DNA from: Alphaproteobacteria bacterium
GTDB lineage: Bacteria; Pseudomonadota; Alphaproteobacteria; Rhizobiales; Rhizobiaceae
Assembly (NCBI GenBank): GCA_024742485.1
Contig: JANSYK010000001.1
Span: 434,001 to 498,000 of the forward strand
Direction of reading: 5' to 3'
Length of the DNA stretch: 64,000 nucleotides
In this document: positions 1 to 64,000 of the stretch, in pieces
How the letters are laid out: every line of letters starts with the position of its first letter
Position numbering within the stretch: position 1 is the stretch's first letter
The notes under the pieces: generated by a model
What the model was told of the DNA's origin: nothing
Seen by the model: the letters and a program-made list of their open reading frames with translations, nothing else
Database searches by the model: none
Made by a program: the position numbers and the translations under genes

Positions 1-359
1 ACGTGATCCACACTCAGCAAACCGAGAAATGCATGGGCACATGCGACCACCTGAACAAACACATATCCGGTGAAGATCGGCACGCTCTTGCCGTCGCTCA
101 TACGGCCTCGACGACGAATGATCTGTGTGGTTTTCATCGGCACCCATGCACAAATATTTTTTGCTTCCAGGGCGTCGGCAACCTCAATTTCGCGTCGATT
201 GGCCACCGAAAGCACGAACCAACGCGAATCACCCGGCGCATCCCGGCTGGCCGCATCGAGCATGGATTGGCGCAATTCGCGTTCCCGCAATCGCCGGTCA
301 ACCTCAGCCTGGGCTGAAACAGGATCATGGAATTTCAATCGCTCACGCGGCGCGTTCAT
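1..359 (-). CDS. NusG-like transcription antitermination protein (3' end outside window)
   Basis: The visible 119 residues carry an N-terminal NGN-like domain of the NusG/RfaH family: a WFVL strand, an RREIEVADALE helix, a WVPM segment and the GYVFV strand that is typical of NusG. The first 40 residues are a charged extension. The ATG at 359 overlaps the end of the upstream reading frame by 17 bases, so the two were probably co-translated. Housekeeping nusG normally sits near secE and rplK, so this looks like a specialised paralog of the kind found in prophages, integrative elements and polysaccharide operons; that is inference. The KOW half, if there is one, lies beyond the left edge. Confidence 0.72.
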   Translation of the reverse strand, partial: MNAPRERLKFHDPVSAQAEVDRRLRERELRQSMLDAASRDAPGDSRWFVLSVANRREIEVADALEAKNICAWVPMKTTQIIRRRGRMSDGKSVPIFTGYVFVQVVACAHAFLGLLSVDH

Positions 360-593
360 CATCGCTCTTTTCCTCGTTGCTGCCCAGGTCCGCCATTTCT
401 GATTTGAACTTTGCCAGTGCATCGCGCACGAATGCGGCCATGTCGGTGTAACCTTCCGCATCTGGCGGCACCGGCAGCCACGCATAGCCCGATGGCGGCC
501 GGTCCATCAGCGGCCAGGCACTCGCTACGTGCAGGTCCTGCCATGCCGTCCAGAGCGGGTTGCCATTGTCTGCCTGGTGTGCTTCCCGAGAGA
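343..593 (-). pseudogene. Hypothetical protein, 5' end removed by the IS insertion
   Basis: An open frame ends in TGA at 343-345 and its last about 80 residues (from DNGNPLWTAW to SDDERAA) look like real coding sequence. Farther upstream the frame runs into the left end of the IS element, which supplies only fortuitous codons. The native start is missing, and it is not found on the other side of the IS, where tRNA-Arg begins almost at once. I do not recognise the family. The C-terminus is acidic and charged. It overlaps the NusG-like gene by 17 bases and belonged to the same transcript. Confidence 0.55.
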
Positions 594-595
594 TG

Positions 596-637
596 GGTGA
601 CACTTTATTCCGGACACATAGGTTACACATTTGGCCC
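596..637 (+). repeat. Left terminal inverted repeat of the IS481-family element
   Basis: It begins GGTGACACTTTATTC and pairs with the right repeat at 1811-1852 over about 42 bases, with scattered mismatches. Confidence 0.8.
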
Positions 638-679
638 TTTGCAAGGAGACGCAAGGTGCCATGGAAGGAGTGTAATCAG

Positions 680-1843
680 ATGGATGAGCGGCTCAAATTC
701 ATTGCACGTTTGCTGGACGGGGAGAAGATGGCGGTGTTGTGTCGGGAGTTCAATATTTCCCGCAAGACCGGTTACAAGATCCTCAAACGTTACCATGACT
801 GTGGTGTGCATGGTCTGACCGATCGCTCTCGGCGGCCTTACCGACAGGCCAATCAGTTGCCGATGCAGATCGAGAAACAGATTGTGCGCCAGAAGCGGGA
901 GCGGCCGAGCTGGGGCGCCCCAAAGATCCGAGAAAAGCTGAGGCGGCTTTATCCGGATGTGCACACGCCGGCTGTCAGCACGGTGCATGCAGTTCTGGAC
1001 CGTCATGGGCTGGTCAAGCGCAGGAGACGGCGCCGCAACAAAGCCAAGGGCACTGCGCTATCGCCAGGAGGCCAGCCCAATGATCTGTGGTGTGCTGACT
1101 ACAAGGGCGAGTTCCAGCTTGCTGACAAACGTTATTGCTATCCGCTGACAATAACCGATCATGCCAGCCGTCATCTGATCGCCTGTGACGCTCTGCATAC
1201 CACCAAGGAGGTCTACGCCTTCACGGTTTTTGAACGTGCTTTCAAGGACTTCGGCTTGCCCAAGTCGATACGAACCGACAATGGTGTGCCTTTCGCCAGC
1301 CCCAATGCACTGTTCAATCTCTCCAGACTCTCCGTCTGGTGGCTGCGGCTGGGCATTCAGATCGAACGCATCAAACCGGGCCATACAGAGCAGAACGGGC
1401 GCCATGAGCGCATGCATCTGACCTTGAAGCTTGAGACGACCAGGCCGGCCGGCAACAACTTCCTGGAACAGCAGGGAACGTTCGATGACTTTGTAGATTG
1501 CGTCAACAACGACCGCCCGCATCAGGCCCTGGATATGCAGTATCCGGCAGAACGCTATACGCCTTCACCAAGAGCTTACGAGGGATTGTCGGACATCAAC
1601 TACCCGTTCCATGACAAGGCAGCCACGGTGACCACCTGCGGGCGGATCTGCTTCAACCGAAGGAAGATCAATCTCAGTCAGGTTTTTGCCGGACAGACTG
1701 TTGGCATCAAACAAACCGACGATCAAATTTGGCTCGTCAGCTTTATGGACTATGATCTGGGATACTTTGACGACGAGACATGCAGATTGGAACCACTCAA
1801 AAACCCATTCGGGCCGAAAGTGTTACCTATGTGCTCAGTATAA
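680..1843 (+). CDS. IS481-family transposase (DDE integrase fold)
   Basis: The 387-residue transposase inserts and excises the surrounding element. It has an N-terminal helix-turn-helix of the Hin/homeodomain-like type (CREFNISRKTGYKILKRY), followed by an rve integrase core. Probable catalytic residues are the Asp of WCADYKG, the Asp of RTDNG and the Glu of HTEQNGRHE. The ATG at 680 is preceded by AAGGAG and is preferred to an ATG 120 bases upstream, which would lie outside the element. The gene appears intact, so the copy may still be mobile. The C-terminal about 60 residues form the small beta domain seen in this family. Confidence 0.92.
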   Translation: MDERLKFIARLLDGEKMAVLCREFNISRKTGYKILKRYHDCGVHGLTDRSRRPYRQANQLPMQIEKQIVRQKRERPSWGAPKIREKLRRLYPDVHTPAVSTVHAVLDRHGLVKRRRRRRNKAKGTALSPGGQPNDLWCADYKGEFQLADKRYCYPLTITDHASRHLIACDALHTTKEVYAFTVFERAFKDFGLPKSIRTDNGVPFASPNALFNLSRLSVWWLRLGIQIERIKPGHTEQNGRHERMHLTLKLETTRPAGNNFLEQQGTFDDFVDCVNNDRPHQALDMQYPAERYTPSPRAYEGLSDINYPFHDKAATVTTCGRICFNRRKINLSQVFAGQTVGIKQTDDQIWLVSFMDYDLGYFDDETCRLEPLKNPFGPKVLPMCSV

Positions 1844-1852
1844 ACTGTGACC
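1811..1852 (-). repeat. Right terminal inverted repeat of the IS481-family element
   Basis: This is the reverse-complement partner of 596-637. It includes the last codons of the transposase gene. Confidence 0.8.
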
Positions 1853-1881
1853 TAAGTGATCAGAACGGACCCGAAAAGTGG

Positions 1882-1958
1882 TGGCGACCCCTGCAGGATT
1901 CGAACCTGCGACCATCGGCTTAGAAGGCCGGTGCTCTATCCAGCTGAGCTAAGGGGCC
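1882..1958 (-). tRNA. tRNA-Arg(TCT)
   Basis: A complete 77-base cloverleaf with encoded CCA. The acceptor GGCCCCT pairs with AGGGGTC, the D arm is GCTC/GAGC, the T loop is TTCGAAT, and the anticodon loop CTTCTAA gives anticodon TCT. The 3' end lies only about 28 bases from the IS element and faces the NusG-like gene, which is the usual orientation for an integration site of a phage or island. Confidence 0.95.
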
Positions 1959-1990
1959 CCAATGGAGTGTCGTCACTTGCGAGCAACGGC

Positions 1991-2296
1991 CTAATGCGTC
2001 CAGGGTTGCCGTCTGTCAAAACGAAAATTGTCGGAATAGGCCATGCGCCGACGTTTGGGATCATGCGGTTCGATCACCCTGTATTCAATCCCGTTGCGCT
2101 CCGCATAGGCAACGGCTTCTTCACGCGTCTCGAAGCTCAGGCGAATCTGCTGCTTCATGTCACCGGACGAAGTGTATCCCATGATGGGATCAATCGTGCG
2201 CGGGCTTTCCTGATCGTGTTCAAGAACCCAAAGATGCGTCTTGGCCTTGCCCGATTGCATCGCGGTTTTCGCCGGACGGTAGATTTTGGCGGACAT
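1991..2296 (-). CDS. ETC complex I subunit, NDUFS4-like (18 kDa accessory subunit)
   Basis: A 101-residue protein of the 'ETC complex I subunit conserved region' family, homologous to mitochondrial NDUFS4. Alphaproteobacterial complex I carries this supernumerary subunit on its peripheral arm. The N-terminal MSAKIYRPAKTAMQSG segment, the central W-x-L-E-H-D and GWTSS-like GYTSSGD motif, and the FETREEAVAYAERNGI helix are characteristic. It lies between tRNA-Arg and tRNA-Pro, as a single gene. Other complex I-related genes in the window are at 40688-41533 and 41542-41934. Confidence 0.88.
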   Translation of the reverse strand: MSAKIYRPAKTAMQSGKAKTHLWVLEHDQESPRTIDPIMGYTSSGDMKQQIRLSFETREEAVAYAERNGIEYRVIEPHDPKRRRMAYSDNFRFDRRQPWTH

Positions 2297-2358
2297 GGAC
2301 CGGTGCTCCCATCTTTTGATTGCGAATGAACAATAGCATCAACGCGAACCAAAGCCAT

Positions 2359-2435
<77 letters not shown>

Positions 2436-2550
2436 TTCACAATGCCGATGGGAGATACACGCTTCGTCGTCTTGCTGCAACACGAATTGTGCCGCAAAGA
2501 ACCCCAAATTTCATTTAGTTCGAAAATCGCCATCCCAGACGCAAAACGTG

Positions 2551-3018
2551 TCAGTCTGCATTGATGATCGGATGGATCACTCGGTCCTCGGGGTCAACAC
2601 CAATTTTGTCCGCGATCCCGCCATTAAGCTCCAGCACGTACAAAACCGGTTCGCCGGAACTGATGACTTTTTCGGAAAGTGGCACGGCGTTACGGTGTAT
2701 CCTGGCCACCGTTCCGTCCGCACGTATGAAGATCATATCAAGTGGGATCAGGGTGTTCTTCATCCACATCGAAACCGGCCGGGTGCTGTCGAAGCGAAAG
2801 AGCATTCCGGCGTTTTCATCCATATGCTCCCGGTGCATCAAGCCAATGGTGCGCTTGTTTCCTGACAGCGCCAATTCGACGACGAAGGCATGAACGCCGC
2901 TATCTGTTATGATTTCCAGATGATCAAGTTCGTCTGCCCGTGCCGCGCCGGACAACACGACAAGCAGAATCAAAATTGACTGGATTGGCGACAGAAACAC
3001 TCGGCGAGCCAGGGACAC
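2551..3018 (-). CDS. DUF192 family exported protein
   Basis: About 155 residues. After an N-terminal signal peptide (hydrophobic segment SILILLVVLSGAARA, probable cleavage after ARA) comes a DUF192 domain with the hallmark GLMHRE, MLFRFD, MWMKNTLIPLDMIF and ELNGG motifs. The function of DUF192 is unknown; the fold is a small beta barrel. The GTG start at 3018 is chosen because GGAG lies 8 bases upstream; the frame stays open to a TTG at 3096, next to the stop of the cold-shock gene, and that longer start would place the signal peptide internally. It follows the cold-shock gene on the same strand and is probably co-transcribed with it. Confidence 0.8.
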   Translation of the reverse strand: MSLARRVFLSPIQSILILLVVLSGAARADELDHLEIITDSGVHAFVVELALSGNKRTIGLMHREHMDENAGMLFRFDSTRPVSMWMKNTLIPLDMIFIRADGTVARIHRNAVPLSEKVISSGEPVLYVLELNGGIADKIGVDPEDRVIHPIINAD

Positions 3019-3097
3019 GATCACAACTCCAGGGTCAAACCACGATTGACACTCAAACCGGGCCTCGGAATGAACCATCGGGCTCCAAGGATGCAAT

Positions 3098-3676
3098 TTA
3101 GTGTGATTTCGGGAAAGTCAAATCGACGTCGGGGTGAATTTCCGCAGCCATCAGGCCCTTGTCGCCCTCGCCGAACCGGACCAGGACAACCTGTCCAGGG
3201 CGCAACTCCGTCAAGCCATAACGCCGCAACGTTTCCATATGGATGAAGATATCCTCGGTGCCGTCACCCCGGGTGAGGAAACCAAAACCCTTGGACCGGT
3301 TGAACCATTTGACCAGCGCCCGTTCCAGTCCGCTCGTCGGCGTAACCTGAACATGGGTGCGAACGGGCGGCAATTGCGAGGGATGAACGGCGGTCGACTG
3401 GTCCATTGAAAGGACCCGGAACGCCTGATATCCGCGATCACGTTTCTGAATCTCGCAAACAACCCGCGTGCCTTCAAGCGCTGTCTGATACCCGTCCCGC
3501 CGAAGACATGTCACATGCAAAAGGACATCCGGCATACCATTGTCGGGTACGATGAAACCAAATCCCTTGGCCACGTCGAACCATTTGATGACGCCGGAAA
3601 TCTCGATGAGATCGACCGCTTCGCCCGAAATGGCAGCTTGGGCAGCTTCGTTCTTGTCTGGAGATTTTTCCCCCAT
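3098..3676 (-). CDS. Cold-shock protein with two CSD domains
   Basis: 192 residues with two cold-shock domains, at about residues 25-92 and 115-185. Each has the RNP1-type KGFGF motif and an RNP2-type strand (VLLHV and IFIHM). They bind single-stranded RNA or DNA and are presumed RNA chaperones. Double-CSD proteins of this length occur in Rhizobiales and Caulobacter (CspC/CspD type), unlike the about 70-residue CspA of enterics. A linker of about 25 residues rich in Pro and Thr separates the domains. Upstream about 180 bases to the glyoxalase gene form a divergent promoter region. Confidence 0.92.
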   Translation of the reverse strand: MGEKSPDKNEAAQAAISGEAVDLIEISGVIKWFDVAKGFGFIVPDNGMPDVLLHVTCLRRDGYQTALEGTRVVCEIQKRDRGYQAFRVLSMDQSTAVHPSQLPPVRTHVQVTPTSGLERALVKWFNRSKGFGFLTRGDGTEDIFIHMETLRRYGLTELRPGQVVLVRFGEGDKGLMAAEIHPDVDLTFPKSH

Positions 3677-3856
3677 TTACCCCGGCCCTTTGCCTACGCC
3701 ACCCAAATTTCGATCGCTGATTCTTTACGGAAGAATAACATTGGTTGCGTAAGGTGATGCAAGCATTAGTTTGTCTTTGAAGCAAAATCTGCAGCGCCTT
3801 GTTTCGGCAAGGCATTCCCCTATTATTGTTAGGCATAAAAAACCACGGAAAGATCA

Positions 3857-4297
3857 ATGCGTTATCTTCATACAATGGTTCGTGTACACGACCTCGAGCA
3901 ATCACTCGACTTCTACTGCAACAAACTCGGCCTTGTGGAAATCCGCAGGCATGAAAGTGAAAACGGCCGCTTCACGCTGATATTTCTGGCAGCGCCGGAG
4001 GACAAGGAAAGCGGAGAGAAGACAAAAGCCCCGCTCCTCGAACTCACCTACAATTGGGATCCTGAGGAGTATAGCGGCGGTCGCAATTTCGGCCACCTCG
4101 CATTCGAAGTGGATGACATCTATGCCCTTTGCCAGTCCCTGATGGACAATGGCGTGACCATCAATCGCCCGCCCCGCGACGGCCATATGGCATTCGTCCG
4201 CTCACCCGACGGGATTTCGTTCGAACTGCTTCAGCGCGGAGACGCTCTGCCGGCACAGGAACCGTGGGCATCAATGCCCAACACCGGTAGCTGGTAA
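3857..4297 (+). CDS. gloA: Lactoylglutathione lyase (glyoxalase I)
   Basis: 146-residue glyoxalase I, converting the methylglyoxal-glutathione hemithioacetal to S-lactoylglutathione. The four metal ligands of the bacterial enzyme can be placed at His5, Glu62, His80 and Glu123, in two beta-alpha-beta-beta-beta modules. The loop pattern resembles the Ni-dependent E. coli type; a [11 protein letters not shown] insert precedes Glu62. It stands alone, divergent from the cold-shock gene, and has an AAGATC-type weak ribosome-binding site before the ATG. Confidence 0.93.
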
Positions 4298-4526
4298 GGC
4301 GGTTTCATATCCGCCGCGTCGGACTGAACTCGGCTGAAACCGTGAATAAGGCAAGTTTGGCGCAAGTGTGGTGATGGATCATCGTTCTGCCGCAATTGTA
4401 TCGCATTCAGCCTTCCGTTCAGTTGCATTGCGAGCTGAGCGGAGCGGTTGTGTGACATTATTTGTCGCTTCGGCATGCAAAATACGGCGGAACGCCGTCA
4501 AGCACTGAGCACGCGGGGACATTGCT

Positions 4527-5555
4527 TTGGGGGCAAACCAGCTGTTGAAGAACTGGATCGGAAGGCTTGCGCCCGGCGCAGGCCTGGCACTGACTGCCGT
4601 CTTTCTGACCGGCTGCATGTCCTCCGGTGATCCGGATCTTGGTCTGATTCCGCAGGCTAGTGTCGGAGCCACGCAAACAGTTGCGCAACCGGCCACTGAC
4701 CCGCAGACAAGCCAACATCAGACCGCCGTTGTCATGACATTCGACGACGCCGATCCGCAGACGGTGACCTATGCCAACCCGGCTGCCACGACCGAACCAG
4801 AGTTCATGCTTGCCGTTGCGCCGACAACCCAGCCCACCGAGGCCCTCGAAGCCGTGGCAGCGGTTGCTCCGGAGCCGGCCCTTAATGATTCAACCGCCGC
4901 TGCGGCTCCGGTTTCTCCCGTCGCAAAGACGACGGGAAGACAGTCGAGGCTCTCCCGTCTGTTTTCCTTTGGCAAGACACAGCCGCCGGCTGACATCATT
5001 CATCTGGCCGGAGGCGGTGGTGAGGCAGATCCCGCCAGAGGCGCGGCCACACATGCATCCCGGCCCATGGTCGAGCCGCATCAGACCGACACCGGAAGCC
5101 TGCCGGGTGTTCGTCTGCGATCGCTGTTTGGAATCCGGTCCGCAAACGCGGCATCACAGGATGCACCGGTCAAAGTGGCATCCGCAGGCGGGCTGGCGCG
5201 ACTGGCCCCCAACGGTCTTCGGGCGCAGCACGACAGTGTACAAATGGCCTGTTTCAAGCCGAAACTGGTGCGCCTTCTCAAAAAGGTAAAACGGCACTAT
5301 GGCCGCGACGTGATTGTCACATCAGGCTATCGATCGACAAAACGTAACCGCCGCGCAGGCGGTGCCCGCGGTTCACGGCACACGACGTGCGAGGCAGCTG
5401 ATATTCAGGTCCCCGGTGTCACGAAGTGGCAGCTTGCAAAATATCTGCGAACCGTCCGCGGACGCGGCGGTGTCGGGACCTACTGCCACACCAAGTCCGT
5501 GCATATCGACATCGGTACGAAACGGGACTGGAACTGGCGCTGCAGAAGGCGTTGA
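4527..5555 (+). CDS. Lipoprotein with C-terminal peptidase M15-like (DUF882/YcbK-type) domain
   Basis: 342 residues. The N-terminus has a lipoprotein signal with lipobox L-T-G-C (Cys30). A long Pro/Ala/Thr-rich, low-complexity middle (about 31-220) is a presumed wall-spanning linker. The last about 110 residues form a peptidase M15 domain: TSGYRS, SRHTTCEAADIQ (His and Asp ligands) and VHIDIG (final His ligand). Such proteins are murein endopeptidase or D,D-carboxypeptidase relatives acting in the periplasm. The TTG start at 4527 has GGGG about 9 bases upstream and is the only start that places the signal peptide correctly. Confidence 0.82.
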   Translation: MGANQLLKNWIGRLAPGAGLALTAVFLTGCMSSGDPDLGLIPQASVGATQTVAQPATDPQTSQHQTAVVMTFDDADPQTVTYANPAATTEPEFMLAVAPTTQPTEALEAVAAVAPEPALNDSTAAAAPVSPVAKTTGRQSRLSRLFSFGKTQPPADIIHLAGGGGEADPARGAATHASRPMVEPHQTDTGSLPGVRLRSLFGIRSANAASQDAPVKVASAGGLARLAPNGLRAQHDSVQMACFKPKLVRLLKKVKRHYGRDVIVTSGYRSTKRNRRAGGARGSRHTTCEAADIQVPGVTKWQLAKYLRTVRGRGGVGTYCHTKSVHIDIGTKRDWNWRCRRR

Positions 5556-5657
5556 GGCCCGGTTTTCCGCCATTAAATCACACCGCTTTATTTTTTCTTC
5601 AAAAGCGATATTCGCGCTTGCTCAAAACCCGCGACCTGACTATATAACCGTCACCGT

Positions 5658-5732
5658 GCGCCCTTCGTCTATCGGTTAGGACGCCAGATTTTCATTCTGG
5701 AAAGAGGGGTTCGATTCCCCTAGGGCGTACCA
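5658..5732 (+). tRNA. tRNA-Glu(TTC)
   Basis: A 75-base cloverleaf with encoded CCA. The anticodon loop TTTTCAT gives TTC and the T arm is GGGG-TTCGATT-CCCC. The acceptor GCGCCCT pairs with AGGGCGT, with a terminal G-U pair. Confidence 0.94.
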
Positions 5733-5807
5733 CTTTTCACTCTGTAATTGTGAGACGTGCGTTTAGGTCAACGGACCTCGACGCATGCAGTCAACGCAAT
5801 CCGCCGA

Positions 5808-7610
5808 TCACGGACTGTTCGCCGCATCAACAACTCGCAACTGGATCTGCTGCCGACCTTGCCAATGGTTAACGGACAGGGTGCCGGCAAAGTGAAAAGA
5901 CCGGCCACGCCCGGCAAGCAACGCCGCTCCCACATCCGTCTCGGCGGCACGAAAAGCGATGGCCTCGATCTTGCCGCCAGTGCTGTCGGCGAGTCGCATG
6001 CGGACGTGATCACGTCCGACCACCCGCGCATCGAGCAACTGATGTTCAGGCAGGCCGAAGACCGGTTGTGGATGACCCGCCCCATAGGGGCCGGCACTAT
6101 CGAGCTGTTCCATCAGTTCGTGCGTGGCGCCGCGTGCCGCCAGCGCGCCATCGATCTTCAGCGACCGGTTCCGCGACAATTGTCTGACCGTCTCACCCGC
6201 GCGTTCTTCAAAAAAGGAACGCAGGGCGCCGAGATTTTCCCGCTCGACGGAAAGGCCCGCCGCCATCGCATGCCCCCCTCCCTTGGTGAGCAATCCCGCA
6301 TCGACCGCATCACGCACCATCCGTCCCATATCAAAGCCGGCAATGGACCGACCGGAGCCTGTCCCGCGGCCGGAAGGATCGAGCGCAATGGCAAAGGCCG
6401 GCCGTTTGAATTTTTCCTTCAGCCGCGCGGCGACGATGCCGACAATACCCGGATGCCATCGTTCCCCTGCAGTCACAATGACGGCAGGCCCCTCGCCGCC
6501 TCCCTGGTCGGCCAGTGCTTCGGCTTCCGCAGCTTGAAGAACTTCCTTTTCCAGGGCCTGACGTTCCTGGTTGAGGCGGTTGAGGGTCTCGGCAATCTCC
6601 TGCGCCTGTGCGGCGTCGCTGAGCGTCAGGAGCCGGCTGCCCAGAGCAGCGTCACCGATGCGACCGCCAGCATTGATCCGCGGACCGATCAGAAAACCGA
6701 GATGATAGGGCGAAAGCGGGCCATCGACACCAGCCACTTTCATCAACGCGGCAAGACCGATATTGCTCATCTGGCGCGCCACCAACAGCCCTTTGACAAT
6801 ATAGGCGCGGTTCAATCCCTTCAGCGGAACGACATCGCAGACTGTTGCCAGTGCGACCAGATCAAGCATTCCCATCAAATCGACCGACTGTGCCGTCTTG
6901 TCGCCCTGTTGACGCAACTGCCGCAGCACGGCGACCAGCGTCAGGAACACCACACCAGCGGCGCAAAGATGACCCTGTCCAGACAGATCGTCTTCACGAT
7001 TCGGGTTAACCAGCGCGGCACAGGTGGGGATGTTTTGCCCGATCTGGTGGTGATCAAGCACCACCACATCAATATTCCGGGACGCCGCCCTTTCGAGAGC
7101 ATCTACGCTCGAGGAACCGCAATCGACGGTCACAATGAGCTGCGCACCGGCGTCGATGAGCTGATCCATTGCCGCCGGATTGGGTCCGTAACCCTCAAAA
7201 ACCCGGTCCGGAATATAGATTTCCCATTCAATGCCGAACGCGTTGAAAAAGCGTGCCAACAATGCAGATGACGCTGCCCCGTCAACATCATAATCTCCGA
7301 AAATGGCCACCCGCTGTTTCTTCGCAATTGCCATCGCAATTCGTGCCGCCGCTGCGTCCATATCACGCAAGGTCGAGGGGTCCGGCATCAGATTCTTCAA
7401 TGTCGGCGCCAGGAAAGTCTCTGTTTCATCCAGTCCGACACCGCGCCCGGCAAGAACACGGGAAACCAGATCAGACACTGTCCCGGACTGGGCGATGGCG
7501 AGGGCCCGGTTCATGCCGGCTGAATCAAGTCGATGGACCCAGCGTTGCCCGGAAAGCGAAGAATCGACATTCAGGAATGTCTGTGTCGGGTTGGCAACGG
7601 GTTCAGGCAA
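5808..7610 (-). CDS. recJ: Single-stranded-DNA-specific exonuclease RecJ
   Basis: 600 residues. RecJ degrades single-stranded DNA 5' to 3' in RecF-pathway recombination, base-excision and mismatch repair. The DHH phosphoesterase core shows the FGDYDVDG metal motif (about residue 100) and the DHH motif (in VVVLDHHQ); the DHHA1 part carries the GGGHAMAAG loop, and an OB-fold C-terminus follows. The length is normal. It lies 107 bases downstream of glpX on the same strand, a pairing common in Rhizobiales. Confidence 0.95.
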   Translation of the reverse strand: MPEPVANPTQTFLNVDSSLSGQRWVHRLDSAGMNRALAIAQSGTVSDLVSRVLAGRGVGLDETETFLAPTLKNLMPDPSTLRDMDAAAARIAMAIAKKQRVAIFGDYDVDGAASSALLARFFNAFGIEWEIYIPDRVFEGYGPNPAAMDQLIDAGAQLIVTVDCGSSSVDALERAASRNIDVVVLDHHQIGQNIPTCAALVNPNREDDLSGQGHLCAAGVVFLTLVAVLRQLRQQGDKTAQSVDLMGMLDLVALATVCDVVPLKGLNRAYIVKGLLVARQMSNIGLAALMKVAGVDGPLSPYHLGFLIGPRINAGGRIGDAALGSRLLTLSDAAQAQEIAETLNRLNQERQALEKEVLQAAEAEALADQGGGEGPAVIVTAGERWHPGIVGIVAARLKEKFKRPAFAIALDPSGRGTGSGRSIAGFDMGRMVRDAVDAGLLTKGGGHAMAAGLSVERENLGALRSFFEERAGETVRQLSRNRSLKIDGALAARGATHELMEQLDSAGPYGAGHPQPVFGLPEHQLLDARVVGRDHVRMRLADSTGGKIEAIAFRAAETDVGAALLAGRGRSFHFAGTLSVNHWQGRQQIQLRVVDAANSP

Positions 7611-7717
7611 TCGAAGACCTCCCTTCCCGGCCGTCGGACCTTCTGGCAGGAAACACCGGTTTCAAGATATCATCGACCCTGGCGGAACACGCCGTGATCT
7701 TGAGATCATCGGACCAT

Positions 7718-8701
7718 CTACCCGAATTTTCCCAAATCCTGATGGCGCGCCTTGATTTCACGCACTGTGCGGGAAGACGACCGCATGACGATGGTGTGGG
7801 TGACGATCGCGTCGCGTGCAAATCTCACGCCACCGAGCATGTTGCCATCGGTCACGCCGGTCGCTGAAAACACCACATCGCCGCTTGCCATTTCTTCCAT
7901 CGTGTAGACCCGCATCGGGTCTTCTATGCCCATCTTTCGAGCCCGGATGACTTTTTCTTCCGTGTTGAGCTGCAGTCGGCCCTGCATCTGCCCCCCGATA
8001 CACCGCAAGGCCGCGGCGGCAAGAACGCCTTCCGGCGCTCCACCGATCCCCATATAGATGTCGATACCTGTTTCGTCCGGATCGGTGGTGTGAATGACGC
8101 CGGCGACATCCCCATCCCCGATCAGCCTGATCGCTGCGCCGGTCGCCCGGACCTCTTCGATCATGCGCGCGTGGCGTGGGCGATCCAGGATACAGGCGGT
8201 AACGTCATTGATCCGGACACCCTTGGCCTTTGCGACGGCCATGACATTTTCCGTCGGTGTCGCATCGAGCGAGACGGTTCCGGCAGGAAATCCGGGACCG
8301 ATGGCGACCTTTTCCATATAGACATCCGGTGCGTAAAGAAGGCTGCCCTTTTCCGCCACAGCGATCACCGCAAGCGAGTTGGGCAGGTTCTTGGCGCAGA
8401 TGGTCGTGCCTTCCAGCGGATCGAGTGCAATATCCACCTCGGGTCCGTTCCGGGTCCCGACCTCTTCGCCGATATACAGCATCGGCGCCTCGTCCCGTTC
8501 CCCTTCTCCGATCACGACCGTACCGGCGATTGGTAACTTGTTGAGTTCCTGACGCATGGCATCCACGGCCACCTGGTCGGCTTCCTTTTCGTCGCCCCGG
8601 CCGCGCAGGCGCGACGCCGCGACGGCGGCGCGTTCGGTCACCCGAGCAATCTCAAGCGTGAGAATTCGGTCAAGGCCACCCGTGGCTGTGTTGGTCACCA
8701 T
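7718..8701 (-). CDS. glpX: Class II fructose-1,6-bisphosphatase
   Basis: 327 residues. It hydrolyses fructose-1,6-bisphosphate to fructose-6-phosphate in gluconeogenesis. Family motifs include GEGERDEAPMLYIGE (metal site), DPLEGTT (phosphatase signature) and GIGGAPEGVLAA. The ATG at 8701 (MVTNTATGGLDRIL) is chosen because the family begins just before the conserved LDR-x-L-x-LE helix; the open frame extends a further 34 codons upstream with no conserved sequence. In related genomes hom-glpX-recJ are contiguous; here hom is 2.7 kb away. Confidence 0.95.
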   Translation of the reverse strand: MVTNTATGGLDRILTLEIARVTERAAVAASRLRGRGDEKEADQVAVDAMRQELNKLPIAGTVVIGEGERDEAPMLYIGEEVGTRNGPEVDIALDPLEGTTICAKNLPNSLAVIAVAEKGSLLYAPDVYMEKVAIGPGFPAGTVSLDATPTENVMAVAKAKGVRINDVTACILDRPRHARMIEEVRATGAAIRLIGDGDVAGVIHTTDPDETGIDIYMGIGGAPEGVLAAAALRCIGGQMQGRLQLNTEEKVIRARKMGIEDPMRVYTMEEMASGDVVFSATGVTDGNMLGGVRFARDAIVTHTIVMRSSSRTVREIKARHQDLGKFG

Positions 8702-9102
8702 TGCATAGATCCTGTGAGAACTGGTTGCGGCCCTGATATCGCGTTGGAGCCTCCAATGGCAACGCCCAACGCCGAAAAACGCAGCAGATTCCGTGCTTCT
8801 CAACCGTTCCGTTCAACTAAATCGATTAGACCGTTTCGTGTCTTGCCGGAAACGGGACGGCGGCACCGACCTTTGATTTTGTTGATGCCATCAGCTTTGC
8901 CCAATCCGCCGAAATTTGAATTGCTCGGGTGCACTGACGGACCCCAACTCATCCACAGGCCGCAAGAAGCAACAGGCTTTTGCAGTCGGAATGGCTGCGA
9001 CGCATGCTCCTGAGTGAATGAGAGCTGACGACCGTTTTCAACATGTCCACCAATGCCGATTGGTCGCCTTTTAAGCCCTGCAATGCGGACAAAGCCAGCC
9101 TA
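8702..9102. other. Intergenic region upstream of glpX
   Basis: About 400 bases between the glpX start and the end of the HxlR gene. No convincing coding sequence, RNA gene or repeat was seen. It must hold the glpX-recJ promoter, since hom no longer lies directly upstream. Confidence 0.4.
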
Positions 9103-9825
9103 TCATTCAACGGGTCGAACAGCAGCTTCAGGCGATTTCGGCTGCTTTGCCGTGGCATAGGAACTCAGTATGAGCCATTGGCTGATTGTTTTGGTGAGTG
9201 CAGCGTCTCCGATTAGCTTGATACGCTCATGTTCCATCTCGTGCGCCAACGTCGAATATCCGAAATACGCGGAAACCAATGCGTCGAACTCGGAGATGAT
9301 ATAAAGATCAACCTCAAAGCCCGGTTCAAGAAAACAAACATCGACATCAAAACCGGGCCTGCACATGATCCAGAATTCTCGCTGATCCGCCGGCCGGTCG
9401 GGGAAATCCAATTTCATCACAATGCGCCGGTTTGGAAGAACGTCAACGTCAATACTGAGACGAAGGTTCCAGACAAATGCAGACGGTTCGACCTTGCTGG
9501 TTTGATCCTGAACCGAGGTATTGCGATAGGCCCATTTTCCCAATTCTGAAATGATCGGATCGAGTTCAGCCGCAGCACTGGTGCGCAGATAATCAATGGT
9601 TCCGCTTGATTGGTCTTCGACGCGTTGCACCAGCCCCTGAGATTGAAGCGTTTTCAGCCGCTTTGCCAACAATGTAGGAGAGATCCCGGGAATACCACGC
9701 CGGATGTCATTGAACCGTGTGGACCCCCATCGCAACTCAGTCAGGATATGGATCGTCCAACGTGGCTGCAACACTTCGCACGCCATATTGATCGGACAGA
9801 ACAGCATGTTGTTTCGTTCAGGCAA
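9103..9825 (-). CDS. HxlR-family winged-helix regulator with C-terminal SCP2-like domain
   Basis: 240 residues. The first about 100 residues are an HxlR winged helix: CPINMACEVLQPRWTIHIL, then STRFNDIRRGIPGISPTLLAKRLKTLQSQGLV. Residues from about 120 resemble the SCP2-like sterol-carrier fold often fused to these regulators. HxlR proteins typically sense electrophiles, thiols or redox changes. The gene is divergent from an OsmC-like gene, with a 141-base shared promoter region. The start is TTG at 9825, with an internal ATG at 9807 as the alternative. Confidence 0.85.
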   Translation of the reverse strand: MPERNNMLFCPINMACEVLQPRWTIHILTELRWGSTRFNDIRRGIPGISPTLLAKRLKTLQSQGLVQRVEDQSSGTIDYLRTSAAAELDPIISELGKWAYRNTSVQDQTSKVEPSAFVWNLRLSIDVDVLPNRRIVMKLDFPDRPADQREFWIMCRPGFDVDVCFLEPGFEVDLYIISEFDALVSAYFGYSTLAHEMEHERIKLIGDAALTKTISQWLILSSYATAKQPKSPEAAVRPVE

Positions 9826-9966
9826 CGGCAGACTCCCAAGCTTGATGGTATGTCACCCTTTGGCTTGGAGCCAGTCTATTTTCTGTACCAGAATTGCTCA
9901 CTTTCCTACACTATTTTGCCTTTCGGATTTGCGCGACGTTGCACACCATCGACTTGGAGATCGAAT

Positions 9967-10482
9967 ATGGAAAGCAAGTCCGTCATTGCAACGGCGCTTG
10001 AGCGCAACCAAAATGCGTATAGCCGTAAACCGGCGGTTGCCTTGCAAAGAACCCATACGCGGGCGACTTCTGCAGACGGCTTTGCGACGACATGCAAGGA
10101 AAACAACAATTCAATAGAATGCGATATGCCGACGATCATGGGCGGCACGGATCGGGCTCCTACACCCGGTGTGCTGGGGCGTGCGTGTCTGACCAGCTGC
10201 ATTGTGATGGGTTTGCGCATTGCTGCGGAATGCAGAGGTGTTCCAGTTTCCGAAATTGCAGTCGACCTGACAATGGAGTGGGACAATCGAGGCATATTCG
10301 GCATGGATGGTGCCTCCGCCGGGCCGGGAGGGATCCAGCTCCAGATAGAACTCACCAGCTCCGCGCCTGAATCGGAACTTCGCAAAGTCGTAGATGAAGG
10401 TTTGAAGAACGACCCCTGGTTGGTCGCACTTCAGAAACCGCACAAGGTCGATATCGACACGCAAATCAAACGGGCGGTTTAG
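9967..10482 (+). CDS. OsmC-family protein
   Basis: 171 residues. The C-terminal two thirds match the OsmC/Ohr fold: GRACLTSC at the start of the central helix supplies the family's reactive Cys pair region, followed by GLRIAAECRGVPVSEIAVDLTMEWD. Some OsmC proteins reduce organic hydroperoxides; many in this subgroup are uncharacterised. ATG at 9967 has GGAGA 6 bases upstream. It is divergent from the HxlR regulator and directly abuts the methyltransferase gene (stop TAG immediately followed by GTGATG), so regulator, OsmC protein and methyltransferase form one unit. Confidence 0.85.
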   Translation: MESKSVIATALERNQNAYSRKPAVALQRTHTRATSADGFATTCKENNNSIECDMPTIMGGTDRAPTPGVLGRACLTSCIVMGLRIAAECRGVPVSEIAVDLTMEWDNRGIFGMDGASAGPGGIQLQIELTSSAPESELRKVVDEGLKNDPWLVALQKPHKVDIDTQIKRAV

Positions 10483-11310
10483 GTGATGGACGCAAAACTC
10501 CAATTGCGCGTTCAACGCTACGGCTGGGACGCAGCGGCCTCCGTCTATCACGATGACTGGTCGGATCAGTTGAAAACAGCGCAGGACACACTCCTGGAGT
10601 TGGCCACACTTCAGCCGCGGCAAAAGGTGCTCGAAACGGCATGTGGAACCGGGATGGTTACGCTTCGTGCCGCGCGGGAAGTCGGGGCATCCGGTTCAGT
10701 TTTCGCAACGGACCTATCTGCAAAAATGGTCAACGCGGTTGCTGAACATTGCATGCAAGCAAACCTTTCCAACGTAACGGTCGCTCGAATGGGAGCCGAG
10801 GCTCTTGATGTGGGAAACAATGCCTTTGACGTCGCGCTTTGTTCACTTGGTCTAATGTATGTCCCTGATCCGTGCACGGCTCTGGCTGAAATGGAGCGTG
10901 CGGTCCGGCCGGGCGGCAAGGTTGTCGCAACGGTATGGGGAGAGCGCCAGAACTGTGGTTGGGCGGATATATTCCCGATTGTAGATGCAAGAGTTGCATC
11001 AGAGGTATGTCCATTGTTCTTTGCGTCCGGAGCGCCGGGAAGGCTCAGATCGGATTTCGAATCTGCCAATATGGTGGACATTCACGAGACTCGCCAATCG
11101 GAGATATTGCAATTCGAGAATGCAGATAATTTGTGTCGAGCCATGATGCTCGGTGGACCCGTGGCCTTGGCCGTCAAGCGGTTTGATACCAGTGTCATGT
11201 CGGATGTGAGAAGCGAATTCCTCAATTCCGTTGCCAATCACAGGAACGATGACGGGAGTTACTCAATTCCCGGTGAGTTCGTAACAGTCTGTGCAACCAT
11301 CCCAGATTAG
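10483..11310 (+). CDS. Class I SAM-dependent methyltransferase (UbiE/Methyltransf_11 type)
   Basis: 275 residues with the Rossmann-like SAM-binding motif I (VLETACGTGMVTL), motif II acidic end (ATDLSAKMV) and post-motif region (DVALCSLGLMYVPDP), as in small-molecule methyltransferases. The substrate is unknown. It starts at GTG 10483 or ATG 10486, immediately after the OsmC stop codon, so translation is probably coupled. Pairing with an HxlR-controlled OsmC protein hints at a role in detoxification, but this is inference. Confidence 0.85.
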   Translation: MMDAKLQLRVQRYGWDAAASVYHDDWSDQLKTAQDTLLELATLQPRQKVLETACGTGMVTLRAAREVGASGSVFATDLSAKMVNAVAEHCMQANLSNVTVARMGAEALDVGNNAFDVALCSLGLMYVPDPCTALAEMERAVRPGGKVVATVWGERQNCGWADIFPIVDARVASEVCPLFFASGAPGRLRSDFESANMVDIHETRQSEILQFENADNLCRAMMLGGPVALAVKRFDTSVMSDVRSEFLNSVANHRNDDGSYSIPGEFVTVCATIPD

Positions 11311-11379
11311 CAAAAGACATGCCGTTTGCATTGCAGACCATCCAATGTGGATGGAGACCGCAGCGATCGCGCCCAGGTT

Positions 11380-12708
11380 TTAGTTCGTTGCGGGGCGTTC
11401 AATCCTGATCACCTGCGGCTTGTCCAGAAGGTAGCCTTCGCTGGACACGGCCTCGACTGCCTGGCGCACGGATGCCTCCATTGTGGCGTGGGTGACAAGA
11501 ATGATCGTCTTTCGATCCCCATTGCCCGTCTCGCCGCTATCGGCCGGCCGTTGCACGATCGACTCCAGAGAAATCTCGTTGTCCGACATATGCTTTGCGA
11601 GGCTTGCAAACACCCCGGCCCGGTCCTCGACTGAAAGGCGGATGAAATACCCGCCCTCATGGCTGCGCATGCGCGCCCTCTTGTAAGGCTCCAGATGAAT
11701 CGCCGGTCTTCCAAGAACCGGTCCGTGCTGGTGCCCTGGCTGGCTTTTGGCGATGTCGGCGATATCGCCCATCACGGCGGAGGCCGTGGCATCGCCGCCG
11801 GCACCGGGTCCCGACATCAGGAGTTCACCCAATATATCGGCATCGATCGCAACAGCGTTGGTCACGCCATCGACCTGCGCAATAACGGAATCGGTCGGCA
11901 CCATGGTCGGATGAACCCGTTGTTCAATACCGGACTCGGTCTTTTGCGCGACACCGAGCAGCTTGATCCGAAACCCGAGATCCCGCGCCGCCCTTATGTC
12001 TTCGATGGTGATATTGGAGATGCCTTCCAGATAGATATCATCCGGTGCGATCTGCGTGCCGAAGGCAATGCTGGTCAACAGCGCCAGCTTGTGTGCCGTG
12101 TCGTTGCCCTCCACGTCGAAGGTCGGATCGGCTTCCGCGTAACCCAGTCGCTGTGCTTCTTTCAGGCATGCCTCGAACGACAATCCGCCCCGTTCCATTT
12201 CGGTGAGGATGTAGTTGCAGGTTCCGTTCATGATTCCGAAGACGCGCGAGACATTGTTGCCGGTCAGGGATTCCCGCATGGCCTTGATGACCGGGATACC
12301 ACCAGCAACGGCAGCCTCGAAATTCAGCAGCACGCCATTTTCCTCGGCGATGCGCGCCAGTTCCACGCCATGCCGCGCAAGCAGCGCCTTGTTGGCCGTC
12401 ACGACGTGACACCCGCGTTCCAGTGCCGCCCGAACGGCTCCGAACGCCGGATCTTCCTCGCCGCCGATCAACTCGACTAAAACGTCAATTTCGGCATTGG
12501 CAGCAAGATCGGTTGCATCATCGAAAAACACGGCTGATGACAGGTCCACGCCGCGATCCTTCGACTTGTCGCGTGCGCACACGGCGACGATGTCAATGGG
12601 CCGTCCGCAAATATCGGCCATTCTGTTGTGCCGGCTGATCAGAATCCGCGCCAGGGCCGATCCAACGGTTCCCAAACCCGCAATACCGATTTTGAGGGGG
12701 TCAGCCAT
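11380..12708 (-). CDS. hom: Homoserine dehydrogenase
   Basis: 442 residues. It reduces aspartate-4-semialdehyde to homoserine for Thr, Met and Ile synthesis. N-terminal NAD(P)-binding domain (GIAGLGTVGSAL), central catalytic domain (TANKALLARHG; GTCNYIL; YAEADPTFDVEGNDTAHKLALL) and a C-terminal ACT domain from about residue 350 (VEDRAGVFASLAKHMSDNEISLESI) likely conferring feedback control by threonine. It lies 85 bases downstream of the aminotransferase gene on the same strand. Confidence 0.96.
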   Translation of the reverse strand: MADPLKIGIAGLGTVGSALARILISRHNRMADICGRPIDIVAVCARDKSKDRGVDLSSAVFFDDATDLAANAEIDVLVELIGGEEDPAFGAVRAALERGCHVVTANKALLARHGVELARIAEENGVLLNFEAAVAGGIPVIKAMRESLTGNNVSRVFGIMNGTCNYILTEMERGGLSFEACLKEAQRLGYAEADPTFDVEGNDTAHKLALLTSIAFGTQIAPDDIYLEGISNITIEDIRAARDLGFRIKLLGVAQKTESGIEQRVHPTMVPTDSVIAQVDGVTNAVAIDADILGELLMSGPGAGGDATASAVMGDIADIAKSQPGHQHGPVLGRPAIHLEPYKRARMRSHEGGYFIRLSVEDRAGVFASLAKHMSDNEISLESIVQRPADSGETGNGDRKTIILVTHATMEASVRQAVEAVSSEGYLLDKPQVIRIERPATN

Positions 12709-12793
12709 AAGTTCGCAATCCGTTCAATTGAGTGCCACACGAGCCGCGTTCACGGCCGACAGGGCAAAGGAGGCCCGCACGGGCCGGGAAGCA

Positions 12794-14011
12794 TCACCGG
12801 CGGGAATTCAGACGGACGACGTTTTGCATGCTTTCATCACTTGAGGCAAGGAAACGTTTGATGTTGCGCGCCGCCTGACGAATACGGTGTTCGTTCTCGA
12901 CCAGTGCGATTCGGACGAAATCATCCCCATATTCCCCAAATCCGATACCCGGGGCGACGGCAACATCCGCCTTCTCGATCAGCAGCTTGGAGAACTCAAG
13001 CGAACCGATGTCACGAAAACGCTCGGGCAGCGGCGCCCAGGCAAACATGGTTGATTCGGGTGCCGGAACCGGCCAGCCGGCCTTCGCGAAAGAATCCACC
13101 ATCACATCACGACGCCGTTTGTAGGTGGAACGAACGGATTCGATTTCCGACCCGTCACCGTTCAGGGCCGCGGCGGAGGCCACCTGGATCGGCGTGAAGG
13201 CGCCATAGTCCAGATAGGATTTGACACGCGACAACGCGCCGATCAGCCTTTCATTCCCGACGGCAAATCCCATTCTCCAGCCGGGCATCGAGAAGGTCTT
13301 GGACATTGACGTGAATTCCACGGCCACATCCACCGCACCTGGAACTTCCAGCACCGATGGCGGCGGCACATCGTCATAGTAGATTTCGGCATAAGCCAGG
13401 TCAGACAGGATAATGATGCCATGCTTGCGAGCGAAGGCCACCACATCCTTGTAGAAATCCAGGGTCGCAACCTGCGCCGTCGGATTGGACGGATAATTCA
13501 AGATCAATGCCAGCGGCTTCGGGATGGAGTGGCGAACCGCCCTCTCGAGCGAGTGGAAGAAACTGTCATCGGGATCAACCGTCATCGAACGAATGACACC
13601 ACCGGACATGATGAACCCGAAAGCATGGATGGGATAGGTCGGATTCGGACACAATACGACGTCACCGGGCGCGGTGATCGCCTGCGCCATATTGGCGAAG
13701 CCCTCCTTGGAGCCGAGCGTAGCAACGATTTGGGTTTCCGGATCAAGCTTGACGCCGAAGCGGCGCTCATAATAGGCGGCCTGTGCCCGTCTCAAACCCG
13801 GAATGCCGCGCGACGTGGAGTAACGATGGGTCCTGGGATCCTGAACCACCTCGCACAGCTTGTCGACGATGGATTGCGGTGTGGGCAAATCCGGATTGCC
13901 CATACCGAGATCGATAATATCGGCACCCGATGCGCGGGCACTCGCTTTCAACCGATTGACCTGCTCGAACACATAGGGCGGCAGGCGTCTGACTTTGTGA
14001 AACTCTTCCAT
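12794..14011 (-). CDS. AlaC-like pyridoxal-phosphate aminotransferase (class I/II)
   Basis: 405 residues. A fold-type I aminotransferase with the PLP Lys in SMSKTFSMPGWRMGF, the NYPSNPTA loop and a conserved N-terminus (FHKVRRLPPYVFEQVNRLKA) typical of the AlaC/YfdZ glutamate-pyruvate aminotransferase group, which is often annotated as LL-diaminopimelate aminotransferase. In Rhizobiales it sits directly upstream of hom, as here. The likely role is amino transfer between alanine, glutamate and related 2-oxo acids; substrate preference cannot be read from the sequence. Confidence 0.9.
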   Translation of the reverse strand: MEEFHKVRRLPPYVFEQVNRLKASARASGADIIDLGMGNPDLPTPQSIVDKLCEVVQDPRTHRYSTSRGIPGLRRAQAAYYERRFGVKLDPETQIVATLGSKEGFANMAQAITAPGDVVLCPNPTYPIHAFGFIMSGGVIRSMTVDPDDSFFHSLERAVRHSIPKPLALILNYPSNPTAQVATLDFYKDVVAFARKHGIIILSDLAYAEIYYDDVPPPSVLEVPGAVDVAVEFTSMSKTFSMPGWRMGFAVGNERLIGALSRVKSYLDYGAFTPIQVASAAALNGDGSEIESVRSTYKRRRDVMVDSFAKAGWPVPAPESTMFAWAPLPERFRDIGSLEFSKLLIEKADVAVAPGIGFGEYGDDFVRIALVENEHRIRQAARNIKRFLASSDESMQNVVRLNSRR

Positions 14012-14092
14012 GACTAGCTCGGTTTCGGTTTGGCTGATTCACCGCATTGCAATGCGGCGAATTGCGGATTGTCTGATCGACCGGACAAATGA

Positions 14093-14536
14093 TCAGTTTT
14101 CGATTTCATTGCGCACATCACTTGCATGATTGCGCGCAAGATCATTAAGCTCTTGCACGCGCGCGTTGTAGGCAGCCTCGGACAATGCACCGGATCCGTA
14201 GGCCGCTCGTATGGACGCCATTTCCGCTTCGATTTTCTTCTTGTCCGCCGGACTCAATTGCTCCGTGGCACCGACGGGCGTGTTCGCAAAGGTCGGAAAC
14301 TCGCGGTTGCGCAATGCGCCCTGCTCGACAAATTGGGTATCGCGCGGCGGGTCCGCATCGGCGCCAGTTGCGCCGGAACCGTCAACCGTCGCCGGCTGCT
14401 CCTGATCGACCGGCTGAGTCGGGGCTGCATCCTCAAGGGAAGCGGATACGCAGGCGGAAAGCCCCAGCGCCATCACCGGCACCAATATCAGCGCTGCCGT
14501 CCATCCCAGTGAATGCCCGCTTGAATTTCGAGCCAT
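14093..14536 (-). CDS. Small lipoprotein of unknown function
   Basis: 147 residues with a lipoprotein signal (hydrophobic segment ending in lipobox L-S-A-C, near residue 29), a disordered Asp/Pro/Thr-rich segment, and a C-terminal helical stretch (LSPADKKKIEAEMASIRAAYGSGALSEAAYNARVQELNDLARNH). I do not recognise the family. It is divergent from phaC and 81 bases upstream of the aminotransferase start, so it may be the first gene of the alaC-hom transcript. Confidence 0.7.
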   Translation of the reverse strand: MARNSSGHSLGWTAALILVPVMALGLSACVSASLEDAAPTQPVDQEQPATVDGSGATGADADPPRDTQFVEQGALRNREFPTFANTPVGATEQLSPADKKKIEAEMASIRAAYGSGALSEAAYNARVQELNDLARNHASDVRNEIEN

Positions 14537-14674
14537 CCGATTTCCCTACCAATGAACACGATTCTGCAATAAAATTGCGGTACAATTCGGTCAACATATT
14601 GCGCACAGCACAGTCGCCAACCGATTGCGTGATTATTAGGGCAATAAACCGCAAAAGAGAACTGGGAGGTTCAA

Positions 14675-16609
14675 TTGGCGGCAAAAAAACATCGCAAGGG
14701 TCAAACCGCGCAATCCGGTAGCCGGGCCAGCAAACCCGCGACGACCGCCAAGGCAGAGGCTCCGAACAGAACCTCGGCGGCAGATGGAGCAAAGACCGGG
14801 AAGGCCAAACCCGCCGATTTGCCGGCGGTCGAGCCGTTTGTCGTCAAGGACCCGGAGGCCATGGCGCGCAATATGGCGCATATGGTCGAGGAACTGGGCA
14901 AGGCTGCATCCGCCTGGGTCAAACCACGAGAAACCGGTGAGAAAACCGACAGTTTGTCTGGCCCGGCAACCGACATTGTGAACACGTTCTCCAAGCTCTC
15001 CGAATACTGGCTGTCGGATCCGAAACGATCGATCGAAGCGCAAACGCATCTCCTGTCGAGCTACTTTGATATCTGGTCCGGATCGATGCGCAAAATGGCG
15101 GGCGAAGACACCCCCGATCCGGCGCAGGGTCATCTGAAAGACCGCCGATTTACGGATGATGACTGGCAGGACCATCCGTTTTTCAGCTTCCTGCGGCAGG
15201 CCTATTGGGTGACCTCGGACTGGGCCGACAAACTGGTCACGGACGCCGATGGCCTGGATCCGCACACCCGTCACAAGGCGGCCTTTTACGTCAAGCAACT
15301 CACCAGCGCGCTGTCACCGACCAATTTCGTTTTGACAAATCCTGAAGTCTATAAGGAGACGATCCAGGAAAGCGGTGAAAATCTCGTTCGCGGCATGCGG
15401 ATGCTTGCTGAGGATATCAAGGCCGGAAAGGGAGATTTACGCCTCCGTCAGACTGATTACGAGAAATTTGCCGTTGGAAAAAATCTGGCACTGACACCCG
15501 GGAAAGTCATCGCGCAGAGCGATATCTGCCAGGTCATCCAATATGCACCGGCGACCCAAAAGGTCCTCAAACGGCCTTTGTTGATCTGCCCGCCCTGGAT
15601 CAACAAGTTCTATATTCTGGACCTCAATCCGGAGAAATCCTTCATCAAATGGGCCGTGGATCAGGGACATACGGTTTTTGTCGTGTCCTGGGTCAATCCC
15701 GACGAGCGTCATGCAAAAAAGGGCTGGGAAGCCTACGCCCGTGAGGGAATCGGATTTGCCCTGGACACGATAGAAAAGGTCACCGGCGAGAAGCAGGTCA
15801 ACGCCATCGGCTATTGCGTCGGCGGCACGCTTCTCGCGGCCACGCTCGCCCTGTTTGCCCAGGAAGGCGACACCCGCATCGCCTCCGCCACGTTTTTCAC
15901 CACCCAGGTCGATTTTGTGCATGCCGGTGACCTGATGGTTTTCGCCGACGCCGAAAACATCGATTCGATCGAAGAAAACATGAAGGCCCATGGCTATCTC
16001 GACGGATCAAAGATGGCGACCGCCTTCAACATGCTGCGCGCTTCTGAGCTGATCTGGCCCTATGTGGTCAACAATTATCTCAAGGGCAAGGAACCGATGC
16101 CCTTCGATTTGCTCTACTGGAACTCGGACGCGACACGCATGCCTGCGGCCAATCACTCCTACTATCTGCGCAATTGCTACCTTGAAAACAATCTGTCGAA
16201 CGACAGGATGGTTCTGGACGGTAAAACCATATCCCTCAAGGACGTGAAGATCCCCGTCTACAATCTGGCAACCCGCGAGGATCACATTGCACCGGCGCGC
16301 TCGGTCTTTATCGGCAGCGGATGCTTTGGCGGCAAGGTCACCTATGTCATGTCGGGTTCGGGCCATATTGCCGGTGTGGTCAATCCGCCCGACCGCAAGA
16401 AATATCAGTATTGGACGGGCGGCAAACCAGTCGGCGAATTCGATGACTGGGTCGAAAAGGCCAAGGAACATCCCGGGTCCTGGTGGCCCCATTGGCAAAG
16501 CTGGGTCGAAAAACAGGACGGCGAACAGGTTGATGCCCGCGAGCCGGGTGGCGGTAAGCTCAATTCCATCGAGGATGCCCCCGGCAGCTTCGTAAGGGTT
16601 CGGGTTTAA
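14675..16609 (+). CDS. phaC: Class I poly(3-hydroxyalkanoate) synthase
   Basis: 644 residues. It polymerises (R)-3-hydroxyacyl-CoA into PHA storage granules. The N-terminal about 70 residues are Lys/Ala-rich and disordered; the PhaC_N region follows; the alpha/beta hydrolase core carries a lipase-like GYCVGG box with Cys381, and Asp536 (REDHIAP) and His564 (GSGHIAG) complete the triad. The length and the absence of a neighbouring phaE or phaR gene fit class I. It starts at TTG 14675, with GGGAGG 6 bases upstream. No phaA or phaB lies in the window. Confidence 0.95.
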   Translation: MAAKKHRKGQTAQSGSRASKPATTAKAEAPNRTSAADGAKTGKAKPADLPAVEPFVVKDPEAMARNMAHMVEELGKAASAWVKPRETGEKTDSLSGPATDIVNTFSKLSEYWLSDPKRSIEAQTHLLSSYFDIWSGSMRKMAGEDTPDPAQGHLKDRRFTDDDWQDHPFFSFLRQAYWVTSDWADKLVTDADGLDPHTRHKAAFYVKQLTSALSPTNFVLTNPEVYKETIQESGENLVRGMRMLAEDIKAGKGDLRLRQTDYEKFAVGKNLALTPGKVIAQSDICQVIQYAPATQKVLKRPLLICPPWINKFYILDLNPEKSFIKWAVDQGHTVFVVSWVNPDERHAKKGWEAYAREGIGFALDTIEKVTGEKQVNAIGYCVGGTLLAATLALFAQEGDTRIASATFFTTQVDFVHAGDLMVFADAENIDSIEENMKAHGYLDGSKMATAFNMLRASELIWPYVVNNYLKGKEPMPFDLLYWNSDATRMPAANHSYYLRNCYLENNLSNDRMVLDGKTISLKDVKIPVYNLATREDHIAPARSVFIGSGCFGGKVTYVMSGSGHIAGVVNPPDRKKYQYWTGGKPVGEFDDWVEKAKEHPGSWWPHWQSWVEKQDGEQVDAREPGGGKLNSIEDAPGSFVRVRV

Positions 16610-16649
16610 CAAGCCGGTTTCCCTTTCAAGCCAGTAGCGATCGAGTCAT

Positions 16650-17360
16650 ATGGAATTTCCGACCCCCCTCACCGATGCGACATTAATTCGCCGCTATAAG
16701 CGTTTCCTGTTTGACGCGACGCTTCCGGACGGCCGTGACATAACCGGCTCCTGTCCCAATACCGGTTCGATGCTGGGACTGATGGATCCGGGTTCCCGTA
16801 TCTGGATGTCGCAACATGACAGCAAGACACGCAAGTACCGCTACGCGCTTGAGCTGGTTGAAGCCGACGGTGTCGTTGTCGGGATCAACACCGGCATGCC
16901 CAACAAGATCGTCGAGGAATCCATTCGCGCTGGGATGATCGAACCGCTGTCCGGCTACCGGGACCTCAAGCGGGAACAGAAATACGGAAAGAATTCGCGG
17001 ATCGACATTCTCTTGACGGATCCGGATCGGCCGGCGGCCTATGTCGAAGTCAAGAATGTCCATTTCATGAGGCAACAGGGATTGGCAGAGTTTCCCGACA
17101 GCGCCACCAGCCGCGGTGCCAAACATCTGGAAGAAATGGGCGACATGGTCGATGCGGGGCATCGCGCCGTCATGGTCTATCTGATACAACGACCGGACTG
17201 TGAGACATTGAAAATCTGCCGTGATCTCGATAGCAATTATGCAGCGGCATTTGACAGGGCCATGGATCGCGGGGTTGAAGCACTGGCGGTTCGATGCCAC
17301 ATCTCGCCCAGAGAAATTCGCTTTGACAAACTGATACCCATCGACGAACCGGGTGTGTGA
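16650..17360 (+). CDS. sfsA: SfsA family DNA/RNA nuclease-like protein
   Basis: 236 residues of the sugar-fermentation-stimulation (SfsA) family: [54 protein letters not shown] (the PD-(D/E)XK-like core) and [16 protein letters not shown]. The biochemical role is unsettled; the fold is a nuclease-like one with an OB domain. It lies between phaC and map on the same strand, 9 bases before map. Confidence 0.93.
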
Positions 17361-17369
17361 GGAAGACAG

Positions 17370-18206
17370 GTGGTAAACTACATAGACGCCGTTGCCGCGC
17401 CGCAAAAGAACACCGGGCAGATCAAGCTGCACGGACCCGAAGGATTTGCCGGCATGCACAAGGCCGGCCAATTGACTGCGCAATGTCTCGATCAACTTGT
17501 TGACGTGGTGAAGCCGGGTGTAACAACCGAGGCGATCGATCGGTTCGTGTTCGAGTTCGGCCTGGATAACAATGCTGTGGCCGCCACGCTCAATTACCGC
17601 GGCTATACCAAATCCTGCTGCACCTCCATCAATCATGTCGTGTGTCACGGCATCCCGAATGAAAAGCCTCTGCGCGAAGGCGATATCGTCAATATCGACG
17701 TCACCTATGTGCTCGATGGCTGGCACGGTGATTCGAGCCGTATGTACCCCGTAGGTGAGATCAAGCGGGCCGCCCAGAGGCTCATGGAGGTCACTCACGA
17801 ATCGCTGATGCACGGCATTGCCGCCGTCAAACCGGGCGCTCGAACCGGCGCGATTGGCGAAGCCATCCAGCGATTTGCCGAGTCGCAACGGTGTTCCGTG
17901 GTTCGCGATTTTTGCGGCCATGGCCTTGGCCAGATCTTTCACGACGTCCCGAACATCCTGCATTACGGCCGGGCCCATGAAGGTGTCGAGCTACGCGAAG
18001 GCATGATCTTTACCATCGAACCGATGATCAATCTGGGCAAACCGCATGTAAAAGTCCTGTCGGATGGCTGGACCGCCGTGACGCGGGATCGGTCCCTGAC
18101 CGCTCAATATGAGCATTCCGTTGGGGTCACCGCCGATGGCTGCGAGATTTTCACTCTGTCTCCGGGTGGATTGTTCGCACCGGGTCTTTCTGTCGCCGAA
18201 GGCTAG
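17370..18206 (+). CDS. map: Methionine aminopeptidase type I
   Basis: 278 residues. It removes the initiator methionine from nascent proteins. Metal ligands lie in the [19 protein letters not shown] segment (two Asp), the [11 protein letters not shown] His, and the IEPMI and QYEHSVGVT Glu residues. The GTG start at 17370 is preceded by AGGAAG. The 3' end overlaps the likely start of radC by about 40 bases. Confidence 0.95.
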
Positions 18207-18978
18207 CCTCCTGCCCGGCCCGCGCAAATCAACCGGCGGAAAGAGCCGATCAGACGCGGCCCTTCGCGACAGCGCACCGGGTGATGCCAAAGCGACCGCA
18301 GACAGGTCAGACCATCGACACGGTCACCGCGACCGCCTGCGGAACCGGTTCGAATCGGCGGGCCCGGATGCGCTTGCCGATTATGAACTGCTCGAACTGC
18401 TCCTGTTCCGGTCCATTCCGCGCAAGGACACCAAACCGATTGCCAAGGCGTTGCTCGAACGGTTCGGTTCCCTGGCGGCGGTGCTGGGGGCTCCAACCCA
18501 CCTGCTTTGTGAAACCTCGGGCGTTGGCGTTGCCATTGCCGCTGATCTGAAGATCGTCTCGGCCATGGCACAACGCATGCAACGCAGCGACCTGATCGGC
18601 CGCAATGTTCTGGATTCATGGTCAGCGGTGCTCGCGTATTGCCAAACCGCCATGGCCGAAGAGCCTCGTGAGCAGTTTCGCATCCTGTTTCTGGACAAGA
18701 AAAACGCCCTCATTGCCGACGAGGTGCAACAAAGCGGAACCGTTGATCAGACACCGGTCTATCCGCGCGAGGTCGTCCGCCGGGCACTGGAGCTTTCGGC
18801 AACGGCTCTCATTCTCGTGCACAATCACCCGTCCGGCGATCCAACGCCCTCGAGGGCCGACATTGAAATGACCCACAAGGTCATCGAAGCCTGTTCGCCG
18901 CTCGCCATTGCCGTCCACGACCACATCATCATTGGCCGCAACAGCCATGCCAGCTTCAAGGGCCTGTCCTTGATATAA
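18166..18978 (+). CDS. radC: RadC/JAB-domain protein
   Basis: About 270 residues from the GTG at 18166; ATGs at 18109 and 18136 are alternatives, all inside the 3' end of map, so the start is uncertain. The N-terminal part has a helix-hairpin-helix-like region ([31 protein letters not shown]) and the C-terminal half is a JAMM/MPN metalloprotease-like domain with [14 protein letters not shown]. The historical DNA-repair role is doubtful and the function is unknown. It ends at a hairpin terminator shared with the convergent tig gene. Confidence 0.88.
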
Positions 18979-19008
18979 AAAAGGCCGCGCCAAGCGCAGC
19001 CTTTTGTT
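18979..19008. terminator. Bidirectional terminator between radC and tig
   Basis: Stem AAAAGGC-C-GCGC / GCGC-A-GCCTTTT with a three-base loop and one internal mismatch. The arms give a T run in both directions, which serves the convergent genes on both sides. Confidence 0.8.
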
Positions 19009-19026
19009 TGTCAATTCTGGTAAGCT

Positions 19027-20493
19027 CTACTCTGCGTCGGCCGGCTTCTTGGCGGCCGCCTTCTTCTTGGGCGCCGCTTTCTTGGCCGGCGCCGCGTCGG
19101 ATGAAGCCTTCTTCTTGGCTGCGGCTTTCTTCTTCGCCGGCTTTTTCACCTCGTCTTCTTCATCATCGGCCATCAGCTCTTCCTTGCTGACCGTCTGATC
19201 CGTGACGCTGGCCTGCGCGATGATGTGGTCGATGACCTTTTCTTCGAATATCGGCGCGCGCATCTGAGCGACTGCTTCGGGTGTATTCTGCAGATATTCC
19301 ATGATCTGCTGTTCCTGACCCGGATGCTGGCGAACCTGGTCGTAGACGGCCCGCTGCATTTCTTCTTCCGAGACACTTACATCGGCTTTTTCGCCGATCT
19401 CGGACAGAACGAGACCAAGCCGAACCCTTCGTTCGGCAAGCTTGCGATATTCCTCGCGGGCTTCCTCTTCGGTCGTGTCTTCGTCTTCAAAGGTCTTGCC
19501 GGCCTGTTCCAGGTCGTTGGCAATCTGCCCCCAGATGTTGTTGAACTCGACTTCAAGCAGCCCTTCGGGCGTCTCGATCTTGTAGTCCGCGTCAAGGGCG
19601 TCGAGAATCTGTCTTTTGATTTTCTGGCGCGTGAACTGCCCATATTGGCTTTCGATCTGCTCGCGCACCACTTCGCGCAAACGGTCGGCCGATTCCAGAC
19701 CGAGGGTCTTTGCCAATTCATCGTCAATTGTCAGTTCGCCGGGGCTGGCGACTTCCTTGACGGTCACATCAAAGACAGCCTCCTTGCCCGCGAGATGTGC
19801 AGCCTGGTAATCCTCCGGGAATGTCACGTTGACGGTGGTTTCATCGCCGGCCTTGGCGCCAACCAGTTGCTCTTCGAAGCCCGGAATGAAATTACCGGAA
19901 CCAAGAACCAGATTGGCGTCATTGTCGGCACCGCCGTCAAATGGTTCGCCGTCGATCTTGCCGACATAGTCCATCGTTATCCGGTCGCCATCGGCGGCTT
20001 TGCCCTTTTTCGTCTCGTAGGTCCGTGCACTCTCGGCAACCCGCTCCACCTGCTCATCGACTTCCTTGTCATCGATATCGACGACCTGTCGGGTCAGTTT
20101 CAGTTTGCTGATGTCCTTGATTTCAAAACTCGGAATGACCTCATAGGCAAAAGAGAATTCGAAATCCTTGCGGGCATTGAGGATTTCTTCCGCTTCCGCC
20201 TCATCTTCCGTCATGGTGATTTGCGGTCGCGTCGCGGATTTTTCACCGCGCTCGGAAAGGATTTCCGTCGGCTTCTGATTGATGAATTCATTCACCAGTT
20301 CCGCCATCACCGATTTGCCATACATTTTGCGCATGTGCGCCATAGGCACCTTGCCGGGCCGGAAACCGTTGAGACGCACCTTGTCTTTTGCGTCCAGCAG
20401 CCGCTCGTTCATCTGCGTTTCCATGTCCTTGGCGGGAACAACGATCTTGATCTCGCGCTTCAGTCCATCGGACAGTGTCTCTGTTACCTGCAT
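19027..20493 (-). CDS. tig: Trigger factor (ribosome-associated chaperone and PPIase)
   Basis: 488 residues. It binds nascent chains at the ribosome exit tunnel. The N-terminal ribosome-binding domain has the signature [17 protein letters not shown], the FKBP-like PPIase domain is at about 160-245 ([14 protein letters not shown]), and the helical C-terminal domain follows. The C-terminus has a Lys/Ala-rich tail of about 45 residues (repeats of KKAAAKKK type), common in Rhizobiales trigger factors. Start at ATG 20493 ([15 protein letters not shown]) matches the family. Confidence 0.96.
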
Positions 20494-20828
20494 CGTCAAA
20501 CCTTCAATTTTCCGGCAACGCACCGCTCGACGAAACGACCGGTCCGATCACCAATTTGCCAGCCAATTGTGGCAATGAATTGCCGCAGCACCGACGCCTC
20601 AAGCGTCTCACAATACTACGTTCCTGTAATTATTGACTTTTTCCGCTCAACATCTTCCAATCCAGAAGGACCAGTCGTGCCAGCTGCGGTTGCCGCCAAC
20701 GGGCGTTGGGCGCGCAATAGCAAATTGCCTGCAATGCCGCAATGCAAAACCCATGCAAACCGGTCATCTGATCAAAAAACCGGATGCTTGCCCGACACAT
20801 CGGCGGCCTTGCGAATCCACCCCAACGA
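20494..20828. other. Intergenic region upstream of tig
   Basis: About 335 bases holding the tig promoter and the 3' flank of the LysR gene. No coding sequence or RNA gene was recognised. Short reading frames here lack plausible starts. Confidence 0.4.
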
Positions 20829-21755
20829 TCAGCCTGTTGGCTGGAATCCGATCCTGTCCCGCATGCGCCCCTCGGGTCCGACATACTCATCAATCACTTC
20901 GATGAATTTGGTCGACAGGCGGGACAGTGGTTTTGCGGCAGAATAAATCAACAATAGCTCTTCCTCGATCACCGGCCGAAAGGGCCTAAATGTGAGGTTG
21001 GCCGGCAGGGAATCATCAGAAAAGAGCTGGCCGACAATCGAGACACCAAGCCCTGCGGACACCAGCCCGAAGATTCCCTCCGCCGTCCGCGTTTCAAGTT
21101 TCATGTCCCGTGTAACCCCCGCCTGGCTGAAAATGTCATCCACCTGCCGGCGAAAGGCCGCATCCCGGGTAAAGGAAATAAAGGGCAAACCCGCAAGATC
21201 CACGGGCTGGATTACATCCCTGCCCGTCAGAACATGCGATCTGGGCATGATGCAAACCGCCCGGGTCTTCGCGATTTGCCGCGTGACGACGCTGGCGCTG
21301 TCCGTTGGTGTCATTGAAAGGCCCATATCGCAATGTTGCGACACGATCCAATCGAACACGCGCTGAGACGGCCGGACCTCCAGCGATATGGCAATGTCGG
21401 GATAGTGTTCGCTAAATCGGGCAACGAGGTCCGCCATGATCGTCGATGCAAGGCTGTTGATGGTGATCAGCCGGAAATTGCCGCGATGATATTGTCGAAT
21501 GGACGCGGCGGCCTGTTCGATCTGGCCAAGTCCGATGAAGGCCCGATCGACTTCTTCGTAAAGCGCAAGCCCCTCCTCCGTCGGTTTCAGCACCCGGTTG
21601 GCGCGTGTGAACAGTTTGAACCCGACAGCGCGTTCGAGTTCCGACAGCATTCGGCTGATCGCCGGTTGCGACACAAACAGCAGATTTCCGGCCTGGGTTA
21701 CCGAACCGGACATCATGATGGCCCGAAAGGCCTCGATCTGGCGCAATGTAATCAT
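20829..21755 (-). CDS. LysR-family transcriptional regulator
   Basis: 308 residues. The N-terminal winged helix-turn-helix (LRQIEAFRAIMMSGSVTQAGNLLFVSQPAISRMLSELER) is followed by a periplasmic-binding-protein-like effector domain. The sequence resembles the OccR/NocR-like subgroup that responds to amino acids or opines. It lies downstream of, and in the same direction as, the binding-protein and DUF6282 genes. A dedicated control of these neighbours is inferred from position only. Confidence 0.9.
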   Translation of the reverse strand: MITLRQIEAFRAIMMSGSVTQAGNLLFVSQPAISRMLSELERAVGFKLFTRANRVLKPTEEGLALYEEVDRAFIGLGQIEQAAASIRQYHRGNFRLITINSLASTIMADLVARFSEHYPDIAISLEVRPSQRVFDWIVSQHCDMGLSMTPTDSASVVTRQIAKTRAVCIMPRSHVLTGRDVIQPVDLAGLPFISFTRDAAFRRQVDDIFSQAGVTRDMKLETRTAEGIFGLVSAGLGVSIVGQLFSDDSLPANLTFRPFRPVIEEELLLIYSAAKPLSRLSTKFIEVIDEYVGPEGRMRDRIGFQPTG

Positions 21756-21942
21756 CGGCTTCCTGTTGCTGCGTGAACTATAAGGAAGCGTTATTGTTTC
21801 TCAAAATACACCAAGTCATATTATTCATTGCAAACACCCGCGCTTCATGGAAACGCGGGTGAATCTTTCGGACCTCTCGGCACATGACATGCGGCGCCTA
21901 AGGGTGCCGAATGAACAAAGCATCAGCTTCGGATGGCGATGC

Positions 21943-22761
21943 CTATTCCAAGCCCCATTTCTGGGCATTCCGGTTGAAAAAGCCGTCAGCCTTTTTCATG
22001 TCGATCCAGGTGTTCAGGTAATTGATGAAGACGAAATCATTTTGGGTCGTCATGTATCCGAGAGGACGCTGATTGCGCACGTCACCGGTGGCAAAGGTAA
22101 CCATATTTGTATAGCGCTCCATCAGGGACGCTGCATCGACATTGCTGGTTATCGTCACATCGGCCCGACCCGACAGGACTTCCTGATAGCCCGTTGCCGG
22201 TGCTTCGACCTTGACAATCGTGGCATTGGGAAAGGCCGCCTGGGCTTGCTCATCAAACACAGTTCCAAGCGTGACAGCGACAGTGACGCCTTCCTTGTTG
22301 GCATCGGCCCAACTGGTGAACTTGCCCGCATTTGCTTCCAGTGTCATCGGCACTGTACCGACAAAGAAATAGGGTTGCGTGAAGCCGACCGTCTTCGCCC
22401 GACCCGGATTGATGGAGGATCCGGTCATCGCGATGTCGAATTTGTCCGCAAGCACACCTGACACCAGCGTCTTCCAATCTGTGGGCACAAACTCCACGCT
22501 CACACCGAGATCAGCCGCGAGCTGATTGGCCGCATCGATCTCGAAGCCCTTGTAGGAACCGCTGCCGACATCCCGGACCGTCATGGGAACGAAATCACCC
22601 GTCGTACCGACCCGCAGAATGCCATTCGACAAGATCGATTGCAGATGTGAGCCTTCCTGGGCAATGACAGTTTTGCCACCGCTGAGTGACATCATGCCGG
22701 CTACCGCTGCGATCCCGGCCAGTGTGAAAGCGCGCCGGGTGATATTTCGAAGTATCGTCAT
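21943..22761 (-). CDS. Periplasmic family-3 solute-binding protein, cyclohexadienyl dehydratase-like
   Basis: 272 residues. The export signal contains a Tat-like TRRAFTLAG motif followed by a hydrophobic stretch. The mature part is a family-3 (amino-acid) binding fold; ILRVGTTGDFVPMT and the TDWKTLVSGVLADKFDIAMTGSSIN region resemble periplasmic cyclohexadienyl dehydratase (PheC) as much as transport proteins. No ABC permease or ATPase gene adjoins it. It may be a sensor, an enzyme or a binding protein that uses a distant permease. It is 54 bases downstream of the DUF6282 gene, in the same transcript. Confidence 0.82.
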   Translation of the reverse strand: MTILRNITRRAFTLAGIAAVAGMMSLSGGKTVIAQEGSHLQSILSNGILRVGTTGDFVPMTVRDVGSGSYKGFEIDAANQLAADLGVSVEFVPTDWKTLVSGVLADKFDIAMTGSSINPGRAKTVGFTQPYFFVGTVPMTLEANAGKFTSWADANKEGVTVAVTLGTVFDEQAQAAFPNATIVKVEAPATGYQEVLSGRADVTITSNVDAASLMERYTNMVTFATGDVRNQRPLGYMTTQNDFVFINYLNTWIDMKKADGFFNRNAQKWGLE

Positions 22762-22815
22762 GTCATTCTCCTGTTGTGTACAGGGCCCCCATTGACCCCA
22801 TTATTGGTTGTCATG

Positions 22816-23781
22816 TCAGTCCAGTCCAAGCACGCGCGCAGGCACAGTCTTCGTCAAGTCGTCTATTTCAGCCTGGCTGAACCCGCGCGAGCCCAGATGC
22901 TCGATCCACAGCCGCATTGCCTCAATCGGCATCGGAGTTGAAAATTGGCCACAATCGGTTGAAACGAGACAGTTTTTCGAACCCACACTGCGAATGAGAT
23001 CACAAATATCACTGAGCGTCACCAATCTGTTCGGATCCACCGGATCCCAAACCCCGTTGGGAAGAGAACTGAAGCCGAACTCCAGAACGGCGCCGTAACT
23101 ATCCACCATCTCCTTCAGATCATTCGCTGGATATTTCATCACATGATAATTTGCTGTGTGAACGACGGTCTTGCTGATTTGCCTTGCCTTGGCCTGGGCC
23201 AGCAATGCATGGGATTCATCCAGTGTGAGGTGGCCGGTCGCGAGCATGATGTCAGCCTCGGCAACCATGTCGAGGATGTGCAACACGTCGTCCTTGATGT
23301 TGCCATTGGCATCGAAAATGGTTTCTCCCTGCTCGGGAAATTCCATGCCGATGGTTTCGTATCCCATTCCGCTGCCCATCTGTCGGACATATTTCGCATG
23401 GTTCTCAGCCCACATGGAGGGCATCCAGACCGCCTTGACCCCGTTTTTGATGGCCATGGCCACGGCGGCGGGGTTGAATCCACCGATCGGTGTGTTCAGG
23501 CAGATAAGTCCAAAAACGTCGATGCCTCCGCCCACTGCCTTTTGCGCAATATAAGCCCGATCGGCGGTCGGACCGGCGTGGCTCTTCATCATGATTGCAC
23601 GCATTTTTGTTGCCTTGGCCAGCCGGACCAAATCAACATCATCCAACAGCCGCGGACAGAAATCCGGATTGCCATGACAATGAATGTCAATCGTCCCCTC
23701 AAGAGCGCGGTAAATGCCGGTCTCAATCGCCAGATTTTGAACTGCCAGGCCCTCCGCCTGCATTTCGCCCGATTCTCCCAT
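22816..23781 (-). CDS. DUF6282 family protein (amidohydrolase-like metal-dependent fold)
   Basis: 321 residues. The IDIHCHGNPDF motif near residue 32 looks like the first metal-binding strand of TIM-barrel amidohydrolases; further candidate ligands are KSHAGPT, ATGHLTLDE, VVHTANYH and STDCGQF. The family is uncharacterised. It is the first gene of a three-gene minus-strand unit with the binding protein and LysR regulator, suggesting hydrolysis or sensing of an amino-acid-like or cyclic small molecule; that is inference. Confidence 0.78.
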   Translation of the reverse strand: MGESGEMQAEGLAVQNLAIETGIYRALEGTIDIHCHGNPDFCPRLLDDVDLVRLAKATKMRAIMMKSHAGPTADRAYIAQKAVGGGIDVFGLICLNTPIGGFNPAAVAMAIKNGVKAVWMPSMWAENHAKYVRQMGSGMGYETIGMEFPEQGETIFDANGNIKDDVLHILDMVAEADIMLATGHLTLDESHALLAQAKARQISKTVVHTANYHVMKYPANDLKEMVDSYGAVLEFGFSSLPNGVWDPVDPNRLVTLSDICDLIRSVGSKNCLVSTDCGQFSTPMPIEAMRLWIEHLGSRGFSQAEIDDLTKTVPARVLGLD

Positions 23782-23995
23782 GGTCAGATCCTCATGATGT
23801 CTAAAATTACTGCCCGGAACGACCCGCCGGCACTGCGGTCAACCTGTCGGCGCGGTGATTTTCGCAAGCAAGGACCCAAACCCGGACGTCATCGTGAAGC
23901 ACAATGACCTTTGCAGAAGGATCCAGACTGGAACCGCAACGCGGTAAAGGCCCGGCCGGGGTGCGCATATTGTCGAAAGACAGGGTTGTGGAAGC

Positions 23996-24050
23996 ACCCC
24001 ATAAATTCAAATGATATTTTATGGGGTATCCATAGACAAACTTTATGGAT
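23996..24050. promoter_or_regulatory. Tandem inverted repeats upstream of the DUF6282 operon
   Basis: Two neighbouring palindromes: ACCCCATAAA (23996-24005) with TTTATGGGGT (24018-24027), and ATCCATA (24028-24034) with TATGGAT (24044-24050). The TTTATGG half-site occurs repeatedly in alternating orientation. It is about 215 bases upstream of the DUF6282 start and in an AT-rich patch, so an operator for the local LysR regulator is a reasonable guess. A terminator for an unseen transcript is the alternative. The rest of 23782-24192 holds nothing else recognisable. Confidence 0.5.
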
Positions 24051-24192
24051 TGCGTTCGAACGGCCCGCAAAGATCCGTCTTCCGGCGCATCTGCCACCCG
24101 TCCATGCGGGGTTTATCGTTGACGTGCTCATTTCGGGTGATATAGAGACGCGCTCCTGATGGAGAACCGCTCCTTGGAAGCGGTGGCAATGT

Positions 24193-24277
24193 GCGGGTGT
24201 GGCGGAATTGGTAGACGCACCTGGTTTAGGTCCAGACGCCGAGAGGCGTGGGGGTTCGAGTCCCTCCACCCGCACCA
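24193..24277 (+). tRNA. tRNA-Leu(TAG)
   Basis: An 85-base class II tRNA with encoded CCA. Acceptor GCGGGTG/CACCCGC, anticodon loop TTTAGGT (TAG), a variable arm (GACGCCGAGAGGCGT), and T loop TTCGAGT. Confidence 0.95.
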
Positions 24278-24459
24278 AAATCCTCGATTTTGGAATCCTT
24301 GTTTGAAGATTGCCGCCTGCCAACCCAATCTGCGGGTTTCGGCTCGAGGTTTGTCCTCATACCTGCACCAATTCGGAATTGCCCCTTTGCCCGCCTGAAA
24401 TCACCGGTTCCATGGCCGCAGTCCAGATCAATCCGGTCAATTGAGCTATGCGCTGTGCT

Positions 24460-24520
24460 CATGGCTCCTGTGCATATATTGCACTGCACAAACACCAGAA
24501 TCACTCCTATATTGTTTTCA
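24460..24520 (+). promoter_or_regulatory. Promoter/operator module, copy A
   Basis: 61 bases that align without gaps, about 45 identical, to 24808-24868. The shared core is ATATTGCACTGCACAAA (17 bases), with TGCACTGCA being a near-perfect dyad, followed at fixed spacing by CCTATAT and TTTCA. It precedes the first CCTCCTCCC-loop RNA cluster by about 80 bases. A 12-codon frame (ATG 24526 to TGA 24564) follows, with no good ribosome-binding site. Confidence 0.6.
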
Positions 24521-24597
24521 AGTTGATGACGCAGCCGATGCAGATGAGAATTCAATCGGTTTGAACTGCCGCCGCGTTGACGACAAACAGTTTCGCC

Positions 24598-24715
24598 GGA
24601 ACATTACCTCCTCCCAATGTTCCCGCGATCTGGATGGCGCCAATCCTCCTCCCTGGTGTCATCCGCACTAAATGACGCTCGCTGCACCTCCTCCCGCAGC
24701 GAGCGTTATTTCTTT
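24598..24715 (+). ncRNA. Three tandem CCUCCUCCC-loop hairpins (CcsR/'cuckoo' RNA-like)
   Basis: Three consecutive stem-loops each present CCTCCTCCC in the loop: stem 24598-24605/24616-24623 (GGAACATT/AATGTTCC), stem 24633-24642/24654-24663 (10 pairs, two of them G-U), and stem 24671-24685/24696-24710 (15 pairs) followed by a T-rich run (24707-24716) that would end the transcript. The loop is an anti-Shine-Dalgarno sequence. The arrangement matches the alphaproteobacterial 'cuckoo' RNA family, including Rhodobacter CcsR1-4, which are stress-induced and found by DUF1127 genes. Here no DUF1127 gene lies between promoter copy A and the hairpins. Confidence 0.82.
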
Positions 24716-24807
24716 CTGGGAACCCTTTATCTGTTGTCGCTTTTTGCAGGCCAAGGACGACGCTTGCTGATTGTGCGTATCAGGCGTTAACCAGCCTTGC
24801 AAAATCG

Positions 24808-24868
24808 CATGACTCCCGTGCGGATATTGCACTGCACAAAAGATCCATTCGTCCCTATATGGCTTTCA
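24808..24868 (+). promoter_or_regulatory. Promoter/operator module, copy B
   Basis: The second copy of the 61-base module at 24460-24520, with the identical ATATTGCACTGCACAAA core and CCTATAT at the same spacing. It ends 58 bases before the ATG of the first DUF1127 gene and so presumably drives that gene and the RNA hairpins after it. In Brucella and relatives, DUF1127 micro-proteins are activated by the LysR-type regulator VtlR; whether this dyad is such a site cannot be told from sequence alone. Confidence 0.6.
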
Positions 24869-24925
24869 GACAACAGCGGCGCGGAACCACGCAGTCCGTG
24901 CAGCACGACCGCGAAGGACGAGAAC

Positions 24926-25069
24926 ATGACTACGATGAGACAATCATTCAACAACTGGCGCAACTACCGCAAAACCTGCAACGAACTTTATCGCATGTCT
25001 GACCGTGAGCTGAGCGATATCGGCATGACCCGCGGCGACATTCCGTTTGTTGCACGGCAGACCAAATAA
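24926..25069 (+). CDS. DUF1127 micro-protein
   Basis: 47 residues, Arg/Asn/Tyr-rich, with the DUF1127 pattern: an amphipathic helix (FNNWRNYRKTCNELYRMSDRELSDIGMTRGDI). Proteins of this family in alphaproteobacteria are RNA-associated or regulatory; in Rhodobacter a DUF1127 protein (CcaF1, RSP_6037) affects RNA turnover and sits upstream of CcsR RNAs. The ATG at 24926 is preceded by GAAGGACGAGAAC. Its stop codon is only 12 bases before the first CCTCCTCCC hairpin, the arrangement known from Rhodobacter. Confidence 0.88.
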   Translation: MTTMRQSFNNWRNYRKTCNELYRMSDRELSDIGMTRGDIPFVARQTK

Positions 25070-25081
25070 CCAATTCAGGAT

Positions 25082-25149
25082 TTTCCGGATCCCACCTCCT
25101 CCCGGGGACCGGAAACAGGTCGGTTTTTTACCTCCTCCCGAAAAACCGG
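25082..25149 (+). ncRNA. Two tandem CCUCCUCCC-loop hairpins after DUF1127 (CcsR/'cuckoo' RNA-like)
   Basis: First hairpin: stem 25082-25093/25104-25115 with one mismatch and loop ACCTCCTCCC. Second: stem 25121-25129/25140-25148 (CGGTTTTTT/GAAAAACCG) with the same loop. They lie between the DUF1127 stop codon and a strong terminator, so they are probably released from the 3' UTR of the DUF1127 mRNA, as for CcsR RNAs. Confidence 0.82.
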
Positions 25150-25160
25150 CCGCACATCAG

Positions 25161-25197
25161 GTGCCCATCGGGTTTGACCCGGTGGGCGCATGTTTTT
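25161..25197 (+). terminator. Rho-independent terminator of the DUF1127-RNA transcript
   Basis: A 13-pair stem (25161-25173 with 25177-25189, loop TTG) followed by TGTTTTTT. Confidence 0.85.
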
Positions 25198-25367
25198 TGC
25201 GGACAGAATTCCGATCTGCTGAGCCAACTCCAAGGCGCAGACTATGCTGGTTCCGCCTTGCAAGAAACGCATGCCTGCCCTGCGAATTTCGCGCTAACAA
25301 CTTGCGGAAAATTCACTAAATAGCGGGCGTGTTCAACACATAATCAACACAACAAAAGGATAGAAAA

Positions 25368-25514
25368 ATGAACGTTATCAAAGACTACCGCAACTGGCGC
25401 AACTACCGCCGCACCATGAACGAACTCAAAGGCCTTTCCGACAGCACGCTGAAGGATATCGGTGTTGAGCGTGGCGCGATCGGTGAATACGCCCGCCGGG
25501 TCTCTGGAAATTAA
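25368..25514 (+). CDS. Second DUF1127 micro-protein
   Basis: 48 residues (begins MNVIKDYRNWRNYRRT), with the same Trp-Arg-Asn-Tyr helix and Leu-x-Asp-Ile-Gly turn (LKDIGVERGAI) as the gene at 24926. AAAAGGA lies 6 bases upstream of the ATG. Its upstream region does not contain the ATATTGCACTGCACAAA module and no CCTCCTCCC hairpin follows, so it is likely controlled differently. The 245 bases from here to trmFO show nothing else. Confidence 0.87.
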   Translation: MNVIKDYRNWRNYRRTMNELKGLSDSTLKDIGVERGAIGEYARRVSGN

Positions 25515-25758
25515 GACCATGGACCCGTCACCTGTGACGGCGTCGCGACAAGTCCGACTGGTTTGAAACCTTCGACGGGCTCTCGCGGCGCCGTTTGCTT
25601 GTGATCCACCCGCAATCACCCGCGTTCTTCTGTCTGTGATATCCCTTCCGTTTTAGTCCACGCAACGCCGCAAGATGCGCCGACGGGAGCACATTGTGCC
25701 GGCCCCGTTCCGTAGGCGGACTATTCCCCTGTGCGGCGAAACCGATTAAACCTCTCCC

Positions 25759-27177
25759 ATGAAAAAGACTGATGATCCAATCCACGTCATCGGTGGTGGA
25801 CTGGCGGGCTCGGAAGCCGCCTGGCAAGCCGCCAATATGGGCGTGCCCGTCATAATGCATGAAATGCGCCCTGTTCGCGGGACAGAGGCACACAAGACCG
25901 ATTCCCTCGCCGAACTCGTCTGCTCGAATTCATTCAGATCCGATGATGCGCAAGCCAATGCAGTTGGCGTGCTGCATCAGGAAATGCGATTTGCCGATTC
26001 TCTGATCATGGCATCGGCTGACCGCCATCAGGTCCCCGCAGGCAGTGCACTGGCGGTGGACAGGGACGGTTTTTCAGCTGCCGTGACCGAATCGATTGAA
26101 GACCATCCGCTGATAACAGTCCGCCGCCAGGAAGTATCGGGACTGCCGCCGGCAGATTGGGATCAGGCCATCATTGCGACGGGTCCATTGACGGCGCCGG
26201 CGCTGGCAGAAGCCATTCAGTCCGCCACCGGAGAAGAGTCCCTGGCCTTCTTCGATGCCATCGCGCCGATTCTGCACTTTGACAGCGTCAATATGGATAT
26301 TTGCTGGTTTCAGTCGCGCTACGACAAGATCGGCCCGGGTGGCACCGGCAAGGATTATATCAATTGTCCGATGGATGAGGCCCAGTACAACGCCTTTATC
26401 GATGCGTTGCTCGATGGTGAAAAAACCGAGTTCAAGGAATGGGAAGGCACACCCTATTTCGACGGTTGCCTGCCCATCGAGATCATGGCCGAGCGCGGAC
26501 GAGAAACCCTGCGGCACGGCCCCATGAAGCCGATGGGTCTGACCAATGCGCACAATCCGGACGTGAAAGCCTACGCGGTGGTGCAATTGCGCCAGGACAA
26601 CGCGCTCGGCACGCTCTACAACATGGTCGGTTTTCAGACGAAGCTCAAATATGGCAGCCAGAAAGCCATCTTGCAGATGATACCGGGACTGGAAAATGCG
26701 GAATTCGCCCGCCTGGGCGGTCTGCACCGCAACACCTACATCAATTCGCCGCAATTGCTGGATCCGACCGCCCAGTTGAAGACAAGACCGGGTCTGCGCT
26801 TTGCCGGCCAGATTACCGGCTGCGAGGGCTATGTGGAATCGGCGGCAGTCGGCCTGCTGACAGGGCGTTTCGCCGCCGCAGAACGCCTGGGGCTTCAGCC
26901 ATCATTGCCACCGGCCACGACAGCGTTCGGGGCCCTGCTGGGACACATTACCGGTGGCCACCTGACCAGCCAGGATGAACCGGGAAAGCGGTCCTTCCAG
27001 CCGATGAATGTCAATTTTGGACTGTTCCCGCCCGTGGAAATCGTCAAGCCGGAAGGCGTCAAGCGCTTCCGCGGCAAAGACAAGGCAATTGCAAAAAAGA
27101 AGGCCATTTCCACACGCGCACTGGCCGATTGCCGCCATTGGCTCGATCTGGAATCCCAAACCGACGCGGCACAATAG
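25759..27177 (+). CDS. trmFO: Methylenetetrahydrofolate-tRNA-(uracil-5-)-methyltransferase
   Basis: 472 residues. An FAD- and folate-dependent enzyme that forms m5U54 in the T loop of tRNAs. FAD-binding motif [18 protein letters not shown], then [16 protein letters not shown], and [20 protein letters not shown] of the GidA-like family; the [10 protein letters not shown]-terminal motif is TrmFO-specific. ATG at 25759. The next gene follows 11 bases after the stop. Confidence 0.95.
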
Positions 27178-27188
27178 GAGCCTGCCCA

Positions 27189-28031
27189 TTGGATTACTCC
27201 TCAAGCTTCTTTGTGGTCACAACCGACGGCCCCGTCGCCCGCATATCGATGAACCGGCCGGAAAAAGCCAACGGCATGACGCCCGATTTCTGGACCGAAC
27301 TGCCACGGCTCATGGCATTGCTGGAGAGCGACGAAAAAATTCGCTGCGTGGTCCTAACCGGCGAGGGAAAACACTTCACCGGCGGCATGGATCTGGCTGC
27401 TTTCAGCGCCATCGCGGCTCTGTTCAAGGAGGAGCCAGGCCGCGCAGCCCATGCGTTGCGCGAAAAGATTACCCGATTGCAAGACACGTTCAACGCCTTG
27501 GAACGGGTGCGTTTCCCGGTCATTGCCGCAATTCACGGCGCTTGTATAGGTGGCGGGATCGACATGATTACCGCCTGCGACATCCGATTGGCATCCCGGG
27601 ATGCATTCTTTTCAATCGAGGAAATCAATATCGGCATGACCGCTGATGTCGGCACATTGCAACGCCTCCCCAAACTGATTGCACCGTCAATCGCCGCCGA
27701 ACTGGCCTATACCGGTCGCCGTTTTTCCGCCGAAGAAGCTTTGAGCTACGGACTTTTGAGCCATGTGGAAGATACCCGCGACGAAATCATTGCGCACGCA
27801 CTGGATATGGCCCAACAGATTGCCGCGAAATCGCCTCTGGCCATTGCCGGCATCAAGCGGAACCTGGCCTATAGCCGCGACCATGGCGTTGCGGACGGGC
27901 TCGACTATATCGCAACCTGGAACAGCGGCATGCTGCGCGGCGACGACCTCACACGGGCAGCTTCCGCCGCCATGACCAAGAAACAGGCGGTATTCGACGA
28001 TTTGCTTGGCGACGACGTGCTGCAGATCTGA
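27189..28031 (+). CDS. Crotonase-family enzyme, delta(3,5)-delta(2,4)-dienoyl-CoA isomerase-like
   Basis: 280 residues from a TTG start (27189) with AGGAG 8 bases upstream. The crotonase fold shows the oxyanion-hole segments (KHFTGGMDL and GACIGGGIDM). The stretch ACDIRLASRDAFFSIEEINIGMTADVGTLQRLPK closely follows eukaryotic ECH1, whose catalytic Asp and Glu lie in this region, so isomerisation of 3,5-dienoyl-CoA during oxidation of unsaturated fatty acids is the best guess. General enoyl-CoA hydratase is the alternative. It sits with trmFO, before the catabolic island. Confidence 0.85.
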   Translation: MDYSSSFFVVTTDGPVARISMNRPEKANGMTPDFWTELPRLMALLESDEKIRCVVLTGEGKHFTGGMDLAAFSAIAALFKEEPGRAAHALREKITRLQDTFNALERVRFPVIAAIHGACIGGGIDMITACDIRLASRDAFFSIEEINIGMTADVGTLQRLPKLIAPSIAAELAYTGRRFSAEEALSYGLLSHVEDTRDEIIAHALDMAQQIAAKSPLAIAGIKRNLAYSRDHGVADGLDYIATWNSGMLRGDDLTRAASAAMTKKQAVFDDLLGDDVLQI

Positions 28032-28068
28032 CCAAACTCTGTCGGGGTTTTGGGCCGGCACAAACGCT

Positions 28069-28794
28069 TCAGATTGTCAGCGTCCCCACACTCGCACCGC
28101 CACAGACATAAAGTGTCTGGCCGGTAACGAAACCGCTTTCCGGCGCACAGAAGAACAGGAACGCGTGTGTGACATCTTCCACCGTGCCGAGCCGGCCGAC
28201 CGGGATACGGTCGGCAAGCGCCGCTTGCTGATCGCTGTCTTTCTCGACAATGCCCCAGAAGTTATCCGTGAGGATGGGCCCGGGCGCCACCACGTTGACG
28301 GTTATCCCGTGGGGCGCAAGCTCCAGCGCCCATGTACGCGCCATGCCGATCATGCCCGCCTTGCTTGCGCTGTAGGCCGTGCGTGTTGGCGCTCCAAGCG
28401 CGGCGCGCGAGGCATTGAACAACACCCGGCCAAAGCCGCGTTTCTTCATTGAAGGCAGGCTGGCCTGAAGCAAAGTCAGGGCCGATCCAAGATGGAGTTG
28501 CGCAAGACCGGTTATCTCGTCCGGTTTGGCCGCTTCCACCAGGGCGGGCCAGATCAGACCCGCATTGTGGACGAGATGGGTCACCTCAAAACGATCCGCG
28601 ATCGCATTGGCCGCCCGTTGCACGTCATCAGGCTCCAGCAGGTCGGCTTTGATGGAATGCAGGTTCGGATGCTGCTCCTCCGGATCGTGGCGCGCAACGC
28701 TGATCACCGAGTAGTCTTGAGCAAGCAGCTTGGCTGCCAGGTCGGCGCCGATCCCCTTGTTCGCGCCCGTTATGACCGCGGTGAACTTGCTCAT
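28069..28794 (-). CDS. SDR family oxidoreductase
   Basis: 241 residues of a classical short-chain dehydrogenase: NAD(P) motif TGANKGIG (9-16), NAG (77-79), catalytic Ser129, Tyr141 and Lys145 (YSASK), and a C-terminal GQTLYVCGG segment. All catalytic residues are present, in contrast to the SDR domain at 29561-30814. It is the last gene of the eight-gene oxygenase operon, with a 4-base ATGA overlap with the cyclase gene. It might oxidise a cis-dihydrodiol or a hydroxyacyl-CoA intermediate; the substrate is unknown. Confidence 0.9.
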   Translation of the reverse strand: MSKFTAVITGANKGIGADLAAKLLAQDYSVISVARHDPEEQHPNLHSIKADLLEPDDVQRAANAIADRFEVTHLVHNAGLIWPALVEAAKPDEITGLAQLHLGSALTLLQASLPSMKKRGFGRVLFNASRAALGAPTRTAYSASKAGMIGMARTWALELAPHGITVNVVAPGPILTDNFWGIVEKDSDQQAALADRIPVGRLGTVEDVTHAFLFFCAPESGFVTGQTLYVCGGASVGTLTI

Positions 28795-29564
28795 GACGGT
28801 ACCACCGCAAGCACGCGCAGCGGACTGCCCGTGCCTCCTTTGATTTTCAGCGGTGCGGCAACCAGCAAAGCGCCGGTCGGTGGCAGCTGGTCCAGATTGT
28901 TCAGACACTGCAACCCGAATTTCCCGGCGCCATGCAGATAAAAATGCGCCGGATAGGGAGGTGTATAGTGGCTCCCCTGCCCGGCATCGGTGCCGATGGT
29001 TTCGGTGCCAAATCCGCGAATATCCCGTTCCTCGATCAGATATCGGATCGCATCAGGCGTCGGACCGGGTGAATGCGGACCATCATCGCGCATGTTCAGA
29101 TAGTCCGCACCCCGACGCTTGGACCAGTCGGTGCGCATCAGGACCCACGCATCACGGGGCACGGGGCCGTGCTCTGTCTCCCAAGCATGGATGATCTCCA
29201 CGGTTAACTCATGGTCGTCATTTTCCGCAGCACCGGCACTGCAGTCGATCACGACAACCGCACCGATCAGGCGATCGGGGCTTATTTCGTCGACGGAGCC
29301 GTACGGAACATCACGTCCGGATATCCAGTGCGAAGGCGCATCGAAATGGGTGCCGGTGTGTTCGGACATGGAGATATTGTGCCATTTCCAGGCGGGCCCA
29401 CGATGATCATAGGCGCTGATTTCCTCCATTCGGAACCGTGCGCATTGGCCGAATTCGGGTGGCAGGATGATGACCGGAAAATCCGGATCGAGCGTGTGGG
29501 TCAGGTCCACGACACGCAACGCCCCTTTGGCGATGGCCTCGGCAAATTCGCTCAAACCGGTCAT
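28791..29564 (-). CDS. Cyclase family hydrolase (kynurenine formamidase-like fold)
   Basis: 257 residues. The metal-binding signature HTGTHFDAPSH lies at 69-79, as in bacterial KynB-type formamidases, isatin hydrolase and polyketide 'cyclases'. Members hydrolyse amide, lactam or lactone bonds. In this operon it may open a ring or lactone made by the oxygenase pathway; this is inference. Both ends are coupled by 4-base ATGA overlaps to the neighbouring genes. Confidence 0.88.
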   Translation of the reverse strand: MTGLSEFAEAIAKGALRVVDLTHTLDPDFPVIILPPEFGQCARFRMEEISAYDHRGPAWKWHNISMSEHTGTHFDAPSHWISGRDVPYGSVDEISPDRLIGAVVVIDCSAGAAENDDHELTVEIIHAWETEHGPVPRDAWVLMRTDWSKRRGADYLNMRDDGPHSPGPTPDAIRYLIEERDIRGFGTETIGTDAGQGSHYTPPYPAHFYLHGAGKFGLQCLNNLDQLPPTGALLVAAPLKIKGGTGSPLRVLAVVPS

Positions 29565-30814
29565 GCTTCTTCTTGCCCCATGGTCATTTCGCGTTCCAGA
29601 ATCTTTGGATCACGGCGCCAGCGCTCTCGGATATCCTTGGCCACATCTCCGCACCACACATCTTCCAGCCCGTCCTGAAGACCTGCGATCACCGATCGGG
29701 CCAATGCGGCCGGCGTGACCTTCGGCGGCGGCAACAACTGGTACCATTCATCTTCGGTGGGTCCGCAATAGACATTCATCACCCGCAATCCCGAATCGCG
29801 AAATTCGGCACGCAAGGACTGGCTAAGCGAATAGGCGGCCGCATTGGATGCCGAATAACAGCCGAATCCGGGATCGCTGGAGAGTGCGTAAACCGACAAG
29901 ATGTTCACCCAGGCAACCGCCGAGTTGACGCCATCCGACGTCCGCGCGCACATGCCCGGACCGAAAGCCTGCGCCAGCCGCACCAGGCCGAGATAGTTGA
30001 TCTCCATCTCTTGCTGCGCAAAAGCGGTGTCGTCGCGGGCCAGTGCGCCGCCGGGGCGCAGGAACCGCGCATTGTTGATCAGAATATCGGTCTTGCCTCC
30101 GATCTCTCCGGCCAATTGACGGACAGACGCCGTATCGGTCAGGTCCAATGACAGAACCTCCGCACCTGCAGCGGCCAGGTCGGCCCCTGCCGGATTGGGG
30201 CGCCAGGTCTCGCTTTCGCCAACAAACACCTTTGCCGCTCCGGCTTTGAACAGGTGCTCGACCAGTGCCAATGCATTTGGATTGCGACCGTCGCTGACAA
30301 GGACGCGACGGTGATTGGGATCGCAACTGAGGCTCCGCATAACCGGATCGTCTTCCATGTTTTGGGTCCTTTCAATTGGCAATGCCAGGAGCACGCCCTG
30401 TCCGGACCGGTCCAGCCGGTTGAGGATCCGGACCTCACCCTCTCGCGGGCAATCACCATGGATATGGCACAGGATCACGGGTCCTGCGTTCAGCTTCACG
30501 GAGCCCACCCGCCAGGGTGCGCGCTCGCGAAAATAGAGCCGCGTCGATGTCCGGACCGTTGTTTCGGCCAGAAGCGTTCCATGCGGGTCCTGGTCGCGCC
30601 AGGGCAGATCCGTCCCCAGGCAGGCATGGCAGGCATCCCGGGGTGGATATTGCACGGTCCCGCATTCGCTGCATTGCTGCAGGGCAAAACGCCCCTCGGC
30701 AGCGGCCGCGCTGAGACCCAGCGCCGCCCTGCTTCGCAATTCCGGCGGACGCGTCGGAGACGTAGAGCGCTTTTGCGGGTTCTTTTTTTGTGGTGGTGCG
30801 AGGGGATCGGTCAT
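29561..30814 (-). CDS. Zinc-ribbon/OB-fold (DUF35-like) protein fused to a degenerate SDR domain
   Basis: 417 residues. Residues about 30-150 match the DUF35/ChsH2-type zinc ribbon plus OB fold, with Cys48, Cys51, Cys62 and Cys65 as ligands. Residues about 168-400 form an SDR Rossmann domain that lacks key residues: no TGxxxGxG glycine motif, NNAR instead of NNAG (247-250), and YSASN, with Asn324 replacing the catalytic Lys, although Ser307 and Tyr320 remain. DUF35 proteins partner thiolase-like enzymes, and the thiolase-like gene lies directly upstream with an ATGA overlap. The fusion probably serves as partner subunit of that protein; the SDR part may be structural. Confidence 0.82.
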   Translation of the reverse strand: MTDPLAPPQKKNPQKRSTSPTRPPELRSRAALGLSAAAAEGRFALQQCSECGTVQYPPRDACHACLGTDLPWRDQDPHGTLLAETTVRTSTRLYFRERAPWRVGSVKLNAGPVILCHIHGDCPREGEVRILNRLDRSGQGVLLALPIERTQNMEDDPVMRSLSCDPNHRRVLVSDGRNPNALALVEHLFKAGAAKVFVGESETWRPNPAGADLAAAGAEVLSLDLTDTASVRQLAGEIGGKTDILINNARFLRPGGALARDDTAFAQQEMEINYLGLVRLAQAFGPGMCARTSDGVNSAVAWVNILSVYALSSDPGFGCYSASNAAAYSLSQSLRAEFRDSGLRVMNVYCGPTEDEWYQLLPPPKVTPAALARSVIAGLQDGLEDVWCGDVAKDIRERWRRDPKILEREMTMGQEEA

Positions 30815-31983
30815 ATTCGCGCCCCTTCGCTGATAATCGCCGCGGCGGAGCACACACCCCGGTCGAAATTGATCATCCCAAAGCCGGAAACCATCGCACA
30901 ACCCGCCGCCGGCACCTGCGTATTTCCCGCGGTCCCGGTCACCTGACGCAAGGCCTCGACCAGCCCGATATACCCTCCGGCAGCACCCGCCTGCCCGGCC
31001 GAAAGCTGACCGCCGGAAGTGTTGTGCGGAAAAGTGCCATCGATGGTCAGGTCATGACGGCGGACAAACGCCGGCCCTTCCCCCTTGCCGCAAAATCCCA
31101 GGTCCTCGATCTGCATCATCGAAATCACCGGATAGTCATCATAGGTCTGCAACAGGTCGATATCGGCCGGCGCGCGGCCAGCCATCGCGTAAAGTTCGTC
31201 GATGTCCATTGTCCAGCCACCGCGCAGTTGAATTGGATCGTCGGCATGGGCATTGTGACGTTCGATCGCGCCATCGAGGCAGGCATAGGGCAAGGCGCGT
31301 CGGATGGCCTCCTCCTCAGACATGACCAGAAAACACTCGGACCCGGCGCAGGGCATCACGCAATCGAACAGCGCAATCGGGTCGGCTATCGGTCGTGCGT
31401 TCAGGTAATCGTCAAGCGACAGCGGTTTCTTCATCACTGCATTGGGATAGCGCATTGCGTTGCTGCGCTGTGCCACGCAGATGCGTCCGAAATCGGCGCG
31501 GGTCGCACCATATTCCCGCATGTAGCGGTCGGTCAGCAGAGCGAAATTGGCGTTCGGACCACCAAAGCCATAGGGATATGACGCATCCATGGCAAATCGC
31601 GAAAAGCTGGAAAGCATGTTGCGAAAACTGTCGATGTGGTTGGTGTCGCCGGCGACACAGGCAACAATGTCGGCATCGCCTGCCTGAACGGCCCGTGCGG
31701 CACGGCGCAGGGCGACCACGCCACTGGCCCCGCCCATGGGGATATGATCCAGCCAGCGCGGTGTCAGACCCAGATGCTGTGTCAGTCCAACCGCGGTATC
31801 GGGAAACAAGGTAAAGCTCGACACGCAGAACCCGTCCAGATCCGCCGGCTTCAGCCCGGCAGCATCAAGCGAGCCGCGAAGCGCCTTGGCGATCCACCAA
31901 TGCGCCGTATCAACAGAATACCGCACATAGGGATGCGAATACGGTGCAACAATTGCGACACCCTCATAGGATTGGCGAGACAT
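30811..31983 (-). CDS. Thiolase-like protein without catalytic Cys (SCP-x/Ltp2 group, predicted retro-aldolase)
   Basis: 390 residues of the thiolase superfamily. At the position of the nucleophilic Cys (xCASG) the sequence reads MGGASG, with Gly85. The C-terminal GHP motif is also absent (NTSGGQLSAGQAG). The YDDYPVISMMQIEDLGFCGKGEG region is of SCP-x/Ltp2 type. Ltp2-like proteins with a DUF35 partner cleave the side chain of steroid beta-hydroxyacyl-CoA by retro-aldol reaction rather than thiolysis. The coupled DUF35 fusion downstream supports this reading. ATG 31983 overlaps the ligase stop (TGATG) and is the family start; 65 codons of open frame upstream lie inside the ligase gene. Confidence 0.83.
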   Translation of the reverse strand: MSRQSYEGVAIVAPYSHPYVRYSVDTAHWWIAKALRGSLDAAGLKPADLDGFCVSSFTLFPDTAVGLTQHLGLTPRWLDHIPMGGASGVVALRRAARAVQAGDADIVACVAGDTNHIDSFRNMLSSFSRFAMDASYPYGFGGPNANFALLTDRYMREYGATRADFGRICVAQRSNAMRYPNAVMKKPLSLDDYLNARPIADPIALFDCVMPCAGSECFLVMSEEEAIRRALPYACLDGAIERHNAHADDPIQLRGGWTMDIDELYAMAGRAPADIDLLQTYDDYPVISMMQIEDLGFCGKGEGPAFVRRHDLTIDGTFPHNTSGGQLSAGQAGAAGGYIGLVEALRQVTGTAGNTQVPAAGCAMVSGFGMINFDRGVCSAAAIISEGARI

Positions 31984-33614
31984 CAACGAGTCCTGACCCC
32001 GGCCAGCTGCCGTTTCTTCAGATGAACCGTGTTCGCCGTCGCCGGATCTGTCAACAGTTCCAGAGCCAGGGCCTTGAGCTCCGAACGCTGGATTTTTTGC
32101 GTCGCTGTTAGGGGCAGGACGTCGACAAATGCGACATAGCCGGGCACCTTGTAGTAGGCCATCTGCTGCAGGCACCATTCCACAATATCGTTGGCGCCAA
32201 GCGCCCGCCTGACTTTCAGGCAGGCAAACACTTCATCGCCGCGCATCGCATCCGGCACTGCTGCAACTCCGGCTGCCTCGATGTCCGGATGGTGCATGAG
32301 GATGGATTCCACTTCTACGGCAGCAATATTCTCGCCGGAGCGGCGGATGACGTTTTTCTTTCGGTCCACGAAAAACATGTTCCCATCTGAATCTTCGCGA
32401 ACGATGTCGCCGGAGTGAAACCAGCCACCGGCCCACGCCTCGGCGGTCGCTTCGGCATCCTTGTAGTAGTGGGAGAAAAACCCAAAACGAGGATCCTTGC
32501 CCGCACGGCGGACCAGGAGTTCACCGGGATCTCCAGCATCAACGGCATTGCCGTCATCATCGGCTATCATCGTTTCAACTTCTGCGCCGACGCGTCCGAT
32601 GCTGGCTTGTCCAACAAGCCGGTCCGATGTTGATGCCGCGATAACGGCACCGGCGCCGGTTTCCGTCATCGCCCAGGCTTCGACAAGCGGGAACCCGAAC
32701 CGCGTTTCAAACGCCACTTGAATCTTTGGATCGACACCGGCGCCGAACCCGAAACGGACGCTGTGTGCCTTGTCAGCCGGTGATGCCGGCAATCCGATCA
32801 GCATCGATGGCATGACACCCAGATAATGCAGACAGGTCGCCTGCGCATCGCCGACGTCCTTCCACCAGGACCGGGGATGAAACCGGTCGAGCACCGTCAG
32901 GCAGCCCCCCACGGCAAGCATCGCCATGAAGGAGTAGGCCATGGCGTTCATATGGAAAATCGGCAGCGGCGTTATCATCCGTTCGCCATCGTCGCGGAGA
33001 TCCGCCAGTCCGCCAACCCCGGCATACCACTCCCCGGCCAACAGAAAATATCGGTTCGGAAGGACGCATCCCTTGGGAGCACCGGTCGTCCCCGACGTAT
33101 ACAGAACCGCTGCCTCGCGCGCTGCGCCCTCCAATGGCTCTGCCGTCACGGCATCAGGGCGACGGCCGGATGGCACGGCCCCTGGTGAGGCGACGGGAAC
33201 CGTGATTCCTGCAGCTATCGCCGCTTTCCGCAACTCGTCCTGACGCGGTGCCATGGCAATGATCAGGGCCGGTTCACAATGTCCGATCAGAAAGGTCAAT
33301 TCGGCAAGGCGCAAATCGGGATTGATCGGCACCGCCGATGCGCCGATGCGGTTGAGCGCCAGCCAAAGGAGGAAAAACTCGGGACGGTTTTCGAGCAGCA
33401 GTCCGACGCGCATGCCGGTCCCGTACCCGGCATCCGTCAACATCCCGGTCAATTCATCAACCCGTGCGAGTGCATCGGCGTAGGTCATCTCGCCACTGCT
33501 GATCCCGTAGACGTTTGCAGTTGACGGCAGAACATTCAGCATCGGCCGATCCGGGAAGCGATGCGCCGTCTTCGCAAAGGCATCAAAGACTGTCTGTGTA
33601 CCGGGCTCGATCAT
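31983..33614 (-). CDS. AMP-dependent acyl-CoA synthetase/ligase
   Basis: 543 residues of the ANL superfamily. The phosphate-binding motif TSGTTGAPKG is at 173-182, with the adenylation motifs GWFHSGD and DRKKNVIRRSGENI, and a C-terminal region ending TATQKIQRSEL that contains the catalytic Lys. It activates a carboxylic acid to its CoA thioester; medium-chain, aryl or alicyclic acids are all possible. Coupled at both ends: ATGA overlap with the oxygenase beta subunit and TGATG with the thiolase-like gene. Confidence 0.92.
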   Translation of the reverse strand: MIEPGTQTVFDAFAKTAHRFPDRPMLNVLPSTANVYGISSGEMTYADALARVDELTGMLTDAGYGTGMRVGLLLENRPEFFLLWLALNRIGASAVPINPDLRLAELTFLIGHCEPALIIAMAPRQDELRKAAIAAGITVPVASPGAVPSGRRPDAVTAEPLEGAAREAAVLYTSGTTGAPKGCVLPNRYFLLAGEWYAGVGGLADLRDDGERMITPLPIFHMNAMAYSFMAMLAVGGCLTVLDRFHPRSWWKDVGDAQATCLHYLGVMPSMLIGLPASPADKAHSVRFGFGAGVDPKIQVAFETRFGFPLVEAWAMTETGAGAVIAASTSDRLVGQASIGRVGAEVETMIADDDGNAVDAGDPGELLVRRAGKDPRFGFFSHYYKDAEATAEAWAGGWFHSGDIVREDSDGNMFFVDRKKNVIRRSGENIAAVEVESILMHHPDIEAAGVAAVPDAMRGDEVFACLKVRRALGANDIVEWCLQQMAYYKVPGYVAFVDVLPLTATQKIQRSELKALALELLTDPATANTVHLKKRQLAGVRTR

Positions 33615-34087
33615 GGAAGAAGCTGAATATTGCCAAACGCGGCGTCAGAATTCAGCAGGTCGACGCGCTTGCTGGCGATCCGCAATGCCCCATCGACCAA
33701 ACGCAACTCATGGGTCGCCGTCAGGGCCAGAAGGAATTGTTCATCCAGCCGCGTTTCGACGTAATGCATCGAGGTGTTGGTGACAAACCGATCCCCATCC
33801 ATCTCATCCACAAATGGGCGCTGAATGACATGATGGCAGCGGCTCTTCGGCTTCTGGCTGAACGTGCGTGCGCCATTGAGCCGCTCGACCCGCAAACGCA
33901 GCATGAACATGTCCTCGTAAAGCAATGAGGTGACCAGATGCGGGTCCGTCTGCTTGTAATCCAGAGGCATCCAGTAGTGACCGTCATCAAGCCAAAGGGC
34001 GAGCCATTCGTCATAGCGCCCCTCATCAAGCATGCGGGCTTCGTCATAGATGAAATCAATCAGCTGTTCGCGGGAGACAGACATCAT
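33611..34087 (-). CDS. Aromatic-ring-hydroxylating dioxygenase, beta subunit
   Basis: 158 residues of the NTF2-like small-subunit family (YDEARMLDEGRYDEWLALWLDDGHYWMPL at the start, then SRCHHVIQRPFV and THELRLVDGALRIASKRVDLLN). It has a structural role in the alpha3beta3 oxygenase. The first of two consecutive ATGs overlaps the stop of the alpha gene (ATGA). Confidence 0.92.
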   Translation of the reverse strand: MMSVSREQLIDFIYDEARMLDEGRYDEWLALWLDDGHYWMPLDYKQTDPHLVTSLLYEDMFMLRLRVERLNGARTFSQKPKSRCHHVIQRPFVDEMDGDRFVTNTSMHYVETRLDEQFLLALTATHELRLVDGALRIASKRVDLLNSDAAFGNIQLLP

Positions 34088-35394
34088 GCATCCTCCATCG
34101 AGGCGGTCATGAATTTGACCCATGCATCAAACTGATTGCGCATCTGGCGTTCCGTGGTTCCGTTCTCGACATCCTGTTCGGAGAAATCCTCCGGCCCGGT
34201 CCTCAAGCGCCGGACATCTACCCACTCCATACCGTCAGACAACAATCCTTCCTGGGCCCGTTCATACATTTCCAGATCATCATGACCGACGATCGAGGTC
34301 GGAGCATTGATCATGCGGTTATACATGGCCGTGCGCGCCAGAAGTTCATCGGGGGCATCGACAAGCCGGTAGATATAGCTCTCCACCAGGGTGCGGCTGG
34401 GACCGAGCGGAATGAAATTCCGCAATTGCTGAATGGGTCCTTTGACCATGACGTTGGGAAAGTAGACCGTGTTGTGCCGATTTTCATCCAGGATCGCCTT
34501 GGCCCGTTCTTCACCATACGCCTCCACCATGGCCTCGAAATAGCCGGGGATGGCTTCGTAATCCGAATGGATCGAGTGGTTTACGCCCGTATGCCCGTGC
34601 CCGTTGGGCCAGGTGCGAATTCCCATATCCTCGAAAAATTCATAGGGAGACATGAAGGGGGCGATAATCTGCATCGCCACCGGGCGCGGCTCGGGATTGC
34701 CCATCTCTTCCCAAATCTTGACCGCCGTGCCGGCACTGCTTTCATGCGCGACCATCGGATGGCAGGTATCCGTCTGGTTTTCGACGAGCATCTTCCAGTT
34801 GCACTGGTGCATGTAGCGCAGCGGCGGACCGGCGACCTCCAAACGTCCCGCCGGCGAACGGTCCACCATATTGTCGAGAGACGACAGACTGTCGCCGAAA
34901 TACTCTTCGAACCCGATCCCTTCTTCAGCCAGACGGGCAAAGACGAAGCCTCGATGCACATGAACGGCGCCGACAGCCTTCATGCCCTTGCCGTTTTCGC
35001 TCTCGCCAAGACCGGTGCCGTCATACCCCTTCTTCAACGGGATCGCCAGCAGGCAACCATCGGTCTTGAAGCTCCAGGCATGGTACGGACAACGGAAGAA
35101 CTTTCCGGTATTGCCATCACGATCTATTGCGATCTTCGTGCCCTTGTGCGGACACCGATTATGCAGAACATGGATTTCACCATCGGAATGGCGCACCTGA
35201 ATGACCGGCTGGTCGCCGATCTGCGTCGTGAAGTAGTCACCCTTTTTCGGCGTCTGGCTATCATGGCCGACAAAGATCCATGCATCGGTAAACAGGTGGC
35301 GCATCTCGAGTCGATACAATTCGGCGCTGGTATAGACGTCACGGTGAACTTGAGGCCCGTTGAAGAGTGCGCGTATGTCAGCAGCATTTGTCAT
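34084..35394 (-). CDS. Aromatic-ring-hydroxylating dioxygenase, alpha subunit (Rieske)
   Basis: 436 residues. Rieske [2Fe-2S] ligands are Cys81, His83, Cys102 and His105. The mononuclear iron site has His212 and His217, with Asp209 as the usual electron-transfer bridge (ENQTDTCHPMVAH). The sequence belongs to the group around benzoate, anthranilate and cumate dioxygenases, but the substrate cannot be assigned. It inserts both atoms of O2, or one, into a ring substrate, using electrons from the reductase encoded just upstream (12-base gap). Confidence 0.93.
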   Translation of the reverse strand: MTNAADIRALFNGPQVHRDVYTSAELYRLEMRHLFTDAWIFVGHDSQTPKKGDYFTTQIGDQPVIQVRHSDGEIHVLHNRCPHKGTKIAIDRDGNTGKFFRCPYHAWSFKTDGCLLAIPLKKGYDGTGLGESENGKGMKAVGAVHVHRGFVFARLAEEGIGFEEYFGDSLSSLDNMVDRSPAGRLEVAGPPLRYMHQCNWKMLVENQTDTCHPMVAHESSAGTAVKIWEEMGNPEPRPVAMQIIAPFMSPYEFFEDMGIRTWPNGHGHTGVNHSIHSDYEAIPGYFEAMVEAYGEERAKAILDENRHNTVYFPNVMVKGPIQQLRNFIPLGPSRTLVESYIYRLVDAPDELLARTAMYNRMINAPTSIVGHDDLEMYERAQEGLLSDGMEWVDVRRLRTGPEDFSEQDVENGTTERQMRNQFDAWVKFMTASMEDA

Positions 35395-35406
35395 GGGTGA
35401 TCTCCT

Positions 35407-36342
35407 TCAAAGATCCAGAACCAGCCGGGCGGAACGGGCTCGACTGACACAGATTTGCATGATTTTTCCGGATTCCCGTTCGGCATCGGTTAGAACCACA
35501 TCGCGGTGGTCAGGCTCACCGGAAATCACATCGGTCTGACAGATGCCGCAATCGCCACGCTGGCAATCATACATGATATCGACACCCGCTTCTTCCAGGA
35601 CCTCGATTATGGTTTTGTCCGCCGGAATGGTGAAGACCTGGCCTGTGTCGTGAATCTCGACCTCGAACGACGTCTCGTCGCCTGCAGGTTCCGGAGTGGA
35701 AAACAGCTCCACATGGATGTCGCTGATTCCGGCTGCCTCCGCAGAAGCACGGGCCGCATCAATCATCCCTTTCGGACCGCATATGTAAAGCTGAATGCCC
35801 TCTGGCTGATCCGCCATCAATGACGTCAGGTCCAGCGGTTCGACATCATCGAAATGCAGCGACAGATGATTTTGGAAGTGCGAACACAAACTCTCTGTGA
35901 ATCCCATAACGGCTTCACTGCGCCCTGCATAATGGAAGGCGAATTTCCGACCTTGCGCCAGAAGTGCCGTCGCCATCGAAATCAGCGGAGTCACGCCAAT
36001 CCCGCCTGCCAGTAGCAGAACCGGTGTTTCACCGGGAATCAGTTCGAAATCGTTCGACGGCGAGGTAGCACTCACCTGGTCACCGACCTGCAAGGCATGC
36101 ATCGCCAGAGAACCGCCCTGCCCGGCGTCTTCTTTCTGCACTGCAATGCGGTAGGTGGCAAGATCACGGTCACCCGGCCAGTCGATCAACGAATAGGATC
36201 GCGTACCTGCCGCCCCGAGATCGAAATCAAGATGAGCACCAGGGGTATAGTCAGGCAACGCGCTGCCATCGGCCGCGCCAAATTGCAACTCACGGATGGC
36301 CGGTGTTGCGTCAACAATCTGCTGGAGGGTCAGCTTTGGCAT
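35407..36342 (-). CDS. Ferredoxin-type oxygenase reductase (phthalate dioxygenase reductase class)
   Basis: 311 residues in the order FMN/ferredoxin-reductase barrel, NAD-binding domain (LLAGGIGVTPLISM; ICGPKGM) and C-terminal plant-type [2Fe-2S] ferredoxin with Cys260, Cys265, Cys268 and Cys298. It passes electrons from NAD(P)H to the Rieske oxygenase. It is the first gene of the minus-strand catabolic operon. ATG 36342 (MPKLTLQQIV) is preferred to an upstream start that would run into the operator palindrome. Confidence 0.92.
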   Translation of the reverse strand: MPKLTLQQIVDATPAIRELQFGAADGSALPDYTPGAHLDFDLGAAGTRSYSLIDWPGDRDLATYRIAVQKEDAGQGGSLAMHALQVGDQVSATSPSNDFELIPGETPVLLLAGGIGVTPLISMATALLAQGRKFAFHYAGRSEAVMGFTESLCSHFQNHLSLHFDDVEPLDLTSLMADQPEGIQLYICGPKGMIDAARASAEAAGISDIHVELFSTPEPAGDETSFEVEIHDTGQVFTIPADKTIIEVLEEAGVDIMYDCQRGDCGICQTDVISGEPDHRDVVLTDAERESGKIMQICVSRARSARLVLDL

Positions 36343-36364
36343 AGAGAACTCCCTTGCCAATATT

Positions 36365-36380
36365 ATATGAATTTTCATAT
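36365..36380. promoter_or_regulatory. Operator palindrome between the oxygenase operon and marR
   Basis: ATATGAA-TT-TTCATAT, perfect 7-base arms around TT, 22 bases upstream of the reductase start and 62 bases upstream of the divergent marR start. Its 14-base core recurs at 37088-37101. Palindromes of this size are typical MarR sites. Confidence 0.75.
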
Positions 36381-36442
36381 TGTTTGAGCAAGGCAAATAT
36401 TTTCTCTTGTGAAATCAAGGCAAATAGCCAAGAAGTTTGCAC

Positions 36443-36913
36443 ATGACAGACGGCCCAACCCAACCCGACCAGACAGACGACGGTTTTGTCTCGTCCTATC
36501 TGCTCTATCTCCTGGCTGCCTCAAGCGATGCGGCGAGTGCAGAGTTTCACGCACATGTGCGCCGCGCCGGCCTCCGGGTACCTGAATGGCGGGTTCTGGC
36601 CTGTCTGGGAGACCGGGATGGCCAGATGATCACACGTTTGGCGGATATTGCACTGGTCGAGCAGTCTCGCCTGACACGGATCATCGACCAGATGGTGACA
36701 CGCGGGCTGCTGGTACGCCGCGACGATCAGGAAGACAAACGGCGGGTCCGCATCTACCTTACCGCAGAGGGCGCCGCGCTGAGCAAGAAACTGGTGGCGG
36801 ATGCGAAAGTGCACGAAAAAACTCTGCTGGCCGCCCTGCCCGCAGACTGCGCGACGGCATTGAAACCGGCCCTGGCGGCATTGCTCGAGGGCCTCGCGTC
36901 ACGGCGCAAATAG
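36443..36913 (+). CDS. MarR-family transcriptional regulator
   Basis: 156 residues with the winged helix of the MarR family (LRVPEWRVLACLGDRDGQMITRLADIALVEQSRLTRIIDQMVTRGLLVRRDDQEDKRRVRIYLT). ATG at 36443. Divergent from the oxygenase operon and upstream of the TRAP genes, with the same palindrome on both sides, it is the obvious regulator, probably a repressor relieved by the pathway substrate or its CoA ester. Confidence 0.92.
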   Translation: MTDGPTQPDQTDDGFVSSYLLYLLAASSDAASAEFHAHVRRAGLRVPEWRVLACLGDRDGQMITRLADIALVEQSRLTRIIDQMVTRGLLVRRDDQEDKRRVRIYLTAEGAALSKKLVADAKVHEKTLLAALPADCATALKPALAALLEGLASRRK

Positions 36914-37087
36914 CGCCCCGGTGCTGTGTTGATTGGTTTGGCTGATAGTCTATGCAAACGCATAAATTGGCGAGATAGCGGCGCTATTGGTTGAGGGAAA
37001 TCGGGAGGCACTTGGGTGTAGATGTCCACAGAACGGATTGAAAGCTTTGGCTTTTTGCCCCATCCGAATTCATCATGGACAATTTGC

Positions 37088-37101
37088 ATGAATTTTCATA
37101 T
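37088..37101. promoter_or_regulatory. Second copy of the MarR operator, upstream of dctP
   Basis: ATGAATTTTCATAT, identical to the core of 36367-36380, 74 bases before the TRAP binding-protein gene. It links transporter expression to the same regulator. Confidence 0.75.
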
Positions 37102-37174
37102 AAATTTCGCGGATGAGGGAGAAAAGGCGACGACAAATGCCCCCCAAGTCATGGATAAATTTTGGGAGAAGACC

Positions 37175-38185
37175 ATGAAATATCTTAAGACCATCGCGGC
37201 CGCTGCCGCAATTAGCCTCGGCCTTGTGGGTCCGATGGCAGCGCAGGAGACGACTCTCCGTATTTCGTCCTGGCTGCCGCCAACCCATGGCATCAACACC
37301 GAGATATTTGCCAATCTGATAAAGATGATGGAAGAAGCGTCGGACGGCGCGGTCACTGGTGAACTGGTCTTTGGCCTTGGGCCACCGCCAGCCCAGATGG
37401 ATTTGGTGCAGGACGGTGCGGCCGATATCGCCATCATCTTCCATGGTTATCAGCCGGGTCGTTTCGTTGGAACGCAGTTGATTGAACTGCCTGGCTACGA
37501 AGGCAGTTCAGAAGCCGCGTCCGTTGCCTATTGGCGTGTGCACGAAGACCATCTCGCTGCGCTCGATGAACATCGTGGTGTGCGCTTGATCGCACTCACA
37601 ACCCACGGCCCCGGACAGATCCATGCTGTTGATCCGGTGGAGAATCTGGCTGGATTGAACGGCCTGAAAACGCGGATCGGCGGCGGTGTTGCCGGGAATG
37701 TCGGTTCTGAACTCGGCCTCGTCGGTATCAATGTTCCGGCTCCTCAGGTCTATGAAACGCTCGAATCGGGTGCAGCGGATGCCGTGGCGATGAATGTCGG
37801 TGAGCGTATAGGCTTCCGCCTGAACGAAGTGGCACCGGTTCTCTACGAAATGCCGGGCGGTTTCTATCGTGGCTCCTTTGCCATCATCATGAGCGAGGAG
37901 ACGTTCGCCAGCCTGCCTGAGAACGTCAGGGCGGCTTTTGATGAAAAGGTTTTTGGGGAACCTGCCAGCCGCATGGCCGGCGTTGCGTGGGATCTGTCCG
38001 ACAAACTGGCCTATGAGGCCATGGGTGATGGCACGACAACGATCAAGGCCAGCGCAGCCGATCAGGAAGCGTTCGCCGCGATAGCAGAAACAGTCAGGAC
38101 CAATGTTCTGGCCGAGCTTGATGCTGCCGGCATCGACGCCAAGGCTGCCCATCAGATGGTTCGCGATGTGATGGCGGAGAACTGA
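37175..38185 (+). CDS. TRAP transporter substrate-binding protein (DctP/TAXI-unlike, DctP family)
   Basis: 336 residues. A Sec signal peptide (MKYLKTIAAAAAISLGLVGPMAAQ) precedes a DctP-type binding domain; GLKTRIGGG carries the conserved Arg that binds the substrate carboxylate in DctP proteins. GGGAGAAGACC precedes the ATG at 37175. It delivers an organic acid to the DctQM membrane complex encoded next. The substrate is probably the one degraded by the oxygenase operon. Confidence 0.92.
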   Translation: MKYLKTIAAAAAISLGLVGPMAAQETTLRISSWLPPTHGINTEIFANLIKMMEEASDGAVTGELVFGLGPPPAQMDLVQDGAADIAIIFHGYQPGRFVGTQLIELPGYEGSSEAASVAYWRVHEDHLAALDEHRGVRLIALTTHGPGQIHAVDPVENLAGLNGLKTRIGGGVAGNVGSELGLVGINVPAPQVYETLESGAADAVAMNVGERIGFRLNEVAPVLYEMPGGFYRGSFAIIMSEETFASLPENVRAAFDEKVFGEPASRMAGVAWDLSDKLAYEAMGDGTTTIKASAADQEAFAAIAETVRTNVLAELDAAGIDAKAAHQMVRDVMAEN

Positions 38186-38253
38186 GTTTCATCTGAAGAT
38201 ATGGCTGTGGCACGGACGGGTGCCACAGCCCTTTTCAATCGAAAGCAGCTCGC

Positions 38254-38751
38254 GTGACCTCCCAGCTGAAACATTTGCTGAAACTACCGGATTATCTGGC
38301 TTCGATCGCACTGTTTGCGCTGATGGTCGTCACCTTCAGCGATGTCATGTTGCGATCAGTCCTGAATGCGCCGATCGAAGCCGGCGCGGATTTGACGCGA
38401 TTGCTGATGACGATCACGGTGTTTGCGGTGATGCCAGCGCTGTCGGCGCGCGGCGGACAGATCAGTGTCGACTTGCTGGACGATATTTTTCAAAACTGGG
38501 GCCTGAGCCGGCTGCGAGACGGGCTGGTCAACCTTCTGTGCGGCGGCGTTCTGTTTTGGCCGGCTGAGCGGGTTTGGGTTCTCGCCGAGCGATCCAGATC
38601 CTATGGTGACGTCATGGAGTATCTGGGCATGCCGGTTCACTACGTTGCCTGGTTCATTGCTTTGTTTACTGCCCTGACAGCCGTGGCCATGATCGGCCGC
38701 GGAATTGCCTGTCTGTTTTTTCCCGCATGGCTGGAGAAACACAGTGTTTGA
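38254..38751 (+). CDS. TRAP transporter small permease (DctQ)
   Basis: 165 residues with four predicted membrane helices, as usual for DctQ. The GTG start at 38254 is 68 bases after dctP. The small subunit binds the large permease and is needed for activity. The 3' end overlaps the dctM start by 8 bases. Confidence 0.9.
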   Translation: MTSQLKHLLKLPDYLASIALFALMVVTFSDVMLRSVLNAPIEAGADLTRLLMTITVFAVMPALSARGGQISVDLLDDIFQNWGLSRLRDGLVNLLCGGVLFWPAERVWVLAERSRSYGDVMEYLGMPVHYVAWFIALFTALTAVAMIGRGIACLFFPAWLEKHSV

Positions 38752-40057
38752 AGGCCTTATGGGCTTTGCCGCCGTCCTTGTTCTTGTTCTTTTGCGCGTT
38801 CCGATTGCCTTTGCCATGGGCATCGTCGGCATGGTGGGCTTCACCTATGAGACCAGTTTTCGCGCGTCGATATCCATGGTCGCGCGACTCATCATCGACA
38901 CCAGCCAGAATTATGGCCTTTCGGTCGTTCCGCTGTTCATTCTGATGGGCCTTTTCGTCAACAAGGCAGGCATCAGCAGAGAGCTTTATACCGCCTCAAA
39001 CGCCTTTCTGGGTCATTTGCGTGGCGGGCTGGCCATGGCAACGATCGTGGCTTGTGGCGGCTTTGCAGCCATCTCCGGTTCCTCTCTGGCAACCGCCGCG
39101 ACGATGTCCAAGGTCGCCATGCCGGAGATGCGGCGCTACAATTACGCCGACAGCCTTTCAACCGCCTCGATCGCAGCCGGTGGAACACTGGGCATTCTGA
39201 TCCCACCGTCGGTAATATTGGTGATCTACGGGTTGCTGACGGAAACCTCCATTGGAAAGCTGTTTATCGCTGGTGTTGTTCCCGGCGCCATCGGCATTCT
39301 GTTTTATCTTCTGGCCGTACGTTATGCCGTCTGGCGCGATCCGGACGCTGGACCGCCCGGAGACCGCGTGGCTTGGCGTGATCGTCTCCGCGCCCTGCGA
39401 TCAGTCTGGGCGGTTCTGCTCCTCTTTTTCCTTGTCATCGGCGGGCTGTACGGAGTGTTTGATTTCGAACCGTTGAACATCGCCTTTTCACCGACTGAGG
39501 CAGCAGGCATGGGTGCCATGGGCGCTTTCCTGATCGCACTGGCGCGTATGCGCCTGAGCCTGGCGGACACTCTGGAAGTGCTCTCGGAAACCGCAATGAC
39601 AGCGGCTTCCCTGTTTGCGGTCCTGATCGGTGCCTGGATCTTTTCGAATTTCGTGAACATTGCCGGCCTGCCACAAGCCCTGTCGGGTATCGTGACCGCC
39701 TATGACGTGGCACCGTGGATGGTGATGGCGATGATCATCGGCATCTACATTCTGCTCGGTTGCGTGTTCGAGAGCCTGTCGATGTTGCTTTTGACGGTGC
39801 CCATCTTCTTTCCGGTTGTGATCGAACTGGGGTTTGATCCGATCTGGTTCGGGATCGTCGTTGTCGTCGTCACCGAGATCAGCCTGATCACGCCTCCGGT
39901 CGGCATGAATGTGTTTGTGCTCAAATCCGTGGTGAGGGATGTGTCGACGGGAACCATTTTCCGCGGCGTCACGCCATTTTGGGCCTTTGACATTCTCAGA
40001 TTGCTGCTGTTGCTTGCCCTTCCCGGCCTGGTGCTGTTTTTGCCCGGTCAGATGTGA
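38744..40057 (+). CDS. TRAP transporter large permease (DctM)
   Basis: 437 residues from the GTG at 38744. It is very hydrophobic, with about twelve helices and DctM motifs (GLFVNKAGISRELY; GTLGILIPPSVILVIYGLLTETSIGKLFIAGVVPG; ITPPVGMNVFVLK). It carries sodium-coupled solute transport. It is the last gene of the dctPQM operon and ends just before a hairpin terminator. Confidence 0.93.
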   Translation: MFEGLMGFAAVLVLVLLRVPIAFAMGIVGMVGFTYETSFRASISMVARLIIDTSQNYGLSVVPLFILMGLFVNKAGISRELYTASNAFLGHLRGGLAMATIVACGGFAAISGSSLATAATMSKVAMPEMRRYNYADSLSTASIAAGGTLGILIPPSVILVIYGLLTETSIGKLFIAGVVPGAIGILFYLLAVRYAVWRDPDAGPPGDRVAWRDRLRALRSVWAVLLLFFLVIGGLYGVFDFEPLNIAFSPTEAAGMGAMGAFLIALARMRLSLADTLEVLSETAMTAASLFAVLIGAWIFSNFVNIAGLPQALSGIVTAYDVAPWMVMAMIIGIYILLGCVFESLSMLLLTVPIFFPVVIELGFDPIWFGIVVVVVTEISLITPPVGMNVFVLKSVVRDVSTGTIFRGVTPFWAFDILRLLLLLALPGLVLFLPGQM

Positions 40058-40087
40058 CCGACCAACCTGAATGCATCAACAAGATCA

Positions 40088-40134
40088 AAGGCCGGCACCG
40101 TTGCCACTTTTCTCAGAAACGTGACAACGGCCTT
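40088..40134. terminator. Terminator between dctM and the convergent gene
   Basis: Left arm AAGGCCG...GTTGCCAC (40088-40107) pairs with GTGACAACGGCCTT (40121-40134) apart from a short internal bulge. It overlaps the end of the minus-strand gene. Confidence 0.6.
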
Positions 40135-40666
40135 AGGTCACGTTGGGTTCCGCCGTTTCGGTGGAGTCCACAGGCAGGAAATTGCCGCAAAGCCACAATG
40201 ACACTTCGGCCGCATCTTCGATCGTCGCGAATGTGAATGCTCCGTCGCGGATATTGTCACGTGAAAAATGAAGACGGATGGTGCGGTCGTTTTCTGCCGA
40301 TTCCACCATGATGCTACCAGGCTCCAGCAATGTGGCCACATTGTAATTGCCCGAACCGTGCACGAGCCCAACCGCTCCATCGGCGGTCCGCAAAAAAGCG
40401 GTTTCGCCATCCTCCGTTTTGCGGACTTCCCGGATCGGATTGTTCGGATAGGCGCGGGAGAATGTGACAATAACCGAGCCCGTGTCCTCCACGGCCTGCG
40501 GTCCGAGGTGACGCAGGCGCGATGCGCGCATGTAAAGCAGAACGAATACGCCTGCCACTATGGTGAGGGACAATACCCAAAACCCTGCGGTCACGAAAAG
40601 CCTCCGGTTGCGACCCCATAGAGGGCCCGTGCGGGCAAGTATGCCTCCTGGCTCAAACAGGTGCAA
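40133..40666 (-). CDS. Single-pass membrane protein of unknown function
   Basis: 177 residues from a TTG start (40666); no convincing ribosome-binding site was seen, and a GTG at 40594 would cut into the membrane segment. One transmembrane helix (FVTAGFWVLSLTIVAGVFVLLYM) is followed by a probable periplasmic beta-rich domain (about 60-165). I could not assign a family. It lies 21 bases after the NDUFAF6-like gene on the same strand and is likely part of the yajC-secDF transcript. Confidence 0.62.
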   Translation of the reverse strand: MHLFEPGGILARTGPLWGRNRRLFVTAGFWVLSLTIVAGVFVLLYMRASRLRHLGPQAVEDTGSVIVTFSRAYPNNPIREVRKTEDGETAFLRTADGAVGLVHGSGNYNVATLLEPGSIMVESAENDRTIRLHFSRDNIRDGAFTFATIEDAAEVSLWLCGNFLPVDSTETAEPNVT

Positions 40667-40687
40667 TCCAACGGGCCGAGGTGCCGA

Positions 40688-41533
40688 TCAGAAGCGCCGC
40701 TTTCGCGCACCGTTCCACAGTCGAATCTGGCGCCGCCACTGGGGCATGACCAGAGGCGATTCCAACAGAGTGGCACCACTTCTTTCAGCCCGGTCCAGGA
40801 CCGGTTCAACGAAGCAGACCGAAAGATAGGCAGCAAAACAATCGGCTGGAATCTGGTCCGCAAATTCCCGTGCCTTGCGCAAATGTTCACGGCCGAGCGC
40901 TACAAACGCCAACAGAGCCTGGTTGATGGATTCGGTTTGCTTGCCGGCAAGAAACGATTCGCGATCAAGACCGGCCGATTTCAGAATATCGCCAGGGACA
41001 AAAAGCTGGCCACGTGAGCGATGCAGCGGCAACAGCAGGAGCAAGCCTGCAATGAGCTGGGCTACGCCTGCATGCCCCGCAGCGTCCGCTGATGCGGCCT
41101 TTCCGCTTGTGTCGAGAACCCGGGTACACAGGTGAATCAGAGCCGATGCCGTTTCACCGGCATAGCCTTCCAACGTATTGCGGTCCGGCATCGGGTCATC
41201 ATAAAGGTCGAACTGCCGCGCCGCGATCATGTTGAGGAACGTCTGGCGCGGCAAATCATGATCGTCAATCGCCTTGACGAGAGATTCGGCAACAGGATGC
41301 CCGGCAGGGGCCGTTTCGGATGGGTTTTCGATCAGGTCGTTCCACCATTGCAGACGCACCTCACCCATCATCGGTTCGGTGACAACGTCCCGGATGCGGG
41401 CAATCTCCAAATTGAAGGCATAAAGCGCGGTAATCGCGCCCCTGTGGCGACCCGGGGTCAGCAAGGCGCACAGATATCGATCGCGGTCTCCCTCACGCAG
41501 CAACGCCAGACAGGTGTCTTGATCGGGGTCCAT
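40688..41533 (-). CDS. Squalene/phytoene synthase-fold protein, NDUFAF6-like
   Basis: 281 residues of the all-helical isoprenoid synthase fold. The YAFNLEIARIRDVVTEPMMGEVRLQWWNDLI block is the diagnostic region of mitochondrial complex I assembly factor NDUFAF6 and its alphaproteobacterial relatives. The aspartate-rich DxxxD motifs of true squalene or phytoene synthases are not evident. A carotenoid role is therefore less likely than a complex I assembly role. It follows the NDUFAF3-like gene by 8 bases. Confidence 0.82.
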   Translation of the reverse strand: MDPDQDTCLALLREGDRDRYLCALLTPGRHRGAITALYAFNLEIARIRDVVTEPMMGEVRLQWWNDLIENPSETAPAGHPVAESLVKAIDDHDLPRQTFLNMIAARQFDLYDDPMPDRNTLEGYAGETASALIHLCTRVLDTSGKAASADAAGHAGVAQLIAGLLLLLPLHRSRGQLFVPGDILKSAGLDRESFLAGKQTESINQALLAFVALGREHLRKAREFADQIPADCFAAYLSVCFVEPVLDRAERSGATLLESPLVMPQWRRQIRLWNGARKRRF

Positions 41534-41541
41534 TTCGATGG

Positions 41542-41934
41542 TCAGACGGCGATGAGGGCTGCTGCCACGGCACGCGATTCAGCAAGCATGACATTGTAGG
41601 TCCGCACGGCCGCCCCGGTATTCATCGGATCGGAAACAATGTTCGATTCTCGAAGCCGCGATTTGAGCGTCGACGGGATCGGTCGGATGTCGCGACCGGT
41701 TCCCACAAGAAGCACCTCGATGTCCGCAGTTTCATCGAGAATGCGTTGAAAAAGACCCACATCCAGAACATCTCCCTCGGTCACGTCCCAACCGTGAATT
41801 CCCGATGGAAGACACAGCAAAGAGCCTCGATGGGACATGTCCGCAAACCGGAACCCGCCATCGCCATAGGCATCGATCGGTGCCCGGCCCGGAAAGTGCG
41901 CATTGCGTATTTCGATACCCTTGCCCATTGGCAC
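41542..41934 (-). CDS. Mth938-like domain protein (NDUFAF3 homolog)
   Basis: 130 residues with the Mth938/DUF498 fold (IDAYGDGGFRFADMSHRGSLLCLPSGIHGWDV; VLLVGTGRDIRPIPSTL). The mitochondrial relative NDUFAF3 helps assemble complex I. It lies 19 bases downstream of secDF and 8 bases upstream of the NDUFAF6-like gene. This neighbourhood with SecDF-YajC suggests a function in membrane insertion or assembly of respiratory subunits. Confidence 0.87.
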   Translation of the reverse strand: MPMGKGIEIRNAHFPGRAPIDAYGDGGFRFADMSHRGSLLCLPSGIHGWDVTEGDVLDVGLFQRILDETADIEVLLVGTGRDIRPIPSTLKSRLRESNIVSDPMNTGAAVRTYNVMLAESRAVAAALIAV

Positions 41935-41953
41935 AGACCGCTTGCCCGTCGCC

Positions 41954-44530
41954 CTAGGCTACTCCGGGAGCGGGACCCTGATCTTCTTTCTCTTTCTCGT
42001 CTTCTTGTTCCTTGCCCATGCCGGCCCGGAAGTTTTCCGGTCGCAAGCGGAACAGGATCAGAACCGGTGCGGCAATGAAGATCGATGAGTAAGTACCGAC
42101 AATCACGCCGAAAATCATCGCAAAGGTGAAGGAACGGATCACCTCACCGCCGAACACGAACAAGGCCGTGAGCGCCAGCAGCGTCGTGACCGACGTCAGG
42201 ACCGTGCGAGACAACATCTGGTTGACGGACAGGTCGAGCAGTTCGGTCAACGGCATCTTCTTGTATCGTCGCAGATTTTCCCGCACGCGGTCATAGACCA
42301 CCACGGTGTCGTTCAACGAGTAGCCGACAATCGTCAGCACGGCGGCAATACTGGAGAGATTGAACTCAACCCCCGTGATGACGAACATGCCGATGGTCAG
42401 AACCACGTCATTGACGGTCGCGATAATCGCCCCAAGTGCGAACTGCCATTCAAAGCGGAACCAGATATAGACCAAAATCGCCAGCAACGACGCAAGCACG
42501 GCAATGGTACCGGCCTGCGCCAGCTCCCCCGAGACGGTCGGACCGACAACCTCCACACGGCGCACCGTATAGTCCTGCTCCAGATCGGAACGGACCTTGC
42601 TGATTACCGATTGTTCGGCGTTCTCTCCGCCGCCCTGCGCCTGGACGCGGATCAGCACCTCCTGTGGTGATCCGAACTCCTGCACCTGCACGTCGCCGAG
42701 ATTCAGCTCTGACATGCGCGAACGGATATCCGCCACATTGGCATCGCCCTGTTTGGACTGGACTTCGATAATCGAGCCACCCTTGAAGTCGATGCCGTAA
42801 TTCATGCCGAATGTCGCAAACAACACCAGCGATGCAATGGCCGCCGCAGCGGAAAACAAAAAAGTTGCCTTTCGCAGCCACATGAACCTGTAACGGGTCT
42901 GACTGAACATGTCCGACATGAGGCCCTTGGGCAGAACCTTCGGGCGTTTGCGCCGCACCCATTCGGCAATCATCCAGCGGGTAATCGTGAAGGCGGTAAA
43001 CACCGTTGTCACGATGCCGATGGCGAGCGTAACTGCAAATCCGCGCACTGGCCCGGAGCCGAGGTAGAAAAGGATAACGGCCGCAATCAGAGTGGTAATG
43101 TTGGCGTCAAGAATGGTGCCGAAAGCACGTTTGAAACCCGCATCGATCGCCTGGATCAAGGACCGGCCCCCTCGCCGTTCCTCCTTGATCCGTTCATAGA
43201 TCAGAACATTGGAGTCGACAGCCATACCAACGGTCAGAACGATACCGGCAATACCCGGCAGCGTCAGAGTGGCACCCAACACCGAGAGGATCGCTATGAT
43301 CATCACGACGTTGAAAATCAGCGCCAGGTTGGCAATCAGGCCGAGGAAGCCATAGGCGATGAAGATAAAGCAGACCACCAGGATCGCGCCGATTATGCCG
43401 GCCGTTTCGCCGGCTGCAATCGAATCGGCGCCGAGCCCCGGACCAACCGTTCGCTCTTCGATAACCGTCAAGGTCGCCGGCAGCGCGCCCGCGCGCAAAA
43501 GCACCGCCAGATCATTGGCGGATTCAACCGTGAAATTGCCTGAAATCTGCCCCGAACCGCCCAAAATCGGTTCATTGATCACTGGAGCTGAGATCACCTG
43601 ATTGTCGAGAATGATGGCGAAGGGAAAGCCGACATTCTGCTGGGTCACTTGCCCGAAACGCTGCGCGCCCTTGGTATCGAACCGGAATGTGACGATCGGC
43701 TCGTTTGTCCTCTGATCGAATCCGGCCTGTGAATCGACCAGGTTTTCGCCGGAGACGAGAACACGGCGCTGGATCAGATAGGGGATCGGTGGATCATCCA
43801 TCGAATAGAGGATTTCGGAGGTCGCCGGCGGTCGTCCGTTCAGCGCCTCTTCAGCCGGCATGGATCGATCAACAAGCCGGAATGACAGTTTTGCGACCTG
43901 ATTGAGCAGTGCCTTCAGGCGCTGCGGATCATCGAAACCAGGCACCTGAACAAGAATGCGGTCGCTTCCCTGTCGCTGGATGACAGGCTCCGTGGTGCCC
44001 AGTTCATCAACCCGACGGCGAACCACTTCAATCGATTGAGTTACCGCGGAGGAAATGCGGTGATTGATCCCCTCCTCCGTCAGTGTCAGTTCCAGCAATC
44101 CCGGTTGCGGTTCATCCAGAACGGCCTCGCGAAGCGTTCCACCGCTCAACAAGCCGGCATTGATCAGCTGTGTCAGCTCGTTGAGCGCCTCTTTTGCCCG
44201 GTCCACATTGGCCGCGTCTCGTATTCTGACCTGGGCGACCAGTCCATTTCCGGACAGGCCGGTATAGCCGATCCCCTCCTCGCGCAGCAGCCGGCGCATG
44301 TCGTCAACAGTCGCCTCCAGCCGTTCCTTTTCGATATCTGCCCGCTCGACCCGCAGGAGAATGTGCGAGCCACCCTGCAGATCGAGACCCAGCGTCAGCT
44401 GTTTCTTGGGCATCCAGTCGGGCAGTTCGGCAAGTTGGTTTTGCGACAGCACATTCGGAAACGCGAAAACAAAGCCGGCCAGAACCGCAAGCCAGATCAG
44501 AGTGGTTTTCCAACGGGAGAAATGCAGCAT
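41954..44530 (-). CDS. secDF: Fused protein-export membrane protein SecD-SecF
   Basis: 858 residues joining SecD (residues 1 to about 530) and SecF (about 550-840) in one chain, giving twelve membrane helices and two periplasmic domains. It uses the proton gradient to help SecYEG-driven translocation. SecD motifs: LGLDLQGGSHILLRV, GMAVDSNVLIYERI. SecF motifs: NYGIDFKGGSIIEVQ, GYSLNDTVVVYDRVRENL. Fusion is common in Rhizobiales. It follows yajC by 62 bases. Confidence 0.95.
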   Translation of the reverse strand: MLHFSRWKTTLIWLAVLAGFVFAFPNVLSQNQLAELPDWMPKKQLTLGLDLQGGSHILLRVERADIEKERLEATVDDMRRLLREEGIGYTGLSGNGLVAQVRIRDAANVDRAKEALNELTQLINAGLLSGGTLREAVLDEPQPGLLELTLTEEGINHRISSAVTQSIEVVRRRVDELGTTEPVIQRQGSDRILVQVPGFDDPQRLKALLNQVAKLSFRLVDRSMPAEEALNGRPPATSEILYSMDDPPIPYLIQRRVLVSGENLVDSQAGFDQRTNEPIVTFRFDTKGAQRFGQVTQQNVGFPFAIILDNQVISAPVINEPILGGSGQISGNFTVESANDLAVLLRAGALPATLTVIEERTVGPGLGADSIAAGETAGIIGAILVVCFIFIAYGFLGLIANLALIFNVVMIIAILSVLGATLTLPGIAGIVLTVGMAVDSNVLIYERIKEERRGGRSLIQAIDAGFKRAFGTILDANITTLIAAVILFYLGSGPVRGFAVTLAIGIVTTVFTAFTITRWMIAEWVRRKRPKVLPKGLMSDMFSQTRYRFMWLRKATFLFSAAAAIASLVLFATFGMNYGIDFKGGSIIEVQSKQGDANVADIRSRMSELNLGDVQVQEFGSPQEVLIRVQAQGGGENAEQSVISKVRSDLEQDYTVRRVEVVGPTVSGELAQAGTIAVLASLLAILVYIWFRFEWQFALGAIIATVNDVVLTIGMFVITGVEFNLSSIAAVLTIVGYSLNDTVVVYDRVRENLRRYKKMPLTELLDLSVNQMLSRTVLTSVTTLLALTALFVFGGEVIRSFTFAMIFGVIVGTYSSIFIAAPVLILFRLRPENFRAGMGKEQEDEKEKEDQGPAPGVA

Positions 44531-44592
44531 GAAGGTCTCAGTCTGTCAGACAATCGGAACAGGCCGGAGACCGGCCGTCACCCGATCGTGGA

Positions 44593-44934
44593 TTATTTGT
44601 TGGCGGCTTCCTTGACCGGTTCGCCTTTGACTTTCACGTCAGCGAGCATCGATCGCAATACCCGGACCTTGATGCCGTCCGCAATCTCGACCTCAAGTTC
44701 CCCAGCCTCATCGAAAACTTTGGTCACTTTCGCCGAAATGCCGCCGCCGGTGATCACCTGATCGCCCCTGCGCACATTGTTAAGCATTTCCTGTCGCTTT
44801 TTGGCCTGCTGTCTTTGCGGTCGAATGATCAGGAAATACATGATCACGAAGATCAGGATGAATGGCATGATCGATACGAGGATATCGCCCCCGCCGCCGC
44901 CGACGGATTGGGCATATGCCGGTGTCACAAACAT
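44593..44934 (-). CDS. yajC: Preprotein translocase subunit YajC
   Basis: 113 residues with one N-terminal membrane helix (ILVSIMPFILIFVIMYFLIIRPQRQQAKK) and a basic/acidic cytosolic domain (RRGDQVITGGGISAKVTKV). Accessory partner of SecDF, which is encoded just downstream. First gene of the yajC-secDF transcript; divergent from the DUF815 ATPase gene. Confidence 0.95.
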   Translation of the reverse strand: MFVTPAYAQSVGGGGGDILVSIMPFILIFVIMYFLIIRPQRQQAKKRQEMLNNVRRGDQVITGGGISAKVTKVFDEAGELEVEIADGIKVRVLRSMLADVKVKGEPVKEAANK

Positions 44935-45114
44935 AAATTGGCTCCTTCAGGGAATGGGTCACCTAACAAGCAAAGGCGGCTGGAACCGGCCTCTCGGTGA
45001 GCGGAATATAGTGGTCGCGGCTGTTATTGCAACAAAAGAGACCGGGTTTGAACCTTTTCGTGAACCCGGCATCGTGCTACCGCTCCGCAAAGTTCACGTA
45101 AAGGGGAATCTGCC

Positions 45115-45993
45115 TTGCAGGAAGCGTTGTTGAGAAGTTTGATTGACGAGGTCAAGCGGCTGACAAATGCGGTCGAAGCGCTGTCGGGTCCTGAACCGGC
45201 TGAAAACGATTTGAGCGCCGCAGATTGCTTCATCTGGGAGCCTTCGGCACGACGCCTGCAGCCGGTGCAACAGCCCAATCGAATCGAAATCAGCCTGATC
45301 CGCGGCGTCGACCGCGTTCGTGATATTCTCCATGACAACACCGAGCGGTTTGCCGCCGGCCTGCCGGCGAACAATGTCCTCCTCTGGGGCGCGCGCGGTA
45401 TGGGAAAGTCCTCCCTGGTCAAGGCAACCCATGCCGCCATTCGATCGGATCAGACCAAAGCGACCAATGCGCTCAAGCTGGTCGAGATTCACCGTGAAGA
45501 CATCGAAAGCCTGCCACAATTGATGGCGATGCTGCGCGATATGCCCGAACGGTTCATTCTGTTCTGCGACGACCTGTCATTCGACAACAACGATACCACC
45601 TACAAATCCCTCAAGGCGGCCCTGGAAGGCGGTCTGGAAGGAAGGGCCGACAATGTCGTCTTCTATGCCACATCGAACCGTCGCCATCTGTTGCCGCGCG
45701 ACATGATGGAAAACGAACGCTCGACAGCGATCAACCCGTCCGAGGCCGTCGAGGAAAAAGTCTCGCTTTCGGACCGGTTTGGCCTCTGGTTGGGGTTCCA
45801 CAAATGCAGCCAGGACGATTACCTCGAAATGGTGTCAGCCTATGCGGACCATTATGGGCTGAGTGTCGAACCGGCGGAACTCAGGGCCGAAGCACTCGAA
45901 TGGTCCACCACACGTGGTGCACGCTCAGGCCGGGTGGCGTGGCAATTTATCCAGGATCTGGCCGGTCGCCTCGGAAAGCAACTGAGCGAATAA
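45115..45993 (+). CDS. DUF815 family AAA-type ATPase
   Basis: 292 residues. Walker A GARGMGKSSLV near residue 92, Walker B-like ILFCDDLSFD, and sensor region (NVVFYATSNRRHLLPRDM). DUF815 proteins are widespread in proteobacteria, with unknown targets. The TTG start at 45115 follows AAAGGGGAA. Standing alone next to yajC and nlpD in convergent orientation with the latter is the normal Rhizobiales context. Confidence 0.9.
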   Translation: MQEALLRSLIDEVKRLTNAVEALSGPEPAENDLSAADCFIWEPSARRLQPVQQPNRIEISLIRGVDRVRDILHDNTERFAAGLPANNVLLWGARGMGKSSLVKATHAAIRSDQTKATNALKLVEIHREDIESLPQLMAMLRDMPERFILFCDDLSFDNNDTTYKSLKAALEGGLEGRADNVVFYATSNRRHLLPRDMMENERSTAINPSEAVEEKVSLSDRFGLWLGFHKCSQDDYLEMVSAYADHYGLSVEPAELRAEALEWSTTRGARSGRVAWQFIQDLAGRLGKQLSE

Positions 45994-46029
45994 AAAACCG
46001 GGTTTGCAGGGAACAGCAAACCCGGTTTT
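45994..46029. terminator. Bidirectional terminator between DUF815 gene and nlpD
   Basis: A perfect 14-base stem: AAAACCGGGTTTGC (45994-46007) with GCAAACCCGGTTTT (46016-46029), loop of 8. Confidence 0.85.
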
Positions 46030-46052
46030 GACTGCGCGAGACTGGAGGGTCC

Positions 46053-47903
46053 CTATTCGAGATAGGTCAACGGATCGACCGGCTTCGCATCTTTGCGAAT
46101 CTCGAAATGCAGTTTTGGTCGTGACGCCTTGCCGCTCATGCCCGAAAGCACGACAACCTGGCCTCGGCTGACATTGTCGCCGCGCTGAACCACAAGCTCG
46201 CTGGCGTGTCCGTAGACGCTGACTAGCCCGTTGGCGTGCCGCACGAGAACGGTATTGCCATATTCCTTCAATCCGCTGCCGGCATAGATCACCACGCCGT
46301 TCTCGGCCGCTTTGACCGGCGTGCCGTTGGGCAACGAGATGTCGATGCCGTCATTGCGGGTTCCGCCATCGACAGAACCGAACTTGCTCATCACCTGCCC
46401 CTTGGCGGGCCACCGCAATTTGCCAATGCCGGTGGATTTGGGTGCCGTTGCCTTGACCTTCGATTGCTCGGCAACACTGGCAGACTGGGTCACAACGGCC
46501 GCCGGTTTGGGCCGTGCGGTTTTGGTCGGAACACTGGCGGTCTGAACGCGATCGACAACAGCACCCGACGCAGCAGGAATTTTAAGCGTCTGACCGACAC
46601 GAATTGTCGAGTTTGTCAGGCCGTTCGCGGCCTTGATGGCATTCACCGTGGCCCCGGAGCGCGATGCAATGCGGCTCAGACTGTCGCCAGGTTGCACCTG
46701 ATAGGTTGAACCGGCATGTGCCGCCTGAGCCGGTTTTGAGGCTTGCGCCGGCGTTTTTGCGACCGGAGCGACCGGTGCGGCAGCAACTTTGACCGGCTTG
46801 CGCTCGGCCTCGGACTGTCGTGCTGCCGGAGCACTTGGCAAAACGGCAAGCTCTCTGCGCGGAGCCGGCCGGGGCAATGGAATATTGCCCGGGCGCGCCT
46901 CACCCTGATATCCGGTGCTGGCGCGTGCCGCACGGGTTTTGGGATCATTATCGGGCGCTGATACGGGTGCCTTGCGCGAATAAACATAGGTCGGGATGAC
47001 GACGACCTGGCCACTGCGGATGCGTGATGCATCGCTGATATTGTTGGCCTTGAGAATTTCATTTGCCGGGACGCCATAACGACGCGACAGATTGTAGATG
47101 GTCTCACCGTTTCGGATCGTCACCCGCGTTCCGCCGGCCGTGGTCCAGCCATCGCCCGGCTGCTGGACAGGGCGCGCAACGGCACTCGACGGAGTTGTTC
47201 CGGTGATCATCGGATCGGGTGCGGGTTGCCGCACGGCTGCCGTTTGCGGATAACTTTGGGCGGGTGCTTGCACCACTCGCACGGGCGTATTGCCACGCTG
47301 GGCCGGTGTCGGCGTCGGAATCCGCGCCACGGGCACCTCAACCGTACGGGTAATTGTCGCCGCGCGTTGGGCTGTAGAAACCGGCTCCGGCGTGCGCGCC
47401 GTCGCAACAGGCACGGGCGCCAGCTCGATCTGGGGTGCGGGGGCCGGTGCGGCGGGTTCGCTACGCAGAGGCTGACGCTCCACGGCAGTCTGCCGTGGCG
47501 CCTGATAGACCGGCGCAGGTTGATAGGTCGGCGCTTGCTGATAGCGCGGTGCCTGTTGATAGTTCGGAGCCTGCTGGGCCAGCCCGACTGTCGTCGGCCG
47601 CTGATACACCGGCTGCACATTGGACGGCGGCGCCAGTCGCACGGTCCTCTGGGTCGGCACGGATCCGGTATAGGTCCGGTCATAGGTTCCCTGCTGCGCC
47701 GACATGTCACCCGGATAGGGTTGCGCGACAGGCTGACCGGCCTGCGCACGGCCATTTATGGGAGCGGGAACTGAATTGGTGACGCCATGGTCAAAACGCA
47801 TGGCATCCGAACTGCAGCCTGCGGCAAGACTGGTCAGACAAACCGCTCCGGCAAGACGAGCCGCCGTTCTGGAGGAGATACTTGAAATCCTGATACGCAT
47901 CAT
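46053..47903 (-). CDS. nlpD: NlpD/DipM-like lipoprotein: two LysM domains and a degenerate LytM (M23) domain
   Basis: 616 residues. Lipobox L-A-A-G-C near residue 29, a very long Pro/Gln/Ala-rich linker with YQQAP repeats, LysM domains (TIRNGETIYNLSRRYGVPANEILKANNI; YQVQPGDSLSRIASRSG), and a C-terminal M23 domain. Of the Zn ligands of active M23 peptidases, the HxGxD His is Asn (RNDGID) and the first His of HxH is Lys (PKLHFEI), so it is probably not a peptidase. As with NlpD and DipM it should bind septal peptidoglycan and activate amidases. It follows pcm and surE, its classical neighbours. Confidence 0.9.
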   Translation of the reverse strand: MMRIRISSISSRTAARLAGAVCLTSLAAGCSSDAMRFDHGVTNSVPAPINGRAQAGQPVAQPYPGDMSAQQGTYDRTYTGSVPTQRTVRLAPPSNVQPVYQRPTTVGLAQQAPNYQQAPRYQQAPTYQPAPVYQAPRQTAVERQPLRSEPAAPAPAPQIELAPVPVATARTPEPVSTAQRAATITRTVEVPVARIPTPTPAQRGNTPVRVVQAPAQSYPQTAAVRQPAPDPMITGTTPSSAVARPVQQPGDGWTTAGGTRVTIRNGETIYNLSRRYGVPANEILKANNISDASRIRSGQVVVIPTYVYSRKAPVSAPDNDPKTRAARASTGYQGEARPGNIPLPRPAPRRELAVLPSAPAARQSEAERKPVKVAAAPVAPVAKTPAQASKPAQAAHAGSTYQVQPGDSLSRIASRSGATVNAIKAANGLTNSTIRVGQTLKIPAASGAVVDRVQTASVPTKTARPKPAAVVTQSASVAEQSKVKATAPKSTGIGKLRWPAKGQVMSKFGSVDGGTRNDGIDISLPNGTPVKAAENGVVIYAGSGLKEYGNTVLVRHANGLVSVYGHASELVVQRGDNVSRGQVVVLSGMSGKASRPKLHFEIRKDAKPVDPLTYLE

Positions 47904-48015
47904 ACGAGCCCATTACGCAAAACTACATGGGCTTATTTAACCGTGTTAAGGTTACTGCTGAGTTAAGGCAGAAAAATCGGCTGATATTATTCTCGTGTCG
48001 ACGAAACGCGACACC

Positions 48016-48669
48016 TCACAGAACAGCTGCGGAACCCTTGTGAAGCGGCTGAAAGCGAACTGGAAACAAATCTTCCCGCTCGAATCGGCTGCCGATTTTC
48101 GTGAGCCGGACCAGCGATTGAGGCTGATCAGGCTCACCGATCGCCGCAATCATCATGCCACCGGAAACCAGGCGTTCTGCAAAGGCCCTTGGCATTTCAT
48201 CGAAGGCGGCAGTGACCAGGATACGGTCGAATGTCCCCTCCTCGTCCGACCAACCGCGCCCATCGCCCGTTGCGACCACGATGTTGTTGAGTCCGAGATC
48301 GGCAAATCTCTGGCTCGCCAGTCCTGACAGTGTCTTGTACCGGTCAATCGTGACCACACGATCGACAATGCAGCCCATGACGGCGGCCGTGAACCCTGAT
48401 CCGGTTCCGATCTCCAGGACTCTTTGTCCCGGTTTGAGATCGAGCAGATGCAACATTTGAAGACTAAGATCAACGCCTTCCATCACTTCGCCGCATTCGA
48501 TTGGAAGCGATCGCGACGAATAGGCCAAATCCATATAGGCATGTGGCGTGAAGCGGCTTCGCGGTGTCTTTTCGACAGCCATGATGAGGTTCTTGTCGGT
48601 GATTCCCTCAGCCCGCAGCCGAAGGATGAGAGACGCGAACCCCTCCTTCTCTGAAAGTCGGATGTTCAC
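48016..48669 (-). CDS. pcm: Protein-L-isoaspartate O-methyltransferase
   Basis: 217 residues. Repairs isoaspartyl residues by SAM-dependent methylation. Family signature [16 protein letters not shown] (SAM motif I) and the C-terminal [15 protein letters not shown] 48669 overlaps the surE stop (ATGA). Confidence 0.94.
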
Positions 48670-49421
48670 GCAAGCGCCTCCGCGACCCTCTGCTGCACAT
48701 CGTAATCGGTCAAATCGAGTTTCAGAGGCGTGACAGAAACCTGATTGTTGCTCAGTGCGGACAGATCGGTTCCTGGCCGCAATTCATGATCACGACGTTG
48801 AAACTGCAACCAGAAATAGGGTAATCCTCGCCCGTCCTCGCGCCCCTCTATCTCTATCCGGTGGGTCAACTTGCCCTGTGAGGTGACAAGCACATCGGCA
48901 ATCTCCTCGGGTTCGCAATTGGGGTAGTTCACATTCAGCAATGTTCCCTCGGGCAAATCGACATCGACGAGTTTGCGCAGCAGCTCCGGTGCATGTGCTT
49001 CAATCGTGTGCCAAGGCACGACCCGCCCCTGGTGCCAGTTATAGGCTTGACTAAGAGCAATGGACCGGACACCGAGGAGCGTGCCTTCGATGGCCCCGGC
49101 CACCGTACCCGAATAGGTAACGTCGTCGGCGATATTTTGACCGGAATTAACTCCGGACAGTACCAGGTCAGGAGGCGAATCCATCAGTTTCCTGATGCCC
49201 ATGATGACACAGTCGGTCGGCGTTCCGCGCAAGGCGAAATGTCGTGGAGAGATTTCGCGTAATCTCAATGGCTCTGACAGCGTCAGGGAATGCGCCAGGC
49301 CACTTTGATCGGTTTCGGGAGCGACAATCCACAAATCATCCGACAATGTTCGGGCGATACGCTCCAGCACCGCGAGCCCTTCGGCATGGATGCCGTCATC
49401 ATTGGTCAGCAATATGCGCAT
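48666..49421 (-). CDS. surE: 5'/3'-nucleotidase SurE
   Basis: 251 residues. Metal-dependent nucleoside monophosphatase with the [11 protein letters not shown]-terminus (Asp pair as metal ligands), SGVNSGQN and [11 protein letters not shown]. The ATG at 49421 gives the canonical N-terminus; an in-frame ATG at 49460 inside serS would add 13 residues. Couples to pcm through a 4-base overlap, the usual surE-pcm-nlpD order of stationary-phase survival genes. Confidence 0.94.
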
Positions 49422-49443
49422 GGCTGTTTCGCTTTCTGTCCGG

Positions 49444-50727
49444 TCAATCGGCGCGTTCAATGCGCGTCAATCCACCCATATAGGGTCGCAATACTTCGGG
49501 AACCGTTACCGAACCGTCTTCTTCGAGATAATTCTCCATAACAGCGATGAGCGCACGGCCGATGGCAACACCGGATCCGTTGAGGGTGTGGACGAAGTAC
49601 ATGCTCTTGTCGCCGGCACGCTTGTATCGCGCACTCATGCGCCGTGCCTGGAAATCACCGCAGACCGAGCAGGACGAAATCTCGCGATAGGCATTTTGCC
49701 CCGGCAGCCATACTTCCAGATCATACGTCTTGCGGGCGCCAAAGCCGATATCACCCGTACAGAGTGTGACGACACGGTAATGCAGATCAAGGCGTTTCAA
49801 CACTTCTTCCGCACAGGCAGTCATGCGTTCGTGTTCGTCGATCGCGCTTTCAGCATCGGTGATGGATACCAGTTCCACCTTGTTGAACTGGTGCTGTCGC
49901 AGCATGCCACGCGTGTCGCGCCCCGCCGATCCGGCCTCCAGGCGAAAGCACGGTGTCAGCGCGGTGAACCGCAAAGGCAGTTGTTCATGGGCCAGAACCT
50001 GCTCGCGGACCAGATTGGTCAACGGAACCTCAGCGGTCGGGATCATCCAGCGACCATCCGTGGTCTGAAACAGATCATCGGCAAATTTCGGCAATTGCCC
50101 TGTTCCATAGGCTGCCTCACTGCGCACCAGAAGCGGCGGCACGACTTCCGTGTAGCCATGTTCGCCCGTGTGCAAGTCGAGCATGAATTGGCCGAGCGCC
50201 CGTTCAAGACGTGCCAAATGGCCCTGCAGGACCACAAAACGGCTACCGGCAATGCGTGCAGCGGTCTCAAAGTCCATCTGGCCAAGCGCTTCGCCAATAT
50301 CGAAATGTTCGAGCGGCTGGTGATTCCATCCGGGACGACGGCCGTTCTGTCGAATTTCAACATTGTCGTTCTCGTCCGCGCCCACCGGCACATCGTCAAA
50401 CGGAACATTCGGAATGGCCGCCATCGCGGTTTCCAGCTTGCCATCCAGCTCCCGCACGGCTTCCTCGGCATCCTGGAGCGCGCTCTTCAACTGCGCCACT
50501 TCAGCCTTGAGACTGTCGGCCGTTTCAGTGTCCTTGCGCGCCATGGACGCACCGATTTCCTTGGATGCCGAATTGCGCCGCGATTGCATATCCTGGAGTT
50601 TCTGCACCTCGGCGCGGCGCGATTCATCCAGGGCAAGGATTTCTGCCGCCACCGGGTCTGCCCCGCGCGCTTTCAGCGCCGCATCGAGCGCCGCATCATT
50701 TTCCCGAATCCATTTGATATCAAGCAT
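49444..50727 (-). CDS. serS: Seryl-tRNA synthetase
   Basis: 427 residues, class II. An N-terminal coiled-coil tRNA-binding arm (about 25-105) is followed by motif 2 ([26 protein letters not shown]) and motif 3 ([17 protein letters not shown]). Normal length. It is 22 bases upstream of surE. Confidence 0.96.
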
Positions 50728-50806
50728 CGGTACCGAACCTGTCGTTCATCGGATTGGCAGCCACGAACCGTCAGAGCCCCGGACAGTTTCTGTCCGGCGG
50801 TCCCGT

Positions 50807-51652
50807 CTACGAGGATGAAGCGTCCGATTCAGCAGACTTGTCGTCGGATGCGTCATCCGCACCGGATTCTGCCAGGTTTTCGGCACGCCGCCTCTCCACG
50901 AGTCGGGCTGCGTAGATGGCGATTTCGTAGAGAAGGATGGTTGGAAGTGCAAGACCGATCTGACTGGCCGGGTCTGGCGGCGTCAAAATGGCAGCAGCAA
51001 TGAAGGCACCAACAATGGCATATTTGCGCTTGGCCGCCAGCCCCTCGGACGAGACCAGTCCTACCCGCGCCAGCAAGGTGGTCACGACCGGCAGTTGGAA
51101 CACCAGACCGAAAGCGAAGATCAGCGTCATGATGAGGCTGAGATACTCCGATACCTTGGGAAGCAGCTCGATGGCGACCTGCCCGCCCTCGGCGGGCTGC
51201 TCCATGGCCAGAAAAAACCACAGAACCATTGGCGTAAAAAAGAAATAGACGAGTGCGCCGCCAAGAAGGAACAACAATGGCGACGCAATCAGGAAGGGCA
51301 AAAATGCCGATCGTTCATTCTTGTAGAGCCCCGGCGCGACAAATTTGTAGATTTGCGCTGCGATCATCGGAAATGCGATTACCAGACCGCCGAACATGGC
51401 AACCTTGATCTGCGTGAAGAAAAATTCCTGCGGCGCGGTATAGATCAGTTCGATCTGGCGACCTTGCATGCCGGCAAGATCAACGGCCCAGGAGAACGGG
51501 ACAACCAGAAAATTGAAAATCTGCTTGGCGAACGCAAAGCAGAAGAGGAACGCGACAAAGAAACCGCCGACAGCCCACAGCAGCCGCTGGCGCAGCTCAA
51601 CGAGGTGCGCCAGCAATGGCTGCGCTGTGTCGTCCAGATCTTCCTTTGTCAC
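50807..51652 (-). CDS. tatC: Sec-independent translocase TatC
   Basis: 281 residues with six membrane helices. It is the signal-binding subunit of the twin-arginine translocase: LLAHLVELRQRLLWA N-terminus, PKVSEYLSL and FGLVFQLPV motifs. The C-terminus has an extra Asp/Ser-rich tail of about 30 residues. ATGA overlap with tatB. A candidate Tat substrate in this window is the binding protein at 21943-22761. Confidence 0.95.
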   Translation of the reverse strand: MTKEDLDDTAQPLLAHLVELRQRLLWAVGGFFVAFLFCFAFAKQIFNFLVVPFSWAVDLAGMQGRQIELIYTAPQEFFFTQIKVAMFGGLVIAFPMIAAQIYKFVAPGLYKNERSAFLPFLIASPLLFLLGGALVYFFFTPMVLWFFLAMEQPAEGGQVAIELLPKVSEYLSLIMTLIFAFGLVFQLPVVTTLLARVGLVSSEGLAAKRKYAIVGAFIAAAILTPPDPASQIGLALPTILLYEIAIYAARLVERRRAENLAESGADDASDDKSAESDASSS

Positions 51653-52392
51653 GCGGCATCTCCGCTCGTCTTGGCAGTTTTCGATGCCGCAGCTGTCTTG
51701 CGGTTTGAGGCCGTCGCCGTTTTACTACGCGATGCGGCTTTGCGAGGCGCAGCGGCTTTTTTGGCAGCCGCGCGTTTGCCTGCAGCCTTTGATGCCGGTG
51801 TCACGGCGCTCTTGGTCGCGGTTTTTGTCGACGTTTTGGCTGCCGGCTTGGCAGCAGACTTTGACGTTGTCTTGGCCGCCGGTTTGGCGGTGGCCTTGTC
51901 TGTGGTCCTGGCGGCTGTTTTCGCTGCTGGCTTGGCAGCCGGCTTGCTTGCTGCCTTCGCCTTTGCACCACCTGATCTGGATGCGGGCTTCTTGTCAGCA
52001 GCTTGTTTGGCTGCGACGTTCTTCCCGGCCTTGGGAAAGTCAATGGCGGGCGATGGCTTCGTCGCCGCTGTCATGCTCTTGTCCAGATCGGCTTTCGTCT
52101 TGTTAAGATCCGATTTGATCTCGTTGCCGACTTCCTTGAGCGGATCGACGACGTCTTTCAGAATGCCGCGCGGGTTGAGGTTTTTTGCCTCGGAGATAAC
52201 TTCGCGCACATCGTCCAATTCAGCCTCCTTCAAGGCCTCATCGAATTGTCCGCGAAATTCGTTGGCCATCGAACGGAGTTTCTTCGTCGTCCGCCCGAAT
52301 GACCGCAGCATCCCTGGCAGGTCCTTTGGACCAACAACGATAATCAGGACGAGCGCAACGACAAGAAGCTCCGGCCAGCCAAGATCCAGCAT
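51649..52392 (-). CDS. tatB: Sec-independent translocase TatB
   Basis: 247 residues. The N-terminal MLDLGWPELLVVALVLIIVVGPKDLP is the TatB hinge helix, then an amphipathic helix. The last about 110 residues are a low-complexity Ala/Lys/Thr-rich repeat (KPAAKTA type), making the protein longer than E. coli TatB. Confidence 0.93.
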   Translation of the reverse strand: MLDLGWPELLVVALVLIIVVGPKDLPGMLRSFGRTTKKLRSMANEFRGQFDEALKEAELDDVREVISEAKNLNPRGILKDVVDPLKEVGNEIKSDLNKTKADLDKSMTAATKPSPAIDFPKAGKNVAAKQAADKKPASRSGGAKAKAASKPAAKPAAKTAARTTDKATAKPAAKTTSKSAAKPAAKTSTKTATKSAVTPASKAAGKRAAAKKAAAPRKAASRSKTATASNRKTAAASKTAKTSGDAA

Positions 52393-52468
52393 GAGAAAGA
52401 CTCCGCGACGCGGTCACGGCGGCGCCTTTCATCGATTGCTCGATGAACGCGCCGCGCGAATGGCCTGG

Positions 52469-52669
52469 TCAGCTTTTTTCCGTTTTTTCTTCTGACTTGT
52501 GCTCGACTGTTTTTGCTTTTTCGGGATCGTCTTCGTCACCCATTCCCTTGCGGAAATTCTTGATGCCTTTGGCGACATCACCCATCAGCTCCGGAATCTT
52601 GCCGCGGCCAAAGAGCAGTAGCACCACGACCAATACGATCAGCCAGTGCCATATGCTAAAACTACCCAT
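52469..52669 (-). CDS. tatA: Sec-independent translocase TatA
   Basis: 66 residues: short membrane helix ([21 protein letters not shown]) with the [12 protein letters not shown] hinge, then an amphipathic helix and charged tail. First of tatABC; separated from scpB by an inserted ABC ATPase gene. Confidence 0.94.
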
Positions 52670-52711
52670 ACTCGTCTCCCTCGGGATTTATCTCTTAGAT
52701 GTAGGATGTTT

Positions 52712-53815
52712 CTACATTGTTTCAAACATCAAAATCTCGTGCTCGTTAACGCAAAGCGAGACATCGCGCAATCCAGACTTCAGTATGCCTGCCTTCATTC
52801 GTGCCTGAATCAGCTGTTCCGTGCCTGGTACCGCCAGTCCGAACTGCTCGACAACGCCGAGAAACCGACGAAAGACAATCCGTGCCGGAACGTCGCCATC
52901 CCGTTCCATGACGGTGATACTTGGCAATCTGATGGCAACGGACAAATGTGTTCCATCGGCAGCAGACCCTGCTGAAAAAGCACCAAGCGGTGTTTCGACC
53001 GCCCCGGATGCAACGACGCACTCGAAAGTGTTCAATTCAGAGAAAAACGATGCGGCAAACAGGTTCTTTGGCCGATAATACAAATCCTCAGCCGTCCCCG
53101 ATTGCACCAGGCGGCCATCCTTGAGCAACGCGATATGATCGGCCAGGCGCATTGCCTCCTCCGCATCATGTGTCACCACAAGGGCCGTTGCGCGTGTTTC
53201 CCTCAGGATTGCCAGTGTTTCATCGCGAACCGTGTCCCTCAGCCGGGAATCCAGACCTGAGAAAGGTTCATCCATCAACAGCACAGACGGCCGGGGCGCC
53301 AGGGCTCGGGCCAGTGCAACCCGTTGTTGCTCTCCACCGGACAGGGCATGCGGGAATTGCTGCGCGTAATGCAGCATTCCAACCCTGTCGAGCGCTGTTC
53401 GAGCCTCATTGATCGAATCCTGTTCCGACAATGCATTCAAGCCGAAGCGGACATTGTCCAATACGCTCATATGCGGAAAAAGTGCGAAGTCCTGAAACAT
53501 AAGGCCAACGCCCCGGCGCTCCGGTGGCACGAAAACCGTCGGTCCAGTTATTTCCTTATCATTGTGCAGGATGCGACCCTCCCGGGGTGCCTCCAGTCCG
53601 GCAGCCAGGCGAAGCAGTGTGGTTTTCCCGGATCCGGACGGCCCCAAAAGGCACAAGACTTCACCCGCTTCCGCCGTCAGGGAAATACCATCAAGCGTCG
53701 CCTGCCCGTGATAATCATGCCTGATATCTTCAAAGGCGAGCTTCGCGGCGAATGAAACGCCGGCGATGCGCTGCCGGTCAGCGCCTCTCGAAATGGATCT
53801 GCTGGCTGAACTCAC
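52712..53815 (-). CDS. ABC transporter ATP-binding protein (FbpC/PotA-like), orphan
   Basis: 367 residues. Complete nucleotide-binding domain: Walker A GPSGSGKT, Q-loop, signature LSGGEQQRVALARAL, Walker B LLMDEP and the switch His; the C-terminal about 110 residues form a TOBE-like domain, as in iron(III), spermidine and sulfate importers. No permease or binding-protein gene adjoins it. GTG start at 53815 with AAGG upstream. It sits between scpB and tatA, which are neighbours in many relatives, so it may be an insertion or a relic of a transporter operon. Confidence 0.88.
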   Translation of the reverse strand: MSSASRSISRGADRQRIAGVSFAAKLAFEDIRHDYHGQATLDGISLTAEAGEVLCLLGPSGSGKTTLLRLAAGLEAPREGRILHNDKEITGPTVFVPPERRGVGLMFQDFALFPHMSVLDNVRFGLNALSEQDSINEARTALDRVGMLHYAQQFPHALSGGEQQRVALARALAPRPSVLLMDEPFSGLDSRLRDTVRDETLAILRETRATALVVTHDAEEAMRLADHIALLKDGRLVQSGTAEDLYYRPKNLFAASFFSELNTFECVVASGAVETPLGAFSAGSAADGTHLSVAIRLPSITVMERDGDVPARIVFRRFLGVVEQFGLAVPGTEQLIQARMKAGILKSGLRDVSLCVNEHEILMFETM

Positions 53816-53902
53816 CTGTCGCCTTCAACACCAAGGGAAACAGCGGAGCCACTGAAAACCGGACCGGTTCCCTTTGGCGACCCCGCGCACATATCGGGAC
53901 TA

Positions 53903-54646
53903 CTACTCGTCCCCTTCACCCATCGGTGTCAAGAGCCCGAGTTCCTCAAGATCCATTTGCGTGATCGGATCCTCGTCCTCGGCCAGATCGTCATTGGCCG
54001 GCGGAACCGGCACCTGAAAGTTGCTTGGAATGCGCGATGACAGCAATCCGGCGCCCTTCAATTCCTCCATGCCTGGCAGGTCGCGAAGTTCCTCCAGCCC
54101 GAAATGATCCAGAAACTCCAACGTGGTTCCATAAGTGACCGGACGCCCCGGTGTGCGGCGGCGGCCACGCATTTTGACCCATCCCGATTCCAGCAGCACG
54201 TCCAGCGTGCCACGCGAGGTCGCAACGCCCCGTATCTCTTCAACCTCGGCCCGGGTGACCGGCTGGTGGTAGGAGATGATCGACAGAACCTCAAGCGCGG
54301 CCCTGGACAATTTGCGAACATCCGTCTGGTCACGATGAATCAGGAACGAAAGGTCAGCAGCGGTTCGAAATGCCCAACTGTCATCAACCCTGAGAAGATG
54401 GACGCCTCGCAAACTGTAGAAGCTGGCCAATCCCTGCATGATCGCCTGCACGTCCATCCCTTCGGGGAGTTTTTCGGCAATCACCTTCTCCGAGACCGGT
54501 TCAGCCGATGCAAAAACCAGGGCTTCAGCGATACGCTCGGCCTCCTTGACGTCGCGCCGAATCCGCGGCGCCTCTTCCCGGTCGCCAGTCTCCTCGGATG
54601 GGCCGCTGTTGAACGGCACAATCTGGGCCTGTGAGCCTTCAGTCAT
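53903..54646 (-). CDS. scpB: Segregation and condensation protein B
   Basis: 247 residues. Winged-helix kleisin-partner of SMC-ScpA in chromosome compaction: AEALVFASAEPVSEKVIAEKLPE, then RAALEVLSIISYHQPVTRAEVEEIRGV and GRPVTYGTTLEFLDHFGL. ATG 54646 lies 8 bases inside the end of scpA. The acidic C-terminal about 50 residues are a disordered extension. Confidence 0.94.
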   Translation of the reverse strand: MTEGSQAQIVPFNSGPSEETGDREEAPRIRRDVKEAERIAEALVFASAEPVSEKVIAEKLPEGMDVQAIMQGLASFYSLRGVHLLRVDDSWAFRTAADLSFLIHRDQTDVRKLSRAALEVLSIISYHQPVTRAEVEEIRGVATSRGTLDVLLESGWVKMRGRRRTPGRPVTYGTTLEFLDHFGLEELRDLPGMEELKGAGLLSSRIPSNFQVPVPPANDDLAEDEDPITQMDLEELGLLTPMGEGDE

Positions 54647-55511
54647 GGGACACGCTCTCCTGTTCGAAAGTGTCATCGGAGGTGTTGTTTCCGCGCCTCA
54701 GATAGATCGGTGCGAAGGGCAGTTCCTGGCGCATTTCCAGCCGCCCTTCCCGAACCATTTCAAGCGAGGCGGCAAAGGAACTCGCCATGACGGTTGCCCG
54801 TTCCTTGGGGTCGCAGAGATAACGCACCAGAAACTGATCGAGTGCAGTCCAGTCCTGCAGGTCACCGATCATTTTTTGCAAAATGACGCGCGCATCACCG
54901 AGCGACCAGACGACGCGCTTGGAAATGGTGACCTGCGTCGTCGATTGGCGGTGCCTTAGCGAGGCATAGGAGCTCAAAAGATCATAGAGCGAGGCGGTAA
55001 ATTCGGATTTTCGCGAGATCACAACCGGTTCCGGATCGCCTCTGGCAAACACATCGCGGCCGAGTCGGTTCCGGTTGATCAAACGGGTTGCCGCATCCCG
55101 CATCGCTTCCAGGCGCTTGAGCCGGAACGCAAGTTGAGCGGCTAGTTCCTCTCCACTGGGTTCGTCGCCATCGGCCTTTTGTGGAATCAGCAGCTTTGAC
55201 TTCAGGAAAGCGAGCCAGGCGGCCATCACCAGATAGTCGGCAGCAAGTTCCAGCCGAAGCCGACGGGCCTTTTCGACGAATTCAAGATATTGCTCGGCGA
55301 GCGCCAGGACGGATATACGCGCCAGGTCAACCTTTTGCGTACGCGCCAGGTGCAACAACAGATCCAAAGGCCCCTCGAATCCGTCTATATCGACAACAAG
55401 CGCGGGTTCGCTGAGCCCCCGTTCCCCGGATTGGCCGTTTTCCCACAGCTTGTCCATCGGCGCCTTATCGGCAGCCGTCACTTCCGTCAGCCTGTTGACC
55501 GCACCTGCCAT
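54639..55511 (-). CDS. scpA: Segregation and condensation protein A (kleisin)
   Basis: 290 residues. FEGPLDLLLHLARTQKVDLARISVLALAEQYLEFVE is the kleisin N-terminal helix; a C-terminal winged helix binds the SMC head. Overlaps scpB. Confidence 0.94.
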   Translation of the reverse strand: MAGAVNRLTEVTAADKAPMDKLWENGQSGERGLSEPALVVDIDGFEGPLDLLLHLARTQKVDLARISVLALAEQYLEFVEKARRLRLELAADYLVMAAWLAFLKSKLLIPQKADGDEPSGEELAAQLAFRLKRLEAMRDAATRLINRNRLGRDVFARGDPEPVVISRKSEFTASLYDLLSSYASLRHRQSTTQVTISKRVVWSLGDARVILQKMIGDLQDWTALDQFLVRYLCDPKERATVMASSFAASLEMVREGRLEMRQELPFAPIYLRRGNNTSDDTFEQESVSHD

Positions 55512-55559
55512 TCAATTGGCTCCTTCAGACCGATACGAGCGTCGCATGCTCATATCGCT

Positions 55560-56594
55560 CTAACCCAGATGTTCCTGGGTGTATTCAGCAACCAGTCCCT
55601 CGAATTCATGACGCAACGCTTCCTCGTTAACGGACTGTCCCTTGCCGAAAAGGGACATTACCGCTTGCGCGCGACCCTTTGCTTTATCTTGCAATACCGG
55701 CGTATTTGCGGCCACTTCGACCATTTCGCTCATCACGCCATTGCAATGGAGAATTACATCGCATCCGGCATCGAATATTGCACCGGCCTTTGTGGCGAAA
55801 TCCCCAGAAAGTGCCTTCATGGATGTATCATCGGACATCAACAGGCCATCGAAACCGATTTGTCGACGGATCACCTCCTCGACCACAAGACGAGACGTCG
55901 TCGCCGGCCCGTCCGGATCGATGGCAGCAAACACAATATGGGCTGTCATGGCCATCGGCACTGAAGCCAGCGCCTTGAACGGAACAAAGTCGGTCGCGCT
56001 CAATTCATCCCGTGTAGCGTGAACGATCGGCAATTCCTGGTGAGAATCGGCGTGGGCCCTGCCATGCCCCGGGATATGTTTGACGACAGGCAGCACTGCG
56101 CCATCCATCAGGCCTGCAACCGCCTCGCGACCGAGTTGAACGACTGTATCCGGTTCGCTCGAATAGGCCCGGCTGCCGATCACGTCATGTCCGCCCGAAA
56201 CAGGAATGTCGAGGACCGGCAGACAATCGACATTGATGCCGAAACGCGACAGGTCAAGCGCGTGCAGCCTCGACATGAGCCAGGCCGCCCGCAGACCGGC
56301 CTTCTCATCTTTTGAATACACCGAGCCAATGGCCGAGGCTGGTGGATAGGCCGGAACCACAGGAGGTCTGATCCTCTGAACCCTCCCGCCTTCCTGATCG
56401 ATCAGCACCGGCGCATCGTCAATCCCGACGCAGTCGCGCAGATCGGACACCAGATCCTTGATCTGGTTTTCATCCGAAATGTTTCGTGCGAACAGAATGA
56501 AACCCCACGGACGCTCGGCCCTGAAAAAGGCCCGTTCGTCATCCGATAGCGTTAATCCGCCGCATCCAAGGATCATCGCTTTTGATTCGTCCAT
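55560..56594 (-). CDS. nagZ: Beta-N-acetylhexosaminidase (GH3)
   Basis: 344 residues. Cytosolic glycosidase of peptidoglycan recycling, removing GlcNAc from anhydro-muropeptides. GH3 motifs: IDQEGGRVQR, KHIPGHGRAHADSHQELP (catalytic His loop) and MSDDTSMKAL (Asp nucleophile). ATG 56594 (MDESKAMILGCGG) chosen; the frame is open for 26 more codons. Upstream of scpA and downstream of the SPOR gene, in the usual order. Confidence 0.94.
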   Translation of the reverse strand: MDESKAMILGCGGLTLSDDERAFFRAERPWGFILFARNISDENQIKDLVSDLRDCVGIDDAPVLIDQEGGRVQRIRPPVVPAYPPASAIGSVYSKDEKAGLRAAWLMSRLHALDLSRFGINVDCLPVLDIPVSGGHDVIGSRAYSSEPDTVVQLGREAVAGLMDGAVLPVVKHIPGHGRAHADSHQELPIVHATRDELSATDFVPFKALASVPMAMTAHIVFAAIDPDGPATTSRLVVEEVIRRQIGFDGLLMSDDTSMKALSGDFATKAGAIFDAGCDVILHCNGVMSEMVEVAANTPVLQDKAKGRAQAVMSLFGKGQSVNEEALRHEFEGLVAEYTQEHLG

Positions 56595-56702
56595 GACGGA
56601 ATCATACACACGGGCTACAAAATGCACAGCCCCACACGCCTTGCCGACCGCAGACGCGGTGTTCAACGTCAAATTAGGATCAATGGATGGACGAGTTGTG
56701 AA

Positions 56703-59273
56703 TCAGCGGGCAACAAAACAACTGCCACCAGCTGCCTTATACTGATTGCACAATTGGGTTGCCTGAGCCTTCGAACCGGCCGGAATACGAACCCGGTAGA
56801 AGATACCGCGGTTGGTGATATTGGCCCGCTGGATACTCACGCCTCTTCCGCCAATAATCGAAGCATATCTGCGCGACAGGTTTCTGTAGGATTCCTGGGC
56901 CCCGGCTTCAGTCGGCTGCGAAGAGATTTGCATCACCCACCCACCTGGATTGTTGGTTGGTGCGCTACCGGCAAGATTACCTTGGTCATTGACCGCTTCG
57001 ACGACCTCAACCGGCTGCTGGGCCGGCCTTGCCGATGGGACCGGCGCCGATGCCGCAGGCTGTGCTGTTTCCGTTGCAGTCGATGCTACAGACTGTGTGT
57101 TTGCGGTCTGGCCACCAGGCTTGGATCCCGGCACGGGAACGACACCGGTGTTGCGCAAATCCGACTCGATTGGCGGAAGAGCGGCATCCTCACCCGTCAC
57201 TGTGGAGGATCCCGACGTCTGGTCGGTCGATGTCGACGCGACCTGCGTCGAATCGGCTTCCGGTGCGGCCGTCACCGGTGTGGGGTTGGCGGCAGAAGAG
57301 GTGCTGTTGGCGGGCGCAAGCGCCACGGTCCTCGGCGCACCGTCGCCTGTCGCCGCATCTCCATTTGAGGATGATGAACCGGTGTCGGAACCAACGTTTG
57401 CGGCCGTATTCGTTTCACTTGTCACGGTGGGCTCAGCAGGAGTTTCCCGCGCAACAATCGTTCCATCGGGTCTGACGACCAGGGTACGGACTTTGCGTGG
57501 CGATATTCCATTGGTTTCGGCAACAGTCGCACCATTACCGGTCTCCGTGCCGTCAGATGCGGCAAGCCGGTCCTCGGCCTTAACCGAATTCTCGCCGTTG
57601 TTGGCGCGCCCTTCCAACGGGAGGGTGTCCGGATCAAGCGTTCGTTGAACGACATCAACCGGCTCTTCGGTGGTATTGACCAGATTTTGCTCGGAGGGTG
57701 TATCCGAGTCCGTGCCGGCTACCCTGTCATAGACAGCGAGGTCCTGGTTTGGAACCGTTTTGCCGCCGGGGCTATCCGGCTTGACCTTCACCGGCTCATT
57801 GTCAGCCGCGATCACGCGCGGACCACCGGCTCCGGTATCCCCACCGAGACTGCTGTTCCAGAGATAAAATCCGGCACCGCCCACGACGAGGACGCCGACC
57901 ACTGCTGCCGCGGCAATCAGACCACGGCGATTGGAGTGATCATTGCCTGATTCAACGACAGCGTCATATTCGGGTACCGACAAATCATCGTCATCGATTG
58001 CAAACTCTTCATCATCGATCGGCACGTCGTCATAATCTTCGATGGATTCCTCGGAATACTCATCGAGATCATCGTCGGCCAACAAGCCGGCCTGATCGGT
58101 ATCGGCCATGATGTCGAAATCATCATCGATCCCGATCAATTCGGAATCCAGATCCTCCTCCGGACCAGTTGAATACTGATAGGGTTCGCTCTGGTTGAAT
58201 TCGTTCCGCATGTCCGACGCTTCTGAAGCCAGTGCGTCGAGCTCCTCTTCCAAAGGCAGTCCGAATTCCGGCTCCGCGGGAGCCGCTGGAACTTGCTCTT
58301 CCGGCTCCAATTGCGGCACGTCCAGATCGACCATTGCCTCCGGAATATCATCAGCTTCAGCGATGCTGGACGGATCAAAGGGAACGTCCCTGGGGCCAGC
58401 CGCAGCCTCGGCCGCTTCCGCTTCCACATCAATCATCTCCGCCAGCAGCAAATCGTTCACATCAGCGGTTAAATCATCATCAGAAGCGACGTTCGGCATC
58501 GTTGCTTCCGGCATCGATACATCCGGACTGGTCGCTTCGGGAATGGCCGCTTCTATGTTTTCCTCAAAGGCCTTGTAGGCAGAGGCCATCTCCTCGCTTT
58601 CCTTGATCGGCTCGGCAGGCAGCACCGGTTCCGGGGTCAAGGAGGGTCGATTATCCAAAGTCGGCGCGGGTCCGCTTTCCTCCAACGCGGAAAAAGCAGC
58701 CTGGAGCTCCGCTTCGAGGCTGGCCGCGGAGGATCCTGCAGGTGTTGTCTTGGCGCTGGGCCACGCGCCTGCAGAGGCGATGTCCGGTGATGCGACCGGC
58801 GGACTGACATCGGCCACTGCGTCCTGTGCAATGGCATCCGGTTTGGCTTCCATTTGCAAAAAGGCGGGTTCATCAGCCGGCTCGGAGGGCGATTCCGTTG
58901 ACGCGTCAAATGGCGTGTCAAAAAAACTCGGACCGGAGGACAATTGTTCGCTCACATCCGGCTCTGGAGTCACACCAAAGGAAGATTCGGGCAGCGCTGC
59001 CTGCTCCACTGGCGCACCTGTCTCGTCCGGAGTTTCGATCTCCAGTTCGCGCAGCAGTTCTCCCTCAAGGTCGAGACCAGTGTCGGTGCCCGCGGACAAC
59101 GGCTCATTCACGAGCGGCTCACTCGACACGGGCTCACTTGCCGTGTCATTTTCACCAGCCTTGTCTTTGTCGTCTTCAAAGCCGACGATACGCGCCAATT
59201 CGGCAAACGGATCGTCATCCTTGGGATCCGTCTCCGCCTGTCTGCGTGCGTTGCTAATCGGGTTGTCGGCCAT
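56703..59273 (-). CDS. SPOR-domain membrane protein
   Basis: 856 residues. An acidic disordered cytoplasmic half (about 1-445, rich in Glu, Asp, Pro, Ser), one transmembrane helix (GLIAAAAVVGVLVVGGAGFYLW, about 447-470), a periplasmic Thr/Ala/Pro-rich linker, and a C-terminal SPOR domain (about 780-856, GGWVMQISSQPTEAGAQESYRNLSRR) that binds denuded septal glycan. Probably a division-associated protein; the long acidic N-half is unusual in size. It lies between argS and nagZ as in related genomes. Confidence 0.88.
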   Translation of the reverse strand: MADNPISNARRQAETDPKDDDPFAELARIVGFEDDKDKAGENDTASEPVSSEPLVNEPLSAGTDTGLDLEGELLRELEIETPDETGAPVEQAALPESSFGVTPEPDVSEQLSSGPSFFDTPFDASTESPSEPADEPAFLQMEAKPDAIAQDAVADVSPPVASPDIASAGAWPSAKTTPAGSSAASLEAELQAAFSALEESGPAPTLDNRPSLTPEPVLPAEPIKESEEMASAYKAFEENIEAAIPEATSPDVSMPEATMPNVASDDDLTADVNDLLLAEMIDVEAEAAEAAAGPRDVPFDPSSIAEADDIPEAMVDLDVPQLEPEEQVPAAPAEPEFGLPLEEELDALASEASDMRNEFNQSEPYQYSTGPEEDLDSELIGIDDDFDIMADTDQAGLLADDDLDEYSEESIEDYDDVPIDDEEFAIDDDDLSVPEYDAVVESGNDHSNRRGLIAAAAVVGVLVVGGAGFYLWNSSLGGDTGAGGPRVIAADNEPVKVKPDSPGGKTVPNQDLAVYDRVAGTDSDTPSEQNLVNTTEEPVDVVQRTLDPDTLPLEGRANNGENSVKAEDRLAASDGTETGNGATVAETNGISPRKVRTLVVRPDGTIVARETPAEPTVTSETNTAANVGSDTGSSSSNGDAATGDGAPRTVALAPANSTSSAANPTPVTAAPEADSTQVASTSTDQTSGSSTVTGEDAALPPIESDLRNTGVVPVPGSKPGGQTANTQSVASTATETAQPAASAPVPSARPAQQPVEVVEAVNDQGNLAGSAPTNNPGGWVMQISSQPTEAGAQESYRNLSRRYASIIGGRGVSIQRANITNRGIFYRVRIPAGSKAQATQLCNQYKAAGGSCFVAR

Positions 59274-59336
59274 ACTGTCCACTCGTGTGCGTAGAGCATT
59301 AAAACATGCCAGTACAATGTGGGCAAAAGGTGACGC

Positions 59337-61097
59337 TTAGCGCATCTCAACCGGAGCATTGGTACCGGTAATCGATAGTCCCGATCTCAAAACGGACGCA
59401 ACGGCTTTCACCAACCCGAGTCTGGCCAGGCTCAATTCTGGATTTGTATGGTTAATAAACCGTAATTCTGTGGAATCTTTGCCTTTATTCCAATGGGCAT
59501 GAAAGGCACTCGCCACATCATAAAGGTAGAAGGCAACCCTGTGGGGCTCCCGGAACTTTGCCGCGGCTTCGACAACACGCGGGAACGCGGCCAGTTTGGC
59601 GACCAGTTGAATCTCGCTCTCCTCAATGATGCGATCGACGACTTTTTTCGACAAATCGACCGAATCAATATCGACGTTCGGGAACATCTCCCGGGCCTGT
59701 CGAAACACCGAATGGCAGCGCGCATGGGCGTATTGCACATAGAAAACCGGATTGTCCTTGGATTGCTCCGTCACCTTTGCAAAATCAAAATCCAGCGGCT
59801 CCGAATTCTTACGGTAAATCATCATGAACCGGACGGAATCGCGGCCAACCTCATCAACCACATCCCGCAACGTCACGAAGTCTCCCGCCCGTTTGGACAT
59901 GCGCACGGGCTCGCCATCCCGGTACAATTTGACAAGTTGGCACAAGAGGACCGTCAGTTTGGAGCGCCCCTCGGAAACCGCCGCGGCGACGGCCTCCAGC
60001 CGCTTGACATAGCCGCCATGATCGGCGCCGAGGACATAGATCATCTCATCGAAGCCCCGCTCGAATTTGTCCCGGAAATAAGCGACATCGGCTGCAAAAT
60101 AGGTATAGGATCCATCCGACTTTATCAGCGGCCGGTCCTGATCATCTCCAACTGCCGTCGATTTGAACAGCGTTTGCTCGCGATCCTCCCAATCCTCGGG
60201 TACCTGTCCCTTCGGCGGTGGCAATTTTCCCTTGAAAACATGGCCCTTGAACGTCAGGTCGTTGATGGCCCCACGGATCAGCTTGCCGTCATCGGCATGA
60301 AGCTGGCGTTCCGAAAAGAACACATCGTGCTTGATGTTGAGAGCCGCAAGATCGTCACGGATCATCGACATCATGGCATCGATCGAGTGGTCCTTGACGA
60401 TCGGCAGCCATTCGGCCTGCTTCATGCTCCGTAATGTCTCGCCGAATTCCTCTGCCAGCGCCGCTCCGACCGGGACCAGATAGTCACCGGGATAGAGATC
60501 AGCCGGAATGTCGCCAATATCCTCTCCGAGCGCCTGCCGGTAGCGCAGATACACCGAGCGAGCGAGCACATCGATCTGTCCACCGGCATCGTTGATGTAG
60601 TATTCACGCGTAACGTCGTGCCCGACAAAATCCAGCAGGTTGGCGACCGTGTCTCCGACAACGGCGCCACGGCAATGGCCGACATGCATCGGCCCGGTCG
60701 GATTTGCAGAGACATATTCGACATTCACGGCCCCGGTCTGACCGGGTGTTCCGCGACCGAACCCATCACCGCTTTTGATGATGGCAGCCAACGTTTTCTG
60801 CCAATAGGCCGGTGACAGCTTCAGATTGATAAATCCGGGCCCGGCCACGGAAATGGAGGTGATATCATCATCTTGCTCCAGCACCCGGCAAAGATCTTCA
60901 GCAAGTGCCCGCGGATTGGTTCCAAGACCCTTTGCCAGGACCATGGCGGCATTGGTAGACAGATCGCCGTGGCTTTGGTCGCGTGGCGGTTCAACGCCAA
61001 CGCGCTCAAAACTGACATTCCCAGCCTGTTCCTGCACGCATTTCAGTGTTTGAAGTGCGTTAACAACGCGCTTCTCGAAGTCTTTGAAAAGATTCAT
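59337..61097 (-). CDS. argS: Arginyl-tRNA synthetase
   Basis: 586 residues, class I. HIGH-like motif in [18 protein letters not shown] and KMSKS-like motif [12 protein letters not shown]-terminal Arg-tRNA-synthetase additional domain; C-terminal DALR anticodon-binding domain. ATG 61097 ([11 protein letters not shown]) matches the family; ATG 61106 is possible. 80 bases downstream of dgt. Confidence 0.95.
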
Positions 61098-61177
61098 ATG
61101 TTCCATCCGGGAGACGTCGCCGGCTCGTCGGTCCACGTGGTGGACGCTGAGGCGAGTGGCCGCTGATGAGAGCGCGT

Positions 61178-62392
61178 CTAGCTTAAATCGGGTGTTTGGT
61201 CAAACAAAGCCTGATGTTGCTCAATGGCGAAATTGTCGGTCATTCCGGCCAGGTAATCGGCCACTCGGCGCGCCAGGGCACCTTCATCCAGATTTCGGGA
61301 TCCTGAAGACCATTGCCCACCCATCAGATCCGGATTGTCCCGATAGGCTGCAAACAGATCCGTCACGATAACAGCCGCCCTCTCGCGCACCCGCATGACC
61401 TCTGCGTGGCGGTACATGTTTTTGTAGAGAAAGGCTTTGATCTCCTTGTCCGCCCGCATCAACTCGGATGAGAATTTGGCTATCGTACTGTCGGCACCGC
61501 GAACCTCATCGGCACTCTCCGGCTTGATTTCCTTCAACGCCGACTGTGCTGTTTCAATGACGTCCTCCACCATCGCCGTGATCTGGCGGCGCATGATTTC
61601 ATGGATAACGCGGCTCTGCTCCAGCTTCGGATAGTTTTTCCGAACGGCCTTCAACAGCGAAAAGAGAAACGGCACATCCTCCAACATTTCCAGCGTCAAG
61701 AGCCCGCCGCGCAATCCATCATCAATGTCGTGCGTATTGTAGGCGATGTCATCGGCGATGGCTGCAACCTGTGCCTCAAGGCTCGCAAAAGTCGCCAATT
61801 GAAGATCATGGGTGGCGCTGTAATCGGCTATCGGACGGGGAACAATCCCGTCCAGAGCCCGGCCATCCGGACCGACCAGCGGTCCATTGTGCTTGACCAG
61901 CCCTTCCAGGCATTCCCAAGTCAGATTCAGGCCATCGAATGTCGGGTAGCGCTGTTCCAGCGCGGTAACAATGCGCAGTGACTGAGCATTGTGATCAAAC
62001 CCACCATGCGCCGACAACAGCCGGTCCAGAACATCTTCACCAGTGTGGCCGAACGGCGTATGGCCGAAATCATGAACGAGTGCCACCGCCTCGGCAAGAT
62101 CTTCATCCAGCCGAAGCGCACGGGCCAGTGCCCGGGCGATCTGGGCCACTTCAATCGTGTGGGTCAACCGTGTCCGGTAATGATCCCCTTCATGGGCCAC
62201 GAAGACCTGGGTCTTGTGTTTCAGGCGGCGAAAAGCCGTTGTGTGGATGATCCGGTCACGATCCCGCTGAAACGGCGAACGCGTCGGGCTTGGCTCTTCC
62301 GGGTAAAACCGCCCACGGCTGAGGGCCGGGTCGCTGGCCCATGGCGCACGGTCACCAGCACCAAATCCGAGCAGGTTTGTATCCAACCCCAT
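61178..62392 (-). CDS. dgt: dGTPase-like HD-domain triphosphohydrolase
   Basis: 404 residues. HD phosphohydrolase metal site in [14 protein letters not shown] and [15 protein letters not shown]. Hydrolyses dNTPs to the nucleoside and triphosphate. The N-terminus ([27 protein letters not shown]) is the family signature. It is of the shorter type-2 (non-E. coli) class. Confidence 0.93.
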
Positions 62393-62496
62393 AGTTCCGT
62401 CTTCCCCGTTGACGTGGCCGGTCGATCTTCATACCTATAAGGCAACACCGTGAATTCAAAATCTCACCGGATCTTGACCCCGGCATGGAGGTTCAA

Positions 62497-62829
62497 ATGG
62501 CAATGAATGAAGTGACCCTTTCTGAAGCGGCCGCCCGCCGTATCGCCGATATTCTGGCGTCTGAGGCCGGGAAATCAGCATTGCGGGTTTCCGTCGAAGG
62601 CGGCGGCTGCTCAGGTTTTTCCTACAAGTTCGATCTCGCGGACCAGCCAGACGAAGACGATATCGTGCTTGAACGCGGCGATGCCCGTGTCCTGATCGAT
62701 TCGCTGTCTCTGGTCTATATGGGCGGCTCGGAAATCGATTTCGTCGACAATCTGATGGGGCAATCCTTCCAGATCAACAATCCGAACGCCGTCGCGTCTT
62801 GCGGCTGCGGCACGAGTTTCACAATCTGA
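62497..62829 (+). CDS. erpA: A-type iron-sulfur carrier protein (ErpA/IscA family)
   Basis: 110 residues with Cys38, Cys102 and Cys104 as cluster ligands (GGGCSGF and CGCGTSF). Delivers Fe-S clusters to apoproteins. Start at ATG 62497 with GGAGG 5 bases upstream. ErpA rather than IscA is favoured because no isc or suf gene adjoins it and this position between dgt and xthA is typical of the Rhizobiales ErpA-like gene; the distinction is not certain. Confidence 0.9.
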   Translation: MAMNEVTLSEAAARRIADILASEAGKSALRVSVEGGGCSGFSYKFDLADQPDEDDIVLERGDARVLIDSLSLVYMGGSEIDFVDNLMGQSFQINNPNAVASCGCGTSFTI

Positions 62830-62839
62830 CGGACCATCC

Positions 62840-63643
62840 ATGAAAATTGCCAGCTGGAACATCAACGGCATCAAGGCCCGCCTTGATAATCTACTCAGCT
62901 GGCTGGAAGACAGTCAGCCGGATATCGCCTGCCTTCAGGAGATCAAGTCGGTTGACGAGAATTTCCCGCGTGAGCCGATCGAAGCCCTTGGATACCATGT
63001 GGAAACCCATGGGCAGAAAGGTTTCAACGGTGTTGCGCTTCTGTCGAAGGTCAAGCCGGACGAGGTCAATCGCGGATTGCCGATGCTGACACCGTCAGAC
63101 GAACCGGACGAACAGGCCCGGTTCATGGAAGGCGTGTTCAGCGTCAAGGGCGGTGTTGTTCGTGTTGTTTCCCTTTATCTGCCAAACGGGAATCCGGTCG
63201 ATTCGGAAAAATTCCCCTACAAGCTCAACTGGATGAAACGGCTGGAGAAGTGGGCCGCGGATCGCCTGGTTCTGGAAGAACCATTGATACTGGCCGGTGA
63301 CTACAATGTCATTCCCGACCCGTTGGATTGCTACGATCCGGCTGACTGGGAGGGTGATGCGCTATTTCGCGAGGAGAGCCGCTCGGCATTTCGCCGCCTG
63401 GTTCAGCTTGGTTTTACCGAAACGATCCGCAACACGACCGATATGGATAAGACCTACACGTTCTGGGACTATCAGGCCGGCGCCTGGCCCAAGAACAACG
63501 GCATCAGGATCGATCACCTGCTTTTGTCACCGGAAGCGGCGAACAGGCTCAGTGCCGGCAATATTGAAAAACATGTTCGCGGATGGGAAAAGCCATCCGA
63601 TCATGTCCCGGTCATCGCCCACCTCGATTTCGAGGCGGCGTGA
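62840..63643 (+). CDS. xthA: Exodeoxyribonuclease III
   Basis: 267 residues of the AP endonuclease/exonuclease III family: MKIASWNINGIKARL, CLQEIKSVDENFP (metal Glu), GDYNVIPDPLDCY and the C-terminal GIRIDHLLLSPE, SDHVPVIAHL (catalytic Asp-His). Removes abasic sites and 3' blocks in base-excision repair. 10 bases after the Fe-S carrier gene; ends near the convergent ExoR-like gene. Confidence 0.95.
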   Translation: MKIASWNINGIKARLDNLLSWLEDSQPDIACLQEIKSVDENFPREPIEALGYHVETHGQKGFNGVALLSKVKPDEVNRGLPMLTPSDEPDEQARFMEGVFSVKGGVVRVVSLYLPNGNPVDSEKFPYKLNWMKRLEKWAADRLVLEEPLILAGDYNVIPDPLDCYDPADWEGDALFREESRSAFRRLVQLGFTETIRNTTDMDKTYTFWDYQAGAWPKNNGIRIDHLLLSPEAANRLSAGNIEKHVRGWEKPSDHVPVIAHLDFEAA

Positions 63644-63663
63644 TTCCGAAAGCGTCTTTTTGC

Positions 63664-64000
63664 TCAGTTGGAGCCCTTGGTCAGCATATTCTCGGCCAGC
63701 GCCATTGCCGTGCGCCGATCGGCTTCACCGGCAACTGAAAATGCCTGTTCCTGGATCGATCTGATCCATTCGCGGTCGGAGGTTGGTGCACGCTCCAGCG
63801 CGACGGTCATATAGGCAAGTCCGCGGACCGTGTGGCCTTCCTGGAAAATCGTGTCGCCGAGAAGGGCTGAAGCACCCGGATGCCCCGCCTTGCGCGCCCG
63901 GTTGAGCCATTTCTTTCCCTGGCGTAGATCGGACTTGCCGCCCTCGCCCAGCAGAATCATGCGGCCGAGTTGAAATTGCGCCTCGGGTATACCGAAAACC
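63664..64000 (-). CDS. exoR: ExoR-like Sel1-repeat protein (N-terminal part outside window)
   Basis: The visible 111 residues are the C-terminal end of a Sel1/TPR-like repeat protein (AQFQLGRMILLGEGGKSDLRQGKKWLNRARKAGHPGASALLGDTIF). In Sinorhizobium, ExoR is a periplasmic repressor of the ExoS-ChvI two-component system that controls succinoglycan and motility, and the same convergent neighbour xthA is found there. The signal peptide and first repeats lie beyond the right edge, so the assignment rests on repeat type and context. Confidence 0.7.
   Translation of the reverse strand, partial: VFGIPEAQFQLGRMILLGEGGKSDLRQGKKWLNRARKAGHPGASALLGDTIFQEGHTVRGLAYMTVALERAPTSDREWIRSIQEQAFSVAGEADRRTAMALAENMLTKGSN

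Follow-up and report, generated by a model that had tools for sequence, protein, structure and literature searches.

The window, a stretch of 64,000 nucleotides from an Alphaproteobacteria bacterium (Rhizobiaceae; GCA_024742485.1, contig JANSYK010000001.1, positions 434,001–498,000 of the forward strand), contains a collinear set of genes on the reverse strand that runs from iadC to iadJ. The first three encode an oxygenase system: the reductase IadC (35407..36342; the reading frame opens with TTG at 36396 and the ATG at 36342 is an inferred start), the Rieske oxygenase alpha subunit IadD (34084..35394; PDB 9o71, E = 3e-167, 56% identity, 427 residues) and the ring-hydroxylating oxygenase beta subunit IadE (33611..34087, with an inferred start, the frame opening at 34123; 7yls_A, E = 4e-43, a sequence also held in 9o71). 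These are followed by iadF (31983..33614), coding for an AMP-forming acyl-CoA ligase that would make dioxindole-3-acetyl-CoA, by iadG (30811..31983), whose 390-residue product is predicted from Pfam, HMMER alignment, conservation and a structural model to be a thiolase-fold retro-aldolase, and by iadH (29561..30814), for which Pfam, alignments and a model indicate a DUF35 domain fused to a degenerate short-chain dehydrogenase (SDR) domain. IadI (28791..29564; Cyclase, PF04199) corresponds to isatin hydrolase (5nnb, E = 8e-151, 208 of 255 residues identical), and IadJ (28069..28794) is an SDR dehydrogenase in which both motifs, TGANKGIG and YSASK, are preserved. On the forward strand, a MarR-family regulator gene (36437..36913; 3cdh, E = 1e-48; 7kki and 7kfo, about 3e-18) diverges from the operon, and the gap between it and iadC holds an imperfect inverted repeat (36352..36393, 20-nt arms, 75% complementary, strandless) that is possibly an operator. 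The adjoining TRAP transporter genes DctP-DctQ-DctM (37022..40057, forward strand; DctP starting at 37022 or 37106) are inferred to serve uptake.

Collinear iadC–J genes together with a divergent MarR gene make up an iad locus, and, judged by its gene content and order, the operon is thus of the iad type for degradation of indole-3-acetic acid (auxin), with IadG–IadH as the gene pair under study. The order C-D-E-F-G-H-I-J recurred in four genomes, all from a single genus (g403); their IadD proteins are 87–95% identical to Variovorax paradoxus IadD (9o71). The order also agrees with the identifiers that PMC10374108 gives for the genes in its Methods, where iadH–J and iadE–F appear only as ranges. 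In V. paradoxus CL14/CL014, IadG and IadH occupy the same position and order as in the window (PMC10374108, PMC12633357). All of C–J were present in 28 of 42 wide loci, while some loci had G-H(-I) without oxygenase genes. A DUF35 protein followed IadG in all 95 loci with enough sequence, and in 86 of these the isatin hydrolase gene started 0.3–2.2 kb behind the end of IadG. Eleven loci were omitted from these counts, namely the window itself (L005, L049), copies of other loci (L138, L056, L091, L092, L093, L094) and three distinct loci (L089, L090, L095). In Roseibium aggregatum IAM 12614, the enzyme at the IadI position is identical in 255 of 255 residues to the printed part of 5nnb, the solved isatin hydrolase A. 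An ibuprofen-type cluster had been considered before the isatin hydrolase was found in the operon and was then dropped.

The iad pathway is one of two known aerobic bacterial routes of auxin degradation (PMC9613470), and it is being built into root bacteria for plant growth promotion (PMC12633357). According to the latter preprint, Variovorax requires both IadG and IadH for the normal conversion of auxin to anthranilate, IadG being described as a ketothiolase and IadH as an alcohol dehydrogenase. The sequence of IadG points elsewhere. Among Pfam families at E ≤ 0.001, Thiolase_C_1 (PF22691) was its only match, and the 16 NCBIfam models listed (thiolases, acetyltransferases, lipid-transfer proteins) all scored far under their cut-offs. 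The benzoylsuccinyl-CoA thiolase BbsB (7pxp) shares the thiolase fold but has Cys85 as well as the HDAF and GHP motifs and is a true thiolase; it works with a zinc-finger partner subunit, as the title of a paper cited in PMC12329534 states. In an HMMER alignment, Gly85 of IadG (31729–31731, reverse strand) took the place of Cys85 of BbsB, and Gly330-Gln331-Ala332 that of GHP, so that the signature of SCP2-type thiolases and BbsB (Cys nucleophile, HDAF and GHP) is absent throughout. The sequence-only reading had placed a glycine at the nucleophile position and noted the lack of the GHP motif, and both observations held. In IadG proteins of at least 55% identity, window included, Gly84, Gly85, Tyr281-Asp-Asp-Tyr284 (31132–31143, reverse strand) and Gly330-Gln331-Ala332 were each conserved in 62 of 62, and because of this invariance the loss of the thiolase residues is more than chance. 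A wider set (at least 48% identity, n = 99 with the window) retained YDDY, Gly330 and Gln331 without exception and Gly85, Gln326 and Ala332 in 98 each; the deviating residue at position 85 belongs to L087, in which a frame change breaks the gene.

Comparison with solved aldolases provided a different set of candidate catalytic residues. Tyr281 of IadG aligned with Tyr294 of TcLtp2 and Tyr302 of CtSal, Gln326 and Gln331 with Gln347 and Gln352 of CtSal, and Asp283, present in 99 of 99 sequences, with the catalytic Cys304 of Sal; the roles of the CtSal and TcLtp2 residues are described in PMC12329534. A catalytic cysteine elsewhere in the active site had been named as a finding that would speak against an aldolase. 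Apart from Asp283 at the Cys304 position, the alignment showed three invariant cysteines (109, 208 and 298; 62 of 62), and each recurs in other family members (Ltp2 has all three, Sal has C109 and C298, and BbsB has C208 and C298), so that none is particular to the IadG family; the idea of a catalytic cysteine at another place was dropped on these grounds.

The predicted model of IadG (pLDDT 78, pTM 0.84; alignment of close relatives, 29 of 36 available rows; weak stretches 117–143 and 199–208) adopted a thiolase fold, and its best PDB matches were the two DUF35-partnered aldolases known to act on steroids, Sal–Shy (9myr) and Ltp2–ChsH2 (6ok1). The best of all, the bile acid side-chain aldolase CtSal–CtShy, has in common with IadG the Tyr base, the GGQLS.GQ loop, a glycine at the position of the Cys nucleophile and a DUF35 partner, but reads YDCY with the catalytic Cys304 where IadG reads YDDY; moreover, the zinc site of the Shy DUF35 domain is Cys3His as against four Cys in IadH, and the partner domain of the CtSal system is a working MaoC hydratase instead of a degenerate SDR (PMC12329534). 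The steroid aldolase TcLtp2–ChsH2 resembles the IadG–IadH pair in thiolase fold, Tyr294 base and a DUF35 partner with four zinc cysteines, whereas its YDHF motif and its acid Tyr344 contrast with YDDY and Gln331 of IadG (Ltp2 residues after PMC12329534). In a phylogenetic tree, IadG formed a clade separate from Sal and Ltp2. We also considered a steroid or bile-acid aldolase: of ten proteins scanned around the pair, none scored above cut-off for steroids, and IadG falls outside the Sal and Ltp2 clades. Taken by sequence, fold and context, IadG thus appears to carry the marks of a DUF35-partnered thiolase-fold aldolase, with the Sal and Ltp2 subfamilies proper excluded. The likeness to Ltp2 noted earlier therefore extends to the kind of enzyme, but not to a steroid substrate, the iad operon pointing to dioxindole-3-acetyl-CoA as the likely one.

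The adjacent gene had been read as a coupled DUF35–SDR fusion. Indeed, the iadH ATG at 30814 overlaps the end of iadG in an ATGA, and Pfam identified zf-ChsH2 (PF12172), OB_ChsH2_C (PF01796) and adh_short (PF00106) in a single chain, the DUF35 part (zinc ribbon and OB fold) spanning residues 30–147 and the SDR part 170–410, approximately. A sequencing error is not the cause, since 99 distinct fusions were collected, window included (at least 38% identity and at least 85% coverage, thresholds that leave truncated fusions uncounted; 103 before removal of four identical proteins, two copies of the window also being removed). All 99 keep the four zinc cysteines of DUF35, yet the cofactor motif TGxxxGxG is eroded: the first glycine survives in one fusion and has given way to Asp or Asn in the other 98, the second survives in four and the third in 60. 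The catalytic Tyr is lost in 76 and Lys is kept in 35, the two occurring together in four; Asn (74), Ser (92) and Asn248 (99) fared better. The full Asn-Ser-Tyr-Lys set was found in four fusions (L115, L126, L136, L137), and in the divergent L137 the SDR motifs are fully intact. In the window, the cofactor motif reads S-D..P.A and three of the four catalytic residues remain, Lys being replaced by Asn; all four g403 proteins carry TDGKTETG and TFSASK. Control SDRs retained the first Gly in 19 of 19 readable cases and Lys in 23 of 23, with Tyr missing in 7 of 23. Since the first Gly is lost in 98 of the 99 fusions and Tyr and Lys co-occur in four, the SDR domain has probably lost its catalytic activity. 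Thus a fused SDR domain, as predicted earlier, is present, but it is probably not a working enzyme. In the model (alignment of close relatives, 32 of 38 available rows; weak stretches 10–26, 93–97 and 253–260), the domain keeps the Rossmann SDR fold (5u4s, TM 0.85 by target length). This retained fold speaks against a loss of function, as do the absence of Tyr from some control SDRs and the closest solved relative of the domain, an entry titled as an NADP complex despite Leu at the Tyr position. The domain also has a conserved GP(D/E)xxWxQ...P loop.

Based on these observations, we propose, at a probability of roughly 80%, that IadG and IadH split dioxindole-3-acetyl-CoA by a retro-aldol reaction into isatin and acetyl-CoA. 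IadF would convert dioxindole-3-acetate (C10H9NO4) into its CoA thioester. In this thioester the β carbon C3 carries a tertiary alcohol and no β-ketone can form, so that a thiolase cannot cut the bond whereas a retro-aldolase can. Tyr281 of IadG would take the proton from the C3 hydroxyl, the C–C bond to the CH2-CO-SCoA arm would break to give isatin (C8H5NO2) and the enolate of acetyl-CoA, and the enolate would be protonated, probably by Asp283 in place of Cys304 of Sal. The assignment of Asp283 as the acid is new and putative; replacement of CtSal Cys304 by Ala, Ser or His abolished activity (PMC12329534), which argues that this site is not freely exchangeable and counts against it. The DUF35 part of IadH would dock on IadG as in Ltp2–ChsH2 and Sal–Shy and shape the active site, the SDR part being maintained as a non-catalytic domain, possibly a scaffold, a lid or an element of product handling. 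Isatin would then pass to IadI and be turned via isatinate into anthranilate, which would explain why isatin hydrolase is the next gene. According to PMC12633357, loss of iadG or iadH lowers anthranilate and leads to accumulation of C10H9NO4, and the Variovorax counterpart of IadJ makes dioxindole-3-acetate. The retro-aldolase predicted from the letters of the DNA finds support in the sequence and modelled fold of IadG as well as in its phylogeny and gene context.

An observation in the same preprint goes against the proposal: without iadI, a compound of the formula of dioxindole (C8H7NO2) piles up and not one of the formula of isatin; C8H5NO2 does not occur in its main text. The proposal must therefore assume that isatin is reduced in the cell. 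The accumulation would also suit a second, unlikely explanation, by which IadG is the retro-aldolase while IadH retains oxidoreductase activity in its SDR domain, whose cofactor site would be unusual and which might, for instance, reduce isatin to dioxindole within the complex. Such a function would be in line with the equal conservation of the two parts of IadH (mean column identity 0.663 for SDR and 0.667 for DUF35), with the residues that persist in many fusions, among them Asn, Ser and Tyr in the window, and with the intact L137. Against it stand the loss of the first two glycines and of Tyr in most fusions, Asn for Lys in the window, an isatin hydrolase named for isatin and not for dioxindole, and two loci (L139, L086) with a DUF35-type protein that lacks an SDR domain. 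Provided that the cleavage is a retro-aldol step, we hold the SDR domain to be probably non-catalytic.

IpfE is a DUF35 member. The ipf pathway follows the same logic as iad on an aryl side chain, with a CoA ligase, a ring oxygenase and retro-aldol cleavage to an acyl-CoA, on a different substrate; this likeness is drawn from the description in PMC9195938, where IpfDE is also termed a thiolase. By analogy with the action ascribed to IpfD/IpfE on the ibuprofen-CoA dihydrodiol, the pair might cleave the β-hydroxy thioester of another aryl-acetyl-CoA, a reading that would accommodate the loci with G-H(-I) but no oxygenase genes; the window, however, carries the complete iad set, isatin hydrolase included, and its IadD shares 56% identity with the solved protein, which makes this very improbable. 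A true ketothiolase acting with an active alcohol dehydrogenase in a reductive removal of the side chain, as in the annotation-based scheme of PMC12633357, would also account for C8H7NO2, but it is hardly tenable given Gly and Gln at the Cys and GHP His positions in 62 of 62 proteins, the NCBIfam scores and a quaternary C3 in the substrate, from which, by its chemistry and the known structures, no β-ketoacyl-CoA can form.

The retro-aldol reading contradicts the 2025 preprint (PMC12633357), whose annotation-based assignment of iad side-chain cleavage looks chemically and structurally wrong. It makes a reductive step unneeded, predicts which genes an engineered pathway requires and adds a new type of active site to the small family of DUF35-partnered aldolases. 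The arrangement had not been known to be described; both proteins are in fact in print as IadG and IadH, but DUF35, aldolase and lyase do not occur in the main text of PMC12633357, nor do DUF35 and aldolase in PMC9613470 and PMC10374108. In the literature searched, which took in few subscription journals and main texts without supplements, we found no published proposal of a retro-aldol mechanism for the auxin side chain, and one may be in print elsewhere.

With about even odds, we suggest the following combined picture: IadG represents a third type of active site (Tyr/Asp, YDD, next to Tyr/Tyr and Tyr/Cys), no redox step takes part in the removal of the auxin side chain, IadH gained a working dehydrogenase domain that later lost its chemistry and was kept for structure or product handling, and the broader YDD clade, in which DUF35 is a separate protein, cleaves other β-hydroxyacyl-CoAs. 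The order from DUF35 alone to fusion to decay is only a suggestion because the basal branch of the IadG clade, which joins L137, L056 and L086, is weakly supported (84/44). One iad-like operon has a DUF35 protein without SDR, which favours a non-catalytic SDR domain, but it comes from a single assembly and its oxygenase subunits are more distant (45% and 33–34%). The operon of the window adjoins a TRAP transporter; in Variovorax, the gene for the ABC binding protein IadK2 closes the core region.

The thiolase-like protein of the window, IadG (390 residues; 30811–31983, minus strand; Pfam and alignments), and the DUF35-SDR fusion protein, IadH (417 residues; 29561–30814, minus strand; Pfam), are encoded by genes that overlap by ATGA. 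At E ≤ 0.001, the thiolase C-terminal domain was the sole Pfam match in IadG, while IadH matched zf-ChsH2, OB_ChsH2_C and short-chain dehydrogenase models. The NCBIfam listing for IadG comprised 16 models, all scoring below their cut-offs. The sequence-only reading had placed Gly85 at the nucleophile position and noted the loss of the GHP motif. Both observations were borne out: Cys85 of the true thiolase BbsB aligned with Gly85, and Gly-Gln-Ala replaced the Gly-His-Pro of thiolases. Public records of three loci (L001, L002, L003) call IadG a 'thiolase family protein' and IadH an 'SDR family NAD(P)-dependent oxidoreductase', names that reveal neither the DUF35 part nor the motif losses.

The pair is part of a co-directional gene set that encodes, ahead of it, a reductase, the alpha and beta subunits of a Rieske oxygenase and an acyl-CoA ligase and, after it, a hydrolase of the cyclase family and an SDR; a MarR gene is divergently oriented. 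The best PDB matches of the alpha subunit were 9o71 (E 3e-167; 56% identity across 427 residues), which is V. paradoxus IadDE according to PMC12633357, and 7yls. The beta subunit matched the sequence common to 7yls and 9o71, the MarR regulator matched 3cdh, then 7kki and 7kfo, and the hydrolase matched isatin hydrolase A (5nnb, E 8e-151; 208 of 255 residues identical). All eight homologs shared the order C-D-E-F-G-H-I-J in four genomes of one genus (g403), whose IadD proteins were 87–95% identical to 9o71; the gene identifiers in the Methods of PMC10374108 agree with this order, iadH-J and iadE-F being given as ranges only. PMC12633357 names IadF an acyl-CoA synthase, IadG an acetyl-CoA acetyltransferase, IadH an alcohol dehydrogenase, IadI kynurenine formamidase-like and IadJ a dehydrogenase, in gene-by-gene agreement with the window. 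Taken together, the PDB matches, gene order and names identify the operon, at the sequence level, as the auxin pathway and the pair as IadG-IadH. An imperfect inverted repeat at 36352–36393, which lies between iadC and the divergent MarR gene, is a candidate MarR operator. TRAP transporter genes (DctP, DctQ, DctM; 37022–40057) adjoin the operon, as they do in Sulfitobacter (L002), Labrenzia (L003) and Paracoccus (L085), and could form an auxin uptake system; Variovorax has the ABC binding protein IadK2 (PMC12633357). An enoyl-CoA hydratase family gene (27129–28031, plus strand) converges on the operon end; it is on the opposite strand and was not counted as a pathway member. A second isatin hydrolase-like gene, 50% identical to the operon copy, was found in the host genome (C120, 457066–457824; L148).

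Judged by the chemistry of the known structures, the beta carbon of dioxindole-3-acetyl-CoA is quaternary and bears a hydroxyl group, and its oxidation to a ketone is impossible; thiolysis would therefore have no substrate. A retro-aldol reaction would split this compound in one step into acetyl-CoA and isatin, the latter then being converted by isatin hydrolase to isatinate, C8H7NO3. C8H7NO3 was detected and demonstrated not to be N-formylanthranilate (PMC12633357), a C8H7NO3 auxin metabolite of a Pseudomonas strain with a different cluster was identified as isatinic acid (PMC8383072), and dioxindole, isatin and isatinic acid were detected in Variovorax (PMC9613470). PMC12633357, a 2025 preprint, proposes from annotation that IadG, as a ketothiolase, and IadH, as an alcohol dehydrogenase, remove the side chain reductively to give C8H7NO2. 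A product of this formula, two hydrogens above isatin, was indeed reported there without iadI, yet we consider this route very improbable, as dioxindole-3-acetyl-CoA offers no thiolysis substrate. The report of C8H7NO2 counts against the retro-aldol proposal; we tentatively read the compound as isatin reduced by the cell. We nevertheless predict, with a probability of roughly 0.8, that the IadG-IadH side-chain step is a retro-aldol cleavage. The retro-aldolase reading made from the sequence alone was supported as a prediction, with corrections: the pair would be a variant within the DUF35-partnered thiolase-fold aldolases with a new substrate, in a previously known operon, and the role of the SDR domain had to be revised.

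The predicted single-chain model of IadG (pLDDT 78, pTM 0.84) matched the Sal-Shy(DUF35) aldolase (9myr) first and Ltp2-ChsH2(DUF35) (6ok1) second; true thiolases followed closely, and the fold alone therefore does not reveal the reaction. The best match of the single-chain IadH model (pLDDT 81) was the SDR 5u4s. According to PMC12329534, the base taking the beta-hydroxyl proton is Tyr294 in TcLtp2 (YDHF) and Tyr302 in CtSal (YDCY), the acid is Tyr344 in Ltp2 and Cys304 in Sal, and Sal Gly89 contacts the hydroxyl. In printed alignments, IadG Tyr281 occupied the base position, Gly85 that of Sal Gly89, Gln326/Gln331 those of Sal Gln347/Gln352, and Asp283, which we infer to be the acid, that of Sal Cys304. 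The YDDY motif of IadG, with Asp283, thus differs from YDCY of CtSal and YDHF of TcLtp2, and was kept in 62/62 proteins at ≥55% and 99/99 at ≥48% identity. YDD(Y/F) also occurred in four plasmid-encoded thiolase homologs that are more distant (L088, L140, L141, L146) and are possibly undescribed aldolases. They have separate OB-fold (DUF35-type) neighbours, and lie beside genes for a CoA transferase, acyl-CoA dehydrogenases, a ring oxygenase or an enoyl-CoA hydratase. Maximum-likelihood analysis of 45 rows placed the YDD proteins in one group (97/90), with IadG grouping at 100/100 and with Sal, Ltp2 and Cys thiolases outside; the branches ordering Sal, Ltp2 and the YDD group relative to each other were weak (90/50, 82/37). 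A YDCY thiolase homolog of the host genome (C120, 64503–65537; L006) grouped with Sal.

Among 98 loci with IadG at ≥48% identity, window included, the DUF35 protein started directly behind IadG wherever there was enough sequence (95/95), an isatin hydrolase started 0.3–2.2 kb past the IadG end in 86 of 95, and the complete C to J set was present in 28 of 42 with wide flanks. The gene after IadH in Roseibium aggregatum IAM 12614 (L021) was identical to the printed part of the crystallised isatin hydrolase A (255/255). This adjacency of a known isatin hydrolase points to isatin as the product of the pair. One of the nine exceptions, L139, has the isatin hydrolase at 3.8 kb, and none was found within the 2.7–2.8 kb available for L098, L109, L117 and L137. 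For the remaining four (L004, L083, L084, L086), 8 kb or more of sequence showed no member of the set beyond ligase, IadG and DUF35 protein, and hence neither isatin hydrolase nor oxygenase genes, suggesting that these pairs may act on another substrate. Four others (L079–L082) had an isatin hydrolase and no oxygenase genes in the available stretch. Pairs without oxygenase genes may cleave other beta-hydroxyacyl-CoA compounds.

All 99 distinct IadH fusions, window included, kept the four zinc cysteines. At the first glycine of TGxxxGxG they carried Asp (91), Asn (7) or Gly (1); the second glycine was kept in 4 and the third in 60. Of the SDR catalytic residues, Ser was kept most often (92), followed by Asn (74), Lys (35) and Tyr (23); 4 fusions had the complete set. 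The window IadH reads VSDGRNPNA and YSASN, keeping Asn, Ser and Tyr and lacking Lys. As controls we used 22 SDR relatives without a DUF35 match (L057–L078) and IadJ: all three glycines occurred in the 19/19 that extend that far, Lys in 23/23 and Tyr in 16/23. Tyr loss alone is therefore not particular to the IadH family, whereas loss of the first glycine is. The four g403 IadH proteins carry TDGKTETG and TFSASK, extending the motif loss, as far as close kin show, to the organism in which IadH was named a dehydrogenase. The SDR domain was as conserved as DUF35 (0.663 vs 0.667) and contains a nearly invariant GP(D/E)..W.Q....P loop, and must therefore be selected for something. It looks dead yet maintained and, given the retro-aldol step, is probably non-catalytic.

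Two loci are informative on what the SDR domain is selected for. The iad-like set of L139 (ligase, IadG 59%, IadJ-like SDR 48%, oxygenase subunits 45% and 33–34%, isatin hydrolase 56%) contains a DUF35 protein standing alone, with no SDR. On one 7-kb contig (L137/L138), a DUF35-SDR fusion with fully intact SDR motifs, which may be an active version, adjoins an IadG relative that has YDDY and carries Met in place of Gln326. A simple story would run from DUF35 alone through fusion to a working SDR to loss of SDR chemistry, an order for which the supporting tree branch is weak (84/44).
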